A DNA stretch of 64,000 bases from Nitrospira tepida (lineage in GTDB: Bacteria > Nitrospirota > Nitrospiria > Nitrospirales > Nitrospiraceae). The position numbers and the translations under genes were made by a program. Positions 1 through 64,000 of the stretch are shown one piece after another. Each line of letters starts with the position of its first letter. Position 1 is the first letter of the stretch. The notes under the pieces were generated by a model. It was not told where the DNA came from, ran no database searches, and was given only the letters and a program-made list of their open reading frames with translations. The stretch is from contig NZ_OX365700.1 of assembly GCF_947241125.1 (NCBI RefSeq), positions 3,566,001-3,630,000 of the forward strand, read 5' to 3'.

Positions 1-130
1 GGTAGACCCGAAGTTTATAGAGGATGATGGCCCAGGACAAAACGGAAAACCCGAACAAGAAGAGCAGAATGATTTTGGATACAAGACCGAGTGAACTAAC
101 GAGTCCGAGGGGACCGGCTTGCAAGTTCAT
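1..130 (-). CDS. tolQ: TolQ/ExbB-type proton channel subunit, N-terminus only
   Basis: Only the first 43 codons are in the window; the gene continues past base 1. The translation has a short Gly/Leu-rich start followed by one hydrophobic helix (about residues 19-38, with IILLFLFGFSVLSWAIILYK) that matches the first membrane helix of TolQ. In the family TolQ works with TolR and TolA in the inner membrane and uses proton motive force for outer-membrane constriction and integrity. The ATG at 130 is preceded by GGAGGG about 11 bases upstream. ExbB is the alternative, but the VLSWAIILYK sequence is the form usual in TolQ. tolR/tolA would be expected beyond the left edge. Confidence 0.8.
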   Translation of the reverse strand, partial: MNLQAGPLGLVSSLGLVSKIILLFLFGFSVLSWAIILYKLRVY

Positions 131-213
131 TCCCTTTTAACGTCCCTCCTGTACAGCTCGCGGGATACTGTGCACCGGTCGCGTACATAATGTCATCGAT
201 CTGAAAACAAAAA

Positions 214-292
214 TGGCGGGGCCGACGGGATTTGAACCCGCGACCTCCAGATTGACAATCTGGCGTCCTAAACCAGGCTGAACGACGGCCCC
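214..292 (-). tRNA. tRNA-Asp (anticodon GTC)
   Basis: On the minus strand the sequence folds as a cloverleaf: a 7-bp acceptor stem GGGGCCG/CGGCCCC, anticodon stem CCAGA/TCTGG around the loop TTGTCAA (anticodon GTC), and a T-arm with GGTTCAAATCC. The discriminator base is G73, the usual aspartate identity base, and the 3' CCA is encoded. The minus strand then runs into TTTTTG, which may help termination. The D-loop is slightly long. Confidence is high from the fold and the anticodon. Confidence 0.95.
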
Positions 293-414
293 GCAATGGA
301 TGGAGAAAGCTTGGCGACTGCGCGGTGCGAACTGTGGATGCAGATCGATGGTCAACGCAGCCCGAAATCAGCTCGTCAATAGGTTGAATACGTTGTTTGG
401 TAGTCTTCTATTCC

Positions 415-490
415 TGGTAGGCGGAACAGGGATCGAACCTGCGACCTCTGCCTTGTAAGGGCAGCGCTCTCCCGGCTGAGCTATCCGCCT
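415..490 (-). tRNA. tRNA-Val (anticodon TAC)
   Basis: The minus-strand cloverleaf has acceptor stem AGGCGGA/TCCGCCT, anticodon stem CTGCC/GGCAG with loop CTTACAA (anticodon TAC, valine), T-loop GGTTCGATCC, discriminator A73 and an encoded CCA. It lies 122 bases upstream of the tRNA-Asp in the same direction, so the two are probably co-transcribed. The recombinase gene that follows at 629 is not fused to a tRNA end, and I see no att duplication of either tRNA 3' end. Confidence 0.95.
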
Positions 491-628
491 AAAGTTTTGT
501 AATCACCGATAGTTGCGCATGCTATCAAGTCGCCCCTGCGATGTCAACCGATCCGCGACATCGTCTGGGCGTCGCGGCCATCGCGCCAATGCCGCAATTC
601 CTTGGCTTCGGCGGCCGACGCCCTTCGT

Positions 629-1651
629 TCACGATCCTCCAACGGGATGCGGGCGCCGCGCCGATCCCCGGCGTCGCGGGAAGAACCGGTCGTGCACCTG
701 TTTCAGCCGTTCCCGTTCCACATGCGTATAAATCTGAGTCGTCGCCAGACTCGCATGTCCCAGCATCGCCTGAACCGACCGCAGATCTGCGCCGCGATCC
801 AACAGATGCGTGGCAAAGGAATGTCGCAGCACATGGGGAGACAGGCGCGCCGTGATGCCGGCTTGCCTGGCGCGGCGTCGGAGCAATTTCCAGAATCCCT
901 GCCTGGTCAAGGGGCCGCCGCGGCGGGTCACGAACAACATCGGCGAAGTACGCCGTTTTAGCAGCAGCCCCCGCGCCTGGGAAAGATACTGAGCGAGCTT
1001 CCGGTGAGCCGTTTCGCCGATGGGCACGATGCGCTGCTTGCTCCCTTTCCCCGACACAAGCACATATCCGACTTGGAGGTTCAGCCCGGCAAGAGGCAGC
1101 GCCACCAGTTCCGACACCCGAAGTCCGGATGCATAGAGCAGCTCGATCATCGCATCGTCCCGCGCCGCTTCCGGACCGCCGGGAACAGGACCGTCGAGCA
1201 GGGCTGCCACCTCCTGTTTGGTCAAGGTACGGGGGAGTTTGACGCCCGTCTTCGGCGCGCTCAAATGTTGGGTGGGATCGTCCCGACAGAAACCTTCTTG
1301 GCGCAGGAACCGATACAATCCGCGGAGCGTGGCCAAATACCGAGCGCGGGAAGAGGCGGCGGCGCCGCCCTTCGCGACCTCGGCAAAAAATTCCGCCAAG
1401 ACGGAAGGCGTGACATCGGCAGGATCCGACCACTCTCGTTTGCGAAGATACGAGAAGAATTTCTCCAGATCCAACCGGTAGGACTCCGCCGTATTGGCGG
1501 CCAGTCCGCTCTCCACCCGCAGATACCGCACGAACCGATCAGTCCAGTGATCGGTTCGATCCTCCTGCCCCGCGTCGTCCTCGCGTGCGACAGAAGCATC
1601 GACGGGACGCCGGTTCCGGGCCGCCCGTATCGATCGTGTCGGATTCCTCAT
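629..1651 (-). CDS. xerD: Tyrosine recombinase, XerD type
   Basis: This 340-residue protein has the core-binding SAM-like domain (about residues 34-120) and the catalytic domain (about 140-315) of XerC/XerD recombinases, which resolve chromosome dimers at dif. The catalytic set is complete: R178 in ASGLRVSEL, K202 in GKGSKQR, H273 and R276 in SPHVLRHSFATHLL, H299 in LGHASL and nucleophile Y308 in IYTHV. It is longer than the usual 298 residues because of a 34-residue basic N-terminal lead and a 15-residue Arg-rich tail. The integron-integrase insert is not evident, so I do not call it IntI. The ATG at 1651 follows a weak AGGA and sits about 16 bases after the predicted transcription start, which supports this start despite the unconserved lead. 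Confidence 0.88.
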   Translation of the reverse strand: MRNPTRSIRAARNRRPVDASVAREDDAGQEDRTDHWTDRFVRYLRVESGLAANTAESYRLDLEKFFSYLRKREWSDPADVTPSVLAEFFAEVAKGGAAASSRARYLATLRGLYRFLRQEGFCRDDPTQHLSAPKTGVKLPRTLTKQEVAALLDGPVPGGPEAARDDAMIELLYASGLRVSELVALPLAGLNLQVGYVLVSGKGSKQRIVPIGETAHRKLAQYLSQARGLLLKRRTSPMLFVTRRGGPLTRQGFWKLLRRRARQAGITARLSPHVLRHSFATHLLDRGADLRSVQAMLGHASLATTQIYTHVERERLKQVHDRFFPRRRGSARRPHPVGGS

Positions 1652-1673
1652 CGACGGTCGAATCCTGTTTGCG

Positions 1674-1702
1674 ACTATAGCGAAGCGCGACGCTCAACAC
1701 AA
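1674..1702 (-). promoter_or_regulatory. Sigma-70-like promoter for xerD
   Basis: On the minus strand a -35-like TTGTGT (1702-1697) and a -10 TATAGT (1679-1674) are separated by 17 bases. The predicted start is near 1667, giving a 5' leader of about 16 bases before the ATG at 1651. The -10 is good and the -35 keeps only TTG, so this is a moderate call. Confidence 0.45.
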
Positions 1703-1749
1703 ACACGAACTCCATTTCGTTCTCCTCGCGCGTCGTATCGTACGATTCC

Positions 1750-1779
1750 TTGACAAGATTTCTCGTGCTTACCTATAGT
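1750..1779 (+). promoter_or_regulatory. Strong sigma-70-type promoter for the 1819 gene
   Basis: A perfect -35 TTGACA (1750-1755) is followed after 18 bases by a -10 TATAGT (1774-1779). The predicted start lies near 1786. The TTG of this -35 box opens a long frame that continues into the downstream gene, but it cannot be its start codon if this promoter is used. This places the true start at ATG 1819. Together with the xerD promoter it makes a compact divergent control region. Confidence 0.7.
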
Positions 1780-1818
1780 CACCTTCGTCGCGGCGAGTGT
1801 CGCCATGTTTACGTTCCC

Positions 1819-3798
1819 ATGCCTTCCATCTTGCTCCGACCGTCCCGACTGCTCCGAACCACGGTTCCCGACCGGCTTGCCCGGACGGCCGGCCTGATTC
1901 TCATCGCCGTCTTCTGCCTGCTTGTCCCGATTCCGCTGGCGGCCGCCCCATCACCGCCCGGGCCGACCGATGGCGCACGGACCCAACTAAGCCGCGCCGC
2001 CGCGACGATGGACAAGGCCAAGCGGCTTATCGAATCCCAGCGGCCCGACGAAGCACTGGCGCTGCTCAAACCGTTCGTCAACCTCTCGCCCCGCCCGGCG
2101 CAGGCCGACCAAGCTTATCTGTTGATGGCCGCCGCCTACCGCGGAATGAACCAACATGCCGAGGCCGTCGCCGCGCTCAATTTTTTCCTGAGTGAGTTTC
2201 CGACTTCGCCGCTGCTGGACCGCGCGAAAATGCTCCTGGCCACGGAACACGCCGCGCTGGGACATTCGGACCAGGCCTTGCCGCTCCTTGCGGAAATTCG
2301 CAGCCAGACCGCCGATGTCGCCACCAAGCGGGACGCGTTGCTCTTGACCGGCGACATTCTGGCTCAAAAGCGCGATAGTCACCGCGCCATCCAAGCCTGG
2401 CTGGAGGAAATGGAACTGGCCCAACCCGAGCAACGCAGCGGCACGGCGGCCCGCATCCAGGCGCTCATCCGCGACAAGCTGGACCGACGGGCGCTCATGC
2501 AGGTCCGCGACACCTATCCCACGTCTTTTCCCGGCGATGTCGCCCTGATCCGGTTGATCGAATGGCATACGGCGCGCGGCGAGGACCATTTGGCCGAACG
2601 GCAACTGCGGTTGTTTCTTCAGCGATTCCCTTCGCATGATTACGCGGCGAAGGCGGCTGATTTGCTGAACGGCCTGGCCGCAAAACTCAAATCGAGCCAG
2701 GCCGTCCTCGTCGCGCTGCTGCCGCTCAGCGGCAAGCTGGCGCCGTTCGGGACGGAGGTGCTGAACGGCATTCAGCTCGCTCTGGAGAAGGCCAAGGAGG
2801 TGCACGGGCAAACGTCCGTGGGATTGATCGTCAAGGACTCCGCCGCGCCCCGCGGCGGGCTGGCCCAGGATCTCGCCGACACCCTGGAGGAGTATCATCC
2901 TGTTGCCGTGATCGGCCCCCTCCTGTCGAAGCATCTGCCCGTGGTCGCCGAGGTGGCCGCGCGCACGGACACGCCGGCGATCACGCCGTCGGCCACCGCG
3001 GCCGATGTCCGCCGCTACGGATCGTGGCTCTTCAGCACGGCCCTGACCTATTCTCATCAAGCCAAACGCCTCGCCTCCTACGCGACGGAACAGTTGGGAT
3101 ACCGGCGGGTGAGCGTGCTCTATCCCGACACACCCTACGGCCGGGAGTTGGCCCAGCTCTTCAGCCAAGAGCTGATCCAACACGGCGGCGAAGTCATTGC
3201 GACCGAAAGCTATAAGGAAGGCGATACCGACTTCGGCCAGGCGATCAAGCGGCTCAAGGCCCAGGATCTCAAGAAATACGGGATGACGACCCCGGTCGTC
3301 ACCTCCAAGGGCCAGAAGCGCGATCTGTATTCGCCGGGATTCGACGCAGTCTTTGTCCCGGGCCGGGCGATGGATATCACGCTCCTTTCCCCTCAACTGG
3401 TCTTTCACGACGTCAAGGTTCCGCTGTTGGGCACGAGCAGTTGGAACGCGACGCCCGCGCCGACCGTCAATGAGCCGGCCTTGGAGGGATCGGTGTTTGT
3501 GGACGGATTCTTCAGCGAGAGCCCCGATCCGGCCGTGCAAGAATTCGTCGACCGGTACCGGCAACGATTTCAAGCTTCTCCCACAGCCTTTGCCGCGCAG
3601 GCATTCGACGCCGCGGGGGTCGTGCTCGATGCCCTCCGGAAGGGTGCAACCTCGGGTCAGGCCGTGAGAGAATATCTCCAAACGCACCCCGATCTGCCGA
3701 CGCTCGGCGGGCCCGCGCATTTCGATGGGTCCGGCACGCTCGTCCGCCGGATCTTCGTCATCGGCATCAAGGGCGGACGCTTGGTGCAAATCGAGTAA
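1819..3798 (+). CDS. LpoA-like exported protein: TPR-like helices plus periplasmic-binding domain
   Basis: The 659-residue protein has an N-terminal signal sequence (LARTAGLILIAVFCLLVP, cut after about AAA43), a helical tetratricopeptide-like region (about 50-290) and a type I periplasmic-binding fold (about 295-655, beginning VLVALLPLSGKLAPFGTE). This order is that of LpoA, the outer-membrane activator of penicillin-binding protein 1A, and of related branched-chain amino-acid-binding proteins. No lipobox cysteine is visible, so it is probably soluble in the periplasm or held by the uncut helix. The ATG at 1819 is chosen because a promoter overlaps the longer in-frame TTG at 1750. The M50 protease starts 3 bases after its stop, so the two plus trpS form one operon. 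Exact ligand or partner is unknown. Confidence 0.75.
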   Translation: MPSILLRPSRLLRTTVPDRLARTAGLILIAVFCLLVPIPLAAAPSPPGPTDGARTQLSRAAATMDKAKRLIESQRPDEALALLKPFVNLSPRPAQADQAYLLMAAAYRGMNQHAEAVAALNFFLSEFPTSPLLDRAKMLLATEHAALGHSDQALPLLAEIRSQTADVATKRDALLLTGDILAQKRDSHRAIQAWLEEMELAQPEQRSGTAARIQALIRDKLDRRALMQVRDTYPTSFPGDVALIRLIEWHTARGEDHLAERQLRLFLQRFPSHDYAAKAADLLNGLAAKLKSSQAVLVALLPLSGKLAPFGTEVLNGIQLALEKAKEVHGQTSVGLIVKDSAAPRGGLAQDLADTLEEYHPVAVIGPLLSKHLPVVAEVAARTDTPAITPSATAADVRRYGSWLFSTALTYSHQAKRLASYATEQLGYRRVSVLYPDTPYGRELAQLFSQELIQHGGEVIATESYKEGDTDFGQAIKRLKAQDLKKYGMTTPVVTSKGQKRDLYSPGFDAVFVPGRAMDITLLSPQLVFHDVKVPLLGTSSWNATPAPTVNEPALEGSVFVDGFFSESPDPAVQEFVDRYRQRFQASPTAFAAQAFDAAGVVLDALRKGATSGQAVREYLQTHPDLPTLGGPAHFDGSGTLVRRIFVIGIKGGRLVQIE

Positions 3799-3801
3799 CC
3801 C

Positions 3802-4542
3802 ATGGCCGCGTTGTCTCAAGTCCTCCACAAGATTTCTTATATGGGCCTGCCGCTGCTGTTTGCCATGGTCCTGCATGAATTCGCGCACGGATGGGTGGCC
3901 AACCGGCTGGGCGACCCCACCGCCCGCCTGCAAGGCCGCCTCACGTTGAATCCGCTCGCGCACATCGATCCGCTCGGGACGGTGCTGGTGCCGCTTCTCT
4001 GCCTGTTGATGCCGGGCGGGTTTTTCATCGGCTGGGCGAAGCCCGTCCCCATCGATCCCCGGAACCTGCGGCATCCGCGCCGCGACATGGCCTGGGTGGC
4101 CGCGGCCGGGCCCGCCATGAATCTCGTGCTGGCCGTTCTCAGCGCCGCCGCGTTCAGCGCCTTCCTGAGGCTGGATCCGACGGTGGGTGAATTCCTCTCC
4201 CGCCCATCAAGCGCCAGGCGGCAGGATCTCGCGGGCATGGCGTTGCTCCCGCTCGCCGTCATGTCGCTCTATTCCGTGCTGATCAACGTGCTGCTGATGC
4301 TGTTCAATCTGATCCCGATCCCGCCGCTCGACGGCGGCCGGATCTTGACCAGCCTGTTGCCGCCCCGGCCGGCGCTCGCGCTGGCCCAACTCGAACCCTA
4401 CGGCATGATCCTGATTTTTGCGCTGGTGTTGCTGGATCCGCAGATCCACGTCATCGGCACCGTCACCGGTCCGCTGACGGATCTGACGGCCAACACGATC
4501 GTCCAACAGGTCCAGACCCTGACCCGAGGTGTCACACCATGA
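3802..4542 (+). CDS. Site-2-type membrane metalloprotease (peptidase M50)
   Basis: A 246-residue integral membrane protein with the zinc motif HEFAH (residues 25-29) inside the first hydrophobic segment and the third ligand in PPLDGG (D177), the signature pair of S2P-like proteases. Conserved NPLAHIDPLGT follows the first helix, as in short bacterial M50 proteins. Four to five further hydrophobic stretches are seen. The family cleaves transmembrane substrates within the bilayer, but the substrate cannot be told here. It starts 3 bases after the LpoA-like gene and its stop overlaps the trpS start (ATGA), which implies translational coupling. The same M50-trpS pairing is common in bacteria. Confidence 0.85.
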   Translation: MAALSQVLHKISYMGLPLLFAMVLHEFAHGWVANRLGDPTARLQGRLTLNPLAHIDPLGTVLVPLLCLLMPGGFFIGWAKPVPIDPRNLRHPRRDMAWVAAAGPAMNLVLAVLSAAAFSAFLRLDPTVGEFLSRPSSARRQDLAGMALLPLAVMSLYSVLINVLLMLFNLIPIPPLDGGRILTSLLPPRPALALAQLEPYGMILIFALVLLDPQIHVIGTVTGPLTDLTANTIVQQVQTLTRGVTP

Positions 4543-5531
4543 CGGAGACTCCACGCAAGCGCGTCCTCAGCGGCATGCAACCCAGCGGCCTGCTCCACCT
4601 GGGCAACTGGCTCGGCGCGTTGGAGAACTGGAAGGTGTTGCAGGCCGACTACGACTGTTTCTTTTTCGTCGCCGACTGGCATGCGCTCTCGACCAACTAC
4701 GAAAACACGAGCCGGCTGCGCGAGTTCTCTCGGGAATTGATCATCGATTGGCTGGCTGCCGGCATCGATCCCGCCCGCGCCACCGTCTTCGTGCAGTCGC
4801 GGGTGCCGGACCACGCCATTCTCCACCTGCTGTTTTCGATGATCATTCCGATCTCCTGGCTGGAGCGGAACCCGACCTACAAGGAAAAGCAGGAAGAGAT
4901 CAAAGAACGCGACTTGGCCACCTACGGCTTCCTGGGGTATCCGGTGCTCCAGGCCGCCGATATCCTCATCTACAAGCCGGACTTCGTGCCGGTCGGCAAG
5001 GATCAACTGCCTCATCTCGAATTGACCCGCGAACTGGCCCGCCGCTTCAACAGCCTCTATCGTCCCGTGTTCCCGGAGCCGATGGAACACCTGACCAAGT
5101 TTCCCAAGGTCGCCGGGACGGACGGGCGGAAGATGAGCAAGAGCTACGGCAACACCATCAACCTGTCCGACCCGGAGCCGGTGGTGCGGCAAAAGCTCAA
5201 GACCATGGTCACCGACCCCGCGCGCGTGCGTCGCACCGATCCCGGCAACCCGGATGTCTGCCCGGTCTATGACTTCCACAAGATCTTCTCGCCTCTGCCC
5301 GTCATCGAACAGATCGATCGGGAATGCCGCACCGCCGCCATCGGCTGCATCGACTGCAAAAAACTGGTGGCCGACGCCATCGTCGGCCGCATGCAGCCGA
5401 TGTGGGACGCCCGTGCGGAGTTGATGAATAAGCCTGGACAGGTGGAGGAGATTGTGGCAGAAGGAAGTCAACGCGCCGCAACCGTGGCCCATCGGACGCT
5501 CACAGAGGTCCAGGAAGCCATGAACATCTAG
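4539..5531 (+). CDS. trpS: Tryptophanyl-tRNA synthetase with a four-cysteine cluster motif
   Basis: The 330-residue class I synthetase charges tRNA-Trp. The HIGH-like motif is HLGN (20-23) and the KMSKS motif is exact at 198-202 (GRKMSKS). Length matches bacterial TrpRS. A notable feature is four cysteines, C241, C263, C270 and C273, spaced C-x21-C-x6-C-x2-C; nearly the same spacing holds a [4Fe-4S] cluster in Thermotoga maritima TrpRS, so an iron-sulfur form is likely here (inference). The ATG overlaps the stop of the M50 protease gene by four bases. Confidence 0.95.
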   Translation: MTETPRKRVLSGMQPSGLLHLGNWLGALENWKVLQADYDCFFFVADWHALSTNYENTSRLREFSRELIIDWLAAGIDPARATVFVQSRVPDHAILHLLFSMIIPISWLERNPTYKEKQEEIKERDLATYGFLGYPVLQAADILIYKPDFVPVGKDQLPHLELTRELARRFNSLYRPVFPEPMEHLTKFPKVAGTDGRKMSKSYGNTINLSDPEPVVRQKLKTMVTDPARVRRTDPGNPDVCPVYDFHKIFSPLPVIEQIDRECRTAAIGCIDCKKLVADAIVGRMQPMWDARAELMNKPGQVEEIVAEGSQRAATVAHRTLTEVQEAMNI

Positions 5532-5586
5532 CGGCCGCTGTCATCGCGCGACGGGACCGGCCGAGAGGCCGATCCTCCTACTTCAC

Positions 5587-6006
5587 ATGCGATCCATGTT
5601 CCGCTTCGGCCTTCCAATCCTCAGCCTCTGGACGCTGCTCTCCGGCTGCGCCTCGTTGATGCATGGGGACCATCAATCCGTGACGTTGTATACGGACCCG
5701 CCGGAAGCGGACATCCTCCTCGATGAGCGCGTCCACGTGACCGCCCCCGGAAAGGTGTCACTCAACCGGAAAGAGGACCATACGGCAAGGATCGAAAAGG
5801 CGGGCTACGAGCCGGTGACGGTTCGCATCGAGCGGGGCATGTCCAACTGGGTCTACGCGGACGGCATCTGCCTGATCTTCATCTACTGGTGCGTGAAAAG
5901 CGACCGGCAGGACGGCGGGTTCTGGACCTTCGACGACGAGGTCCATGTGCGACTCGCCCAACAGCGCTCGGTTTCACAGTCCTCGTCTCCCCCTGCCGAA
6001 CAATGA
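5587..6006 (+). CDS. PEGA-like lipoprotein
   Basis: A 139-residue lipoprotein precursor: an N-terminal hydrophobic segment ends in the lipobox LLSGC (C21). The mature part starts with a PEGA-like beta domain (about 30-85; DPPEADILLDERVHVTAPG followed by a KAGYEPVTVRI strand), a fold common in surface proteins. A hydrophobic patch WVYADGICLIFIYWC (about 95-110) and a polar tail follow. No ribosome site stands out. Function is unknown. It follows trpS by 55 bases and may be read from the same transcript. Confidence 0.6.
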   Translation: MRSMFRFGLPILSLWTLLSGCASLMHGDHQSVTLYTDPPEADILLDERVHVTAPGKVSLNRKEDHTARIEKAGYEPVTVRIERGMSNWVYADGICLIFIYWCVKSDRQDGGFWTFDDEVHVRLAQQRSVSQSSSPPAEQ

Positions 6007-6260
6007 ATCCCGTCCCCTCCTGATCGGCCCGCTCACCCCCTCGCACGCCCTGCCGGCGGTAGCTTCGTCCGCCAATCATCTCATCGGGCCAGACGTCGCC
6101 GCGCATGTTGCTCAGGCAGCCGTTGTCGGCAGGGAGCCGGCCGGCATCTGTTGGAACGGCACTAAGGGCTTGGGAAGGCAATGCAGCGGGAAGGCCGGCT
6201 CGCGGCCGATCCGCCTGAGGGTGCTGGCGATCCGACGAGGCCGGCCCCAATCACTCCAGA

Positions 6261-7118
6261 TCACGCCCTGCACTCGACCGCCGCCAGGTAGTCGGGAATC
6301 TGTTCGAGAAAATCTTTGGAGAAATCGTACGCCGGGAGGGCATCCAGCAAAATCGACGGCACGGCCCGCTCCAGCGCGCCGCCGGCATACACGCTCAGTC
6401 CTTCGAGCGTCTGGACGAGTTCAGGCAGGACCTGCCGCCCCAGATTCCACAGGGTCTCGGCCTGGGCGGCCACCACCAGCGTGTTCCACAAGGCCCCCTC
6501 CGCCAAGACCCGGTCGGCCTCCAGCGCGGACGGCTTCTCCACGAACGATCGCACGAGCTTGACCGACGATTCGGTGCGAAGGATCACCGGCGCCCCGGTT
6601 TTGATCCATCCATAGTCCAGTTCGAGCGATTCCGGGGGCACGCCCAGCAGCACCAACCGATGCGGGAGTTCCCGCGCAATCCAGACGGTTTCCTCGACCG
6701 CCCGCAGGAACCGGCTTTCCGGATACACAAAATGATCCGAAGGGACAATGACCACGGTACCGTTCGGATCGCGCATCCGTATGCAGGACAGCGCCAAGAA
6801 GATCCCGGCTGCGATGCCCTTTTTCGTCGGCTGCACCAGCAGGCGATCGATCGTCCGATCGCCAAGCTGATCCATCGCTTCCTGCCGATGGTCCTGGTTC
6901 ACGACCGCGATCACGCGTTCCCGCCGGCTGAGCTGCACGGCCCGGTCGATGCTGTGTTGCCATAACGACCTGGTGCCGAGAAACGTGCAGAAGGGTTTCG
7001 GCTTTTGACGCCCCAGCCATTTCGCGATCAGCGGGCGCACGGGTTGGCTGTCGCCGCCCCCCAGGACAATAGACCAGGGGCCGCCGGGTCTCTCATCGTC
7101 CAAGTGATGGTCGAGCAT
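6261..7118 (-). CDS. Nucleotidyltransferase related to mannose-1-phosphate guanylyltransferase
   Basis: The 285-residue protein resembles sugar-phosphate nucleotidyltransferases: IVLGGGDSQPVRPL near residue 17, then RQKPKPFCTFLGTRSLWQ, a TVVIVPSDHFV segment (metal-binding aspartate) and FVEKPS. It probably transfers a nucleotide to a hexose-1-phosphate for surface sugar synthesis. The nucleotide-binding loop is degenerate compared with GGxGTRLWPLS, so activity or donor may differ, and the beta-helix C-terminus of full ManC enzymes is absent. ATG 7118 is chosen over longer frames because GGAGGTGATC ends five bases upstream. A 174-base gap separates it from the next minus-strand gene. Confidence 0.65.
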   Translation of the reverse strand: MLDHHLDDERPGGPWSIVLGGGDSQPVRPLIAKWLGRQKPKPFCTFLGTRSLWQHSIDRAVQLSRRERVIAVVNQDHRQEAMDQLGDRTIDRLLVQPTKKGIAAGIFLALSCIRMRDPNGTVVIVPSDHFVYPESRFLRAVEETVWIARELPHRLVLLGVPPESLELDYGWIKTGAPVILRTESSVKLVRSFVEKPSALEADRVLAEGALWNTLVVAAQAETLWNLGRQVLPELVQTLEGLSVYAGGALERAVPSILLDALPAYDFSKDFLEQIPDYLAAVECRA

Positions 7119-7292
7119 ACGATCACCTCCAGGTGAGCCGGGCAGACGCGCCTCTCCGCGCAATCGCACGCGAGGACGGTCAAATGATGATGGCGCCGTC
7201 ACCGCCGGGATCGGACTCGATCCCGGCTGGACGTCCCCCTGATCGATATCGAGGAAATCCGACATCGGAGGGTACAGACCCGGCGGCTCGGA

Positions 7293-7529
7293 TCAGGCTG
7301 CCGGCGTGTACCGGGACAGATGATCGACAGGGTGGAGGGCCACCAAATACTGGGACGGTTTCGGCCGCAGGAGGACCAACCTTGATTCACGGGTCAGGCG
7401 ATCGACGGCGCCGAAAATTTCGTTCCAACTGTAGGCCGGCAACCGGGCGATCAGGTCCTCGAGTGAGCGGGGGGCGTTCCCGTCCAACAGGCCGACAATG
7501 TCCTGTTCCAACTCCTCGTGACGTGTCAT
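7293..7529 (-). CDS. Small winged-helix-like protein, paralogue of the one at 47543
   Basis: A 78-residue polar protein whose middle (LPAYSWNEIFGAVDRLTRES, then RLVLLRPKPSQYLVALHP) has the helix-helix-strand-strand pattern of a small winged helix. The window holds a second member at 47543-47782 with LPDLSWSQVFLEVDRLSRRG. A role in DNA or protein binding is inferred only. ATG 7529 is supported by GAGGGT seven bases upstream; a TTG at 7541 is possible but unsupported. Nothing nearby reveals a partner. Confidence 0.55.
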   Translation of the reverse strand: MTRHEELEQDIVGLLDGNAPRSLEDLIARLPAYSWNEIFGAVDRLTRESRLVLLRPKPSQYLVALHPVDHLSRYTPAA

Positions 7530-7761
7530 GCCTACCCTCAATGAAATGAATGGACGTTGCGATGAACCGGGACGGCACGAATAAAAAGAGGGTTGTGGTA
7601 TACCGCAGGAACCCCAGGCGGTCCATCCTCGAACCGTCGAAATTCTTGTCGAATCAGCCTGAGAGTGGCTGTCGTGGTTTAAACGACAAGGATGGGGCGG
7701 TCGGAGAACATTATCGTGTTGTAAGGACGCTCTCGACGGCGGAGTCGGGCTGACCGGCCGG

Positions 7762-8394
7762 CTACTCGGCGACTTGATGCATCAGGGCGTAGCGGGTCAA
7801 CTCCGCATTGTTCTTCAATTGCATCTTGTTCAGGATGCGCGCCCGGTAGGTGCTGACCGTCGTCACACTGAGATTGAGCGACTCGGCGATTTCCGAGACG
7901 GTCTTGCCGGAGCCGATCAGGCGGAGCACCTCATACTCCCGATCCGACAGCAGCTCATGGGGAGGCCGGCCGTCGCTCGCTTTCATCGTGAGCGCCAGCC
8001 GCTCGGCCACCTGCGGGCTGACGTATTGGCCGCCGTTCGCGACCTTCTTGATGGCCTGCACTAGTTCCTGGGGCGCGCTGGCCTTGTTCAGATAGCCGTC
8101 TGCGCCGGCCTTGAACATGCGGACCGCATATTGATCTTCCGGATGCATGCTGAGCACGATCACCGGCAGCGCGGGGCGGTCGTGTTTCACTTGCTTCAGC
8201 GCCTCGGTCCCCGTAGTGCCGGGCATGGAGATGTCCATGATCACCACGTCCCATGGTTTCTTCTGCACCAAATCGAGCAACTCGCGGGCGTTTCCCGCCT
8301 CCCCGAACTTGACGGGTCCCAGCCCTTCCGCCAACATCTCCTTCACGCCCCGCCGAAACAGCGGAAAATCGTCCGCAATCAGAATTCTGTACAT
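7762..8394 (-). CDS. NarL/FixJ-family response regulator
   Basis: The 210-residue protein has a receiver domain (1-120) with acidic pair D8-D9, phospho-acceptor D54 in VIMDISMPG and the conserved K in YLNKAS, then a LuxR-type helix-turn-helix (about 146-203; LSDREYEVLRLI and TVSTYRARILNKM). It is expected to bind DNA when phosphorylated by the kinase encoded just upstream, 11 bases away. ATG 8394 has GAGGG about 4 bases upstream. Target genes are not evident. Longer in-frame starts would run into the kinase gene and are rejected. Confidence 0.93.
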   Translation of the reverse strand: MYRILIADDFPLFRRGVKEMLAEGLGPVKFGEAGNARELLDLVQKKPWDVVIMDISMPGTTGTEALKQVKHDRPALPVIVLSMHPEDQYAVRMFKAGADGYLNKASAPQELVQAIKKVANGGQYVSPQVAERLALTMKASDGRPPHELLSDREYEVLRLIGSGKTVSEIAESLNLSVTTVSTYRARILNKMQLKNNAELTRYALMHQVAE

Positions 8395-8405
8395 GGGTCC
8401 CTCGC

Positions 8406-10814
8406 TCAGTGAAGAGGCAGCCTGAGTCGGACCGCGGTCCCCCGCCCCGGCTCGCTCGCAATCGTCAATGTCCCCCGATATCCCCGAGCCCGTTCCCGCA
8501 TGCCCTGCAGGCCGAACGACTTGGGATCGGACAGGCGGACTTCCGGCACTCCTGCGCCGTTGTCCCACACTTCCAACAACAGATCGTCCCCGGCGGCCTC
8601 CAGCCGCACCTTGGCCTCGGTCGCCGCCGCATGCCGGGCCACATTGGTCAGCGCCTCCTGGCAGATGCGGAAGACCGCGGTGGCCTGGCCGCGCTCCACG
8701 TGGAGATCTTCGATCCCGGTGGCAAACGCGCACTTGATGCCGGTGCGCCGCGTGAAATCCCGGCATTGCCATTCGACCGCCGCCACCAGCCCCAGATCGT
8801 CCAAGACGCCCGGCCGGAGTTCCGCCACGATGCGTTGGACCGCGGTGATGGTGGCATCGATCTGCTGGGTCATGGATTGCACCTTGTCGGTCAACTTGGC
8901 GCGCTCGCGCGGGGCCAGGTCGCCCGTGACCAGCGTGCGGATGCGCGAGAGATCGAGCTTCAGGCAGGTGAGCCCGACCCCCAACTCGTCATGCAGCTCC
9001 CGCGCGATCCGGGTACGCTCATCTTCCCGCACCGCCTCCAGCTTGTGGGACAGGGTCCGCACCCCCTCAAGGGCCTGGTGCAATTCTTGTTCGGCCCGCT
9101 TGCGTCCCGTGATGTCGTGGATAATGCCGGTGAAGAATCGCCCGCTCGGGATCGTCCAGGTTGAGAGCGATAGTTCCAACGGAAATTCCGTTCCGTCTCG
9201 CTTGACGCCGATGAACTCGAACAGCGTGCCGCGCTCGGCCTCCGCCGGGGTCGCCCCTGCGCCCAACACGATCCGCCAATAGAGCGGATGGTGACGCTCG
9301 GCCAGGAGTCGCGTCATCGGCTGCCCAAGCAGGTCCGCACGGGCATAGCCGAACAGTTGCTCGGCGCCCCGGTTGCAAAAGACGATGGCGCCCCCGGCAT
9401 CCATGGTGATAATGCCGTCCTCGCTGGAATCGACGAAGGCCCGCAGTTGCTCTTCGCTTTTGCGCAGCGCCAGTTCCGCTTCCTTCCGCCGGCTGATGTC
9501 GCGAAACGTCACCACCGCCCCGACGATCCGGTCGTCTTCGAGAATGGGGGTGGAGGAATATTCGACCGGAAAGCCGGTTCCGTCCTTTCTCCAAAACATC
9601 TCATCGACGGAATGCTGGATCATCCCCTGGCGCAACGAGCGCATGACGGGGAACTCATCGGCGGTATCGTCCGTGCCGTCAGCCCGCGTCTGGCGCACCA
9701 GCTTCTGCATGGACCGGCCGATCAACTCAACCGCGCGCCACCCCAACAGGCTCGCCGCCGCCGGATTCGCGAAGGTGACGTTGCCATGGAGGTCCACCCG
9801 GCAGATCCCATCCCACGCTGAGTTCAGGAGAAGCTCGTAATCACGTCGCAACCGCTCCAGGTTGGCCTCATCCAGATCTCGCTGGATGACATCCGCGATC
9901 ACCGTCCGCTCGTGCACGGCCAACAACTGTTGCAACGTGCCCACCCGGGATTGCAGCAATGCGGCCGCCTGCTGATTGAATCGGCCGGTCCCGGCAGGCT
10001 CGACCGTGCACTTCTGATGACGATTGTGCCGCGAACCGGCGCTTTGATCGTGGGGCAATATTGCAAGCTTCACGCTCAAGGCCAGCGTGCGGAAGTGATC
10101 GGCCGTGTCGCTCGGAATCGGCACGTTCGCAAACAGGATGACGGCAAAGAGGTGGCCGGACGGCAAGATCCCGCCGAACCCCAAGACCGACCGAACGCCG
10201 TACCGCAAGACGAACTCGTCCTGCACCGGCACGAACGGGCTCTTTACGGCATCCGGCACGAAAAACACGTTATGGGTCCGTTCTTCCCAGTCGATGACCA
10301 GGTCGGAGCCGGGGGGCACGATCGACTCCAGGTTCACGCCGAACTGCCGGAGCAGTTGAGAGAACATGGGAAACTGGGACACGAACTGTTCGCTCACCAG
10401 CGGAATCGCGCGATACCGGCGCGACCGGTCCCGATCATTCCACTCCGCTTCCAGACCGGCGGTTCCCATGAGCGTGAGGCATTTCATCGCGTTCGACCTG
10501 GGCCGGCGGCCCAGCGCCTGGCTGGCGAGCTGGCGATCCGCCTCGCCCAACGACCCGTATTCCCGGGTCAAAAAACACCGGACCAGGACGCATTGCGGCA
10601 GTCCGGTGTGCCGATCGCAGAGATGGCTGTACAGGAATTGGGAGAGGTTCTGGGCAACTTCGTGCAGGCCGGGCGAGGACGGACCGAGCGCCCGCAACGC
10701 CACTCCGCACTCCGTCATGTCGCGGAGGGAAAAGGTCGTGAGATCGTACGTGCGACCGGCTGTCATGGCAGGATACCCCGCGGTAGGAGGCCGCCGCGCA
10801 GCGAGATCCGACAT
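8406..10814 (-). CDS. PAS-domain sensor histidine kinase, NarX/DegS type
   Basis: The 802-residue kinase has an N-terminal sensor region without clear membrane helices (1-260; contains the pattern FVPDAVKSPFVPVQDEFVLR and a GAF-like GVRSVLGFGG), a coiled linker, two PAS domains (about 325-445 and 455-570), a HisKA_3 dimerisation domain with H608 in ARELHDELG, and an HATPase domain with N-box QEALTNVARHA (719-729) and DNGAG (751-755). It should autophosphorylate and pass phosphate to the response regulator downstream. It looks cytoplasmic, so the signal is probably internal, perhaps redox or heme sensed by PAS. Start codon is uncertain: ATG 10814 and ATG 10766 both lack a clear ribosome site. 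Confidence 0.9.
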   Translation of the reverse strand: MSDLAARRPPTAGYPAMTAGRTYDLTTFSLRDMTECGVALRALGPSSPGLHEVAQNLSQFLYSHLCDRHTGLPQCVLVRCFLTREYGSLGEADRQLASQALGRRPRSNAMKCLTLMGTAGLEAEWNDRDRSRRYRAIPLVSEQFVSQFPMFSQLLRQFGVNLESIVPPGSDLVIDWEERTHNVFFVPDAVKSPFVPVQDEFVLRYGVRSVLGFGGILPSGHLFAVILFANVPIPSDTADHFRTLALSVKLAILPHDQSAGSRHNRHQKCTVEPAGTGRFNQQAAALLQSRVGTLQQLLAVHERTVIADVIQRDLDEANLERLRRDYELLLNSAWDGICRVDLHGNVTFANPAAASLLGWRAVELIGRSMQKLVRQTRADGTDDTADEFPVMRSLRQGMIQHSVDEMFWRKDGTGFPVEYSSTPILEDDRIVGAVVTFRDISRRKEAELALRKSEEQLRAFVDSSEDGIITMDAGGAIVFCNRGAEQLFGYARADLLGQPMTRLLAERHHPLYWRIVLGAGATPAEAERGTLFEFIGVKRDGTEFPLELSLSTWTIPSGRFFTGIIHDITGRKRAEQELHQALEGVRTLSHKLEAVREDERTRIARELHDELGVGLTCLKLDLSRIRTLVTGDLAPRERAKLTDKVQSMTQQIDATITAVQRIVAELRPGVLDDLGLVAAVEWQCRDFTRRTGIKCAFATGIEDLHVERGQATAVFRICQEALTNVARHAAATEAKVRLEAAGDDLLLEVWDNGAGVPEVRLSDPKSFGLQGMRERARGYRGTLTIASEPGRGTAVRLRLPLH

Positions 10815-10894
10815 TGCCGAACGGAAGGCAGTCTAAGGAAACCCCCTGAGCCTGTCAAGAAATCACGGCGCGAAACGGGCCGCTGTGGTATGCT

Positions 10895-11236
10895 GTGCGC
10901 GTGATTCACCGTGGACGCCCATCGAGCGTGCTGAGCCTCACAACATGGGCCGCCGCATTGGTCGCGTCGGCGATGCCGATGCCGCTCTCCGCGGCTGCGG
11001 GCGATCCTCCCTGCGACCGCTATCCCGAAGGCAGGCAAGCGGTGTGTCGGGCGATCTGGAAACAGCTCAATGACCAAGCCGTCGGGGAGATGGCCCGGTT
11101 CGGGCTCGAACAACAACGCCGACGGGATGCCGGGCAGATTACCGCCGAGCAGCATTTGGCCGAGAACATGGCGTTCATCAAGCAATCCACGCAGAACCGG
11201 CTGAAACGGCTCGAAGAGCGGATGGCGAAAGAATGA
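10895..11236 (+). CDS. Small exported protein of unknown function
   Basis: A 113-residue protein beginning with GTG at 10895. It has a signal peptide (TTWAAALVASAMPMPLSAAA) and a highly charged helical mature part rich in Arg, Glu and Gln with two cysteines near the mature start (CDRYPEGRQAVC). I do not recognise a family. A TATGCT box ends directly before the start codon, so transcript and translation starts may nearly coincide, but no matching -35 is seen. It is divergent from the sensor kinase and convergent with the bifunctional nuclease gene. Confidence 0.5.
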   Translation: MRVIHRGRPSSVLSLTTWAAALVASAMPMPLSAAAGDPPCDRYPEGRQAVCRAIWKQLNDQAVGEMARFGLEQQRRRDAGQITAEQHLAENMAFIKQSTQNRLKRLEERMAKE

Positions 11237-11239
11237 CGG

Positions 11240-11767
11240 TCAGAGTTCCTGCTTCTTGAACTCGGGCAGCACCTTCCCGGCCGACTCCAACAGATCCCGC
11301 CCGACAAGAATCGGCGCCTTGAAATGCACCGCCAGCGCGATTGAATCGGACGACCGGCTGTCGAACACCTTCTCCTCGCCGTTCACCGCCACCGTGAGCG
11401 CGCCATAATAGGTGCCGCCCTTGAGCGTGATGACGGTGCGCAGCACGCGGCCGCCGAACGCTTGCAGAATATTGTGCATGAGGTCGTGCGACATCGGCCG
11501 GGGCAGTTTCTCGCCCGTGAGCGCGCCGTGAATGGAGCCGGCGACGGTGGCATCCACGAAAATCGGAATGGCGCGGCCTTCAGCCAGCAGCAACACCACC
11601 GGGCCCTGCTCGGAGACCCGCACCCGCACGTCCGCAATTTCCACGAGTCGAGCGGGGTCGGTGGACTCTTCCGCCTGCACGGCCTGCCAGTCCGGCATCC
11701 CCATGAACACCGGCACGGCAACGGCCGACCACAACAGACCTGCGATTGCGACGGTTGGCCAGTTCAT
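11240..11767 (-). CDS. Exported bifunctional nuclease (BFN, DUF151) domain protein
   Basis: A 175-residue protein with an N-terminal signal peptide (about 1-30) followed by a BFN/DUF151 domain: AIPIFVDATVAGSIHGAL, RPMSHDLMHNIL and the closing DSRSSDSIALAVHFKAPI. The family is named after plant nuclease homologues; in bacteria the role is unclear, and an exported version is unusual. ATG 11767 is preceded by GGAGGGG, which itself comes from the end of the upstream hairpin repeat (11776-12010), so the repeat helps supply the ribosome site. The ATG at 11779 lies inside that site and is not favoured. Confidence 0.8.
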   Translation of the reverse strand: MNWPTVAIAGLLWSAVAVPVFMGMPDWQAVQAEESTDPARLVEIADVRVRVSEQGPVVLLLAEGRAIPIFVDATVAGSIHGALTGEKLPRPMSHDLMHNILQAFGGRVLRTVITLKGGTYYGALTVAVNGEEKVFDSRSSDSIALAVHFKAPILVGRDLLESAGKVLPEFKKQEL

Positions 11768-11775
11768 ACACCCCT

Positions 11776-12010
11776 CCATACCAACCTTGGTTGAACCGCC
11801 CGCTCTTTATCGCTGTATCGAATATGCTGCGGGCGGAGAAAACCCCTTAGCGCCTCTCTTGGTTCGGTTATTCCTGCTCTCACCTGGCTTCACTCGGCCC
11901 CCGGAGAAACGCCACCCAGTGATCCTCCTCGCTTTTTCCCCCATACCAACCTTGGTTGAACCGGCAACTCATCGGGCGAAGCCCCTCCATACCGAGCTTC
12001 GCTTGGGCGG
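11776..12010 (-). repeat. Hairpin repeat, copy A, in the leader of the DUF151 gene
   Basis: Read on the minus strand this region contains three units ending in CCAAGGTTGGTATGG or the variant CGAAGCTCGGTATGG (near 11776, 11941 and 11986). The gene-proximal unit has TTCTCC, then stem CCGCCCGC (11836-11829), a 25-base loop and GCGGGCGG (11803-11796), then the GGTATGG tail. The same arrangement occurs at 18378-18588 with different but still complementary stem bases. The last unit merges into the ribosome site of the 11767 gene. See the findings for the comparison. Confidence 0.75.
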
Positions 12011-12041
12011 TGGCCTTCTTCGTCCATCGGATCAACAGCGG

Positions 12042-12683
12042 CTATGCCCTCACAAAGGCATTGCTCCGTTGCTCCGTTCCGATATCCGTTTCAGGCCCGT
12101 GACCTGTCACGACGACCGTGTCTCCATCCAGCCGGTAGAGGCGTTCGCGGATGGACCGCTCAATGGCCTGAAAGTCGCCGCCCCATAAGTCCGTCCGCCC
12201 AATGGAACCGCGGAAGAGCGTATCTCCGGCCAACAACAACTGCTCGGTAGGCAAATGGAAACTCATGGAGCCGGGCGTATGGCCCGGCGTATGGATCGCG
12301 ACGCAGGCCAGCGTGCCGACCGCGAATTGCTCCTCATCCTTCAGCCAATAATCGGGCAGCGGAACCGGCGCATAAGGTACGCCGAACACCTCGCACTGCT
12401 CTTCCAACAATTCCCATAACCGGCGATCGTCCGGATGGAGGCAGAGCGACGCCCCGGTCGCCTGCTGCATGTCTCCGGACGCAAGAAAATGATCAAAGTG
12501 CGCGTGCGTGTGCAGGATGCGGGTCACGGTCAGGCCCAAGGCTCGCACTTCATGAAGGATCCGTTCCGGCGCTCCGCCCGGATCCACCACGACCGCCTGT
12601 TTGGTGTGCGGATCGCCGATGATCGAGCAATTGCAGCCCAAGGGCGGCACCGCGAACGTCCTGCGGATCATGGATGCGGACAT
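12042..12683 (-). CDS. MBL-fold metallo-hydrolase, glyoxalase II-like
   Basis: The 213-residue enzyme carries the metallo-beta-lactamase motif HTHAHFDH (58-65, ligands H60, H62, D64, H65), then HTPGHTPGS, GDTLFRGSIGRTD and a final GHGPETDIGTE. The last two blocks are typical of small glyoxalase II-like or persulfide-dioxygenase-like thioester hydrolases. Substrate is not determined. ATG 12683 has GGAGG five bases upstream and shares its A with the TAA stop of the preceding gene (TAATG), so it is translationally coupled to it. A hairpin repeat follows the gene. Confidence 0.88.
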   Translation of the reverse strand: MSASMIRRTFAVPPLGCNCSIIGDPHTKQAVVVDPGGAPERILHEVRALGLTVTRILHTHAHFDHFLASGDMQQATGASLCLHPDDRRLWELLEEQCEVFGVPYAPVPLPDYWLKDEEQFAVGTLACVAIHTPGHTPGSMSFHLPTEQLLLAGDTLFRGSIGRTDLWGGDFQAIERSIRERLYRLDGDTVVVTGHGPETDIGTEQRSNAFVRA

Positions 12684-13333
12684 TAGCTCCTCCCTTCGGG
12701 ATGGGCGACCCAGATCACGTCCGTGTCGAACAGCGTCCAGCCCCGCCCCTGCCGCCGCAACCAATGGAGAAACCCGGCTCCGGTCCCGTCCGGCCGTTCA
12801 TTGGCCACGTAGACCAAGGCTTGGTCCTCTTTGAGCGTCCAGGCAACCCGGGAAAAGGCCAGGCGATCGAGACGGGTTTCATCCTCCTGCGCCGGGCGTC
12901 TCCATGCGGCGAATGACGGCCCGAGGAACACGTCCGATTCCTCCGCCCCGCCGGGAGAAACGAATTGCACGCGCGCCCCGAACCGGAATTGCGGCTCCAA
13001 TCGGGACGGACGCTGGTTCTTCGCGATGAAATCCGCGATCAAATCGCGCGGCAACCGCCCGTCGAACGGCTGCTGCTCATCGAACCACCGCTCGCTCGGC
13101 GGAATCGGTTCGCCCGGATGGAGCCAGGCGAGGGTGAGGCGCTCGATCACCACGACGCGGGTCAGGCTCGTCAGAAACTTAGACTCGACAACCCTATCGT
13201 AGACAGGATACTCTTCAGCGGGCACGGACTCCCCATCCGCTCGCGAGATCCCGGTCGGCGCCGCGAGGAGCTGATCGCCCAACCCACGCACCATCAGGCA
13301 GAGACAGAGCATGACGACCGCTGTCAATCGCAT
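12683..13333 (-). CDS. Exported protein of unknown function
   Basis: A 216-residue protein with a signal peptide (MRLTAVVMLCLCLMVRGLG) and a mature domain with YPVYDRVVESKFLTS, LIADFIAKNQ and VFLGPSFAAW. The pattern of a pair of charged helices, a 'DFIAKNQ' segment and a C-terminal strand block recurs in uncharacterised secreted proteins of many bacteria; I know of no function. It is divergent from the coiled-coil lipoprotein (19 bases between starts) and coupled to the MBL hydrolase by TAATG. No strong ribosome site is seen before ATG 13333. Confidence 0.6.
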   Translation of the reverse strand: MRLTAVVMLCLCLMVRGLGDQLLAAPTGISRADGESVPAEEYPVYDRVVESKFLTSLTRVVVIERLTLAWLHPGEPIPPSERWFDEQQPFDGRLPRDLIADFIAKNQRPSRLEPQFRFGARVQFVSPGGAEESDVFLGPSFAAWRRPAQEDETRLDRLAFSRVAWTLKEDQALVYVANERPDGTGAGFLHWLRRQGRGWTLFDTDVIWVAHPEGRS

Positions 13334-13352
13334 AGTGAGAGCATAAGCTGCG

Positions 13353-14159
13353 ATGCCGCAGACCGTCAAACCCCCGCTCACAGAACCCAGCACCGCGCCG
13401 CAGCCGCCCCGAATCGACAGACCGACGTTCCGGGCCATTGGCCTTGTGCCGATAGCTCTGTGGCTCATCGCCACGGCCTGCAAACCGGACGACGCGCCCT
13501 TGAAGGCCGAGAACGAAGCCTTGCGGAAACAACTGGCCAGGCAGGAGTCCGTCTTGAATTCGCTGCAAGACGGCACCAAGGTCATGCAACAACAGATCGA
13601 CCTGCTCAACCAGGAACTGCGGGACGCCAAGAAAGAAACCCAGCGGGCGCACGACGAGACCGAGCGCGTCCGGGCCGAGGCCAAGGAAGCGACCCTGAAA
13701 TTCGAGGCCCAGGTGGCCCAGACCAAGAAGCTCTCCGCCGAGGTGCAGCGGACCGCAGCCGCCCAGGCCGCCTTTACCGTGCGCGCCGAGGAGAAGGGCG
13801 CGCAGGTTGAAGACCTTCCTCGTCCCTTCGCCCTGGTCGCGCGAGCCGCCGAGGAGGCGCTGGCGCGCAACGGGTACGCCATCCGAGTCAGCGTCAAAAC
13901 GGATCAGAAGGCCGTGTACGTGACCGAGCGCAAGGTGTCGCCGCCCACCTCCCTCGAAGCCTCCGGATTTCGGAATCAATTCCTGATCGCCCTCCAGATT
14001 CCTTCGGCCAGCGTCACCCGCCTGAGCGTGAAGGCGGAATTTGAAAAACTCGCCCAGGGCGGGCGCATTCTCACGGCCGGCCCGGACGAAACGGCCGAGA
14101 TCGAGCGGCGCCTCATCGCCGAAATCAGCAAGGCCGTCGCCGCCAAAGACAAGTTGTGA
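13353..14159 (+). CDS. Coiled-coil lipoprotein of unknown function
   Basis: The 268-residue precursor has a hydrophobic segment ending in LIATAC, placing the lipidated cysteine at C43. Residues 50-145 form a long coiled coil (repeated Lys/Glu/Gln heptads, QQQIDLLNQELRDAKKETQR), and a globular C-terminal half follows (about 155-265). This is the layout of periplasmic spacer proteins tethered to a membrane. The 42-residue lead before the cysteine is long, so a later start is possible. The gene overlaps the next one by four bases (GTGA), which suggests a shared job with the SUMF1-like protein. Confidence 0.6.
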   Translation: MPQTVKPPLTEPSTAPQPPRIDRPTFRAIGLVPIALWLIATACKPDDAPLKAENEALRKQLARQESVLNSLQDGTKVMQQQIDLLNQELRDAKKETQRAHDETERVRAEAKEATLKFEAQVAQTKKLSAEVQRTAAAQAAFTVRAEEKGAQVEDLPRPFALVARAAEEALARNGYAIRVSVKTDQKAVYVTERKVSPPTSLEASGFRNQFLIALQIPSASVTRLSVKAEFEKLAQGGRILTAGPDETAEIERRLIAEISKAVAAKDKL

Positions 14160-15049
14160 ACGGCCTCCGCGCCTTGCTGCCAGCCGTGATCCTGGCCGGC
14201 TTGGCGGTCGGCACGGCCGGCGCCCGTTCAGATGCCCGACCAGCCCCGCCCAAACAGGAACTCGCGCGCCATCTGGCATCGATCGCCGCCGTCGTGCGCC
14301 CCTCTCCCTCCGTGACCGTCGAAGAAGGCTGGTTCCTCATGGGGACTGTCAGAAAGGACGACGAGCCCTACGCGCTGGAGACACAGTTCGACGACACGGA
14401 ACTGCCGCAACATCGCGTCTGGCTCGATCGCTATCAGATCGACCGGGATGAAGTGAGCGTGGGAGAATACCTGGCCTTTCTCCGCCAGACCCGGCAACCG
14501 GTGTCGGACGAACTGCAACGGCTCCTCTGGCACGTCATCTCGGTCCACTCCATGCCGGATGTCGTGCTGGCCCGTTGGCCGGCCCTGTACGTGACCTGGC
14601 AGGAGGCGGCCGACTTTTGCCGCACACAGGGCAAACGGCTTCCGACGGAGGCTGAATGGGAAAAGGCCGCGCGCGGCGCTGACGGTAATCTATTTCCGTG
14701 GGGAGATCGTCCGCCGTCACCGGGTCTGGCGGTGTTCGGGCAGTATCATGTGCACGAGATCCCGCTCGTGGCCGCGGTGGACAGCGGGGAAGAGGGGCAA
14801 AGTCCGTATGGGGCCCGTCACATGGCCGGCAATATCGCCGAATGGGTGCAGGACTGGCTGGGATTCGACTATTACGCGGTCACGCCGGACCGCAATCCGC
14901 CTGGTCCGACTTCGGGCCGCTACAAGGTCGTGCGGGGCGGTTCGTGGAAAAGCAAGCCGATGATGCTCCGCACGGCGACACGCGGCGGGTCTTCGCCCGA
15001 TCAGCGCTCCGCCACCATCGGCTTCCGTTGCGCTGCGTCCGTCCCATGA
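14156..15049 (+). CDS. Exported SUMF1/FGE-sulfatase-fold protein
   Basis: A 297-residue protein with a signal peptide (about 1-22) and a formylglycine-generating-enzyme-like domain: GWFLMGTVRKDD, PQHRVWLDRYQIDRDEVSVG, KRLPTEAEWEKAARG, MAGNIAEWVQDW, VVRGGSWKSK and GFRCA. In other proteins this fold generates formylglycine or only binds ligands; the FGE active-site cysteine pair is not evident, so a non-catalytic or modified role is likely. The GTG start overlaps the upstream lipoprotein stop (GTGA). Its last 49 bases overlap the 3' end of the opposite-strand membrane protein gene. Confidence 0.8.
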   Translation: MNGLRALLPAVILAGLAVGTAGARSDARPAPPKQELARHLASIAAVVRPSPSVTVEEGWFLMGTVRKDDEPYALETQFDDTELPQHRVWLDRYQIDRDEVSVGEYLAFLRQTRQPVSDELQRLLWHVISVHSMPDVVLARWPALYVTWQEAADFCRTQGKRLPTEAEWEKAARGADGNLFPWGDRPPSPGLAVFGQYHVHEIPLVAAVDSGEEGQSPYGARHMAGNIAEWVQDWLGFDYYAVTPDRNPPGPTSGRYKVVRGGSWKSKPMMLRTATRGGSSPDQRSATIGFRCAASVP

Positions 15050-16149
15050 GAGGCCACGTTCCTGCTCCCTTTTCCTTCAATCAGCCCCGCCACGACCGCG
15101 CACTCCAGGCCGAACGGCAGGTAGCCCGCGTAGCCCAGAATCGGCATTTCGAACAGGTGACAGCATTGGACGTAGGGAATGGCATACTCCCAATGGGCGA
15201 GACTCTTCACGTTCCACAGCTCCCAGAAGAAGCCACAGACGAGGGCGGCAAAGGCCGGATGACAGACCGGACGCCAATCGCCGGTTCGCAAGCCGGATAA
15301 GATCGTGTCTTCTCCCCTGATCAGCGCCATCGACATCAAGAGGAGAAGCGGCGCCACCCAAACCAGCGGAAACAGATAATCCGGCCAGAGGCCGATGCCG
15401 AACAGACCGAGCGCAGCCGCGATCAGGCCCACCCATCCCGTGATCGGACGATTCACCCAGTCCCACTGCCACAGCCGGCGGAACGCCGCGTCGAATCTTG
15501 GCCAGGTCGAGAGCCACTCTGTCGTGCTCAAGACCGCGGGCAACACGGTGGAGAAGGGTAGAGTCGCGTACCAGATATACTCCCAGGCGGTCAGCTCCCA
15601 CACCGGCGGATAGTGCCAGTTCTCGACGAAGCGGTTGAGATATTCGAAGAACCACCAAAAGACGGCGCTGAGTGGAAACAGCCACAGAAAAAACCGAGGA
15701 CGGCTTCGCATCAGGCACTGTCGAGTCCGGGCCTCGGTCCAGGCATTGACGACCAGAATGTAGCCCAGCCAGAGCGGCGTGAAGGTATGGGCCTGCCAGG
15801 ACCCCATCCATTCGAACCGATTCCAGGCGACGATCCAGGCCAGCCCGGTCCACAGGAGTCCGACCCAGCCCCACCAGGGAAACGAGCGCGGGGCTTGTTC
15901 CGAATGAGACCGAGCCGGAGCGGCCAACAGGCGCCATAGGAAGGGGCCGACACAGAGGAGAATCGCCACCGCCAGCAGCGAGAACGCGATCCAAGAAAAG
16001 GGAGCCTGTGCGACGTCTTGAGTCCTGGGGGGAAATTCAAGGTAGGGTGCGAGCGGCCTGCCCGCCAGATGAACGCCTGCCAGCGGGAGCCCCAGAAGCA
16101 GCGCCGCCATGGCGGCGATTCGGCTGAGGTTACCCCGCACCGCGGACAC
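15001..16149 (-). CDS. Multi-pass membrane protein of unknown function
   Basis: The 382-residue protein has about nine hydrophobic segments and a charged C-terminal tail. Trp-rich motifs (FPLSAVFWWFFEYLNRFVENW, split here by a helix, and CGFFWELWNVKS) with acidic residues inside helices are conserved-looking, hinting at a transporter or lipid-modifying enzyme, but I do not recognise the family. It begins with GTG 16149 directly after the stop of the lipoprotein gene, so the two are coupled. The last 49 bases overlap the SUMF1-like gene tail to tail. Confidence 0.55.
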   Translation of the reverse strand: MSAVRGNLSRIAAMAALLLGLPLAGVHLAGRPLAPYLEFPPRTQDVAQAPFSWIAFSLLAVAILLCVGPFLWRLLAAPARSHSEQAPRSFPWWGWVGLLWTGLAWIVAWNRFEWMGSWQAHTFTPLWLGYILVVNAWTEARTRQCLMRSRPRFFLWLFPLSAVFWWFFEYLNRFVENWHYPPVWELTAWEYIWYATLPFSTVLPAVLSTTEWLSTWPRFDAAFRRLWQWDWVNRPITGWVGLIAAALGLFGIGLWPDYLFPLVWVAPLLLLMSMALIRGEDTILSGLRTGDWRPVCHPAFAALVCGFFWELWNVKSLAHWEYAIPYVQCCHLFEMPILGYAGYLPFGLECAVVAGLIEGKGSRNVASHGTDAAQRKPMVAER

Positions 16150-16956
16150 TCACGGCGCCAGTCGCGTTCGAGCCCAACGCCCTTTCAGGTTGTAGGCCGC
16201 CAGCTCGATCGCCTCGTCCGCAGCCAGGCTCCGCAAGAGGTCGTGAGCCTCGGCGTCATCCCGCGGGGCGGCGATGCGCTGCATCCGTCCGGACCGGCGA
16301 ATGACCGGATAGGCATTGGAGGTCAGTCGTCCCGCCAGTTGTTCCAGGGTGGAGAGCGTTCGGCCTTCCGACCTGGCGTGGACGGTGCCGGTCTTGGCAT
16401 CCACTAATGCCAGTTCAGCCAGGGCATGCTGGACCGTGCTGGAACCGGGCAAACGTCCCATGGCCCCGCCTCCTTCTTGCGTGCCGTCAAGGGGCAAGGT
16501 CGTGGCACTGGTCACCTCCACGCTCGAAATCACCGCGATCAGGAGGTGCTCGATCCCCTGCTCCCGGGCAAGCTGCTCCCAGGCGACGGACGCTTCACCG
16601 GCCTTGCGCACGGACGACGGGGCGACCTTGACGACAGCAAGCGGCAGCGCGCGGCTGATATGTTGTCGCGCCTGATCGGTCACGAACGCCAGCGCGCCCT
16701 CAGAGAGGGGTGGCGCGGATTCCGGGACGGCCACATCGTTGATCACCGCCAGCCCGACGCGAAGACCGGCCGGGAGTCCGGTCATCGTCGCGGCCTCCGG
16801 CTGCGTGGCTGTCCCAAGATAGGCATCGAGGCGAGGCGCAGGCGCGGAGACCCCGCAGCCGGAGACAGTGAATCCCGGAAGCGCCAGGATCAGGAACGCG
16901 GCTCCCCACCCCATCAAGCCGGCATGAGCGCAATAGATCTGATCCACCTCGAACAT
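16150..16956 (-). CDS. Lipoprotein of unknown function
   Basis: A 268-residue protein with a lipobox FTVSGC (C34). The mature part has a LRVGLAVINDVAVPESAP strand and a region resembling rhombosortase-like or outer-membrane-assembly lipoproteins (EQGIEHLLIAVISSVEV, ALAELALVDAKTGTVHARSEG), a pattern seen in periplasmic GNA1162-like proteins that build a nucleotide-free alpha/beta fold. The first 14 residues (MFEVDQIYCAHAGL) are unusual for a signal, so translation may start at ATG 16914. It starts 5 bases after the DUF5069 gene and is immediately followed by the membrane protein gene: a three-gene operon. Confidence 0.55.
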   Translation of the reverse strand: MFEVDQIYCAHAGLMGWGAAFLILALPGFTVSGCGVSAPAPRLDAYLGTATQPEAATMTGLPAGLRVGLAVINDVAVPESAPPLSEGALAFVTDQARQHISRALPLAVVKVAPSSVRKAGEASVAWEQLAREQGIEHLLIAVISSVEVTSATTLPLDGTQEGGGAMGRLPGSSTVQHALAELALVDAKTGTVHARSEGRTLSTLEQLAGRLTSNAYPVIRRSGRMQRIAAPRDDAEAHDLLRSLAADEAIELAAYNLKGRWARTRLAP

Positions 16957-16961
16957 CCTCG

Positions 16962-17435
16962 CTACAACCGGCCTTCGTCCAGCTCGATCGCCTCGACCCA
17001 GGTCGACACGGGCGGCAAGGATTCAAGCGGCACCCCGCGCTTGACCGCCACATCCCGGAGCCGCCCTTGAAAACGGTCGCGCGCCGCCTCGTCGGCCGGC
17101 CCCGCCGTAAGGACCTTTCCGGTCCAAAGCCTGGTCTCGGCCTCGGACAGCGTCCTTCCACAGGTTCGCACCCACTCCAGTAGGTCCTCGTCCGTTCCTC
17201 CCGCCAGCACCCGTTGCTTGAACGCCTGCGCATCGATGCTCAGCAACTCGATCAAGGACTTGTCGAACCCGGTGGTGAGGTAGTGATAGTCCTGGATCAA
17301 TCCGGCATGACGCAGACGGATCTTATCGATCAACCGGGCCAGATGCGCCAGGCCGCCGAGCAAGACCTTGGGACTTCTGGGGTACAGTGGGGCGTCCATC
17401 GATAATGTCTGAAAGAGTCGAGAGGTCGTGCGCAT
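16962..17435 (-). CDS. DUF5069-family protein
   Basis: A 157-residue protein with the DUF5069 signature YPRSPKVLLGGLAHLARLID, then YHYLTTGFDKSLIELLSIDA and GTDEDLLEWV. Function of the family is unknown; it is found as single cytoplasmic proteins in many phyla, commonly near small-molecule metabolism genes. The conserved region begins at MDAPLYPRSP (ATG 17399), so translation may start there rather than at 17435, which is directly preceded by AGAGGGG with too little spacing. It is first in the operon with the lipoprotein and membrane protein. Confidence 0.75.
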   Translation of the reverse strand: MRTTSRLFQTLSMDAPLYPRSPKVLLGGLAHLARLIDKIRLRHAGLIQDYHYLTTGFDKSLIELLSIDAQAFKQRVLAGGTDEDLLEWVRTCGRTLSEAETRLWTGKVLTAGPADEAARDRFQGRLRDVAVKRGVPLESLPPVSTWVEAIELDEGRL

Positions 17436-17606
17436 CCCCTCTTTCCGCCGAGGCCGATCAACTTTGCCATAGCCGGGCCACCCTTGGCTAGGAGCCTGCG
17501 TCGCTCCGATCAGTAGGTATATTTGGCTCGTCAGAACCGAGCTTGCATGGTAGGCTCCATTCGAGATCGCCGGACCCGGTTACGCTCGGTCTTCAGGAAG
17601 TTCCTT

Positions 17607-17951
17607 ATGGCCTTGCCCGCTCCCAGATCACATGAAAAGCGACGCCATCCCCGCGTGCGCGTCCAATATCGCAGCCATTTCTCCTCGAAAAACCGGATGG
17701 TCGCCGGAGACGGAGACTTGCAAGACCTCTCGCAGGCCGGTTGCCGGATCAAGAGCCAGGTGACCGCCCCCGCCGGTTCGGAGTTGGAACTGTGCGTCTT
17801 CGTCGACGGAGACGAGAACCCGCTCGTGATCGATGTCGCCTCCGTACGGTGGGTGCGCTCCGACGAGTTCGGTCTGTCCTTCACGCAGGTCCGCCCGCCC
17901 GTACAGCGCCGCATCACAGACCTCTGTCGAAAATTAGCCCCGTTGGATTAG
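17607..17951 (+). CDS. PilZ-domain protein, likely c-di-GMP receptor
   Basis: A 114-residue single-domain PilZ protein. The RRHPRVRV segment (12-19) supplies the RxxxR motif and DLSQAGCRI the (D/N)xSxxG motif that together bind cyclic di-GMP. The remaining strands (LELCVFVDGDENPLVIDV, VRWVRSDEFGLSFTQV) complete the barrel. Lone PilZ proteins act as switches for motility, exopolysaccharide or gene expression; no partner is adjacent. ATG 17607 is chosen because AGGAAG lies 6 bases upstream and the domain starts right after; the open frame extends upstream to TTG 17523 without support. Confidence 0.85.
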   Translation: MALPAPRSHEKRRHPRVRVQYRSHFSSKNRMVAGDGDLQDLSQAGCRIKSQVTAPAGSELELCVFVDGDENPLVIDVASVRWVRSDEFGLSFTQVRPPVQRRITDLCRKLAPLD

Positions 17952-18377
17952 GCGCCAAGCTCCGCCGCTCTGCCCACTGACGGCGATCGACCGATCGAGA
18001 ACGGTCTGTTGACGCCGGAAGAGGTCGCCCTCACAGGCGGATTTCTCAGAATCCACCCTACCCAATGGCCCTATCAATCGACAAACGGCTCTAATTGCTC
18101 ACACGTGTTCTTTATGGTACAGAGGCAGCCTGAAGTGGATAGCAGTCATTCATACATCGATTCATTCATCATCCCTGAATATCCTTCTTTGCAGCGATCG
18201 CTGGAATCTCCCTTCATTTTGGCGTCATGAGCGGACGATCGCACGCCCATCTTCGACTTTGTCCAGGCCGTCATAGGATGAAGCGCGTTCGGTATTAACT
18301 TTGCTTTCCCAGGCGCGAGACTCCCTGCGCACCGATCGGCTCATCCCTATACAGAGGAATGAGAATACGTAGAAGGT
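17952..18377. other. Intergenic region without a supported gene
   Basis: About 430 bases between the PilZ gene and the hairpin repeat of the TolB-like gene. Base composition is more AT-rich than the flanks (around 18100-18230). A 73-codon open frame at 18009-18230 has no ribosome site and no recognisable protein features, so I do not call it. Promoters for the 18594 gene are expected here, but I see no convincing -35/-10 pair. Confidence 0.5.
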
Positions 18378-18588
18378 GTTTCTCCGCCGGCTCAGTTACG
18401 AAAGGACCCGGATTAGCCGGCGGTTCCAGCGAAGCTTGGTATAGAGGGGCTTCACCCGATAAGCCGCCAGTCCAACCAGGTTTGGTATGGGAAAGAGAGA
18501 AAAGAATCACCAAAGGGGTCTCTCCGCGGGCGTCAGATTACTGAGAAACCGTGAATAGCCCGCGGTTCTAGCGAAGCTTGGTATGGTG
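18378..18588 (+). repeat. Hairpin repeat, copy B, in the leader of the TolB-like gene
   Basis: Two full units: TTTCTCC then stem CCGCCGGC (18384-18391), 24-base loop, GCCGGCGG (18416-18423), tail CGAAGCTTGGTAT; and TCTCC then CCGCGGGC (18524-18531), 26-base loop, GCCCGCGG (18558-18565), tail CGAAGCTTGGTATGG. Between them lies a compact unit (ACCAGGTTTGGTATGG, about 18475-18490) as in copy A. The stem letters differ between units and from copy A, yet pairing is kept. The last tail ends 7 bases before the ATG at 18594. Confidence 0.8.
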
Positions 18589-18593
18589 AAAGC

Positions 18594-20312
18594 ATGGAAG
18601 AACGATCACTTCACTCCATTATTGTTGTCAGACTGTTGGGCGCCGTCGCCTGTGCACTGTTGGTAGCCTGTTCCGGGGGCGGCGACGGGGGATCAGGTGC
18701 GGGAGGGGCAGGCGGGGTGACGGGCCATGTGACGCCGTCGATCACCACAACATTGTTGCCGATAGGTGACGAATCGCTGCCCTATTCAGCCACATTGACG
18801 GCATCGGGTCCGGGGCCGTTGACCTGGACGGTCACTGGTTCGCTGCCCCAAGGGCTCACATTCAATCCTTCCACCGGCACGATCACAGGCACCCCCGTGG
18901 CGCCTGCCTCAGCGCCCCTCTCCGTCAAAGTCACCGCGCCGACCTGGAACGATACCAAAGATTACACGCTGACCATCCGTTCCAGGACACACCGGGTCTC
19001 CGTCGCGAGCGAATCGTTGGCCGAGAGCAACGGCGGCAGCGGCGACGGGACCAGACTGACCAACGGCGTGCTCCAGGAGCGCAGTTTCGGTCCTGGAATC
19101 AGTGGAACCGGCCGGTTCACGGTCTTCGATTCCGGCGCCACCAACCTGGTTCCCGGAGTGCTCTCGAACGGCAAGCGGCAGGTCTATTTGCACGACCGCG
19201 AGACCGGCTTCACGGAGTTGATCTCGGTCGGTCCGGGGAATGTCCCCGGTGACGACGATAGTTTCACGGCCGCGGTGAGCGACGACGGGCAACTGGTCGC
19301 GTTCGACTCGTTTGCCGCCAATCTGATTCCAGGGGACACCAACGGCGCACGAGACATCTTCCTGCGGAACCGCACCACTGGCGTCACGGAGCGGCTCTCG
19401 CAAGGAGTTCAAGGCGCGCAGGGCATCTGTCCGAACCCCGGCGAAGGCTGCAACAGCTTCAGCCCCGCGATCAGCGCGGACGGGAAGGTCCTCGCCTTCG
19501 GCAGTTTTTCGCGACTGGTTCCGGACGACACGGACGACGGCACCGATATCTACGTGCTGGACCGGAGGGGCGCGCCGGTCCTGCGGCGGATTACTGCCGG
19601 TATCGGAGGAGCCCAGGCCAATATTCTCAACGGGAGCCCGGCGGTCAGCGCCGACGGCCAATTCGTTGCCTTTGCCTCCAATGCGAGCAATCTGCTCGCA
19701 GGCGATTCGGCCGACATCGTGACCGATGTCTTCCTGTACAGCCTGCAAACCGGCGTCTTGCGGAAGGTTTCCGTCCCAGCCGGCGGCGGCGCGGCCGACG
19801 GCGATAGTTTCAGCCCGTCGCTGAGCGGAGAGGGGCGGTTTGTGGCCTTCTGGTCGCAGGCCGGCAATCTCATGGCGGGACCGGCGGAGGGAGACAACAT
19901 CGCCGACGTGTTTGTGGCCGATATGCAAGCCTCGCAACCCTCGATCGTCAAAGTGTCCGTCAACCTGAATCTGGCCTCCGGCAACGGGGACAGCCGGTCC
20001 GCTTCGATCAGTCGCGACGGCCGCCTCGTGGCCTATGATTCACTCGCGACCAATCTCGATGTCACGGCGGCCGATGCCAACGGCGTGCGCGATATCATCG
20101 TCACGGATCGCAGTTGTGCATTCGACGCAACCCAACCCTGTTCGGTGAAGAGGGTTTCCATCCACGGCAACGGGGGCGACTCCAACGGGGAAAGCCGTTA
20201 TCCGGCCATCAGCGGAGATGGCCGGTTCGTCCTGTACTATTCCGATGGGTCGAGCCTCGTCGATGGGGATGCGAACGGCGCGCGGGATGCATTCGTCAGC
20301 CGGCGACCGTAG
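18594..20312 (+). CDS. Lipoprotein with putative Ig domain and TolB-like beta-propeller
   Basis: The 572-residue lipoprotein has a lipobox LLVAC (C26), a Gly-rich linker, a putative Ig (He_PIG) domain (about 48-128; LPQGLTFNPSTGTITGTPV) and a TolB/PD40-like propeller built from repeats of the type SADGQFVAFASNASNL with D-rich turns (GDTNGARDIF). Such repeats form a six-bladed propeller and here are probably displayed on the outer membrane. A paralogue lacking the Ig domain is encoded at 22257-23696. ATG 18594 follows directly on a hairpin repeat (copy B); a terminator is present after the stop. Function is not known. Confidence 0.8.
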   Translation: MEERSLHSIIVVRLLGAVACALLVACSGGGDGGSGAGGAGGVTGHVTPSITTTLLPIGDESLPYSATLTASGPGPLTWTVTGSLPQGLTFNPSTGTITGTPVAPASAPLSVKVTAPTWNDTKDYTLTIRSRTHRVSVASESLAESNGGSGDGTRLTNGVLQERSFGPGISGTGRFTVFDSGATNLVPGVLSNGKRQVYLHDRETGFTELISVGPGNVPGDDDSFTAAVSDDGQLVAFDSFAANLIPGDTNGARDIFLRNRTTGVTERLSQGVQGAQGICPNPGEGCNSFSPAISADGKVLAFGSFSRLVPDDTDDGTDIYVLDRRGAPVLRRITAGIGGAQANILNGSPAVSADGQFVAFASNASNLLAGDSADIVTDVFLYSLQTGVLRKVSVPAGGGAADGDSFSPSLSGEGRFVAFWSQAGNLMAGPAEGDNIADVFVADMQASQPSIVKVSVNLNLASGNGDSRSASISRDGRLVAYDSLATNLDVTAADANGVRDIIVTDRSCAFDATQPCSVKRVSIHGNGGDSNGESRYPAISGDGRFVLYYSDGSSLVDGDANGARDAFVSRRP

Positions 20313-20340
20313 CAGTACGGTGCTGCTCTGCCGCTCACTC

Positions 20341-20382
20341 GGGCGGGCGCCTCAAACACCGCCCGCCCGTTGCGTCTTTTTT
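20341..20382 (+). terminator. Rho-independent terminator after the TolB-like gene
   Basis: A perfect 9-bp stem GGGCGGGCG (20341-20349) / CGCCCGCCC (20360-20368) with a 10-base loop is followed, 8 bases later, by TTTTTT (20377-20382). The U-run is further away than ideal. The stem overlaps the last codons of the opposite-strand DUF72 gene. Confidence 0.65.
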
Positions 20383-21131
20383 CGCCTTCGTCCTTCCATC
20401 AACCTCCGCAACGTCCACGCATTCTCGACGGCATGACCGCGGGCGTCGTTGTTGAAATAGACATACAGGTCATGGCCGTCCTGCGCCGCCCGCTTGAGCC
20501 ACCGGGCTTCCTTGGTCAGTTCCTCGTCGGTATAGGAAGAGGCGAACATCTGCGTCCGCCCGTGAAATCGGACATAGACGAACTCCGCAGTCCGCACGTC
20601 GCGACGCGGATACCGAGGCGAATCGGCGATACAGAGGGCTGCACCATGCCGCTGCAAGAGATCGTAGACGTCCTCTGTGAACCAGGACTCGTGCCGAAAT
20701 TCACAGACCAGCCGCAGAGGGGGATCGGAAGCGGCCGGCCTGCAGGCGGAGGCCAGGAATCGAGCGAGCCTGGGCCGATCGCATCGGAACGACGGCGGAA
20801 ACTGCAACAGCAGCGGCCCCAGATGTCGGCCCAATACCCGCGCCCGGTCGACGAACGCCCGCCAGGGCTCCTCCACATCCACGAGCCGCTTGTGATGCGT
20901 GATCAACCGGCTGACTTTGAGCGCGAACACAAACTCCGGCGGCACCTGCGCCGTCCATTGTTCATAGGTCGCCGCGCGGGGCAGATGATAAAAGGATGAG
21001 TTGACTTCGGTGGTGGGAAACTCCTGCGCGTAATACTCCAGGTAGCGCCGGCGGGGGCAATCCTCCGGATAGAAAGGGCCCTTCCAATTCGCGTAGGCCC
21101 AGCCTGACGTGCCGATCAGCAGCGACGGCAT
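20352..21131 (-). CDS. DUF72-family protein (YecE-like)
   Basis: The 259-residue protein has the DUF72 hallmarks: LIGTSGWAYANWKGPFYP at the N-terminus, YAQEFPTTEVNSSFYHLP, FALKVSRLITHHKRL, LGPLLLQFPPSF, FEFRHESWF-type CEFRHESWF and YVYFNNDARGHAVENA at the end. The family forms a TIM-barrel of unknown reaction; it is often near nucleotide or carbohydrate genes. Its ATG shares its A with the TGA stop of gntK (TGATG), so it is coupled to the kinase. The 3' end overlaps the terminator of the convergent gene. Confidence 0.88.
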   Translation of the reverse strand: MPSLLIGTSGWAYANWKGPFYPEDCPRRRYLEYYAQEFPTTEVNSSFYHLPRAATYEQWTAQVPPEFVFALKVSRLITHHKRLVDVEEPWRAFVDRARVLGRHLGPLLLQFPPSFRCDRPRLARFLASACRPAASDPPLRLVCEFRHESWFTEDVYDLLQRHGAALCIADSPRYPRRDVRTAEFVYVRFHGRTQMFASSYTDEELTKEARWLKRAAQDGHDLYVYFNNDARGHAVENAWTLRRLMEGRRRKKTQRAGGV

Positions 21132-21637
21132 CAGCGCCCTGCCCGTGGACTTGAGAGGCCCAGGCCGATCCGCACCTGCCGGACGATGTCGTCCGGGCGC
21201 TGGGACGCATCCACCACGAGCGCGCCGACCGGCTCTTCCAGCGCCGCATACTGACTGGCCAACAATTCGTCCGGGAAGAAATGCCCGGATCGCCCCTTGA
21301 GCCGTTGCGCCATCAACGAATAGGGACCTGCCAGATAGACCAGCCGGACCAGGGAGGGATCAATGACCAACCGGGTTCGATAGCTCGCCTTCAGCGCAGA
21401 GCAGGCCAAAACGACATCGCGGCTCGAGGCCAGCCAGCGTCGGATTTCCGCTTGCAGATGCAGAAGCCAAGGCTCCCGATCCTCATCGGTCAGCGCGAGC
21501 CCCCGACGCATCTTGTCGAGGTTGGATTGCGGATGGCGATCGTCGCCATCGACAAAGCTCCATTCCAACGATTCGGCCAGGAGGCGACCGATCGTTGTCT
21601 TGCCCGACCCCGACACGCCCATGACGATGACGACCAT
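21131..21637 (-). CDS. gntK: Gluconokinase
   Basis: A 168-residue kinase of the gluconate kinase family, phosphorylating gluconate to 6-phosphogluconate with ATP. The Walker A motif is GVSGSGKTT (7-15); FVDGDDRHPQSNLDKM, LTDEDREPWLLHL, VLACSALKASYR and the lid segment RLKGRSGHFFPDELLASQ are all family signatures. ATG 21637 has AAGGA five bases upstream. It lies between the PII-like gene and DUF72, with which it overlaps. Together with the downstream gene it may serve sugar-acid salvage. Confidence 0.92.
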   Translation of the reverse strand: MVVIVMGVSGSGKTTIGRLLAESLEWSFVDGDDRHPQSNLDKMRRGLALTDEDREPWLLHLQAEIRRWLASSRDVVLACSALKASYRTRLVIDPSLVRLVYLAGPYSLMAQRLKGRSGHFFPDELLASQYAALEEPVGALVVDASQRPDDIVRQVRIGLGLSSPRAGR

Positions 21638-21689
21638 GTCGTTCCTTCGCGCTCCCTTGGGACGGCGATGACTGATGCGGAACTGACGA

Positions 21690-21995
21690 TCAGGCGATTT
21701 GGGTGCAGGGAAACGCAAAAACACGGATGGAAGGCCTCTGCCACCCCGGATGGTCCTCAACCTGCCGGCACCAGGCCTGGACAGCTTGAGCGACCTTCTC
21801 AACATGGGCATCGTCCAGCGCCACGAGCACGATCGTGTTCGTGCCAGGATAAAACTGCGCTCCCTCCGCCGGGCCGCTCTGCCCCTGCCCGACCGCTTCA
21901 TTGATTTCCGTAAACTGACGCACGTCGCAGTCTCTCAGCAACTCATCGACCCGCTCCTTGAGCGACGAGCGAAACACGATCATCAACATCTGCAT
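21690..21995 (-). CDS. PII-like signalling protein
   Basis: A 101-residue protein with the ferredoxin-like alternation of PII proteins: MQMLMIVFRSSLKERVDELL, VRQFTEINEAVGQG (a T-loop-like stretch without the GlnB tyrosine), TNTIVLVALDDAHVEKVAQA and a final VFAFPC strand. It belongs to the divergent PII-like group often seen next to transporters; here the neighbours are gntK and DUF72 instead. A small-molecule sensor role is inferred. ATG 21995 follows GGGAGGGGG with good spacing; gntK starts 52 bases after its stop. Confidence 0.62.
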   Translation of the reverse strand: MQMLMIVFRSSLKERVDELLRDCDVRQFTEINEAVGQGQSGPAEGAQFYPGTNTIVLVALDDAHVEKVAQAVQAWCRQVEDHPGWQRPSIRVFAFPCTQIA

Positions 21996-22256
21996 GAGCC
22001 CCCTCCCGGCGCTTGGAATCCGATTGCGGTATCGCACACCTTCGGCCGCGGCCCCTTGGCTCCGACCGAAGGCAGTGTACCGGAAGGACCTCCGCTAAAA
22101 AAGCGGCCTCTGAAAGACAAGCGGACGGCTTGCAGAACGGGACCGGCGTCGTTTATCGTCAAGTCCAGCCCAGCGCCCATCCGCATGGCGTCCTGTGACG
22201 GGCCGAGGCGGGCGCGTTCTGGGCCCGTCGTATGGCCGCTCGGATCAGGTGACAAG

Positions 22257-23696
22257 ATGGACAGTTTGCGACAGCGACCGGTCCCGCTGATGCTGATTGC
22301 CGCGATCGCCAGCCTGCTCCACGGTTGCGACGGGGTGCCGAAGGAGGACTCCGCGGCCGAAGGGACGACGGAACGGGTGTCGGTGTCGGACGGGAACGTG
22401 TTTCAGTCGAACGGCGGCAACGGGGACAGCACGCGCGTAGAAATTGGGGTGCCCGAGCTGACCAGCCCGACCCCGGGGATCAGTGGAGACGGTCGTTTTG
22501 TTGTCTTCGATTCCACGGCCACCAATCTTGTCCCGGGGGTGAACACCAATGGAAGGCGGCAGATCTACCTGCATGATCGAGTCACCGGCCTCACCGAACT
22601 GATCTCGGTCGGCTCGAACGGCCTGGCCGGCAACGACGACAGCGCCTCGCCGGTGGTCGCGGACGACGGCGACACGGTCGTGTTCGAATCCTTTGCCAGC
22701 AATCTCGTTTTCAACGACACCAACAACGCCCGTGACGTGTTTCTGCGCCGGCGACAGGCGCAGATCACCGACCGGGTCTCCCAGACCGCGCAAGGGCTCC
22801 AGGGTCTCTGTCCGGCCGCCGGGGAAGGGTGCCGCAGCTACGATCCGGCGATCAATGCCGACGGGACCATCATCGCGTTCGGTTCAAACGCACGTCTGAC
22901 GCCGGAGGATCTGGACAACAGCCCCGACATCTATGTGCTGGACCGGAGCAGCGGGCCGACCTTGCGGCGCATCACCGCGCCGCTTGGGGCGATTCAAGCG
23001 AACGCGAGCCACGGCAGTCCGGCGGTCAGCGCGGATGGGCGGTTCGTGGCCTTTGCCTCCAATGCCTCGAACCTGATCACCGGCGAGCCGCCGAATGCCG
23101 TGTTCGATATCTTCCGGCACGATCGCCTGGCCAATCAGCTTCAAAAGGTGTCGGTGCCGGCCAACGGCCTCGCTGCGGACGGAGACAGCCACGGTCCTTC
23201 GCTGAGCGGCGACGGCCGGTTCGTCGCCTTCTGGTCCCGGGCCAGAAACCTGTTGCCCGGTCCGCCGCGGGATACGGGATTCGCCGACATCTACGTGGCC
23301 GACATGCTGGGAACCGTCCCCTCCCTCAGCCGCACCGCCCTGGGCCTGTTCAACCAGTCGGCCAACGGCGATAGCCACTACCCGTCGATCAGCCGGGATG
23401 GACGCTTCGTCGCCTTTCTCTCCCGGGCCGACAACCTGGTGCCCGCCGGGGTGGACGGCAATAACTTCCTCGATGTCTATCGGGCCGATCGGAACTGCGT
23501 GCTCGCGCCGCCCCAAAATTGCGAGGTCATCCGGATCTCCATCGCCATCTCCAACCGCGACGTGGACGGGGACGGTCGAGCCCCGGTGATCGCCGCCGAT
23601 CCGCGCATCATCGCATTCTACTCGGACGCGACCAATCTCGTGCCTAACGACACGAACAACTTCCGCGATGCGTTCGTGCGCCTGCTTAGGCAATAA
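22257..23696 (+). CDS. TolB-like beta-propeller lipoprotein
   Basis: The 479-residue protein begins with a signal ending in LLHGC (C24) and consists almost wholly of TolB/PD40-like repeats (GISGDGRFVVFDSTATNLVP, SADGRFVAFASNASNL, SRDGRFVAFLSRADNLVP). It aligns over its length with the propeller of the 18594 gene but lacks the Ig domain. ATG 22257 has AGGTGA five bases upstream. Unlike its paralogue it has no hairpin repeat in its leader. Displayed or periplasmic; function unknown. Confidence 0.82.
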   Translation: MDSLRQRPVPLMLIAAIASLLHGCDGVPKEDSAAEGTTERVSVSDGNVFQSNGGNGDSTRVEIGVPELTSPTPGISGDGRFVVFDSTATNLVPGVNTNGRRQIYLHDRVTGLTELISVGSNGLAGNDDSASPVVADDGDTVVFESFASNLVFNDTNNARDVFLRRRQAQITDRVSQTAQGLQGLCPAAGEGCRSYDPAINADGTIIAFGSNARLTPEDLDNSPDIYVLDRSSGPTLRRITAPLGAIQANASHGSPAVSADGRFVAFASNASNLITGEPPNAVFDIFRHDRLANQLQKVSVPANGLAADGDSHGPSLSGDGRFVAFWSRARNLLPGPPRDTGFADIYVADMLGTVPSLSRTALGLFNQSANGDSHYPSISRDGRFVAFLSRADNLVPAGVDGNNFLDVYRADRNCVLAPPQNCEVIRISIAISNRDVDGDGRAPVIAADPRIIAFYSDATNLVPNDTNNFRDAFVRLLRQ

Positions 23697-23757
23697 CTGA
23701 CGACCTACCCCGCTCCGTTCATATCGAGGCGCGAGAAGGCTTGGATGGACCGGCTGC

Positions 23758-24597
23758 CTACAGGCCGATCGTCTCAATCCGGTGGAGTTCGTCGGGGGTG
23801 AGCGTGAAACGATCGGCCTGGAGGTCTTCCTTCATGTGTTGCGGATTCGTGGTGCCTGTCAGCGGGAGCATCCCGATCTGCATGGCGAATCGAAAGACGA
23901 TCTGGGCTATTCCGACTCCGTAGCGCGCCGCCATCGCTCGGATGTCCGGGTCGATAAATATTTCCCGGTTGGCCGTCAACAGTGAGAAGCCTTGATAGAT
24001 CATGTGGTGGGCCCGGCAGAGTTCCCGTACATCTTTGTCCCATCCGAGCGCCGCGTAACAGCGGTTCTGCACCACCATCGGTTTGTAGGTCGCCCGTTCA
24101 CAGAGCAGCGCGAGCTGTTCGGCCGAGACATTGCTGACCCCGATCATCTTGACCTTCCCGGTTTCATAGAGCCCTTCGATCGCCTGCCACACTTCCCAAT
24201 CCGCCGCTCCGAGGCCGCGCCGCTGGTAGGGTCCGTGGAGGACGTAGGAATCCAGATAGTCGGTCTGGAGATGGGCCAACGAGCTGTCGAAGGACTGCTG
24301 CACCTGGGTGGTGAGGTCGGCGGTGGGATCGTACGGGGTGCGATGGTCTTGACCGTTCGCCGGTGTGAACTTCGTTTGGAGAAACAACCGGTCTCGCGAG
24401 ATCCCCTGCCGCGCGAGGGCTTGCAAGGCCTCTCCGACCAGCGCCTCCTCGTAATGGATCAGTTGATTCGCCGTGTCGATCGCCGTGAAGCCGGCTGTCA
24501 CGGCCTCCAACACCAGCCGCGTCGTGGCCTGCTTCTTCCAGGCCGTGCCGTACATAAAGGATGGAATCGACACCCCGTTGTACGCGGTCAAGATCAT
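23758..24597 (-). CDS. Aldo/keto reductase
   Basis: A 279-residue TIM-barrel oxidoreductase of the AKR family using NAD(P)H. The catalytic tetrad is visible: Asp in FTAIDTANQ, Tyr in LIHYEEALVG, Lys in LFLQTKF and His in YVLHGPY. Also GKVKMIGVSN and QNRCYAALGWD, as in 2,5-diketo-gluconate reductase-like members. Physiological substrate unknown. ATG 24597 follows AGGAGG with 7-base spacing. It is convergent with the TolB-like gene (61 bases between stops). Confidence 0.9.
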   Translation of the reverse strand: MILTAYNGVSIPSFMYGTAWKKQATTRLVLEAVTAGFTAIDTANQLIHYEEALVGEALQALARQGISRDRLFLQTKFTPANGQDHRTPYDPTADLTTQVQQSFDSSLAHLQTDYLDSYVLHGPYQRRGLGAADWEVWQAIEGLYETGKVKMIGVSNVSAEQLALLCERATYKPMVVQNRCYAALGWDKDVRELCRAHHMIYQGFSLLTANREIFIDPDIRAMAARYGVGIAQIVFRFAMQIGMLPLTGTTNPQHMKEDLQADRFTLTPDELHRIETIGL

Positions 24598-24720
24598 AGG
24601 CGAGCCTCCTTGCCTCCTGCTTACCCGGTTCACCGGCGCCCTGTCCAGTCGTCAAGAACTCATCGACTGACTTCACACCTCCTCGTGCGCTAAGAAGCGA
24701 GCGTGTTATCATGCGGCATC

Positions 24721-25026
24721 ATGTCGCTCGAACCTTCCTCCCATTTGCCCGGCGGCTTTCAAGTCCGGCATCGGACTCTGGGGATCTATCAGGGCAGCGC
24801 GATCGAGCTGGCATTCTGGCAACCGTCATCCGGCATGCCGGAGTACGGCCTGTGCCGGTTCTCGACAAAGGAGAAGGCCCAGGCACTGATCGACTTTCTC
24901 TGTTCCCCCGCCTGCGCGGAACCGATGGACCAGGCCGACCTGACGATCGAACCCTACGATCTGGCCGAACACGAGCGATTGATCAACGAACATCCCCTTT
25001 CGTCCGCCTGGGAAACGCCCATTTGA
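24721..25026 (+). CDS. Small hypothetical protein
   Basis: A 101-residue, mildly acidic protein (FQVRHRTLGIYQGSAIELAF, EKAQALIDFLCSPACAEP, DLAEHERLINEHPLSSAWE). I do not recognise it. ATG 24721 has no ribosome site; a TATCAT box ends 8 bases before it, so the message may be leaderless, though no -35 matches. The coding-like character and divergence from the aldo/keto reductase support a real gene. No partner is evident. Confidence 0.5.
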   Translation: MSLEPSSHLPGGFQVRHRTLGIYQGSAIELAFWQPSSGMPEYGLCRFSTKEKAQALIDFLCSPACAEPMDQADLTIEPYDLAEHERLINEHPLSSAWETPI

Positions 25027-25080
25027 GGCCGATTCCCTTATCCGCGCGCACGACCGGCTCGAGCGGATGGCGTCGACAGG

Positions 25081-25312
25081 TCACGTTGAGTCGATCTTCA
25101 TGGCGCGCGGGTGGGACTCGGAAGCCCATTCGTGGTACAGATCGTCGAGCTAGTCGAGCACCTCGGCTTCGGACATCGACGGAGGGGCGGCAAACTCTTG
25201 CACCAGCCGTTTTTTTGCCCTCGTTCCCGAGGAGAAACAGTCGCCACCCTCCCTCCGTGCGCACGAGGTGCGCCATCCGCCCGAACACATCGACCCGCAT
25301 CGGTTTGGCCAT
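25081..25312 (-). pseudogene. Broken small DUF7661-like gene
   Basis: The start reads MRVDVFGRMAHLVRTEGGWR and LFLLGNEGKK, matching a family of about 75 residues. At a run of seven A (25208-25214 on the plus strand as T7) the frame shifts: the natural continuation KRLVQEFAAPPSMSEAEVLD is in another frame, and after it a TAG interrupts a sequence (LDDLYHEWASESHPRAMK) that ends in a TGA at 25081. The whole is 232 bases, one base off a multiple of three. So there is one frameshift and one nonsense codon. The homopolymer shift could be a sequencing error, the internal TAG less easily. Confidence 0.6.
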
Positions 25313-25379
25313 CGGGGATTCAACACCGGGACGATCAGATCAGAAGACGCAACCGCCGCCGGGAAGCAGGTCCGCGCCG

Positions 25380-25640
25380 TTATTTCGGTTCCTGCGCAAG
25401 TCCGGCCTTGGTGGACAGGAATCGACGGATGCCGACCGCCAGAAACCCGGCGCCGGCCGCCAGGGACAGCCAACCCAACACGCGAACCAGAGGCTGCTCC
25501 ATCAGCCAGACGGCGGGGACCCCGACAATGACGAATCCCAAGGCCGTCCTGATATAGGCCAGGAGCGTGCGCTCGTTCGCCAGTTCGGTCCGTTGCCGAG
25601 CCAGCCGGTCGCGAACCTGCGTCTCTGATCCATCCGGCAT
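25380..25640 (-). CDS. DUF202-family membrane protein
   Basis: An 86-residue protein with the DUF202 signature DRLARQRTELANERTLLAYIRTAL followed by two membrane helices (FVIVGVPAVWLM and LGWLSLAAGAGFLAVGI). The family is of unknown function; small inner-membrane proteins of this kind are frequent in stress-related loci. The start is uncertain: ATG 25640 has GAGGAG 12 bases upstream, and ATG 25676 in the same frame would add 12 residues. It follows the broken DUF7661-like gene in the same direction. Confidence 0.75.
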   Translation of the reverse strand: MPDGSETQVRDRLARQRTELANERTLLAYIRTALGFVIVGVPAVWLMEQPLVRVLGWLSLAAGAGFLAVGIRRFLSTKAGLAQEPK

Positions 25641-25968
25641 GGACAATCCGGACTCCTCGCGGGCACGATAGCCCATCAGCCTGTGAAGCTCAACAGATTC
25701 GCGGTGGGCCCGCTCGGACGAAGGTCGGTTGCCGGTGGAGAAACCAGTCCTTTGACAGACTGATAGAGAAGGTGCAAAATGTCGGATCAATCCCGAGCGA
25801 GGTTGAACATGGATCCGGGGTAGCGCTAGAAAATCCCACCAGGCTGAGCCGTTCCGGGACAACGCGACGCCCTCATAGCCGATTGTGGCCATGAGGGCGT
25901 TTGTCTGTGTGGGCAGACCCTCCGTAGAGATTCGGATTCTCACCCCACCATCCAGAAGGAGGAACGTC

Positions 25969-26193
25969 ATGAGGCTGCTCCTCAGTCTGCTGATTGCACT
26001 CGCCGCTTGGTGGCCGATCGATTCCTTCGCAGAAGGGGCCGGAGGAGGATATCGCGGCATCGCGCAAATGTATTACTTCCTCATGTGGGCGATCTTGTGT
26101 TACGGCGCCTATGACACGTTCGGGAAGAAAGTCATGTACGTGGCGGCGCCGCTGTTGGCGATCGGGCTGTACATGATGCTTCCAGCCCATTAA
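25969..26193 (+). CDS. Small membrane or exported protein
   Basis: A 74-residue protein with a signal-like N-terminus (RLLLSLLIALAAWWPIDSFA) and a second and third hydrophobic stretch (YYFLMWAILCYGAYDTF, VMYVAAPLLAIGLYMML). It is probably a two- or three-helix inner-membrane protein. ATG 25969 has a strong AAGGAGGA seven bases upstream, which shows the real start. Family unknown. A hairpin follows the stop codon. Confidence 0.65.
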   Translation: MRLLLSLLIALAAWWPIDSFAEGAGGGYRGIAQMYYFLMWAILCYGAYDTFGKKVMYVAAPLLAIGLYMMLPAH

Positions 26194-26207
26194 GACCGAC
26201 AACCCGA

Positions 26208-26243
26208 AGGCCCTGAGGGGAGAGCGTTCTTCTCTCAGGGTCC
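26208..26243 (+). terminator. Hairpin after the small membrane protein gene
   Basis: Arms CCCTGAG (26211-26217) and CTCAGGG (26234-26240), extended outward by AGG/CCT with one bulge, enclose a loop that itself contains AGA/TCT. There is no U-run, so it may be a weak terminator or an RNA-stabilising hairpin. Confidence 0.35.
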
Positions 26244-26500
26244 TCCGGCACCTCCTCCGCTTCTCATCACCTACTCAGCTTCTCGCATTCCGTGCTCATG
26301 CTTCGCCGCCCTACTCATCGAGAAGATAGCGCGGCTTGCAGCGGTGTGACGCGCCGTTGTCTCCTCAAAATACGTGCAAAATCCGCCGGCCGCTGGAGTC
26401 CGTAGTAAAGAGTGACAGATTTCTAGCGGGCTCCCGACAACCGGGAACCTTCGACGCGCGGACGAGCCATCGGCCGCGTGAAACACGGGGAGACACCATC

Positions 26501-27076
26501 ATGTGCAGGCAGAATCGCCATACAGAACAGGGGCTCACGCTGCTTGAGCTTCTCATTGCCCTCGTCCTGCTCGCCATCGCGCTGGGGCTCATCATCAATA
26601 CCATCATCGCGGTCATCCGCTCCCCTTCCAGCATTGACTTGGTCGAGGTGGGTCGGGTCGGCGCAGCCGGTGGACCGGTGACCATCACCTATCGCGTGAA
26701 CCTGAACTACGACAGCGCACGAACAACCGCTGTATCGGAAGACGTCGATATCGAGGAAGTCGATTTCGGTCCGTTCCAGAATGACCTGCTGGACGTCGTC
26801 ACGGTCTCGACCGCGGCAGGCCAATCAACGAGCGCCGGCACCCTGTTCACTCTGGAATGCGGACCGAGCTTGCTCGGCACCACGTACCTCAGCGGAAGAC
26901 GGGACCTCTCACGGCTTGAACGCACCCACCTGATACTGGCCGAGTATGAGCGCATCTTGGCTCCGAACGTCAGGAGCGACGAGGTGATCGTGGACTGTCG
27001 AGCAGGAACGGGAGGAGGGACGTCAGGAACTGGTGGAGGGGGGACACCGGGGGCCGGTACCGAACCGGGAGATTAG
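26501..27076 (+). CDS. Type IV pilin-like (pseudopilin) protein with Gly-rich tail
   Basis: The 191-residue protein has a short charged leader and a class III signal: cleavage is expected between G11 and L12, giving mature LTLLELLIALVLLAIALGLI with the conserved glutamate at position 5 (E16). The rest is a beta-rich domain (VTITYRVNLNYDSARTT, DVDIEEVDFGPFQN) and a Gly/Thr-rich tail of about 25 residues ending EPGD. It would be processed by a prepilin peptidase. No other pilus genes are adjacent, so it is an orphan; the longer frame upstream to 26336 lacks a ribosome site. Confidence 0.7.
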   Translation: MCRQNRHTEQGLTLLELLIALVLLAIALGLIINTIIAVIRSPSSIDLVEVGRVGAAGGPVTITYRVNLNYDSARTTAVSEDVDIEEVDFGPFQNDLLDVVTVSTAAGQSTSAGTLFTLECGPSLLGTTYLSGRRDLSRLERTHLILAEYERILAPNVRSDEVIVDCRAGTGGGTSGTGGGGTPGAGTEPGD

Positions 27077-27100
27077 CGGGAGAAGAATGGCATCCGTTCT

Positions 27101-28723
27101 TCACCCGGCCGCGGCTGCGCGATCCGCCTCCTCCAGCGACTGAAATTGAAGCGTGGGATGGTCCTTCACGCAATAGGCGAGCATATGTTCCGAGCCGAAC
27201 AAGACCACCAGCCGTCCCTCCCGGTCTGTGAGCCGGAGCGTATCCATCGGCCAATAGACGCGGGCCACAGCCGCGGGATCGCCGCTCACCCAACGAGCGC
27301 AAACGTAGGGCAACCGCTCGACGGTGGCCTTAACCCCATATTCGCTCTGGAGACGCGAGACGACCACGTCGAATTGGAGGTCGCCCACGGCGGCCAGGAT
27401 CGGCTCCCGGCGGACCTGATCGGGCGCCAACAGCACCTGCATGACGCCTTCCTCCTCCAATTGGCGGAGTCCCTTCTGGAACTGTTTGTGCTTGGAGATA
27501 TCCGGACTGTGCAGCCGGCCGAAGCACTCGGGCGCAAATTTCGGGATCGGATCGAAGTGCAGCGGGCCTGCCGAACAGAGCGTATCGCCGATCGCGAAGA
27601 GGCCGGGATTGACGAGCCCCACCACATCGCCGGGAAACGCCTCGTCGATCGTTTCCCGGTCCCGACCGAACAACCGGTGCGGCCTGGTCATCCTGATCTT
27701 CCGGCCCAACCTGTTATGGTAGACCATCATGTCCTTTTCGAAGCGGCCCGAGCAGATGCGCAGGAATGCCATCCGGTCCCGATGCTGCGGGTCCATGTTG
27801 GCCTGAATCTTGAACACGAATCCGGAGAACGCCTCATCCGTCGGTTGCACGATCCGCTGCGCGCTCGCGCGCGGCCCCGGCGGTGGGGCGAGGTGAAGAA
27901 ATGCGTCCAAAAAGGGCTCGACGCCGAAATTTGTGAGCGCGCTCCCGAAGAAGACCGGCGTGAGTTCGCCGGACAGAAAGCGGTCTCGGTCGAACGAAGT
28001 GCCGGCGCCGGACAGCAGCGCAATGTCCTCCTGAAGCGGACCGTAGGCCTCCCCCAAGGTCGCAGCCAGGCTCGGGTGGGGAAACGACTCCACCCGCATC
28101 GGCGCCTTGCGCTGGTTGTGTGCCGTGCGTTGAAAGAACAGCAGGCGCGGCTCCCGCAGGTCGAAGAGCCCTTGAAAAGCCGATCCTTCCCCGATGGGCC
28201 AATTGAAGGGCACCGACGTCATTCCCAACGTCTGCTCGATCTCATGCAGCAGATCGAACGGATGGCGGCCCGGCTGATCCATTTTGTTGATGAAGGTCAA
28301 GATCGGAATGCCGCGCCGCCGGCAGACGGCGAACAATTTCTTGGTCTGAGGCTCGATGCCCTTGGCGCTGTCCAGCACCATGACCGCGCTGTCCACTGCC
28401 ATGAGGGTCCGGTAGGTGTCCTCGCTGAAGTCCTGGTGGCCCGGCGTGTCGAGCAGGTTCACGAGCACGCCTTGATATTCGAACTGGAGCATGGTGGAGG
28501 TGATGGAAATGCCGCGCGCCTGTTCCAGTTCCATCCAGTCCGAGGTCGCCCGGCGCTGATGGGACCTCGCATGGACGGCGCCGGCCAGATGCAGAGCTCC
28601 GGCGTACAGGAGCAGCTTCTCAGTCAACGTGGTCTTCCCCGCATCCGGGTGCGAAATAATGGCGAAGGTCCGCCGCCGGAGCACCTCCCGTGACAATGCC
28701 TCATTCGCCGCGCTCTCACTCAT
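27101..28723 (-). CDS. prfC: Peptide chain release factor 3
   Basis: The 540-residue translational GTPase recycles RF1/RF2 from the ribosome after termination. G motifs are present: P-loop SHPDAGKTTLTEK (about 24-36), DTPGHQDF (G3), and TFINKMDQPGR (G4). The SDWMELEQARGISITST region is diagnostic of RF3 and separates it from EF-G. The C-terminal RF3 domain is complete (VGDLQFDVVVSRLQSEYGVK). It is a monocistronic gene, convergent with the pseudopilin gene at its 3' end. Confidence 0.95.
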   Translation of the reverse strand: MSESAANEALSREVLRRRTFAIISHPDAGKTTLTEKLLLYAGALHLAGAVHARSHQRRATSDWMELEQARGISITSTMLQFEYQGVLVNLLDTPGHQDFSEDTYRTLMAVDSAVMVLDSAKGIEPQTKKLFAVCRRRGIPILTFINKMDQPGRHPFDLLHEIEQTLGMTSVPFNWPIGEGSAFQGLFDLREPRLLFFQRTAHNQRKAPMRVESFPHPSLAATLGEAYGPLQEDIALLSGAGTSFDRDRFLSGELTPVFFGSALTNFGVEPFLDAFLHLAPPPGPRASAQRIVQPTDEAFSGFVFKIQANMDPQHRDRMAFLRICSGRFEKDMMVYHNRLGRKIRMTRPHRLFGRDRETIDEAFPGDVVGLVNPGLFAIGDTLCSAGPLHFDPIPKFAPECFGRLHSPDISKHKQFQKGLRQLEEEGVMQVLLAPDQVRREPILAAVGDLQFDVVVSRLQSEYGVKATVERLPYVCARWVSGDPAAVARVYWPMDTLRLTDREGRLVVLFGSEHMLAYCVKDHPTLQFQSLEEADRAAAAG

Positions 28724-29011
28724 GACGATAACAGTCCTTTGCTCCAGATAGTCCGTGGGTCAAGACAACTCGATGCGCAGGGCGCAACCATCCCGACGTG
28801 CCACCTGCGACAGGGTTGCCGACAGCTTGGGCTGGTTCAATCGGGGGTGATCAGGCGGGCGACAACGCGAAGAAGCCGGTCAGCATGCGCCATCCTACAG
28901 ATCCACCGGTATATAAGAATACTGGATGATCGGGCCGCCTGCAACGTCGCAAAGGATAGCCGCAGCCGGCGCGGAAGGAAGGGGGCAAGGGTTTGCCCCA
29001 CTACCACTTTT

Positions 29012-29377
29012 TCAACTTTTCGAAATCTGGTTCAACTTGGCTTCCAGGTAGCCTTTCAATGCAACGGCGTTGTTCTGTTCCTCGTCTCGCGCGGAGAAGA
29101 GCAACGTTACGGTTCCCTTTCGAGCCGCGTCAACCAGTGGGCGCCAGGCCTCGGGGTTGCCGTCCAGCTCGGCGCGATAGCGATGCTGGAACTCGGCCCA
29201 GCGCTTCGGATCATGTCCGAACCATTTGCGGAGACTCCCGCTGGGAGCGACCTGCTTCAGCCACGCGGTCAGCCGAAGCCCCTCCTTCTTGACGGCCCGA
29301 GGCCAGAGGCGATCGACCAGAAAGCGGGCGCCATCACCGCGGCCTGCCGGTTCATAGACACGCTTGACTCGAATCAT
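29012..29377 (-). CDS. DUF488-family protein
   Basis: A 121-residue protein with MIRVKRVYEPAGRGDGARFL, VDRLWPRAVKKEGL and VTLLFSARDEEQNNAVAL, all features of the short DUF488/YeaO family. Function is unknown; the family is often grouped with stress genes. ATG 29377 has AAGGAAA about 6 bases upstream. It starts 29 bases after the iron-sulfur factor gene, so the two are probably co-transcribed. An upstream in-frame stretch overlaps that gene and is rejected as coding. Confidence 0.85.
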   Translation of the reverse strand: MIRVKRVYEPAGRGDGARFLVDRLWPRAVKKEGLRLTAWLKQVAPSGSLRKWFGHDPKRWAEFQHRYRAELDGNPEAWRPLVDAARKGTVTLLFSARDEEQNNAVALKGYLEAKLNQISKS

Positions 29378-29406
29378 CGACTTTCCTTTACCGGCAGCCC
29401 CGCGTC

Positions 29407-29730
29407 TCATGCTCGACCCAATTGGGACTTGGCTGCATCGCTCATCATGTCCGGCTTCCACGGCGGATCCCACACAAGATCGACCTCCACCGAACGGGCT
29501 TCGGGCAACTCCCGAAGAATGGCCGAATGCACCATCTCCATCAAGGGTTCCTCCATCGGGCAGGCCGGCGTCGTCATGGTCATTTTCACATAGACCTGGC
29601 CGTCCCGCACCTCGGTTCCATAGACCAACCCGAGATCGACGATATTGACGCCCAGCTCGGGATCCACGACCTGCCGCAGCGCGTCAAGCACCTGAGCCTG
29701 TAAGCCGGTCGCCTGAGGATGGTCCGCCAT
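29407..29730 (-). CDS. Iron-sulfur cluster assembly factor (MIP18/PaaD/SufT family)
   Basis: The 107-residue protein has the DUF59 fold: VLDALRQVVDPELGVNIVDLGLVY, VYVKMTMTTPACPM with the conserved functional cysteine, and VEVDLVWDPPWKPDMMS. The family helps load Fe-S clusters, or in PaaD assembles phenylacetyl-CoA oxygenase. With no paa genes nearby a general role is likelier. It precedes the DUF488 gene and follows the NnrS-like gene in the same direction. Confidence 0.88.
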   Translation of the reverse strand: MADHPQATGLQAQVLDALRQVVDPELGVNIVDLGLVYGTEVRDGQVYVKMTMTTPACPMEEPLMEMVHSAILRELPEARSVEVDLVWDPPWKPDMMSDAAKSQLGRA

Positions 29731-29780
29731 TTGGTCTCCCCTCTATCTCGTTGTATCCCGACATCCGCCGACCCCGGCCA

Positions 29781-30881
29781 TCACGACGCTCCCGCTTTGA
29801 CCGTGGCCGCGCGCTCGGCCGGACTCCGGAGAGCATAGACCGTGTTGGCGAGAAAGAACAGCAGGGCCACGACGTTCAGCAAGCCGCCCACCTGGCGTCC
29901 AGCCTCCCACCCGATCAGGTCGCCGGCGAGCCGCAGGATCAAGGTGACTTGGAGCAGGATCGCGTGCGCATAGAACATCGGCCGAAAGGCCATCTTGGCG
30001 CCGAGCACGGCCGGGAAGATGATCGGCGCATGGCCGAAAATCATCGCGAAGACGAAACCGAGGAAAAAGGCGTGCAGCATCGCGTCGTACTGCGGCCCGG
30101 CGGAGACTCCGCCAAAGATGACGGCCAACAGCCCGCTGAGCCCCAGCCAGACATATCCCGAGAGGAGACAGACCGCGATAAAGCGGGTCACCCCTGTTTG
30201 CCTCACGGTGCGCCTCGCGATGTCGTGTTGCCCCAGCCAGAGGGCCAGTCCGACCATGCCGGCTCCAACCAGACGCACGCCGATGTCGAAGGAGGAACCG
30301 ATCACGATCAATCCCGCCAGGACGCTCATGAGCGTGGCCGGAAAGCTTGCTTGGCCGGCCGGTGACAGGCGCTGCAATCGGGCCAACTCCTGCCGTTCGC
30401 CGGCGATGGTCAACAGGAGAAAGCCCGCCCACCAAAAGACGAGATAGGCAATCGGCCAACCCCAAAGCCAGAGGAGGTTGCCCACAACCCAACAGACCGC
30501 GCCGAGTCCCATCGCCACTGTGTAGAGAGCCGGCCGGAGCCGGATGATCACCGCAAAGATCGCGACGAGGCCGAGGCTCCCGGCCAGGATCAGGACCCGC
30601 GCTCCCGGACCGTGAAACCCGGCGATCAGACCGAGCCCGCCCAATCCACTCAGCAACGGCGCGGCATAGGCCCAGCGACGGCCTAACGCCACCGCTCGCT
30701 CCAGGCTGATGAGGGTGCCCAGAAAGCCGGAAATCATCAGAGGGCCATGAACGGCAGGCAAAGTCGGCTGTAACGGAGGGACCTCCCACCCCAGGCGCAG
30801 CAACCCCGCCCAGAGCCCTGTCAGGAGCGCCGCCATTCCCATCGCGAGAAGCGGCAGCCGTTGGGGATGTCGCAGGACCAT
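29781..30881 (-). CDS. NnrS-like multi-pass membrane protein
   Basis: A 366-residue protein with about eleven hydrophobic segments. HGPLMISGFLGTLISLERAVAL near the N-terminus and HAFFLGFVFAMIFGHAPIIFPAV near residue 280 contain the paired His residues of NnrS-related heme/copper membrane proteins. NnrS protects against nitric-oxide stress in denitrifiers. A canonical NnrS is at 44244. Here it lies between acetolactate-synthase-like and iron-sulfur factor genes. Confidence 0.65.
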   Translation of the reverse strand: MVLRHPQRLPLLAMGMAALLTGLWAGLLRLGWEVPPLQPTLPAVHGPLMISGFLGTLISLERAVALGRRWAYAAPLLSGLGGLGLIAGFHGPGARVLILAGSLGLVAIFAVIIRLRPALYTVAMGLGAVCWVVGNLLWLWGWPIAYLVFWWAGFLLLTIAGERQELARLQRLSPAGQASFPATLMSVLAGLIVIGSSFDIGVRLVGAGMVGLALWLGQHDIARRTVRQTGVTRFIAVCLLSGYVWLGLSGLLAVIFGGVSAGPQYDAMLHAFFLGFVFAMIFGHAPIIFPAVLGAKMAFRPMFYAHAILLQVTLILRLAGDLIGWEAGRQVGGLLNVVALLFFLANTVYALRSPAERAATVKAGAS

Positions 30882-30927
30882 CGTCGGTTTGGCCGTGACT
30901 CGTTTCGTCCTCTCTACGGGCGCAGGG

Positions 30928-32568
<1,641 letters not shown>

Positions 32569-32664
32569 ACAGGCCTCGCTGGCATGTGAAGTCGCGGCCC
32601 GGAGGGCGCGCGTCGCTTGGCGCCCCACGGACCGCCATCTTCACTTCATCTTACAGCCTATTGG

Positions 32665-33261
32665 TTATCGTCGCTTCGCCGCCTTGGCCCTTTTTTTCGC
32701 ACCCGGTTTCTTCTTGGGCTTACCGGGAGCTGAGGTGGCGGCCGATGAAGCGGACAGGTCGCGCACGAGGTACGAGCCGAGATAGGGAGCCCGATGGTCC
32801 AGGGACAGCAAGGGATTGACATCGGTGTGGGAATTCATGGGCTTGGTGATGTTGAGCGAGAGAAATCTGACGAACCACGAAGGGCTTCCGCCATTAATGC
32901 CGTGAGACGTGATCTTGGACTGCGTATCGCTGCTCGGCGCCGCCGCGTACTGCTTGCCGTTCATCAGGTCCAACAGGACTTCGATCCCCGTGTGGTTGCG
33001 CTCGTCGTTGGGCGACGGCATGAAGGCTGGTTCGCTCAGTCCCTTGGTGATGCCGGCGTGGGCATAGAGCGTTCCGAGGTCTGCGCCGGTGGCGTACCGG
33101 AAGCCGTGCGTGGTCGTCAACTCGCCGAATCCGCCCAAGACTTCATTCGCCGATCGATTGGCGGTCACGGTCAGGTTGAGCCATTCCAAGTTGGTTTCCG
33201 TGTCGAGCGTGAGCAATTGGTCGCCGCTCCCGGGCACGAGATCCTTCTGAATGAGCGCCAT
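32665..33261 (-). CDS. Unknown protein with a secreted-type domain and basic tail
   Basis: A 198-residue protein. The N-terminal half (DQLLTLDTETNLEWLNLTVT, then GFRYATGADLGTLYAHAGIT) resembles a domain of PEP-CTERM secreted proteins, but here no signal peptide precedes it. The C-terminal third ends in a tail rich in Lys, Arg and Ala (GKPKKKPGAKKRAKAAKRR), which could bind DNA or polyanions. ATG 33261 is the only reasonable start; no ribosome site is clear. It is followed by the acetolactate synthase-like gene. Confidence 0.6.
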   Translation of the reverse strand: MALIQKDLVPGSGDQLLTLDTETNLEWLNLTVTANRSANEVLGGFGELTTTHGFRYATGADLGTLYAHAGITKGLSEPAFMPSPNDERNHTGIEVLLDLMNGKQYAAAPSSDTQSKITSHGINGGSPSWFVRFLSLNITKPMNSHTDVNPLLSLDHRAPYLGSYLVRDLSASSAATSAPGKPKKKPGAKKRAKAAKRR

Positions 33262-33363
33262 TGCACCCTCCTCTGTTTTGAAGTTCCTCAGCGTCTCAAG
33301 CGACGTGCCGTCTGAGCGTTTCCACTGCCATCAGTCATACAGCAACGTTCACGCCGGTCTGCT

Positions 33364-33825
33364 TCAGGACAAGAGCTGTTCCAGTTGATCCAGGAAGCCC
33401 CGCTGTCCTTGTTGCAACTTCGTGCGGGCGGCGAGAAGGTCAAACCAGGCCCCACGGTCGACCTCGGGAAATTCCTGCATCCTCCCGGACCGAGGGGGCC
33501 ATTCCAAGAAGAAGCTGTTGCTGTTCAGCCTGGTCTCGTCCAGGTCCCCCTCCGCAGCCCACACCGACAGCACCTTGCCGCTGGGTTGTTTCAGTGGCGA
33601 GAGCGCGCGAAACGGCCCATTCACCTCGGAGCCGGTTTCCTCATGGAATTCGCGTTTCGCCGCGGCCAAGGTATCTTCGGTCTCTTGGTACATCCCTTTC
33701 GGAATCGACCAGGCCCCCTCATCCTTCTTCGCCCAAAATGGGCCGCCCGGATGGACGAGAAAGACCTGGAGGCCCTCCTGCCGCCGTCGATAGAGCAGGA
33801 TGCCGGCGCTTAATTTCTTGGCCAT
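33364..33825 (-). CDS. Nudix hydrolase
   Basis: The 153-residue enzyme carries a Nudix box GMYQETEDTLAAAKREFHEE ending in TG, with the REXXEE metal-binding residues, and the substrate-binding GPFWAKKDEGAWSIPKG stretch that resembles diadenosine-polyphosphate and NTP pyrophosphohydrolases. ATG 33825 begins MAKKLSAGILLYRR, the family start. It lies immediately downstream (42 bases) of the HEAT-repeat protein gene on the same strand. Substrate is not certain. Confidence 0.88.
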   Translation of the reverse strand: MAKKLSAGILLYRRRQEGLQVFLVHPGGPFWAKKDEGAWSIPKGMYQETEDTLAAAKREFHEETGSEVNGPFRALSPLKQPSGKVLSVWAAEGDLDETRLNSNSFFLEWPPRSGRMQEFPEVDRGAWFDLLAARTKLQQGQRGFLDQLEQLLS

Positions 33826-33866
33826 CCTCGGTCCGACTCGATCCTGCACACGGGCCGGATAGTCGG

Positions 33867-34754
33867 TTAAGGCGTCGAGGCCCTGGTGAGCATGGCCTCC
33901 GCCGCGGCACGCACGCCGGTATCGGAGTCCATCTGAACGACGCGCGTCATGGCCTGCGTGATGGACGGGCCATGAAACTCGCCCAGCGCATAGACGGCAC
34001 GGAGCCGTATGCGTGGATCGGGATGAAGGGTCAGGCTTTCGAGCAGGTCAATCGCCCGCTCATCCCTGAGTCGTCCCAACTCGTCAATGGCGTTCTCTTG
34101 CGCCTGGCCGGCGAAATGGAGACCGAGGTCGGTAAAGGTCTCGGCCGGAGATTCGAGCGTATCCTGGGCGGTCGCAGGACGTGGTTGACGGCCCCGCTCG
34201 ACCGTCCGCCTCAAAGCCTCGATCAAGGCCTCTGTCTGATCGAGCGAGGCCTCTATCCGACTCCTGACCAACTCGCCAAGGAAGTAGAAATAGGGGTTGG
34301 TTTCCAGTTTCGTCACGACCTCCACGTAGGGAGCCTCGATCAATCGTTCATAACTCGGCTCCTCACGAATCGACATCGACAGCAACGCCCCCTGCTGAGG
34401 GTGTTCGAGTCTGATATGGCAGACAATCTCCGTGCCGAAGATATCCATGGAGATCTGTTTCCCGCGCGACTCGCGGTAGTCCACATGGAGCGTCATGTCG
34501 CGCTCAGCCGCGGGATCCTGCGTCACGACCAGCCCTGCGGACGCCAATTTCATTCTGACGGTCGGCGCAATCGCAAAGGAGACCCTTCCGCGCGACCGCC
34601 AGGTCGCACTCCGAACATCCACATAGACCACCGGCGCAGACCGTGCCTGCGTCTCCGTCGAAACAGGGTCGGCCCGACCGTCCTCCGCGGCGCCCAACAA
34701 AGGGACCGCAAGGAAGCCGGCACTCACGAGCGCGAGCAACCACATCTGTCGCAT
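33867..34754 (-). CDS. Exported HEAT-repeat protein
   Basis: The 295-residue protein has a signal peptide (MWLLALVSAGFLAVPLLGAA), an N-terminal beta domain (VVYVDVRSATWRSRGRVSFA) and a C-terminal HEAT-repeat block (about 215-290; ERAIDLLESLTLHPDPRIRL, RAVYALGEFHGP). HEAT repeats mediate protein contacts. The first domain is not recognised. The ATG at 34754 begins right before the signal peptide. It may be co-transcribed with the Nudix gene. Confidence 0.68.
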   Translation of the reverse strand: MRQMWLLALVSAGFLAVPLLGAAEDGRADPVSTETQARSAPVVYVDVRSATWRSRGRVSFAIAPTVRMKLASAGLVVTQDPAAERDMTLHVDYRESRGKQISMDIFGTEIVCHIRLEHPQQGALLSMSIREEPSYERLIEAPYVEVVTKLETNPYFYFLGELVRSRIEASLDQTEALIEALRRTVERGRQPRPATAQDTLESPAETFTDLGLHFAGQAQENAIDELGRLRDERAIDLLESLTLHPDPRIRLRAVYALGEFHGPSITQAMTRVVQMDSDTGVRAAAEAMLTRASTP

Positions 34755-34971
34755 CAGGCTACCTCCGGTGAAGGCCAGAGGTTGATGCTACGAAGGGAGA
34801 TGAATGGAGTCAAGCCGGGCGGCGAGCCTGGCGCTCACGGCTCCGTCCTTACTTCGTCATGGCTTTCCTTGGTCATTGAATGGGCACATACTCTACCCAC
34901 CGCTCTTCTGATGCCCCCATGACCTATGCGCTGCTTCGACAAACGAGGCGTTGGCGCAAGGGGCCTCGACC

Positions 34972-35223
34972 ATGGAACTCAGCCGCGCCAGACAAGAACA
35001 CCTTCCGACGTTCACGCACTTCCTGGACATTCCGATGCTGATGGTCATTATCTCGCTCGGGGCAATCCGGCCCATGACCTGGACCCAATTCGCGATCGGC
35101 ACCCTCTGCGCCGTCGCCGTCGCCACGGCCCTGACCATCTGGATTCCGCGCCTCTATCCCTGGACACCGCCGTCACCCATCACACCGCATGAGTCAACTG
35201 GAGGACCGAAAGCGGCAGGGTGA
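34972..35223 (+). CDS. Small two-helix membrane protein
   Basis: An 83-residue protein with helices around PMLMVIISLGAIRPM and FAIGTLCAVAVATALTIWI separated by a short polar turn, and a Pro-rich C-terminal tail. ATG 34972 has AAGGGG seven bases upstream. No family recognised. The end is convergent with the orphan antitoxin gene. Similar short membrane proteins with this HFLDIPMLMV-type N-terminus occur in proteobacteria. Confidence 0.55.
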   Translation: MELSRARQEHLPTFTHFLDIPMLMVIISLGAIRPMTWTQFAIGTLCAVAVATALTIWIPRLYPWTPPSPITPHESTGGPKAAG

Positions 35224-35267
35224 ATCCCAACAGTTCTTCGAACGAAACAAAGGGGGATCGCCTCCAT

Positions 35268-35453
35268 TCACTCCGATGACCTCGGCATCGCTTCCCAATC
35301 CACCTTGCCTCGTAAGCGGCGAATCCCTTCTTGACCTTTGACCTTGATGAGCAGTCGCAACCCCTCCTCGACCACAGCGCGCTTGGTCGCAAGCCCCGTC
35401 GCCTTCATGGCCTGCCGCATCAAGCTGTTGTCGATCTCGATATTGGTCCGCAT
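35268..35453 (-). CDS. vapB: Orphan VapB-family antitoxin
   Basis: A 61-residue protein: MRTNIEIDNSLMRQAMKATG, then LATKRAVVEEGLRLLIKVKG and LRGKVDWEAM, typical of the ribbon-helix-helix VapB antitoxins that neutralise VapC PIN-domain RNases. A vapC gene should follow on the left, but the next 200 bases (35224-35267 and beyond) show no PIN start such as the MxxxDTSxW motif. So the toxin has been lost or displaced. The antitoxin itself looks intact; it could act on another VapC in the genome. Confidence 0.75.
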   Translation of the reverse strand: MRTNIEIDNSLMRQAMKATGLATKRAVVEEGLRLLIKVKGQEGIRRLRGKVDWEAMPRSSE

Positions 35454-35670
35454 GGGTCATCCAATAAGAAATATGTGCGATTGCGCTGATCCTACGTGCC
35501 TCCTCTGAGAGCACCCAGGTGTGTGGGAAGACTGAACGTCGACCAAGGTGCGCGAAGGTTGGCGCAAAGTGACTGATCTGACGACGAGGCCCCTGTCCCT
35601 GTCAATGGAACGAGGATAAAAGTCTCTGGGAGCACATATCTCAGTCCTCCGTCGCCAGGCCGGTTTCAGA

Positions 35671-35699
35671 TTGTCTCCTGGGCCAAGAGGTTGTAAAAT
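35671..35699 (+). promoter_or_regulatory. Promoter of the RelE-type toxin-antitoxin pair
   Basis: TTGTCT (35671-35676), 17 bases, TAAAAT (35694-35699). The predicted start is near 35706, 15 bases before the antitoxin ATG at 35721, with GAGGGG in between. The spacing and -10 are good; autoregulation is expected for such pairs, but no palindrome is obvious. Confidence 0.55.
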
Positions 35700-35720
35700 C
35701 GGGACACATCGAGGGGCACT

Positions 35721-35918
35721 ATGGCACTCGCGGCAAAAGTGGTCAAGCGAACGAGAGACAGTTTTCAATTCACGATTTCGAAGCGCAACTTTGAGTCGTT
35801 TTGCGACTCGATCGGTCTCTACCGTCGCGAGTTCCTCGACGCCCTGGATGCCTCAGAGAAAGACCACCGGGCAGGTCGAGTCACCAAACGGAAATCCCTA
35901 CGAGAGCTGATTGACTAG
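35721..35918 (+). CDS. Antitoxin of a RelE/ParE-type pair
   Basis: A 65-residue protein (MALAAKVVKRTRDSFQFTIS, NFESFCDSIGLYRREFLDAL, ending RVTKRKSLRELID). The short acidic-basic helical make-up and place before a RelE-like gene suggest the antitoxin. GAGGGG lies six bases before ATG 35721. The toxin starts 7 bases after the stop. Its exact family is not recognised. Confidence 0.65.
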   Translation: MALAAKVVKRTRDSFQFTISKRNFESFCDSIGLYRREFLDALDASEKDHRAGRVTKRKSLRELID

Positions 35919-35924
35919 GCGGTC

Positions 35925-36203
35925 ATGCTCGAGCTCTCGACGACCGCGACCTTCGATAGGTTGTTCACCAAACTCCCGAAGCCGATTCAACGACAAGCCG
36001 CAGCAAAAACCGATCTCTTCCGAGAGAACCCGTTTCATCCGTCGCTCCGCACCGAGAAACTCCATCCGAAGCATCACGAAGTCTGGAGCTTTCGAGTCGA
36101 TCGCGCCTATCGCATCATCTTCACATTCCTCGGACCCAATCACGTCGAACTCCGCTACATCGGGCATCATCATTCGATCTACGATTACGATCTGTTCCGA
36201 TAA
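35925..36203 (+). CDS. RelE/ParE-superfamily toxin
   Basis: A 92-residue protein with the RelE/YoeB fold: STTATFDRLFTKLPKPIQRQ, PFHPSLRTEKLHPKHHEVWS, FRVDRAYRIIFTF and RYIGHHHSIYDYD. The family consists of mRNA interferases (or gyrase poisons in ParE). The hairpin of FRVDRAYRIIF and the final HHHSIYDY block match the YoeB/YafQ-like cluster. It follows its antitoxin by 7 bases and is probably co-translated. Confidence 0.8.
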   Translation: MLELSTTATFDRLFTKLPKPIQRQAAAKTDLFRENPFHPSLRTEKLHPKHHEVWSFRVDRAYRIIFTFLGPNHVELRYIGHHHSIYDYDLFR

Positions 36204-36482
36204 ACAGGCGGTCACTTCCGAACACCTCTACGGACAGGTGGTGACCATCTGCACGGTGTCAGGTCTTGCAATCACACAATGTGTACACAGAGCAGCGGTG
36301 GAGATCCGTTTGCGCCAACCTCCTTCCGATAGACCATTGGCTCTCCGGTGATGCTCGCCCTTCCCCACGGCCGCGTCCTTCCACCAGCTGCCTGAATTTT
36401 TTCTCTGCTTGCCCGGTCGCGAAAGACGTGTGATCCTACAACGGTCAATTGGAATTGCCTGCCCCATCACCGGCATCGCGCC

Positions 36483-36842
36483 ATGGACAATCGCCGCCAT
36501 CGGTACATTCCCTTCATCAGTTCCGCCGCGGCCGGGTTGCTGGTCTGTCTTGTCATTTCGCTCGTGACGGGACGCAAAGAAGCCTGGGATTCCGAAATCT
36601 ACTTTTCCGTCGGCATCCCGGTCATGTGCGGGCTGATCTTTGCCCTCGGCTACCGCTTTCCTGAACGAGCCTGGCGTTGGACTCTCAGCATGGCCGTCGG
36701 CCAGGCCATCGCGATGCTGTCGGCGGGTAATTCCCTGTCGCTCTGGCCCCTCTCCATCGTTGCCATGACGGTACTGTCAGTTCCGCAGTTTGTCGTCGGT
36801 TCGGTGGCGAGCAGACTGGCGACTCGGAAGGCCCGAGCGTGA
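36483..36842 (+). CDS. Small four-helix membrane protein
   Basis: A 119-residue protein with four hydrophobic segments (ISSAAAGLLVCLVISLV, FSVGIPVMCGLIFALGY, LSMAVGQAIAMLSA, LSIVAMTVLSVPQFVVGSVA). Function unknown. ATG 36483 has no clear ribosome site. It precedes a miniature inverted-repeat element by 28 bases. The gap from the toxin stop (36204-36482, 279 bases) holds nothing I recognise. Confidence 0.55.
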   Translation: MDNRRHRYIPFISSAAAGLLVCLVISLVTGRKEAWDSEIYFSVGIPVMCGLIFALGYRFPERAWRWTLSMAVGQAIAMLSAGNSLSLWPLSIVAMTVLSVPQFVVGSVASRLATRKARA

Positions 36843-36870
36843 CCACCACTCGTCTTCTACCAAGCCGCTC

Positions 36871-37082
36871 AACCCACATTATTCATGACGGTTCGTGACG
36901 AAACCACCAAGACGCCACGCGAGACGGGCACGCGGAGCCGCGAGGGAGGAAGGCATACTTAAACAGTATGTCGACCGACCGAGAGTCGAGCCTGCCCGCT
37001 TGGCTGTGGGAACCTGGCAGCCAAGCTTGGCGCAGCGGCGTATCGGCGGGTGCAGTCTAAGCGGCCTTGATTAATGTGGGTT
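36871..37082. mobile_element. Miniature inverted-repeat element (212 bp)
   Basis: AACCCACATTATT (36871-36883) is repeated inverted as ATTAATGTGGGTT (37070-37082), 12 of 13 positions matching. The inside has no coding capacity; it contains a smaller palindrome TTGGCTG/CAGCCAA (about 37001-37019) and GC-rich stems. It ends 4 bases before the BrnA stop codon. No target-site duplication is obvious. A fold into a MITE or a regulatory hairpin is both possible. Confidence 0.45.
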
Positions 37083-37085
37083 AAG

Positions 37086-37379
37086 TCATGCGGCTCGGGA
37101 CGCGGCCTTCTCCAGCAACTCATGAATCAGCGTTTGATAGGGTTTGCCCTGCTTCGCGGCCATCTTCCGCAGTTGCGCCAACAGACGCGGCGCGAGACGG
37201 ATGGCAATCAGTTGTTTCGCCTCACCTCCCAGAGGAGGCCGCCCGACCCGGCGCATTGAGGCAAGTTGCTTGTCGGACAGCGGGGGGATGTCGGAATAAT
37301 CAATCTTTCGCCGTTTGATAGCGCCGCTTTTCCTTCCGATTTGCCATCCGCGCACTGATGATTCTGACGTTCTTTTCAT
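37086..37379 (-). CDS. BrnA/CopG-type antitoxin
   Basis: A 97-residue protein: KRTSESSVRGWQIGRKSG, YSDIPPLSDKQLASMRRVGR, then EAKQLIAIRLAPRLLAQLRK and KPYQTLIHELLEKA. The C-terminal half is the ribbon-helix-helix of BrnA antitoxins, and the PPLSDKQLASMRRVGRP stretch is typical. ATG 37379 has AAGGAG eight bases upstream; an ATG two codons earlier has too little spacing. It overlaps the tail of the broken BrnT gene. Confidence 0.75.
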   Translation of the reverse strand: MKRTSESSVRGWQIGRKSGAIKRRKIDYSDIPPLSDKQLASMRRVGRPPLGGEAKQLIAIRLAPRLLAQLRKMAAKQGKPYQTLIHELLEKAASRAA

Positions 37380-37499
37380 GACCATGGCTCCTTACCGTAT
37401 AGGCAATCACAAGGGTGTTTCCGCCCGCTGACCGTGCCAACCTGAATCGCCGTGTTTCGCCTCGTTGCTCGCCGCATTCTTGGAATCCCACTCGAATGT
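37300..37499 (-). pseudogene. Decayed BrnT toxin gene
   Basis: Upstream of the antitoxin one frame reads FEWDSKNAASNEAKHG, the BrnT N-terminus without a start codon, and the next frame reads RFRLARSAGGNTLVIAYTVR then VRIISARMANRKEKRRYQ, the BrnT C-terminus. About 35 middle residues are missing and the frame shifts between the halves. So the toxin is inactive while its antitoxin is intact. The two genes overlap by about 80 bases. Confidence 0.65.
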
Positions 37500-37719
37500 C
37501 TATTATGTATATATGTATAGACTGAATGGAGACGCTCCGCAACCCCGTGGCTGTTGCCGTCAACTTCGACCCCTTCGTTGATGCATACCGGATCATGCTT
37601 CGCCTGCATAGGGGCTCACCTCCGAATTCTTCACGGACACCGGAGACACAGCCAGCGGAGAACACCAATCAATCGTTCTGCGATAAACTGTCAGACAGCT
37701 TTTCGAGTATAGTGAACCC

Positions 37720-38622
37720 ATGGCTTCCGGTTCCCATACCCGCGCTGCCAGGTCCGCTCCCCACAGAAGAGGCCGACCTCGGCTGACGCTCGCGACAATC
37801 CGGCGGCTCGTTCGGTCCGGCTGGCTGGTGTTCCGCGCGATGCTGTCGGCCGTGATGGCCACGCCGCCTGCGGTCCGGGCAATCCTCGGTATCGCACTCA
37901 TCCTGATCGTGTGGCTGACCGGCAACTGGGTCTATCACGCGATCCACAAACCGAGCGAGGTCTTCTTTCCCTTGGACGGCACCCTGGCCAAGAGCCCGCG
38001 CGAAACCTGGCGACAGTACGGCTCCCTCTTTCGCGAACATTCGACCGCAGTCATCATGCCCGAATTGCTGGCGGCGCTCGCCCAGGTCGAAGGTGCGGGC
38101 AATCCCGTCGCACGCACCTACTGGCGCTGGCGCCTGGCATCGAATCCCTTGGAACTGTATCAGCCCGCGTCAAGCGCGGTCGGCATGTACCAAATCACGA
38201 ACGGAACGTTCGAGGAGGCGAAGCGCTATTGCATTCACAACCATGTGGTGGTCACGGAGGGTCCCTGGCATGATTGGCACTCGTGCTGGTTCAACAGCCT
38301 GTATGTTCGTGTCCTGCCAAGCCATGCCATCGAACTGACCTCGGCCCTGCTCGACCGGCAGGTTGCGAACACAATCGAACGGCGGCGCCTCGCAGCGACT
38401 CTCCAACAGAAACAGGACTTGGCTGCGCTGATACATCTGTGCGGAGCCGGGGCGGGTCAGGCCTACGCCGCACGTGGCTTCCGGCTGCTCCCCCGCCAGA
38501 AATGCGGCGACCACGATGTCGGCGCCTACTTGGCACGCGTGAATGCGATGAAGCGACAGTTTGCCCGTCTCGCGGTCATCGATTCCCCGTCCCCGGTGCT
38601 GACCTCTCAGAGAAGGCCATGA
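37720..38622 (+). CDS. Membrane-anchored SLT-domain protein
   Basis: A 300-residue protein with a basic N-terminus, a membrane helix (about 53-70; AILGIALILIVWLTGNW) and a lytic-transglycosylase-like domain (about 112-190). E124 in LAQVEGAGNP is the likely catalytic glutamate; SSAVGMYQITNGTFEEAKRY matches the GxxQ block of the SLT family. Two cysteines and a WHDWHSCWF stretch follow. It should cut peptidoglycan in the periplasm. TATAGT (37708-37713) ends six bases before ATG 37720, so a nearly leaderless message is possible. Confidence 0.75.
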   Translation: MASGSHTRAARSAPHRRGRPRLTLATIRRLVRSGWLVFRAMLSAVMATPPAVRAILGIALILIVWLTGNWVYHAIHKPSEVFFPLDGTLAKSPRETWRQYGSLFREHSTAVIMPELLAALAQVEGAGNPVARTYWRWRLASNPLELYQPASSAVGMYQITNGTFEEAKRYCIHNHVVVTEGPWHDWHSCWFNSLYVRVLPSHAIELTSALLDRQVANTIERRRLAATLQQKQDLAALIHLCGAGAGQAYAARGFRLLPRQKCGDHDVGAYLARVNAMKRQFARLAVIDSPSPVLTSQRRP

Positions 38623-38934
38623 TTTGCATTGCGCAGAGCAAATCCGGTGCCCAGCCGGATCGCATGCCCGCGCTCCAGGGAGTGTGGCTTGCAGCCTCGG
38701 CTGGACGTCGTCGATCATCGTGGTCAGTTTGGGAGGGTGACGCATCCTTGTGTCCGGACCGGCTCGGAGTCCGGCGATGTTGGAATCACGTTTCTTGGGA
38801 TCGTTGGGCTAGAGGGTCTCAGCCCGGCTGTGTATCGGGACTCGTTGGTCACGGGTGCCGACGAGAAGGGAGCTTTTTTCGGCATGGACGCGCCCCCTCT
38901 TGTTAATGAAATGCAGGCTGAAAGGAAAGACTAG
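38623..38934. other. Intergenic region left of the IS element
   Basis: About 310 bases between the SLT gene and the IS element. An open frame starting with TTG at 38629 and ending in the CTAG target site has no ribosome site or known motif (VGITFLGIVGLEGLSPAVYR is its least random part), so it is not called. No promoter stands out. Confidence 0.45.
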
Positions 38935-40263
38935 CAGGCTGTTGAAAAACCCCTTGACTCTGGCATGACTAGGTATTATCACCATGCAGCCGTTCACACG
39001 ACCAGGAGGGAGAACGATGCGCGGTGAGGTGGATCCCCAGCAGCCCCTATTCAGCTATGTGTCCCCAGAAGCCCGCGTGCCAGCCACCCATCCGTTGCGA
39101 GCGATCAAGGCCAAAACCGACGACGTCTTGGCAACCCTGGAGCGGACCTTTGACGAGATGTATAGCTCGACCGGGCGGCCATCGATTCCGCCGGAACGGT
39201 TGCTGAAGAGCGAGTTGTTGATCGCGCTGTTCTCCATCCGCGGGCACCGGCTCTTCTGCGAGGAGTTCAACTACAACATGCTGTACCGTTGGTTTCTGGA
39301 TATGAGTCTCGATGCCCCGGGGTTCGATCACAGCACGTTCAGCCAGAACAGTGAGCGACTGCTCCGGCACGAGGTGGCCCAGCGGTTCTTTGATGCGGTG
39401 GTCACCACCGTACGCCGCGAGGGGCTGCTCTCGGATGAGCATTTCACGGTGGATGGCACGCTGATTGAGGCCTGGGCCTCGCTCAAGAGCGTGAACCCCA
39501 AAGCGGCCCCCGCCGCGACGCTGCCCCCAGACGATCCGGACAATCCCACGGTAGACTTCCATGGGGAACGGCGCTCGAATGCGACGCATCAGAGTACGAC
39601 CGACCCGGAAGCCCGCCTGGCGCGCAAGGGCCAAGGCAAGGAAGCCAAGCTCTGTTTCTCCGGCCATGGCTTGATGGAGAATCGGCACGGCCTGTGCGTG
39701 GAGGTGCAGATCGCGCCGGCCACGGGGACGGTCGAACGGGAGATGGCGCTGGCCATGCTGCGCCGCCAAGCCCGCCGGGGGATTCGCCCCCGCACGCGTG
39801 GAGCGGACAAGGGCTATCATTGCACGGACTTCGTGCGCCAGTTGCGCCGGCGCCACATTCGTCCGCATCTGGCGCAGGTGGCGGGACGGCGCACGCCGGG
39901 CCTTGATGGCCGGACCACCCGCACGGTGGGCTACGCGCTGAGCCAACGGATCCGCAAGCGCGTGGAAGAAATCTTCGGCTGGTGCAAAACGATCGGTGGC
40001 TTGCGCAAAACCCGTTTTCGGGGCCTCGCCCGGACGCAGCATGCGGCCTATCTCGTCGGCGCCGCGTACAACCTGCTCCGCAGCAGCAAGTGGCGGGCGG
40101 CAGCGCCGGTGATCTGATCTCTCCAAAGAGGAACGATCATGGGTGGTGATCACCAACAAGCCACAAGACGACAGCCAGGCTCCCTCGGCCGACGAGAAGC
40201 CGTTGCCAGTTCATCGTGAAGGGGGGAAATTGTCGTCGTGCATGGGGGTTTTTCAACACCCTG
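38935..40263 (+). mobile_element. IS5-family insertion sequence
   Basis: A complete 1.33-kb element: terminal repeats CAGGCTGTTGAAAAACCCC (left) and the inverse of CAGGGTGTTGAAAAACCCC (right) differ at one base. CTAG flanks both sides (38931-38934 and 40264-40267) and is the 4-base target duplication of YTAR form expected for the IS5 group. It carries one transposase gene. The target lies at the stop codon of the large membrane protein gene. Confidence 0.9.
39017..40117 (+). CDS. IS5-family transposase
   Basis: A 366-residue DDE transposase. The N-terminal part (LFSYVSPEARVPATHPLRAI, RPSIPPERLLKSELLIALFS, WFLDMSLDAPGFDHSTFS) is the helical DUF772-like domain. The catalytic acid residues are within FTVDGTLIEAWAS, TRGADKGYH and the conserved EEIFGWCKTIGGLRKTRF block. 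ATG 39017 follows GGAGGGA with good spacing; the frame upstream to 38984 is not used. The gene is intact, so the element may be active. HESTTDPEAR-like QSTTDPEARLARKG is also present. Confidence 0.9.
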   Translation: MRGEVDPQQPLFSYVSPEARVPATHPLRAIKAKTDDVLATLERTFDEMYSSTGRPSIPPERLLKSELLIALFSIRGHRLFCEEFNYNMLYRWFLDMSLDAPGFDHSTFSQNSERLLRHEVAQRFFDAVVTTVRREGLLSDEHFTVDGTLIEAWASLKSVNPKAAPAATLPPDDPDNPTVDFHGERRSNATHQSTTDPEARLARKGQGKEAKLCFSGHGLMENRHGLCVEVQIAPATGTVEREMALAMLRRQARRGIRPRTRGADKGYHCTDFVRQLRRRHIRPHLAQVAGRRTPGLDGRTTRTVGYALSQRIRKRVEEIFGWCKTIGGLRKTRFRGLARTQHAAYLVGAAYNLLRSSKWRAAAPVI

Positions 40264-43200
40264 CTAGAAGTTGCTGGCCAGGAATTCGATAACCGCCACC
40301 ACCCCGTAAGCGCCGGAGGGCAGAGCGACTCCACGAAAGACCGGCAGTTCCGTATAGGGCCTGAAGGCGCCTTCCCTCAGCATGGCGATACGTTCTTTGA
40401 TCTGCGTGAGGTATTGGTGGGTGTTTGGTTCCAACCCGGCCAGTTGCCGCTTTGAGATCTCGTGGAGTACATGACGGCGAGCCTCTTCGGAAGCTCCTCG
40501 CAACATCACGGCGCTGGCAACGACGTAGACTGCGCTGAGTCCGACCACAATCATCAATCCCACTGGAAAATCCCAGTTGTCCAGATAATCGGCACGAGCC
40601 AGGAGCATCAGGGCCATCAGCACCGCCGGATAATAGATGAATAGATCGATTCGAGCAGTGAGCCGCGCGATCAGTTGCAGTTTCATCAGAGACATTTCCG
40701 GATCGACCGCTCCGAGTTCTTTCGACACAAGCTTTCGGACAAAGGCTCCCGTTAGACGGGTCACATCAAGGACCACGAAAATCACAAGCACCATTCCGAT
40801 GACGGCCATCAAGATGAGTATCGCGTTCACGTGCCGCGATACCTCTCCTCGAAAGGGCGAAAAGGGGCGTCCGCATATCCCCATGACCACCGTTCCGATG
40901 AGGAAGAATATCGCGCTCCACGCGACAACCCGTTGACCCAAATAGGGCCACGCCATCCGCTCTGTGTATTCCGCCCACAACTGAGCCGGCTCTTTAGGCA
41001 CCCGGTCAAGCGCCCAGCCGCTGACACTCCGCAGCCGATCGCTCATGCACCAACGGGCGAGGCGCATGCGGAAAGAGGTCTCGGTTCGCTTCTCCAGTGG
41101 TTGATCTGCGCTCCCATTCTCGAGCCTGGCTCCGCGCAGTAACTGGGCAAATTCGTGTTCCACGTCTCTGCTCGTTTCCCGAAGGCGGCTCCAAATTCGC
41201 CCAATGAACAGGGCGGCAAGCACCACGACCAATCCCCTCAGTACCTGACTCGGCCAGATGCTCACACCGTCAAACATGGAGAAGGGTTCGCCTTTATCTC
41301 CGTCCAATACGAGATATGGAATCGCCAGCCACCAGACGAACGCTCCGATGGCCGCGAACGCCAGCAAGACACCGATTCCCGCTCGGGGACGATTCATCAC
41401 TGTCATACACACATGGCGAGTCCACTGATAGACGGTCTGACTGGCCGGAATGAGGAGAATCCACCCGACCACCAGCGCAGCAAGGAACAGCATGAGATGC
41501 CAACGTGCTGTCGCGGCCGATACCGCGGGGGGTCGAAGCTGATGGAGAGGCTGGATAGCAGCATTCTGGACGGAAGGGTCGGCTGCAATGCTGATATCAA
41601 CGGGGCCGTTTTGCCCAATTTCATGCAACCGCGGCCGCCACTTCGCCTCACAATACATGGCCTTACTGGACCCGGGTTTCCGATAGCTGTACCGCTCAAG
41701 GAATGGACCATAAGATTCTACTCGGCACGAACCGGTCTCTTGCAGGGCGTCCAACGCTCGCAAGACCGCATACAATGTCGAGGTTTGGTAGGTGTCCCGA
41801 AAGGGCGGGATGCCTCCCTGGAGCCTGTCGTGCAAGGCCAATCCGAAGTGAGAAGCCACCACAAGGTTTCGTGTCCATCGCAACTCGCTTGGGTGGAACA
41901 GGCGGGCATCGAGATCAGTGGTAAAGAAGATAGCCTGCGGAAACCTTTGCTTCAGGGCCTGGAGGATCAGCAGCTTGTCGTAGACGTCGCTCCCCAACAC
42001 CCCGATCGCCTTGAAATCGGCGCAGTCCCGCTTGAGCAATGGACAGTCCGCTCGAAGTCGCTCCTCATCGTCCTTCATGCTCTGCGCCAGCCGCCGCACA
42101 TAGTCAAACTGGCTTCGCCCTTCGGGTCGTTCCAGTTGTTCGATATGTTTTCGCTGATCTTTGAGCAAGAGCGCGGCCTTGTCGGCTTCCTGCGGCGAGT
42201 CTCCCGCCCCATTCTTCACTTTCTCTCTCGGCAATTCTCCATCCAATCCCCGGAGGTAGCTAAACCGGCGAATCTGCCCGGCGTCCTGCCCCGTTTGCGC
42301 CGCCTCTTGAAATATCTCCGGTAACGCCCTCCCATAGAGGGTGTCCCACTCCGACACGATCGCGACCCGGTCACATGATTCTTTCCCTGTGCAGGCTGCC
42401 CCCACCCTGATCCCCCTTCTCGTTCCTAATTCCTCCACCAACTCGCCGATCAACAGATCGTCGGTCTGAACGGCTCTAAAAAAGGCAACCTGTGCCTTTC
42501 TAAGGATCTGGCTCAGACCAGGAGTCGGTGCCTCCTTCGATCTGCCTGTAATGAAGATCTCTGGAGCCGTTGACCAGGGAGAATAGATCTCCAGCGTCGC
42601 CGGGTCGGACACGCTCTTCGGGCAGCCTTGCGCAGAAGCCGACGAGTTGTCCTTCGCCTCGGTCACCATACTATGAAGCGTCCCTGAAAAGCGCGGGCCG
42701 ACTGTTTTGAATGACACGGTCCGTTCCAGACCCTTGAGCCTAGTGAACATTTCGGCACGAATGGCCCTGAGGCTTGAAAGGGGACAGTCACCGAGGTCTT
42801 GATCTTTGATCCACAACGCTAACACTTGAGTAGTCGGATCGTCGGTCGACTGATACCATTCCATCGGCACCGCGGCCGCATGCCAATAGGCATACGAGAG
42901 ATTGGCCGGGTCCCTTGGCGCATCCCACCGAAAGAACCGCAGGTGCTCCCCGTCCCTGGGCACGTAACCGGCTCGTTCCAACCCGGCCAGCAAGGCATAA
43001 CGCTGGCGCAAGCGCGATTCCGAAGGGTCGGCATAGGGAGCGCCGTCGGTGAGGAGCACCAGGACGTGGATCTGCGCAGAGCTCGACTGGGCCACTTCCT
43101 TGGCGAGGTCCTCTAATCCGTGTCCATGTCGCGTCCGATCGGAACCATGCGTCGCCTCGCCTGAGCGCCTTTCCGATTCGATGTGCCTGGCCACGGCATC

Positions 43201-43395
43201 AAACGGATCTTGCCATAATCTGGCTTGTACCCGCCGATCACCAATGACCTCAAGCTTTTCACTCGACAGTTCTTCGACCGGACGCGAACTCTTGAGTGGG
43301 CCTTGATACAGCCAGATGGCTCCGGCGACAGCACCCGCCAAGAGCACCACGTTTTGAAGCGGGAGTTTCGGCTCTTGCTTCTCGTCGGAAGGCAT
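40264..43395 (-). CDS. Large membrane protein of unknown family with a receptor-like periplasmic domain
   Basis: A 1043-residue protein: one N-terminal membrane helix (about 14-30), a large soluble part (31-630), then six to seven helices (about 632-650, 673-696, 717-735, 822-842, 858-876, 915-935, 944-964). The soluble part holds VSEWDTLYGRALPEIF (348-363), FKAIGVLGSDVYDKLLILQA and FFTTDLDARLFHPSELRWTR (about 490-507), and PPFRDTYQTSTLYAVLRALD; the last blocks recall a type I periplasmic-binding fold. The whole arrangement is not one I can name. The TAG stop coincides with the CTAG target of the IS5 element, which therefore left the protein intact. GAP: 43396-43658 holds nothing recognised. 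Confidence 0.7.
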   Translation of the reverse strand: MPSDEKQEPKLPLQNVVLLAGAVAGAIWLYQGPLKSSRPVEELSSEKLEVIGDRRVQARLWQDPFDAVARHIESERRSGEATHGSDRTRHGHGLEDLAKEVAQSSSAQIHVLVLLTDGAPYADPSESRLRQRYALLAGLERAGYVPRDGEHLRFFRWDAPRDPANLSYAYWHAAAVPMEWYQSTDDPTTQVLALWIKDQDLGDCPLSSLRAIRAEMFTRLKGLERTVSFKTVGPRFSGTLHSMVTEAKDNSSASAQGCPKSVSDPATLEIYSPWSTAPEIFITGRSKEAPTPGLSQILRKAQVAFFRAVQTDDLLIGELVEELGTRRGIRVGAACTGKESCDRVAIVSEWDTLYGRALPEIFQEAAQTGQDAGQIRRFSYLRGLDGELPREKVKNGAGDSPQEADKAALLLKDQRKHIEQLERPEGRSQFDYVRRLAQSMKDDEERLRADCPLLKRDCADFKAIGVLGSDVYDKLLILQALKQRFPQAIFFTTDLDARLFHPSELRWTRNLVVASHFGLALHDRLQGGIPPFRDTYQTSTLYAVLRALDALQETGSCRVESYGPFLERYSYRKPGSSKAMYCEAKWRPRLHEIGQNGPVDISIAADPSVQNAAIQPLHQLRPPAVSAATARWHLMLFLAALVVGWILLIPASQTVYQWTRHVCMTVMNRPRAGIGVLLAFAAIGAFVWWLAIPYLVLDGDKGEPFSMFDGVSIWPSQVLRGLVVVLAALFIGRIWSRLRETSRDVEHEFAQLLRGARLENGSADQPLEKRTETSFRMRLARWCMSDRLRSVSGWALDRVPKEPAQLWAEYTERMAWPYLGQRVVAWSAIFFLIGTVVMGICGRPFSPFRGEVSRHVNAILILMAVIGMVLVIFVVLDVTRLTGAFVRKLVSKELGAVDPEMSLMKLQLIARLTARIDLFIYYPAVLMALMLLARADYLDNWDFPVGLMIVVGLSAVYVVASAVMLRGASEEARRHVLHEISKRQLAGLEPNTHQYLTQIKERIAMLREGAFRPYTELPVFRGVALPSGAYGVVAVIEFLASNF

Positions 43396-43658
43396 GGGCG
43401 GCCCCGCTGTCCGAGGTCGGGGAATAGCAGTTCGTTACGGGATACCCTCAAAAAGTGCATGGGCTATGCCATCCCCTCCAGACTCTAAACTCTGCTGCTT
43501 ACGACTATTTCCGTTGGATCTGAAACAGCCGAGACAGTGGAGGGCGTATCCAATCAGATACTGGTGTGCAGACAAACAGATACAAGCCACCTTGCTAATC
43601 AGACAGCCTTCGGTTATGAACTCTTGCAAGGAAGGGAGCCGGCCGGAACGTGCAGCCC

Positions 43659-44126
43659 ATGATTGTCATTCGACCGGGAACTGAACGTGATTTCTCGTCC
43701 GTGCTCCAGGTGCAACAGGCGGCCTTCGGCGAATATGCCAATGTCTACGAAGTCAGGGCCTGGACCAAGGAAACGGTCGAGAGCCTCAAACAGGACGCGC
43801 AGGACAAACGACTGCTGGTGGCGGAAGTTGACGGTGCGATCGCGGGATCGGTGCGCTTTTGGACCGTGGCAGGAGTCTGCGTGATCCGGTTGCTCTCGGT
43901 CAGTCCCGCCCACCAGGGTCACGGCGTGGGGAAAGCCCTGATGCAGGAAATTGAGCGAGTCACCACCGATGCCCATAAGTTCTATGCCTGCACGATGCTC
44001 CGCACGGCGCGGAACATTCACTTTTTCCTCAGCCTGGGATACAAGTCGGAAACCATCCTCCCAGACCATTACCATCACCTCGATCTCATCTGCTTTGCGA
44101 AATATCGCCAGCCGCAGTCCGCGTAG
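43659..44126 (+). CDS. GNAT-family N-acetyltransferase
   Basis: A 155-residue acetyltransferase: IVIRPGTERDFSSVLQVQQA (motif C-D start), AGSVRFWTV, then the acetyl-CoA loop VSPAHQGHGVGKALMQEI (motif A) and the end LHYHHLDLICF. It transfers an acetyl group to an amine; substrate not known. ATG 43659 is preferred to the GTG 3 codons earlier. The NnrS gene begins 117 bases after the stop. No ribosome site with ideal spacing is visible (GGAA 10 bases upstream). Confidence 0.85.
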   Translation: MIVIRPGTERDFSSVLQVQQAAFGEYANVYEVRAWTKETVESLKQDAQDKRLLVAEVDGAIAGSVRFWTVAGVCVIRLLSVSPAHQGHGVGKALMQEIERVTTDAHKFYACTMLRTARNIHFFLSLGYKSETILPDHYHHLDLICFAKYRQPQSA

Positions 44127-44243
44127 GCCACTGCCCCCGTCGGCTGGATCGACCTCGTAGAACTGAATGGCAACTACACGCTCTGAAGAAGGATCCTGAC
44201 GACCCTGGACGGATAACACAAGAGAACCGAGGACCGACGATCG

Positions 44244-45428
44244 ATGACTGACAAAGCAAGTGAGCAATCAGGAGCACAGGGACCGGTGTTTTTTTCATAC
44301 GGCTTTCGCCCGTTTTTTCTCGGCGCGGCGCTGTTTGCCGGCTTGGCGGTCCCGGCCTGGGTTGCGATGTTTGCGGGAACCGGCGGCCCGAACGTGCTTT
44401 ATGCGCCTCGGGAGTGGCACGTGCACGAGATGGTCTTCGGCTTCCTCCCCGCGGTGATCACGGGCTTTTTGCTGACGGCTATTCCCAACTGGACCGACCG
44501 CCCGCCGGTCATGGGCGCCCCGCTGATATGGTTGTCTCTGTTATGGGTGGGTGGACGTTTGGTCATCGCAGTCTCACTGCTTCCTCCTTTCGGGACTGCC
44601 ACAATTGATGCCGCGTTTCTGATCGTCATGGCAGGCTACGTCTGGCGGGAACTGTCCACGGCCGGAAGTTGGGCACATGCGCCGGTGGGAGTGGTGATCA
44701 GCCTCTATGCCGGCGCCAACATCCTGTTTCACCTCCTGGCTCTGAGCGGCGCGGAATCGGATCTTGCCATGCGCATGGCCCTTTCGCTGCTGATGGTCCT
44801 CCTCACCTTCATTGGCGGGCGCCTTACGCCCAACTTCACAAGAGAATATTTAGCGGAACACAGGATGCCACAGCGGCCCGGGGCCTCCTCCCGATTCGAT
44901 GTCCCCTCGCTCGCGCTGACGGGCGTCGGCGCCGTTGCCTGGACGATTCAACCGGAAACCATGGCCACGGGATGGATTTTGCTCGCCGCTGGACTCGCCA
45001 ACCTAGGGCGTCTGTTGCACTGGTACGGCTGGCTAACCTGGCGCGAGCCGCTGGTACTGATGCTGCATGTCGGCTACGGCTGGTTGGCAATCTCTCTGAT
45101 CGTCCTGGGAGGCGCCGGTCTTGGGGTGGGGCTGCCGACCACGGAGGCACTGCACGCGCTCACGACCGGCTCGGTGGGTGCGATGACCTTGGCGGTCATG
45201 ACCCGCGCGAGCCTTGGCCATACGGGACGCCCTCGCCATGCGGGCCCCCTGACGGTTTGCATGTACCTGTTGGTGAATCTAGGCGCGCTGCTGCGGGTCT
45301 TCGGACCGACAACCGGACTCCCGGTCAACCTTGTGCTGGGAGCGGCGGCAGTCTGCTGGAGCGGGGCCTATCTGCTGTTCGCCGCCGTCTACGGGCCAAT
45401 GCTCTTGCGGCCGAGCCTGGATGAGTGA
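44244..45428 (+). CDS. NnrS family heme-copper membrane protein
   Basis: A 394-residue integral membrane protein with about twelve hydrophobic segments. GPVFFSYGFRPFFLGAALFA and WHVHEMVFGFLPAVITGFLL at the start, and GRLTPNFTREYLAEH, HALTTGSVGAMTLAVMTRAS later, are diagnostic of NnrS. In denitrifiers it relieves nitrosative stress by protecting against nitric-oxide-linked iron complexes. A distant homologue is encoded at 29781. An inverted-repeat element follows the stop by 16 bases. Confidence 0.93.
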   Translation: MTDKASEQSGAQGPVFFSYGFRPFFLGAALFAGLAVPAWVAMFAGTGGPNVLYAPREWHVHEMVFGFLPAVITGFLLTAIPNWTDRPPVMGAPLIWLSLLWVGGRLVIAVSLLPPFGTATIDAAFLIVMAGYVWRELSTAGSWAHAPVGVVISLYAGANILFHLLALSGAESDLAMRMALSLLMVLLTFIGGRLTPNFTREYLAEHRMPQRPGASSRFDVPSLALTGVGAVAWTIQPETMATGWILLAAGLANLGRLLHWYGWLTWREPLVLMLHVGYGWLAISLIVLGGAGLGVGLPTTEALHALTTGSVGAMTLAVMTRASLGHTGRPRHAGPLTVCMYLLVNLGALLRVFGPTTGLPVNLVLGAAAVCWSGAYLLFAAVYGPMLLRPSLDE

Positions 45429-45443
45429 CGGGAGGTAGAGGCC

Positions 45444-45584
45444 AGTGTAGTGCGTCAGTAATGGCTTTACGCGCCCGTTCGTGCTGAGACCTGTCGATGC
45501 ACGAACCGAAGCCGTCGGGACCATAACCCTTCGACCAGCTCAGGGCGAACGGGAGATGTCAAGAAGCGTTAGACGCACTACACT
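45444..45584. mobile_element. Miniature inverted-repeat element (141 bp) with REP-like core
   Basis: AGTGTAGTGCGTC (45444-45456) is repeated inverted as GACGCACTACACT (45572-45584), a perfect 13-bp match. Inside, GTTCGTGC/GCACGAAC (45477-45484 and 45499-45506) form a hairpin, and CCTTCGACCAGCTCAGGGCG is a further half of the same well-known dispersed palindromic core. Its right end lies on the last bases of the SigZ gene and supplies the AG of the TAG stop. Confidence 0.6.
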
Positions 45585-46194
45585 AGCGTATCCCGGCCTT
45601 AGCGTTTCCACAGGGACTGCACTCCGGCGCCCGTGCTTCGAAATCCGCCACGCCCCGGCGGCCGTCGAGATGAATAAGGCAGCAATCGTCGAGCATCTGT
45701 TTCAACCGCCGACGGCCGCGCTGCACGCGCGACTTCATGCCGAAGAGCGAGAGTCCCATCCGTGTGGCCGCCTCCTGTTGCGTCAACCCGTCCAATTCCA
45801 CAAGCGTCACGGCCTCCCGATAGTCTTGCGGCAATTGCGCGATCATCGGGCGGAGACAGCCGGCCAGCTCCGCGCGAGGCTCGCCGGAATCCTCTGCCGT
45901 TTCGTTGTGCGAGGCGGACGATGGAAGAGCCTCCAGCTCGCCGGCCAGGCCCACCGGCCGTTCCATCCGTTTCCCGTTCGCCCGATAATGGTCGATGATG
46001 GCGTGGCGCGTAATCTGATAGACCCAGGAGACAAGACGGCGCGGATCGTTCACGCTGTCGAGGCGCCGGTGAATCCGCAGAAAGATTTCCTGCAAAATGT
46101 CCTCCGCTTCAGCCTCATTCGCCACCCGCTTCGCGATAAAGGCGCGAAGGCTGTCGTGGACTTGTTGCCAGATCTCCGTCACCACCTCCGCCAT
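45583..46194 (-). CDS. sigZ: ECF-type RNA polymerase sigma factor, SigZ-like
   Basis: The 203-residue sigma factor has region 2 (IWQQVHDSLRAFIAKRVANE, EDILQEIFLRIHRRLDSV, SWVYQITRHAIIDHY) and region 4 (LPQDYREAVTLVELDGLTQQ, AATRMGLSLFGMKSRVQRGR), then a cysteine-containing tail (CCLIHLDGRRGVADFEA, PECSPC) as in SigZ. No anti-sigma gene is adjacent. The stop codon is made where the inverted-repeat element begins, so the last residues may differ from the ancestral end. Confidence 0.85.
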   Translation of the reverse strand: MAEVVTEIWQQVHDSLRAFIAKRVANEAEAEDILQEIFLRIHRRLDSVNDPRRLVSWVYQITRHAIIDHYRANGKRMERPVGLAGELEALPSSASHNETAEDSGEPRAELAGCLRPMIAQLPQDYREAVTLVELDGLTQQEAATRMGLSLFGMKSRVQRGRRRLKQMLDDCCLIHLDGRRGVADFEARAPECSPCGNAKAGIR

Positions 46195-46237
46195 GATGGC
46201 CCTCCGCCGTTGATCTGCCTACGGTACTGCGCCCAGC

Positions 46238-46705
46238 TTACGAAGCGCAAGTCACCGGCTCGTTACGAACGTCGGCCACCGTCCCCGGCGCGGCCTGGTG
46301 TTTCGGCACGCAGCAGCCGGTGTTCTTGGGGGAGCCCGTGACCTGCAATTGTTCGTGGACCGTGAAGACTTCCCATGCATTGCCGTCCGGATCGGTGAAC
46401 CACAGTTTGTCCTGCTTGGCGAAGCAACAGGCGACGTTGTCTTCGACCCTTTCGAGAATGCCCTGTTCCTGTAAATGTGCTTTCCAGGCCGCGATCTCCT
46501 CGACGGTCTCGACTTCGATTCCCAAATGATTCACCGAACTGATCGCGCCAGTGGTGGAAACAAGCGAAAGATTCAGCGCGGGGTTGATCAGGTCGAACTT
46601 GGCATAGTCGGACGTGGCCTTCTGAGGGGCCACACCGAACACTTTTTGATAGAACGACACCGATGCCGGCACGTTGCGCACATCGAGCGAGAGATGAGAT
46701 CTCAT
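46238..46705 (-). CDS. ArsI/CadI-family metalloenzyme (vicinal oxygen chelate fold)
   Basis: A 155-residue protein of the glyoxalase fold: MRSHLSLDVRNVPASVSFYQ, NHLGIEVETVEEI, then the vicinal cysteine pair in DNVACCFAKQDKLWFTDPDG and WEVFTV. The CC pair binds trivalent methylarsenic in ArsI C-As lyase or cadmium in CadI. A further Cys-rich tail (NTGCCVPKH, NEPVTCAS) is typical. Likely detoxification of arsenicals or metals. It lies 43 bases upstream of the sigZ gene on the same strand. Confidence 0.85.
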   Translation of the reverse strand: MRSHLSLDVRNVPASVSFYQKVFGVAPQKATSDYAKFDLINPALNLSLVSTTGAISSVNHLGIEVETVEEIAAWKAHLQEQGILERVEDNVACCFAKQDKLWFTDPDGNAWEVFTVHEQLQVTGSPKNTGCCVPKHQAAPGTVADVRNEPVTCAS

Positions 46706-47020
46706 GGGGGGTCTCCTCGGTTCCGGCGAGGGACCATTCCCTCGCCTTATCCTAAGAGACGAAGGACTTCGAAAAAGGACGCAAGGTGTAGGCTTCTACT
46801 GTTTTCCTCCCGTTTCGCATTGCCCGCCGGTTGACCAAGCCTCTCGATCGGCGTAGCATACTCTCCTGACGTTCCAGTGAGGGTGGCTGGCGTCTCTTGC
46901 GCGTGCGCCTGTCCGTGATTCTGTGCCACGGATTTCATTTCGGTCCCTTCACTCCGACGCCGGATGCTATGCCGCTGATCGTCGTTTCCCTGATGTGGAT
47001 CCTTCGGAACGAGGGTCCTC
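46706..47020. other. Intergenic region between divergent genes
   Basis: 315 bases between the ArsI/CadI gene start and the 47021 gene start. I see no gene. Likely holds both promoters; no -35/-10 pair is convincing. The region shows an ordinary base composition. Confidence 0.45.
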
Positions 47021-47518
47021 ATGAAAACGATCACCCGTCGAACTCTCCTTCCCCGCTTGGCACTGATTCTTGGGCTTCCTGTCATTATTCTCTGGCTGGG
47101 AGCGCACGACGGAGAGGCCGGTGCGACTTCTTCCCTCCCGTTGGCGACCGCTGCACCAACCGAACGTCTTTCTCCGCCTATCACTTGGGTGGATGACCTC
47201 GAAGACAAACTCGCGACGTACTTCACAGAGAAATATCCTGCGTACGATTTTACGCCGTACAGACAGGAACTAGATCGGGTTCGTGACGCCGTGAGCCGCG
47301 GCGATCGGTGGGGGGCGAAACGGGAAATGGGAGTGTTTCTCAAGATGTTGGCCAGTCGTGCCTACGGGTTGGGCGATGACGCGGCCGAGGAGCTGGCCGG
47401 CTTCTCACAAGAGGCGATGCCCGACGAGGAATATGCCATCGTCTATCCCGGCCGGATGGAACGAGCGCCGGCCGCGACAGGGATGCTTCGGATAGGTGCC
47501 TTGATGATAGTGGAGTGA
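47021..47518 (+). CDS. Exported hypothetical protein
   Basis: A 165-residue protein with a signal sequence that contains a twin-arginine-like TRRTLLPRLALILGLPVII, possibly exported by Tat. The mature domain is helical and charged (WVDDLEDKLATYFTEKYPAY, then GDRWGAKREMGVFLKM and YGLGDDAAEELAGF). I do not recognise it. GAGGGTCCTC precedes ATG 47021. The winged-helix-like gene follows after 24 bases. Confidence 0.6.
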   Translation: MKTITRRTLLPRLALILGLPVIILWLGAHDGEAGATSSLPLATAAPTERLSPPITWVDDLEDKLATYFTEKYPAYDFTPYRQELDRVRDAVSRGDRWGAKREMGVFLKMLASRAYGLGDDAAEELAGFSQEAMPDEEYAIVYPGRMERAPAATGMLRIGALMIVE

Positions 47519-47542
47519 CCCGCTTGGAAGGAGGGTTTGGTC

Positions 47543-47782
47543 ATGGCCTCGCACACGCTCGTGACCCACAGAATTCTTGGTGAAGTGAAACGCGCGCACG
47601 GCTGCGATCTGGATACCCTGGCGAAGAGCCTCCCCGATCTGTCCTGGAGCCAGGTCTTTCTCGAAGTCGATCGGTTGAGCCGCCGGGGAGAGGTATTGGT
47701 GACGTTCGGCGCGGAAGGGCGTTATATGATCCGGCTGCCGGACCACAAGAAGAGAGCGGCAACTCATTCAGTCCGGCCCTGA
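47543..47782 (+). CDS. Small winged-helix-like protein, paralogue of 7293-7529
   Basis: A 79-residue protein (HRILGEVKRAHGCDLDTLAK, LPDLSWSQVFLEVDRLSRRG, ending EGRYMIRLPDHKKR). The SWxxxFxxVDRL core matches the protein at 7293. A small winged-helix role is inferred. ATG 47543 has AAGGAGGG ten bases upstream; the TTG two codons earlier is also possible. It is probably co-transcribed with the exported protein gene before it. Confidence 0.6.
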   Translation: MASHTLVTHRILGEVKRAHGCDLDTLAKSLPDLSWSQVFLEVDRLSRRGEVLVTFGAEGRYMIRLPDHKKRAATHSVRP

Positions 47783-47850
47783 TCGACAACGGGACTCACA
47801 CCCAGCTTTGCCGAGGGGAGCACGGCCGTCTCACCTGCGGGACCGCGTCC

Positions 47851-48333
47851 TCAGTACCGAGACTCCATTTTGATCTCAAACCGAACCGGGTCCCTGGTTG
47901 TCTCTGGGAATCCCATCATGGTGCCGGCCACGGTCGAGACTCTCGGAGACGTGAAGGGGCTACCCATCTCGTAGTCGGTCTTCATGGTCGACAGACTGCT
48001 GACGATACCGCGGTGATCAAAGTAGACCCCGAGGTCGTATTGGGTATCGTACTGGCCGAAGCCGTTGTAGAGAAAACCGTACAACAATAGATATTCCAGC
48101 GGATTAATCTTGGCGCTTGCATAATGGTAGCCCCACCATTCTCTCGTCCAACCTCCCATCTCGATGCTCCGTTGATTGGACGGATCGCCCAGGAGGCTGG
48201 CCACTTGCAGTTTGGTCGTTTTGCCGACTGTGATCTGTGCCATCGTCTGGTTGTCGGCCAGATGTGAATTCCCGGTCGAGACACAACCGGCAAGCCACAG
48301 CCATAGCAACGCCGGTCCAAGCCTGTTTGTCAT
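47851..48333 (-). CDS. SmpA/OmlA-like lipoprotein
   Basis: A 160-residue lipoprotein: a signal with lipobox LWLAGC followed by a domain with ITVGKTTKLQVASLLGDPSN, WTREWWGYHYAS and VYFDHRGIVSSLS, the SmpA/OmlA (BamE-like) pattern. Such proteins help outer-membrane assembly. ATG 48333 has AGGGAAG three bases upstream, so the longer frame is rejected. It is convergent with the 47543 gene. Confidence 0.7.
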   Translation of the reverse strand: MTNRLGPALLWLWLAGCVSTGNSHLADNQTMAQITVGKTTKLQVASLLGDPSNQRSIEMGGWTREWWGYHYASAKINPLEYLLLYGFLYNGFGQYDTQYDLGVYFDHRGIVSSLSTMKTDYEMGSPFTSPRVSTVAGTMMGFPETTRDPVRFEIKMESRY

Positions 48334-48407
48334 CGCTTCCCTATAGTTCCCATCGAGTGCCGCGCATTGCAGCACCGGAGACCAAGAATGTCAACAGGAG
48401 GCCCGGC

Positions 48408-50318
48408 TCACCGGGCAAATACCAACAGGCTGTTGGCGGGGAGGACGAGCGAAGCGGAATGACCGAACCCGTGCAGCGGCTGCGGCTCGACGACAACCTG
48501 CCCGCCGTTCCCTGCGACATCGGGATTGACCCAGTTCTCGTACACGTCGCTGTTGAAGATCTCCCGCCAGGTTCCGCCGCCGGGGAACCCGATTCGATAG
48601 CCGAAGCGATGGAACGTCGCCAGATGCAGCACCACGAGCACGTCATGTCCTTGGCCCTCCACCCAGCGGTGAAAGGCCAGCACCCGATTCTGGTCGTGCA
48701 CGTGCGTCACGCGAAACCCTTGCCCTCGCAGGCCAGGCAGGCGCCGCCGCAGGTGAATCAGTTCCCTTGTGAACCGCAGGTGATCCAGCATCTGTTTGTC
48801 GCCCCGGTCCAGGCCTGCCCAGTAGAGCAGCAGGTTGCGGTCAAACTCGAAATTGTCCGACCACTGTTTGTCTTCGAGAAACTCCTGCCCCATGAAGAGC
48901 ATCGGGATGCCGGGCGCGGTCAGGCTGAGCCCGGTGGCGACCCGAGCCCGGCTGCGGGCATACCATGACCGCGGGTTTCCGGGATCGCCGAGCCTGGCAA
49001 TCCGCTGCTCCCGCCCTTTCAATACAATGTCGTGGTTTTCCGGCCCCTGCACGAAGCGCCAGGCTTCGTAAAACCCGTCCGGCCAGAGGCTGTTCGCCAA
49101 CCCCGTCATGTTGAGCGGCCGCTCGTCCGGAGCGCTGGCGTTCCCGATGACATCGCGAATCGCGATGCGCGACCCGTCCGTCAGGCTCGTGTCGAACCCA
49201 GCCCCTTCCGGCGGCGATTTCACGACGTAGGGATTGACGTTCCAGTACTCCGCCTTGTTCAAGGCGCTCGGCCGGTGCGTGTGCAGCGTGGAGGTCAGGT
49301 CCTGGCAGAATCGCCAGCCGTGCGGCGCCCCGTCATGGTCGATCACGCTCACCTGATCGTAACGAAAGCCATCCATCCGGTATTCATCCAGAAAGAACTT
49401 AGCGTTCTGGATCAGAAAGTCGCGCACCTCCGGCTTGGCGAAGTCGAACACCAGGCCGCCGGCATGCCCTTTGTCCGTGAAGTAGAGGGAGTTGCGATGG
49501 CCGCCCTGGGTGGATTGCCGGTCGAAGAAATAGAGGCTCTGGTCGCCGAAGTCGCCGCCGGCATGGTTATAAACCACGTCGAGGATCACGGCGATCCCGT
49601 GCAGGTGGCACAGATCCACCAGCGCCTTGAGCTGGTTCATCTCGCCATGCAGCTCTTCCACCCGATACCGCCTCAGACCTTTCGCATCCAGCAGCCGGTT
49701 GACCTGCTCGACATAGGGAGGGAGCGCATCGTCCCCCACGGCGAAATCCATCTCCGGCGAAAAATAGTCGGTGCCGTTGTAGCCGAGGCTGAATTGCGTT
49801 TGGAACTCCTGAATCGGCATCAGTTGCAGCGCGGTCACGCCCAACTCGACGAAATGCGGAATCTTGCGCGCCACGTCCAGGAACGTCCCGCCCTTGTCGG
49901 GCAGGTTCGGCGTAAAGAAGGTCCCGACGTGGAGTTGATAGAGGATAAACTCGTCAAAACGAGGCGTGACATACCCGCTTTCGTGCCACGGGAAATCCCG
50001 TCTGCGGATGATGCATTCGCTCGGAAAGGGCGTTTCCAACTCGCGGGCATAGGGGTCCCGCTTGGGCCCCTCGCCCCCCTCGCCGACGATGTAGAACATG
50101 TAGCGTTGTCGGTCCTGCACGCCAGGGATGAAGCCCAGCCAATGGCCTTGCGCGTCGCGCGTGAGCAGGCTTGCGTCGTTCCGCAGCCGGCCGTTGAAAT
50201 CCCCGAGCACATGGACGGAGCGGGCCTGCGGCGCCCAGACACGGAACGTGGCGCCATCGGCGATGAGATTGGCCCCCATCGGGGTGCCGGGATGGATGTG
50301 ATCAAGCGAGGCCGGCAT
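48408..50318 (-). CDS. GH13 glycoside hydrolase, branching-enzyme/trehalohydrolase-like
   Basis: The 636-residue enzyme has an N-terminal CBM48 domain (ADGATFRVWAPQARSVHVLG) and a GH13 TIM barrel with all four regions: DVVYNHAG, GFRYDQVS (nucleophile Asp), LNKAEYWNV (acid/base Glu) and FVQGPENHD (stabilising Asp). The DGFRYD and ENHD motifs fit glycogen-branching-enzyme or alpha-amylase relatives. Probably a storage-glucan enzyme. No glg genes are adjacent. ATG 50318 starts MPASLDHIHPGTPMGANL. Confidence 0.82.
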   Translation of the reverse strand: MPASLDHIHPGTPMGANLIADGATFRVWAPQARSVHVLGDFNGRLRNDASLLTRDAQGHWLGFIPGVQDRQRYMFYIVGEGGEGPKRDPYARELETPFPSECIIRRRDFPWHESGYVTPRFDEFILYQLHVGTFFTPNLPDKGGTFLDVARKIPHFVELGVTALQLMPIQEFQTQFSLGYNGTDYFSPEMDFAVGDDALPPYVEQVNRLLDAKGLRRYRVEELHGEMNQLKALVDLCHLHGIAVILDVVYNHAGGDFGDQSLYFFDRQSTQGGHRNSLYFTDKGHAGGLVFDFAKPEVRDFLIQNAKFFLDEYRMDGFRYDQVSVIDHDGAPHGWRFCQDLTSTLHTHRPSALNKAEYWNVNPYVVKSPPEGAGFDTSLTDGSRIAIRDVIGNASAPDERPLNMTGLANSLWPDGFYEAWRFVQGPENHDIVLKGREQRIARLGDPGNPRSWYARSRARVATGLSLTAPGIPMLFMGQEFLEDKQWSDNFEFDRNLLLYWAGLDRGDKQMLDHLRFTRELIHLRRRLPGLRGQGFRVTHVHDQNRVLAFHRWVEGQGHDVLVVLHLATFHRFGYRIGFPGGGTWREIFNSDVYENWVNPDVAGNGGQVVVEPQPLHGFGHSASLVLPANSLLVFAR

Positions 50319-50504
50319 GAATATGAGTCAACGATAAAGGTTCATGCTAAACGCGAACCGTCCTTGAAACAAGAGACCGAATCGCAAGGGGACGGACCGC
50401 GTTACCCACAAGCTTCGGCAGCCCGAGATCACCGTTTCGAATTGCCTTGACGCTCCACGGTGATCTCAACCGCCATGCGTTTGCGACCAGGCGCTCCAAC
50501 GTGT

Positions 50505-51428
50505 CTATGCGGCTCGGCCTTCAACCCGAGCAACGGACAGAAACAGTCTCAGGAAGACCGCAAATCCGGCCAGACCGGACCACAGGGCCACGAGCATCGT
50601 GCTCGGCCGACTCGGCGTCGAGATTGGTTCGGCCTCCGCGAAGGACGTCGGCGTGGCCACCGGGTCCAGTTGCATCAACCGAGCGAACAGATCGGCCCGC
50701 GCCTCGGTCCTGGCTACGGCGCTCACCAGTGCCGCCAACTGCTCCTGATTGCGCGCAAGCGCTTGGGCGTATTCATCCTGGACCTTCACCACCTGTACGA
50801 TCGCGCGGCCCAGATGTTCCTGCGTGTCGCCGGCGTAGGCCTCCCAGTCCCGGCCGGCTTCCACGATGGCCGCTCCAAGATTGGGCTGCCTGGTCGCATC
50901 AAATTCATCCTCCAGCATCATGCCCTGGGCTTGGGTTTTCCCAATCATGCGCCTCGTGTAGGCTTCAGACTGTTCCGTGGACGGCATGAGCCCAATCCGG
51001 ACGCCCCGTTGCGTCCAGTTGACGATGGAACGGCCCATCACGGCCTGCACCCGAGCGAGATGGTTCGCTTCCATCATGGCGTCCTGGGTGGCGACCACGT
51101 CCAGATAGGCCAAGGGGCGCCGCTCAATCCGATCATGCCGATCGCGCCTCAGCAGCGCACGGTTCAAGTCGGCAACCGCCATGTTCATTGAACGGGACTG
51201 GTCCCGTTCAAGCAGGGCCTTTTCGACGATCGCCTCGCCGAGTGCGGGCTGTACCCAATACATGGCTGCCATGATACCCCGTTCCTGTTCCATGGCCAGC
51301 CCCGATACCGGATCGGCCGGCGGCACGGCCCCACTTGCCGGAGCGGTCAATAAGAGATAGGCGCCGACCAATAGGGCAACCAACCCAAGCAACGCTATCA
51401 CATCGACTGGTTCGTAGGCCCGTTTCAT
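50505..51428 (-). CDS. Membrane protein with long helical domain, unknown function
   Basis: A 307-residue protein with membrane helices at both ends (VIALLGLVALLVGAYLLLT near residue 10, and TMLVALWSGLAGFAVFLRLF near residue 285) and a long helical soluble part between, rich in Arg and Glu (QEHLGRAIVQVVKVQDEYAQ). This is the layout of chemoreceptor-like or stress-sensing proteins, but no signalling domain is seen. ATG 51428 has GGAGGG nine bases upstream. A 437-base gap before the next gene contains no recognised feature. Confidence 0.5.
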   Translation of the reverse strand: MKRAYEPVDVIALLGLVALLVGAYLLLTAPASGAVPPADPVSGLAMEQERGIMAAMYWVQPALGEAIVEKALLERDQSRSMNMAVADLNRALLRRDRHDRIERRPLAYLDVVATQDAMMEANHLARVQAVMGRSIVNWTQRGVRIGLMPSTEQSEAYTRRMIGKTQAQGMMLEDEFDATRQPNLGAAIVEAGRDWEAYAGDTQEHLGRAIVQVVKVQDEYAQALARNQEQLAALVSAVARTEARADLFARLMQLDPVATPTSFAEAEPISTPSRPSTMLVALWSGLAGFAVFLRLFLSVARVEGRAA

Positions 51429-51827
51429 GGCGAAGGCCCTCCTTGTCGGAATCATGCTTCGGGCGTCCTGCGCACCGCTCGATAGAACTGCCGAAGCCGG
51501 TTCCCTTTGAACTGACTTCGAATGGAGTCTTGTTCAACGCTGAAAATACTACCGGTGCGGAACGCAATCGGCATACCACTAAGAGTTCCCATGCGGACTC
51601 GATGGAAGCGCTTGTTATGACAAAGGGAAAAGGCGTATGAGCTAGATCGTGTGGCTCAGCGAACGCCTTGTGAAGGTATCGGAATCGATACAGAGACATT
51701 ATTGGAGCATTATCGGATCGGATACAGGGATCAGACAGATGGGAGACTACCGGGATGAAGAGTGCTCGACGGGCCTTGCGCTCCGCGCTCCGTCCGCGAC
51801 TGAGACTTATTTGTTAGCGTACACACC
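51429..51827. other. Intergenic region before the island
   Basis: About 400 bases with no supported gene. A 61-codon frame at 51649-51831 shows no protein features. The AT content rises toward the right (51690-51720), as in the island that follows. The promoter of the RelE/Phd pair begins at 51828. Confidence 0.45.
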
Positions 51828-51856
51828 TTGATGCTTCGGAGCATCCCGGCTATGAT
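51828..51856 (+). promoter_or_regulatory. Promoter with embedded palindrome of the RelE/Phd pair
   Basis: TTGATG (51828-51833), 17-base spacer, TATGAT (51851-51856). The spacer holds a perfect palindrome GATGCT-TCGG-AGCATC (51830-51845), overlapping the -35 box. Since Phd-type antitoxins repress their own operon by binding such palindromes, it is a likely operator. The predicted start is about 51863, only 3 bases before the ATG, giving an almost leaderless message. Confidence 0.6.
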
Positions 51857-51865
51857 CTGGCCAGA

Positions 51866-52159
51866 ATGCGTTTTGACATCATCCTGGCCCCGGAAGCCAT
51901 TGAAGATCTACGAAAACTAAGGGCGAATCTCCGGACGGCCATACGGGAGGCACTCGAAACACATCTCCGGCACGAACCGACGAAGACCAGCCGCAGCCGA
52001 ATCAAACGGCTTCGTGGCCTTTCGAGGCCACAGTACCGGCTCAGGATCGAGGAGGTCCGTGTGTTTTACGACGTGTCCGGCTCGACCGTTGAAGTATTGG
52101 CCATCGTAGCCAAATCGGAGGCAGAAACATGGCTCGCCCAATTCGGAAGACTCGAATAA
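51866..52159 (+). CDS. RelE/ParE-type toxin
   Basis: A 97-residue protein: DIILAPEAIEDLRKLRANLR, SRIKRLRGLSRPQYRLRIEE, VRVFYDVSGSTVEVLAIVAK. This is the RelE fold with the Arg-rich mid-section of mRNA interferases. Unusually it precedes its antitoxin gene, and the two overlap by 31 bases. The message starts almost at the ATG. Confidence 0.85.
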   Translation: MRFDIILAPEAIEDLRKLRANLRTAIREALETHLRHEPTKTSRSRIKRLRGLSRPQYRLRIEEVRVFYDVSGSTVEVLAIVAKSEAETWLAQFGRLE

Positions 52160-52398
52160 AGGAAGTTCCGCTTTCCGAGGTGAAGGATGATCTGTCGCAC
52201 TTGCTCCGCGAGGCGGAGAAGCAAGAAATCGTGATCACCCGACACGGCAAACCGGCCGGGGTCCTGATCGGCTTCAAGTCGGAAGACGACTGGTTCGAGT
52301 ATCGGCTGGAGCACGACCCGCGGTTTCTTCGGCGCGTGGAAGAGGCGCGGGAAAGCTTGCGAGCGGGCCGTGGTGTCAAGCTCGAAGAAGTAAAGTGA
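52129..52398 (+). CDS. Phd/YefM-type antitoxin
   Basis: An 89-residue protein with the Phd motif: KTRIKEVPLSEVKDDLSHLL, REAEKQEIVITRHGKPAGVL, IGFKSEDDWFEYRLEHDPRF. It neutralises the RelE-type toxin and represses the shared operon. ATG 52129 overlaps the toxin gene, giving coupled translation, and keeps antitoxin synthesis tied to the toxin. An ordinary ending ...LEEVK is seen. Confidence 0.88.
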   Translation: MARPIRKTRIKEVPLSEVKDDLSHLLREAEKQEIVITRHGKPAGVLIGFKSEDDWFEYRLEHDPRFLRRVEEARESLRAGRGVKLEEVK

Positions 52399-52577
52399 CC
52401 GTGCGCTGCCACCACGTGGTCGGCTGCCCCGCGAACAAGCGCAGCCGTGCACGCTTCACCTCAGACGTTCGGCGGCGCTGGCACCGAGAATACAATCCAT
52501 GCAGAGTTAAGGCGCCTGCCCCCCGTAATTGCCCCCCACTGGGCAGATCTGGGTTTGTATCCTCTGCAGGTATCGCA

Positions 52578-52725
52578 GGCATAACGGAACTATGCCGGTC
52601 GGTATAACACTCTAAAGCGTCGCGATGGATAGCGTTGACATGTGATGGAACATACGCAAGAATCCCGCACCAACGTGCAGTCAGTTAGTGCGTACTATAC
52701 CGGTCAGCATACTCAATAGTTAGCC
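52578..52725 (+). other. attC-like site before the TIR gene (tentative)
   Basis: GGCATAAC (52578-52585) could be R'' and GTTAGCC (52719-52725) R'; between them TATGCCGGTCGGTATA (52591-52606) is an imperfect inverted copy of TATACCGGTCAGCATA (52696-52711), 13 of 16 positions pairing. Spacers of about 5 to 7 bases lie between these arms, as in attC sites. The 84-base loop is long. The R' lies 26 bases before the TIR start codon. The core does not match GTTRRRY exactly, so this is tentative. Confidence 0.35.
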
Positions 52726-52751
52726 TGCTTGTAGAAAGCGAGGGGTAAACA

Positions 52752-53651
52752 ATGTCCCAGTTCGATGTCTTCTTATCTTATAAAAGTCAGGACCATAATT
52801 GGGTAGAAAGCCTCAAGGAATCTCTACAGCTCCGCGGGGTTCGTGTTTGGCTGGATAAAGATGAAATACGCCCCGGCGATAAATTTGTCAGGGCGCTTGA
52901 AAATGGTCTTGAAACAAGCCGCGCCGTGGCTCTTGTGGTAACTCCTGAGAGTTTGTCATCTGGTTGGGTTGAAGATGAATATTCCAGAGCCGTCTCACTT
53001 TCGAATCAGGGGCAGTTACAGTTGATTCCGGTACTTCTTCGAGATGCAAAGCTACCAGGGTTCCTCTCCAATCGCCAGAGCGTGGATTTTCGTGATGACT
53101 CAACGTTCGAACAAAATGTAGACCGTTTAGTTTGGGCTGGTATAACTGGCAAGCGCGTGATCTGGTATCCGGTTTACGGGCGGTACGAATCCGACCGATG
53201 GAAACGCTTATTCTCAATCGCAAAGCAAGAAGGGATCGAGTTTCAACGGGGAGCGGATATACATCGCTCTGAATGGTTCTTGAAGCCGATCATAAATGAT
53301 CAAAGCAAGCGCCTCGTGCTTGTCTTCGACATTTTTGAAGAAAGACCGGCGGAGCGGGACATTTGGCGCAACAAAGTTCAAGATTACGTGGATACCATCA
53401 TCAATTACCGTAACCTTACGAAGGATAAACCAAATGAGATCGTTTTCTTACTCTATCAGCAAAGAAATTCATGGCAACGTGTTAAAGAAGTGAAAGAACT
53501 TGAACCGCAGCAAGTGTCAAGACTGAAAAGTTACTTCACAATTCATCAGGACATTCCCGATGATAAGGAGTTCGCGAGACAACTTCGGGAAATATGGATC
53601 AGAATCCAGCGAGATTTAATGGTAGCGGAGGTACGTGGCGGCGCGGGCTAA
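52752..53651 (+). CDS. TIR-domain protein with novel C-terminal domain
   Basis: A 299-residue protein. The N-terminal TIR domain (1-140) starts FDVFLSYKSQDHNWVESLKE, with VRVWLDKDEIRPGD, ALVVTPESLSSGWVEDEYSR and LQLIPVLLRDA; the Glu in WVEDEYSRA is the likely NADase catalytic residue. Bacterial TIR proteins commonly cleave NAD or make cyclic-ADP-ribose signals in antiphage defence. The second half (about 150-299; VIWYPVYGRYESDRWKRLF, RLVLVFDIFEERPAERDIW) is not recognised. The gene is notably AT-richer than its surroundings. Start has GAGGGG eight bases upstream. Attached sites suggest it is a mobile cassette. Confidence 0.8.
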   Translation: MSQFDVFLSYKSQDHNWVESLKESLQLRGVRVWLDKDEIRPGDKFVRALENGLETSRAVALVVTPESLSSGWVEDEYSRAVSLSNQGQLQLIPVLLRDAKLPGFLSNRQSVDFRDDSTFEQNVDRLVWAGITGKRVIWYPVYGRYESDRWKRLFSIAKQEGIEFQRGADIHRSEWFLKPIINDQSKRLVLVFDIFEERPAERDIWRNKVQDYVDTIINYRNLTKDKPNEIVFLLYQQRNSWQRVKEVKELEPQQVSRLKSYFTIHQDIPDDKEFARQLREIWIRIQRDLMVAEVRGGAG

Positions 53652-53748
53652 CAACGGCATGCACCCGACCGCGAGTCAGCTTGGAGTCATTCGTTAACTT
53701 GCCGCTATCACGTCTCGTCGCGGCGGGTGATGCCAGGCGTTAGCCCGC
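53643..53748 (+). other. attC-like recombination site after the TIR gene
   Basis: Perfect 10-bp outer arms GCGGGCTAAC (53643-53652) and GTTAGCCCGC (53739-53748) enclose inner arms GGCATGCACCCGACCGC (53656-53672) and GCGGCGGGTGATGCC (53720-53734). Inner pairing is 5+6+4 bp with an extrahelical G61-type base (53661) and an A (53668) on one strand only. Single unpaired bases on one strand, two spacers (AAC and AGGC) and a 47-base loop are the marks of attC. The TIR stop codon TAA lies inside the first arm. Confidence 0.6.
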
Positions 53749-53797
53749 AACACAGTTCGATGGCACTCACCCACCTATCGGAATCCGAACAGAGAAA

Positions 53798-55112
53798 GAA
53801 TCGATCGGGGTCAGATCTTGTTTTGTGCGTGCCGATGAGCTAGATTTGGTGGCATGGCCCGCCCGCTTCGCCTTGAATTTCCGGGGGCGCTGTACCACGT
53901 CACCGCTCGGGGGAACGCCCGCCACGCCATCGTTCTCGACGACCAGGACCGGCAGCGGTTTCTCGATGTGCTGGCGCGTGTGGTCCCGCTTTCACCTGCT
54001 GCTTCACGCCTATTGCCTGATGGACAACCACTACCATCTGCTGGTGGAAACGCCGGAGGCGAATCTCTCGAAGGCCATGCGCCAGCTCAACGGCGTGTAT
54101 ACTCAAGCCTTTAACCGCCGCCACCGGCGAGTGGGCCATGTGCTCCAAGGCCGCTTCAGGGCCATTGTGGTGGACCGGGACAGCTATCTGCTGGAGCTGT
54201 GCCGGTACGTGGTCCTCAATCCGGTGCGCGCGAAAAGCACCCGCAAACCAGAGACGTATGCATGGTCCAGCTACCGGGCCACAGCTGGCCTCGCCGCCAC
54301 GCCACCGTTTCTGGCCGTGGATTGGCTGCTCTCCCAATTCGGCCACCAGCGCCTGGCCGCTCAGCGAAAGTATCGCGCCTTCGTCGCCGAGGGCATGGGT
54401 CAGGGCTCCCCGTGGGAGCACGTGCAGGGGCAGGTGCTGCTCGGGAGCGAGAAATTGAATCGATCGGGGTCAGATCTTGTTTTGTGCGTGCCGATGAGCT
54501 AGATTTGGTGGCATGGCCCGCCCGCTTCGCCTTGAATTTCCGGGGGCGCTGTACCACGTCACCGCTCGGGGGAACGCCCGCCACGCCATCGTTCTCGACG
54601 ACCAGGACCGGCAGCGGTTTCTCGATGTGCTGGCGCGTGTGGTCGACCGCTTTCACCTGCTGCTTCACGCCTATTGCCTGATGGACAACCACTACCATCT
54701 GCTGGTGGAAACGCCGGAGGCGAATCTCTCGAAGGCCATGCGCCAGCTCAACGGCGTGTATACCCAAGCCTTTAACCGCCGCCACCGGCGAGTGGGCCAT
54801 GTGCTCCAAGGCCGCTTCAAGGCCATTGTGGTGGACCGGGACAGCTATCTGCTGGAGCTGTGCCGGTACGTGGTCCTCAATCCGGTGCGCGCGAAAAGCA
54901 CCCGCAAACCAGAGACTTATGCATGGTCCAGCTACCGGGCCACAGCTGGCCTCGCCGCCACGCCACCGTTTCTGGCCGTGGATTGGCTGCTCTCCCAATT
55001 CGGCCACCAGCGCCTGGCCGCTCAGCGAAAGTATCGCGCCTTCGTCGCCGAGGGCATGGGTCAGGGCTCCCCGTGGGAGCACGTGCAGGGGCAGGTGCTG
55101 CTCGGGAGCGAG
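53798..55112 (+). repeat. Tandem duplication of the Y1-transposase region
   Basis: Copy 1 (53798-54451) and copy 2 (54457-55112) are nearly identical; I note a 2-base deletion near 53983-53990 and a few single changes. Copy 1 breaks off after a GAGCGAG sequence where copy 2 continues, and 5 bases separate the copies. The near identity shows a recent event. Confidence 0.85.
53854..54451 (+). pseudogene. Truncated, frameshifted copy of the Y1 transposase
   Basis: Reads MARPLRLEFPGALYHVTARG as the intact gene does, then loses 2 bases (GA in GTCGACC, about 53983) so the frame shifts; the remaining sequence LHAYCLMDNHYHLLVE is in another frame. It stops matching at 54451, about 200 codons in, lacking the C-terminal helix-turn-helix. 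It is not functional. Confidence 0.85.
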
Positions 55113-55392
55113 CGGTTCATCGACCAGCTTCGGGTGGGTTTACAGGACAAGCGCGCCCTTCAGGAGATTCCCCGAGAGCAACGATTTGCCGCCCGGCCGA
55201 CGCTCAGCCACCTGTTTTCCGCCCGACTCGGCACCGACCGCACGCGCCGCAACGAGGTCATCCGCCGTGCCCACGTGGACCACGGCTACAGCTTGTCCGA
55301 GATCGGGCAGGCGGTGGGCTTGCACTATTCGACCATCAGCCGGATCGTGAATCGGCAGGACACCGATAATGCACATAACAAGACCTGACCCC
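54466..55392 (+). mobile_element. Y1 (REP-associated type) transposon copy with inverted ends
   Basis: GGGGTCAGATCTTGTT (starts 54466) and its inverse AACAAGACCTGACCCC (ends 55392) differ at one base over 16; matching extends with a few changes to about 25 bases. The same left end occurs at 53807 for the truncated copy. The ends enclose the transposase gene. HUH-type transposons usually lack strict inverted repeats, so these ends may be REP-like hairpins recognised by the enzyme. Confidence 0.6.
54513..55388 (+). CDS. Y1 (HUH) transposase, REP-associated type
   Basis: A 291-residue tyrosine transposase. The HUH motif is NHYHLLVE with MDNHYH, the catalytic tyrosine is likely in QLNGVYTQAFNRRHRR, and YVVLNPVRA is characteristic of the family. 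A C-terminal helix-turn-helix (GYSLSEIGQAVGLHYSTISR) follows. The family acts on REP-like single-strand hairpins. ATG 54513 starts MARPLRLEFPGALYHVT. The stop TGA lies inside the right terminal repeat. Confidence 0.9.
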   Translation: MARPLRLEFPGALYHVTARGNARHAIVLDDQDRQRFLDVLARVVDRFHLLLHAYCLMDNHYHLLVETPEANLSKAMRQLNGVYTQAFNRRHRRVGHVLQGRFKAIVVDRDSYLLELCRYVVLNPVRAKSTRKPETYAWSSYRATAGLAATPPFLAVDWLLSQFGHQRLAAQRKYRAFVAEGMGQGSPWEHVQGQVLLGSERFIDQLRVGLQDKRALQEIPREQRFAARPTLSHLFSARLGTDRTRRNEVIRRAHVDHGYSLSEIGQAVGLHYSTISRIVNRQDTDNAHNKT

Positions 55393-55397
55393 GTGAC

Positions 55398-55562
55398 CGC
55401 TCTTCTCGCCGCTACCGGCGCCGCTGGATCGTGGAGCGCACGATCGGCTGGCTGGGCAACTTCCGGCGACTGACCGTCCGGTATGATCGCCTGATGGACA
55501 CTTATGGGGGCTTCTTTCATCTGGCCTGTGCCCTGATCACGCTTCGGAAGGTTTTGAAATGA
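55398..55562 (+). pseudogene. C-terminal remnant of an IS5-family transposase
   Basis: 55 codons read RSSRRYRRRWIVERTIGWLG, NFRRLTVRYDRLMDTYGG, FFHLACALITLRKVLK before TGA, the last part of an IS5 (IS427-like) DDE transposase: the RRWIVERTIGWLGNFRRL block is diagnostic. No start or catalytic N-terminal part is present. It sits between the Y1 element and the next cassette gene and shows repeated mobile-element insertion. Confidence 0.85.
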
Positions 55563-55617
55563 CTTCTAGACACGACATGAGACGCCCAATCAATAGTTAG
55601 GTTGCTATAGGAGCGCG

Positions 55618-56304
55618 ATGGAGAGACCGCCGAAGAAAACGAAAGGTGATGCCGCACACGCCGTTGTGAAGGCCATAGCCAGCGCGGTGCCTACAGCAGG
55701 CGGTCCAGCCTCCATCTTGATGGAGACAGTATTTGCACCGCCGCTCGAACGCCGGCGTCAGAAATGGTTCGAGGAGGTCGCCGACGCTATCTCAGTGCTT
55801 CAGCGCAAAGTCTCTTACCTGACGCCCGAAAATCTCTCAAAGAACGAGATGTTTGTCACCGTCGCTCTCGAAGCGACGCAGGTTGCCCTTCGAAACCATC
55901 ACGAAGAGAAGTTGCGGGCGCTAAAGAACGCCGTATCGCACTCAGTGCTTCCAGGGGCGCCCGAGGATCAAATTCAGCTCATGTACATTCGCTTCATTGA
56001 TGAGCTCACGCCAACTCACCTGGTCGTCCTCGCCGTGCTCAACGACCCGGTTCGTTGGATGGAAAAGAATCATGTTCAATATCCGGGCTGGGGAATGGGT
56101 GGCCCATCAGCGGTCTTAGAGCATTGCGTCCCGATTCTTCGTGGGCGGCGCGAGCTATACGTGCAGGTCGTGCGCGATCTCCAAGGTCGTGGGCTCGTGC
56201 TGCAAGGGCAATTTCTGAACGTCACCATGACGGGGCATGGAATGGTTCAGCGTCGCACAACCGACCTCGGACGCGCGTTTCTGACGTTCATTTCAGATGA
56301 ATAG
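55618..56304 (+). CDS. Unknown accessory protein, probable cassette gene
   Basis: A 228-residue protein: VKAIASAVPTAGGPASILME, FAPPLERRRQKWFEEVADAI, LTPENLSKNEMFVTVALEAT, EKLRALKNAVSHSVLPGAPE, LMYIRFIDELTPTHLVVLAV. Helical; the PPLERRRQKWFEEV segment recurs in a protein family of genomic islands whose role is unknown. ATG 55618 has AGGAG four bases upstream. A GTTAGGT core (55596-55602) lies just before it and a stem-loop just after its stop, as in an integron cassette. Confidence 0.6.
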   Translation: MERPPKKTKGDAAHAVVKAIASAVPTAGGPASILMETVFAPPLERRRQKWFEEVADAISVLQRKVSYLTPENLSKNEMFVTVALEATQVALRNHHEEKLRALKNAVSHSVLPGAPEDQIQLMYIRFIDELTPTHLVVLAVLNDPVRWMEKNHVQYPGWGMGGPSAVLEHCVPILRGRRELYVQVVRDLQGRGLVLQGQFLNVTMTGHGMVQRRTTDLGRAFLTFISDE

Positions 56305-56307
56305 CAA

Positions 56308-56374
56308 ACTAACCCCCGCACGTACACCGACGCGCGCAGAAGCAGCTCGCGCGGGTGGTGGGGGACGTTCGCCC
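56308..56374 (+). other. attC-like stem-loop after the cassette gene (tentative)
   Basis: After the stop codon AACCCC (56311-56316) pairs with GGGG-AC-GTT (56361-56369); inside, CAC (56319-56321)/GTG, CACC (56325-56328)/GGTG (56354-56357) and CGCGC (56331-56335)/GCGCG (56349-56353) pair, with an unpaired G318-type base and a GTA bulge on one strand. The R' candidate is GTTCGCC (56367-56373), not a perfect GTTRRRY. Total 67 bases, within the normal attC range. Confidence 0.4.
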
Positions 56375-56384
56375 GACCGCGGCG

Positions 56385-56441
56385 ACGCCCGAGGCGCTTT
56401 TGCACCACATGCGGCACTGACTCATCGAGCAGAATGTTCAA
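56385..56441 (-). pseudogene. 5' remnant of a DUF5615 PIN-like toxin gene
   Basis: The minus strand from TTG 56441 reads NILLDESVPHVVQKRL, the start of DUF5615 toxins (usual next part HxxxTVxEMGW). After 18 codons the sequence departs into the GC-rich stem-loop of the island, so the rest of the gene is missing. The start codon overlaps the DUF433 stop (TTGA). Confidence 0.65.
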
Positions 56442-56683
56442 GCGGATTTCGCGAGCTTCAGAAGCGTGACCTTGGAGAATTCCAACACTTGGATCGCTTG
56501 CTGGCGGGTGACGGTTGGGAAATTATCTAGAAATTCATCGAGCGAGAGGCCGGCTTCGAGGTTGGTGAGGAGCGCTTCCACCGGAACGCGGGTTCCCTTG
56601 AACACGGGGGTTCCGCTGACAATCTCCGGATCGATGGTGATCGGGAGCTGCTTCAATTCTTTCTCGTCGATGGCGAGGTTCAT
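56438..56683 (-). CDS. DUF433-family antitoxin
   Basis: An 81-residue protein: MNLAIDEKELKQLPITIDPE, IVSGTPVFKGTRVPVEALLT, NLEAGLSLDEFLDNFPTVTR, QQAIQVLEF. The RVPVEALLTNLEAGLSLDEF core is diagnostic for DUF433, a family usually paired with a DUF5615 PIN-like toxin. The start ATG overlaps the gltD stop (ATGA) and the stop overlaps the toxin start, so antitoxin and GOGAT translation are linked. Its toxin is truncated. Confidence 0.85.
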   Translation of the reverse strand: MNLAIDEKELKQLPITIDPEIVSGTPVFKGTRVPVEALLTNLEAGLSLDEFLDNFPTVTRQQAIQVLEFSKVTLLKLAKSA

Positions 56684-58110
56684 GAAACTTTCGCCGATTT
56701 GCCTGCTCGGAGATAGGCATCGATCCCCGTCGCCATCTTGCGCCCTTCGGCGATCGCCCAGACGATCAGCGAGGCGCCGCGCTTGGTGTCGCCGCCGGCA
56801 AAGATTCCGTCGAGGTTGGTCATGAACCGCTCGTCCGTCGCGACCGCCCCGCGCGGGTCGTACTGCACGCCGAGACCGTCGAGCAACCCGTTCTTGACCG
56901 GCCCCGTGAACCCCATCGCGAGCAGCACGAGATCCACGTCCATCGTGAACTCGGTGTTCGGAATCGGCGTGAATTTTCCGTTCTCGAAGGCCACGCGATG
57001 GGCATGCAGCTTGGTGACATGGCCGTTGTGGCCTGTAAACTTGGTGGTGGAGACGCTCCATTGCCGGTCGCAGCCCTCTTCGTGGGCGTGGGAGGTCCGG
57101 AGCTGCATGGGCCAGAGCGGCCAGGGCGTGGACTCGGCCCGTTGCGGCGGGGGCTCCGGCAACAGCTCGAACTGGTGCGCCTCGATGCAGCCTTGGCGGT
57201 GCGCGGTGCCCAGACAATCCGACCCGGTGTCGCCGCCCCCGATGATGACCACGCGCTTGCCCTTCGCCGTAATCGGTTCGCCCAAGTCCGTGTCGCCCGC
57301 CACCCGCTTGTTCTGCTGGGTGAGATAGTCCATCGCGAGATGAATGCCCTTGAGCTCCCGTCCTGGCACCGGCAGCTCGCGCGCCTGCTCGGCTCCCATC
57401 GTGAGGCCGACGGCGTCGTACTGCCGGCGGAGCTGCTCGCCCGTGATGTCCCTGCCGACGACGGTCCCAGTCACGAACGTGACGCCCTCGGCCCGCATCT
57501 GATCCAAGCGGCGGTCGAGCACCCATTTTTCCATCTTGAAGTCCGGGATGCCGTATCGAAGCAACCCGCCGATCCGGTCCGCCTTTTCGTAGACCGTTAC
57601 ATCATGGCCGGCGCGCGCAAGCTGCTGCGCGGCGGCGAGGCCGGCCGGCCCTGAGCCGATGATCGCCACGGACTTGCCCGTCTTCACGGCCGGCAACACC
57701 GGCTGCACCCAGCCTTCGTCGAAGCCGCGGTCGATGATGTTCCATTCGATCACTCGGATCGAGACCGGGTCGGCGTTGATGCCCAGCACGCAGGCCGATT
57801 CGCAGGGCGCGGGACAGAGGCGGCCTGTGAACTCGGGAAAATTGTTCGTCGCATGCAGGGCCTTCAACGCATCCTGCCAACGGCCCCGGTAGACCAGGTC
57901 GTTCCATTCCGGAATCAGATTGATCACCGGGCAACCGTTGTGGCTCTGGCAAAACGGCACGCCGCAATCCATGCAACGCGCGCCCTGCGCCTTGAGCTTG
58001 TCCTCAGGGAAGGGCTCGTACAGCTCCTTCCAATCGAGCACGCGCAGCTCCACCGCCCGGCGCGCCGGCCCCTCCCGCTTGAACTTCATGAAACCCTTGG
58101 GATCACCCAT
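56680..58110 (-). CDS. gltD: Glutamate synthase, small (NADPH) subunit
   Basis: A 476-residue flavoprotein: CMDCGVPFCQSHNGCPV gives the N-terminal [4Fe-4S] cysteines (42-56 area), VAIIGSGPAGLAAAQQL is the FAD site and RVVIIGGGDTGSDCLGTAHR the NADPH site. It feeds electrons to GltB to make glutamate from glutamine and 2-oxoglutarate. ATG 58110 begins MGDPKGFMKFKREG. gltB is upstream with a 127-base gap, and DUF433 follows with a 4-base overlap. Confidence 0.97.
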   Translation of the reverse strand: MGDPKGFMKFKREGPARRAVELRVLDWKELYEPFPEDKLKAQGARCMDCGVPFCQSHNGCPVINLIPEWNDLVYRGRWQDALKALHATNNFPEFTGRLCPAPCESACVLGINADPVSIRVIEWNIIDRGFDEGWVQPVLPAVKTGKSVAIIGSGPAGLAAAQQLARAGHDVTVYEKADRIGGLLRYGIPDFKMEKWVLDRRLDQMRAEGVTFVTGTVVGRDITGEQLRRQYDAVGLTMGAEQARELPVPGRELKGIHLAMDYLTQQNKRVAGDTDLGEPITAKGKRVVIIGGGDTGSDCLGTAHRQGCIEAHQFELLPEPPPQRAESTPWPLWPMQLRTSHAHEEGCDRQWSVSTTKFTGHNGHVTKLHAHRVAFENGKFTPIPNTEFTMDVDLVLLAMGFTGPVKNGLLDGLGVQYDPRGAVATDERFMTNLDGIFAGGDTKRGASLIVWAIAEGRKMATGIDAYLRAGKSAKVS

Positions 58111-58237
58111 CGTCTTGTATCCTAATTTCAGTGCTGAGTGCTAAGTCCTGAATGCTGAGAGGCGTCAATCGTCATTGGCACTCGTCAATCGGACGAAACC
58201 CTCTCCCGCGAATGACGGTTGACAAATGACGCGTGAC

Positions 58238-62773
<4,536 letters not shown>

Positions 62774-62898
62774 AGGCGGATGATCTATCCTCTTCAAAAG
62801 GCGGGAGTTTTCTTCATGACCTTCGACCGAGACACGCCAACACGCCTCGTCCTCGGGCATCGTTTCTGAGGCGGACATGCCTGTCCAGGATGAGCAAG

Positions 62899-62928
62899 AA
62901 CTTACTGGATGGCGCGCGAAGCTGTCAA
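62899..62928 (-). promoter_or_regulatory. Possible gltB promoter
   Basis: On the minus strand TTGACA (62928-62923), 18 bases, TAAGTT (62904-62899). The predicted start is near 62891, giving a leader of about 118 bases before ATG 62773. The -35 is perfect but the -10 is poor. No riboswitch fold was recognised in the leader. Confidence 0.4.
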
Positions 62929-62983
62929 GGGAACAGCCGACGACCGGGGCAGGAAGATTTCCCTTAAACCACCTGTCCCCATC

Positions 62984-64000
62984 TCATCGTCCCTCGTATC
63001 CCCGGCAACTCCGTCCGTTGCGCAGGAAAGGCGGCTCTCGCAGCCGGCCCAGCGGCTGCAGTTCTTCGATCGTCAAGGTCGCGACGCCGAACTGCTCCTC
63101 GACGACCCCGAACAATACATAGGGACGGTTGGGGAACAGCAGATGGCAACAGCGGCGGTACACCTTGGGAAACAGCGTGGCGTCATAGAGCGCCGTCTGA
63201 TCCTCGAACGTGGCAAACTCCATCGGCAGCCCGTCTTTGGTCTCGGCGAATTTTTCGGTGATCAGGCAACCCAGCATCCTCACGCGCCGCCCGGCATAGC
63301 GGGCCATCGCCGAACCGGGGATTGCGCCCAGCCGCTCGCCCTGCTCGCGATAGGGATCCAACGGATGCCTGCTTATGGGAAACCCCAGCGTCTCAACCTC
63401 ATGCGCCGCCTTCCGCGCCGGAGCGTACTCTTCCGGAATGGGCAAGGGCGCCGCGCCCGAGCCGTCCGCGTATAACCGCCACAACAAGGCGGGGCGCGTC
63501 AGTTCCCCGGCCAGAGAATCGCAGCAGCCGGCCCGGATCAACGCCCGCGCCTCGCCCTGCTCCGGCTTCACCCGGGAGAGGAACTCCTGGAAGGACCGGA
63601 ATGAGCCGCCGCTCGCCCGCTCCGCCACGATCCGTCGTCCCGTCGCCTCGGCCAGTGTCTTGACCTGCATCAACCCGATCCGGATCGTGCGTCCCAGGCC
63701 GGTATAGGCCCAATCGCTGGCGTTCACGTCCGGCGGCAGCACCGTCAGGCCCATTCGCCTGGCCTCCGAGAGGTATGCATAGGTGGAATAGAACCCGCCC
63801 TGATTGCTGATGACGGCCGCCATGAACTCGGCGGGATAATGCACGCGCAAGTAGGCCGACTTGAACGAGACCTGCGCGTAGCTGGCCGAATGGGGCTTGC
63901 AAAAGCTATAGCCCGCGAAGCTCATGATCATGCTCCAGAGCGCCGCGATCGTTTGGGCCGGCAGGCCGTTTCGCTCCGCGCCCGCGCAAAACTGCATGTA
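62984..64000 (-). CDS. DnaE-type DNA polymerase III alpha subunit, C-terminal part
   Basis: The last 338 residues of a C-family polymerase; the start lies beyond base 64000. Conserved pieces: SFAGYSFCKPHSASYAQVSF, YPAEFMAAVISNQGGFYSTY, EARRMGLTVLPPDVNASDW (active-domain end, helix-hairpin-helix follows), then an OB fold (LGCLITEKFAETKDGLPMEF). The sequence differs from standard DnaE1, so it is probably a second, possibly error-prone, polymerase. The catalytic aspartates are outside the window. The stop is 110 bases from the gltB promoter region. Confidence 0.9.
   Translation of the reverse strand, partial: YMQFCAGAERNGLPAQTIAALWSMIMSFAGYSFCKPHSASYAQVSFKSAYLRVHYPAEFMAAVISNQGGFYSTYAYLSEARRMGLTVLPPDVNASDWAYTGLGRTIRIGLMQVKTLAEATGRRIVAERASGGSFRSFQEFLSRVKPEQGEARALIRAGCCDSLAGELTRPALLWRLYADGSGAAPLPIPEEYAPARKAAHEVETLGFPISRHPLDPYREQGERLGAIPGSAMARYAGRRVRMLGCLITEKFAETKDGLPMEFATFEDQTALYDATLFPKVYRRCCHLLFPNRPYVLFGVVEEQFGVATLTIEELQPLGRLREPPFLRNGRSCRGYEGR

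Follow-up and report, generated by a model that had tools for sequence, protein, structure and literature searches.

A repeat unit of ~95 bp in front of the DUF151 gene in a 64,000-nt stretch of the Nitrospira tepida genome (the window) is very probably a non-coding mobile element specific to the Nitrospiraceae, which inserts one way only at a Shine-Dalgarno sequence or at the complement of a CCA end and builds polar arrays. The junctions with the targets, the empty sites and the evidence against a leader function lie behind this assignment, and the repeat is therefore regarded as a target-specific mobile repeat.

The gene-proximal unit of copy A (11776-11870, minus strand) reads TTTTCTCCGCCCGC-(25 nt)-GCGGGCGG-TTCAACCAAGGTTGGTATGG (Table 1). 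This is the layout described in an earlier note on this DNA, except that the note counted the CC of TTCTCC twice. Copy A has only this one complete unit, alongside a partial unit (25 bits) and a degenerate module (17 bits). The three GGTATGG tails reported earlier are present, with CCATACC starting at 11776, 11941 and 11987, and the last of them is indeed joined to the DUF151 ribosome site, running into GGAGGGG 3 nt 5' of the ATG. The intergenic DNA upstream of the DUF151 gene consists of this repeat nearly throughout. The sequence CCATACCAACCTTGG occurs six times in the window with three or fewer mismatches (0.99 expected) and 87 times genome-wide with two or fewer (11 for the reversed control). 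The tail also contains an ATG in frame with the DUF151 gene, and the ORF finder therefore places the start at 11779, 12 nt too early; the starts of other genes behind units may be affected likewise.

Table 1. Coordinates of the repeat modules and adjoining features in copies A and B (window positions)
Feature	Position	Strand	Description
Complete gene-proximal unit, copy A	11776-11870	-	77.4 bits, model R1
Hairpin B	11796-11836	-	arms 11829-11836 (CCGCCCGC) and 11796-11803 (GCGGGCGG); 25-nt loop 11804-11828
Tail hairpin A	11782-11793	-	CAACC-AA-GGTTG
TTCTCC	11835-11840	-	CC is bases 1-2 of hairpin B
GGAGGGG, Shine-Dalgarno of the DUF151 gene	11771-11777	-	junction GGTAT/GGAGGGG
DUF151 (bifunctional nuclease domain) protein gene	11240-11767	-	start ATG 11767
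Middle module, degenerate, copy A	11878-11939	-	16.9 bits, E 0.009
Partial unit with its own GGTATGG tail, copy A	11941-12009	-	25.2 bits; third tail 11987-11993
Complete unit 1, copy B	18350-18444	+	80.1 bits
Tail-only module between the two complete units, copy B	18445-18490	+	
Complete unit 2, copy B	18490-18586	+	79.7 bits; ends 7 nt before ATG 18594

The unit begins with a purine-rich left arm about 35 nt long. TTTCTCC comes next and overlaps hairpin B, which is followed by hairpin A and then GTATGG. Hairpin B has an 8-bp stem and a variable loop with four length classes (~11, ~16, ~25 and ~28 nt), the longest of which contains an inner GGGC-TTC-GCCC hairpin that itself varies by swaps. 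Hairpin A has a 5-bp stem and a loop of 2-3 nt. Read in the tRNA direction, the left arm contains GGATAAACACCTCCAGTGTTTCT, which is similar to the 3' end of 16S rRNA, GGATCACCTCCTTTCT.

With a covariance model (R1) built from an alignment of 61 units, at least 140 units reached E<=0.01 in this genome of 4.73 Mb, the best 150 candidates being scored. Among 175 genomes of the Nitrospiraceae, 144, from 18 of the 22 genera, gave units. Across 396 genomes of the phylum, all 88 positives at E<=1e-7 are Nitrospiraceae, and no R1 unit was found in the other families sampled. Exact-tail matches that bear names come from Nitrospira and from Nitrospiraceae MAGs; the sole match to the exact pattern outside the family, L161 in an Acidobacteriaceae bin, has no unit there. 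A search of Rfam with the repeat gave only chance-level matches below the gathering score. The repeat is a lineage-wide family of the Nitrospiraceae.

The R1 matches were grouped into 69 arrays, 10 inside a MITE family and 59 outside it. Classification of the 59 by reading the flanking sequence showed that 53 end exactly at a Shine-Dalgarno sequence (38) or at a tRNA or tmRNA terminus (15), with the remaining six placed in neither class. In the 38 arrays at protein genes, TATGG lies directly at the Shine-Dalgarno sequence and the start codon follows mostly 4-12 nt on; as background, ~0.3% of the GG sites in the window DNA precede AGG-N1..9-ATG. Fourteen of the 15 tRNA and tmRNA arrays are located at the 3' CCA, five of these at 3' fragments, and one lies before a tRNA-Ser with the 5' end GGAGGGG. 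The orientation of the unit is fixed, sense with the gene at the Shine-Dalgarno sequence and antisense at the tRNA and tmRNA 3' ends. Many of the top-scoring units in relatives likewise adjoin tRNA and tmRNA 3' ends. The protein genes targeted, identified from their translations, are of various kinds, among them leuA, glutathione peroxidase, flagellar parts and TolC, and have no obvious common function. Since the GGAGGGG of the tRNA-Ser 5' end is untranslated, the junctions suggest recognition of sequence rather than of translation.

Two of these kinds of locus stand out. The five tRNA 3' fragments, with adjoining units at genome positions 668296, 1649552, 2262629, 2798531 and 4000388, resemble the attachment remnants that integrated islands leave. 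The MITE family comprises ~20 copies with terminal inverted repeats CTARCCCGCATTATTCATGA and one short-loop unit in the middle of the element (L031, L035, L038, L041, L044, L047, L048, L052 and others); one matching end lies at window position 36872.

Comparisons of the stems showed that positions change together with their partners, as the earlier note had seen in a few units. In 81 units chosen regardless of pairing, the hairpin B arms are 86% Watson-Crick, compared with 72% (maximum 75.8%) when the arms are dealt anew. In the 61-unit alignment, 93 cells changed on both sides vs. 31 after shuffling, and the covariation score is 0.242, compared with 0.072 after shuffling and no more than 0.039 after sliding. 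Hairpin A has G-C in 39 and C-G in 20 units of the same genome. Among the relatives, hairpin B is 83% Watson-Crick vs. 64% and hairpin A 79% vs. 55%, with stems that include CAACC/GGTTG, CGCAC/GTGCG, CAAGC/GCTTG and others. Nearly all stem changes lead from one Watson-Crick pair to another, and in well-registered units G-T pairs (0.6%) are no commoner than other mismatches (0.8%). Thus, selection appears to act on Watson-Crick pairing, a better fit to a DNA hairpin than to RNA. Of the earlier suggestion that pairing is selected either as RNA or as hairpin DNA, the selection stands and the DNA form is favoured. The family, the selected stems and the preference for gene starts therefore set the units apart from ordinary dispersed repeats, the outcome that would have told against the earlier note.

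Comparisons of related genomes revealed sites with and without insertions. In genomes without a unit at ssrA, an intrinsic terminator often lies directly after the CCA. The ssrA regions of G020 and G026 can be aligned for ~155 nt past the CCA, apart from ~92 bp inserted right after it, and the native terminator is kept beyond the insert in G026. The insert belongs to a second repeat type, which is related and has a comparable CCCCCAGTG module, most copies reading CCTCCAGTG; this cleanest empty site at ssrA concerns the second type and not the R1 unit. The second type (AACAGAGCTCGCTCGACCCGGAGCC...GGTTCCGGGCGACGGGATAAAC) also lies directly after the ssrA CCA at L241, L248, L208, L211 and L236, and has in common with R1 units the CCA junction and a CCTCCAGTG-like module. 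At the glutaredoxin gene, the leader in G002 and many other genomes is TAGGAGG-N5-ATG, in which the upstream stop overlaps the Shine-Dalgarno sequence; TAGGAGG is the ancestral form, common in other genera. In G001, of the same genus as G002, and in G142, a unit is located between the stop and the Shine-Dalgarno sequence. None of the three comparisons at ssrA and the two at glutaredoxin shows a target duplication.

The arrays have a polar order. The ssrA region of G120 is 168 bp longer than that of G066, and the region of G057 is 77 bp longer than that of G059. In both pairs, the extra DNA sits between the CCA and the unit that adjoins the CCA in the shorter genome, and the newer units are therefore proximal to the CCA. 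Neighbouring units share the same orientation in 79 pairs and are inverted in none, the median period being 94 bp. Their similarity (0.60) is no greater than that of random pairs (0.56), indicating that the arrays arose mostly from separate insertions at one junction; an origin by tandem duplication is ruled out except for the 6 of 70 neighbour pairs that are near-identical.

In the mechanism favoured here, the unit inserts one way only: the end with hairpin A comes to lie against the GG of a Shine-Dalgarno sequence, reading with the gene, or against the complement of the 3' CCA of a tRNA or tmRNA gene, in antisense. Further copies enter at that same junction, so that mixed head-to-tail arrays grow from the target end. 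The hairpins would presumably be recognised, as DNA, by a trans-acting recombinase or transposase. A more far-reaching reading, put forward tentatively and with somewhat less than even confidence, is a new integration system in which an undescribed enzyme adds a hairpin DNA cassette directionally and repeatedly at CCA complements or Shine-Dalgarno sequences (in one case the GGAGGGG 5' end of tRNA-Ser). The insertion sites would then be defined by translation signals, and the polar arrays would record the order of insertion. No published account of such targeting and polar growth was found in the literature searched, and within that literature both are, to our knowledge, undescribed.

Of the alternatives, the likeliest is an integron-like cassette, in which a single-stranded hairpin is recombined by a tyrosine recombinase into fixed sites. 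Integron cassette arrays with attC sites are oriented, grow in a polar manner and conserve structure above sequence. The present arrays resemble them in their single orientation, polar growth and mixed units, and in hairpins that are conserved more in structure than in sequence around variable loops. However, the unit ends, read by eye, lack the GTTRRRY/RYYYAAC boxes of attC, the units carry no cassette genes, and the targets are many and dispersed rather than one attI. Tyrosine recombinases were detected with the general Phage_integrase model in all eight genomes tested, but units lie near only 1 of 30 such integrase loci, and an adjoining recombinase was rejected as the partner. An integron-like cassette is thus an unlikely description of the element.

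The leader reading, in which the hairpins act as a leader RNA or RNA switch that regulates translation of the gene behind, for example by pairing of TTCTCC with the Shine-Dalgarno sequence, is improbable. The 38 arrays that end at a Shine-Dalgarno sequence and start codon and the selection on the stem are in its favour. However, the unit also occurs at dozens of unrelated genes and in antisense at tRNA and tmRNA 3' ends, and G-U pairs are not in excess. The 29 DUF151 orthologues in other genera have native GGAGG-type Shine-Dalgarno sequences and short leaders, and only one of them (in G169) has a unit in its leader, away from the Shine-Dalgarno sequence. The pairing that the earlier note proposed between TTCTCC and the ribosome site has a probability of 3e-5 in the predicted ensemble of the folded leader, and the motif in most relatives is TTTATCC (28, vs. 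12 with TTTCTCC). Neither the leader role at DUF151 nor this pairing is therefore retained; an effect of the unit on expression of the downstream gene is possible as a side effect of insertion.

It is more doubtful still that the unit began as a trailer or terminator at the 3' end of tRNA and tmRNA genes and spread elsewhere. The ssrA unit does occupy the place of the intrinsic terminator of other genomes, but the native terminator of G026 persists beyond the insert, no T-run follows hairpin B, and at the 38 protein-gene arrays the terminator direction would be antisense. A terminator role was rejected on the G026 locus.

The least credible alternative, already largely refuted, is a REP/REPIN element mobilised by a Y1 (RAYT) transposase: the units are small, palindromic, intergenic and numerous, with compensatory stem swaps, and the genome has eight Y1 genes, but where REP/REPIN elements have a GTAG/CGTC tag, HH or TT dimers and a position near ORF 3' ends (PMC3733652), the units have GTATGG/CCATAC flanking hairpin A in a consensus without GTAG or CGTC, head-to-tail neighbours only, and arrays that stop at a start codon or at the 3' end of a tRNA. 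The Y1 partner was rejected, as units are near 1 of 30 Y1 loci of relatives and at none of the eight in the same genome, and the transposase is absent from the unit-rich genomes G001, G002, G006, G169 and G171. Two tandem Y1_Tnp (TnpA_REP-like) genes, 98-99% identical, are present at window positions 53791-55390, the first truncated where the second begins. A reverse transcriptase was also weighed as the partner, since TGG can pair with CCA and a copy might be primed by the tRNA or at the target; it was rejected because 12 of 14 unit-rich genomes lack one.

Comparison with other small repeats places the element among the short interspersed bacterial repeats in the broad sense. Like MITEs (PMC10969869), it is non-autonomous, has spread genome-wide and left insertions visible as empty sites; unlike them, it shows no terminal inverted repeats, the two unit ends being unlike in the 61 aligned units, and no target duplication. 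The defining features of both REP elements and MITEs are thus missing. The element is short, non-coding, intergenic, stem-looped and present in many copies per genome, and is in these respects BOX-like. The pneumococcal BOX, RUP and SPRITE repeats (PMC3049150) are likewise modular and probably parasitic, with a mobilising transposase that is inferred or unknown. The present units differ in having no inverted modules and an exact, oriented Shine-Dalgarno or CCA junction, a targeting not found for BOX, RUP or SPRITE in the passages searched.

The target-specific mobile repeat proposed here is directed almost absolutely to two functional landmarks, which have only a short GG-rich sequence in common, and its arrays grow in a polar manner; the site preference of short bacterial repeats is usually loose. 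The mobilising enzyme, if found, would show a new insertion specificity. The ATG in the repeat tail can mislead start-codon annotation. In these nitrite oxidisers, dozens of housekeeping genes have had their 5' leaders rewritten by the insertions, and many tRNA genes their 3' flanks.
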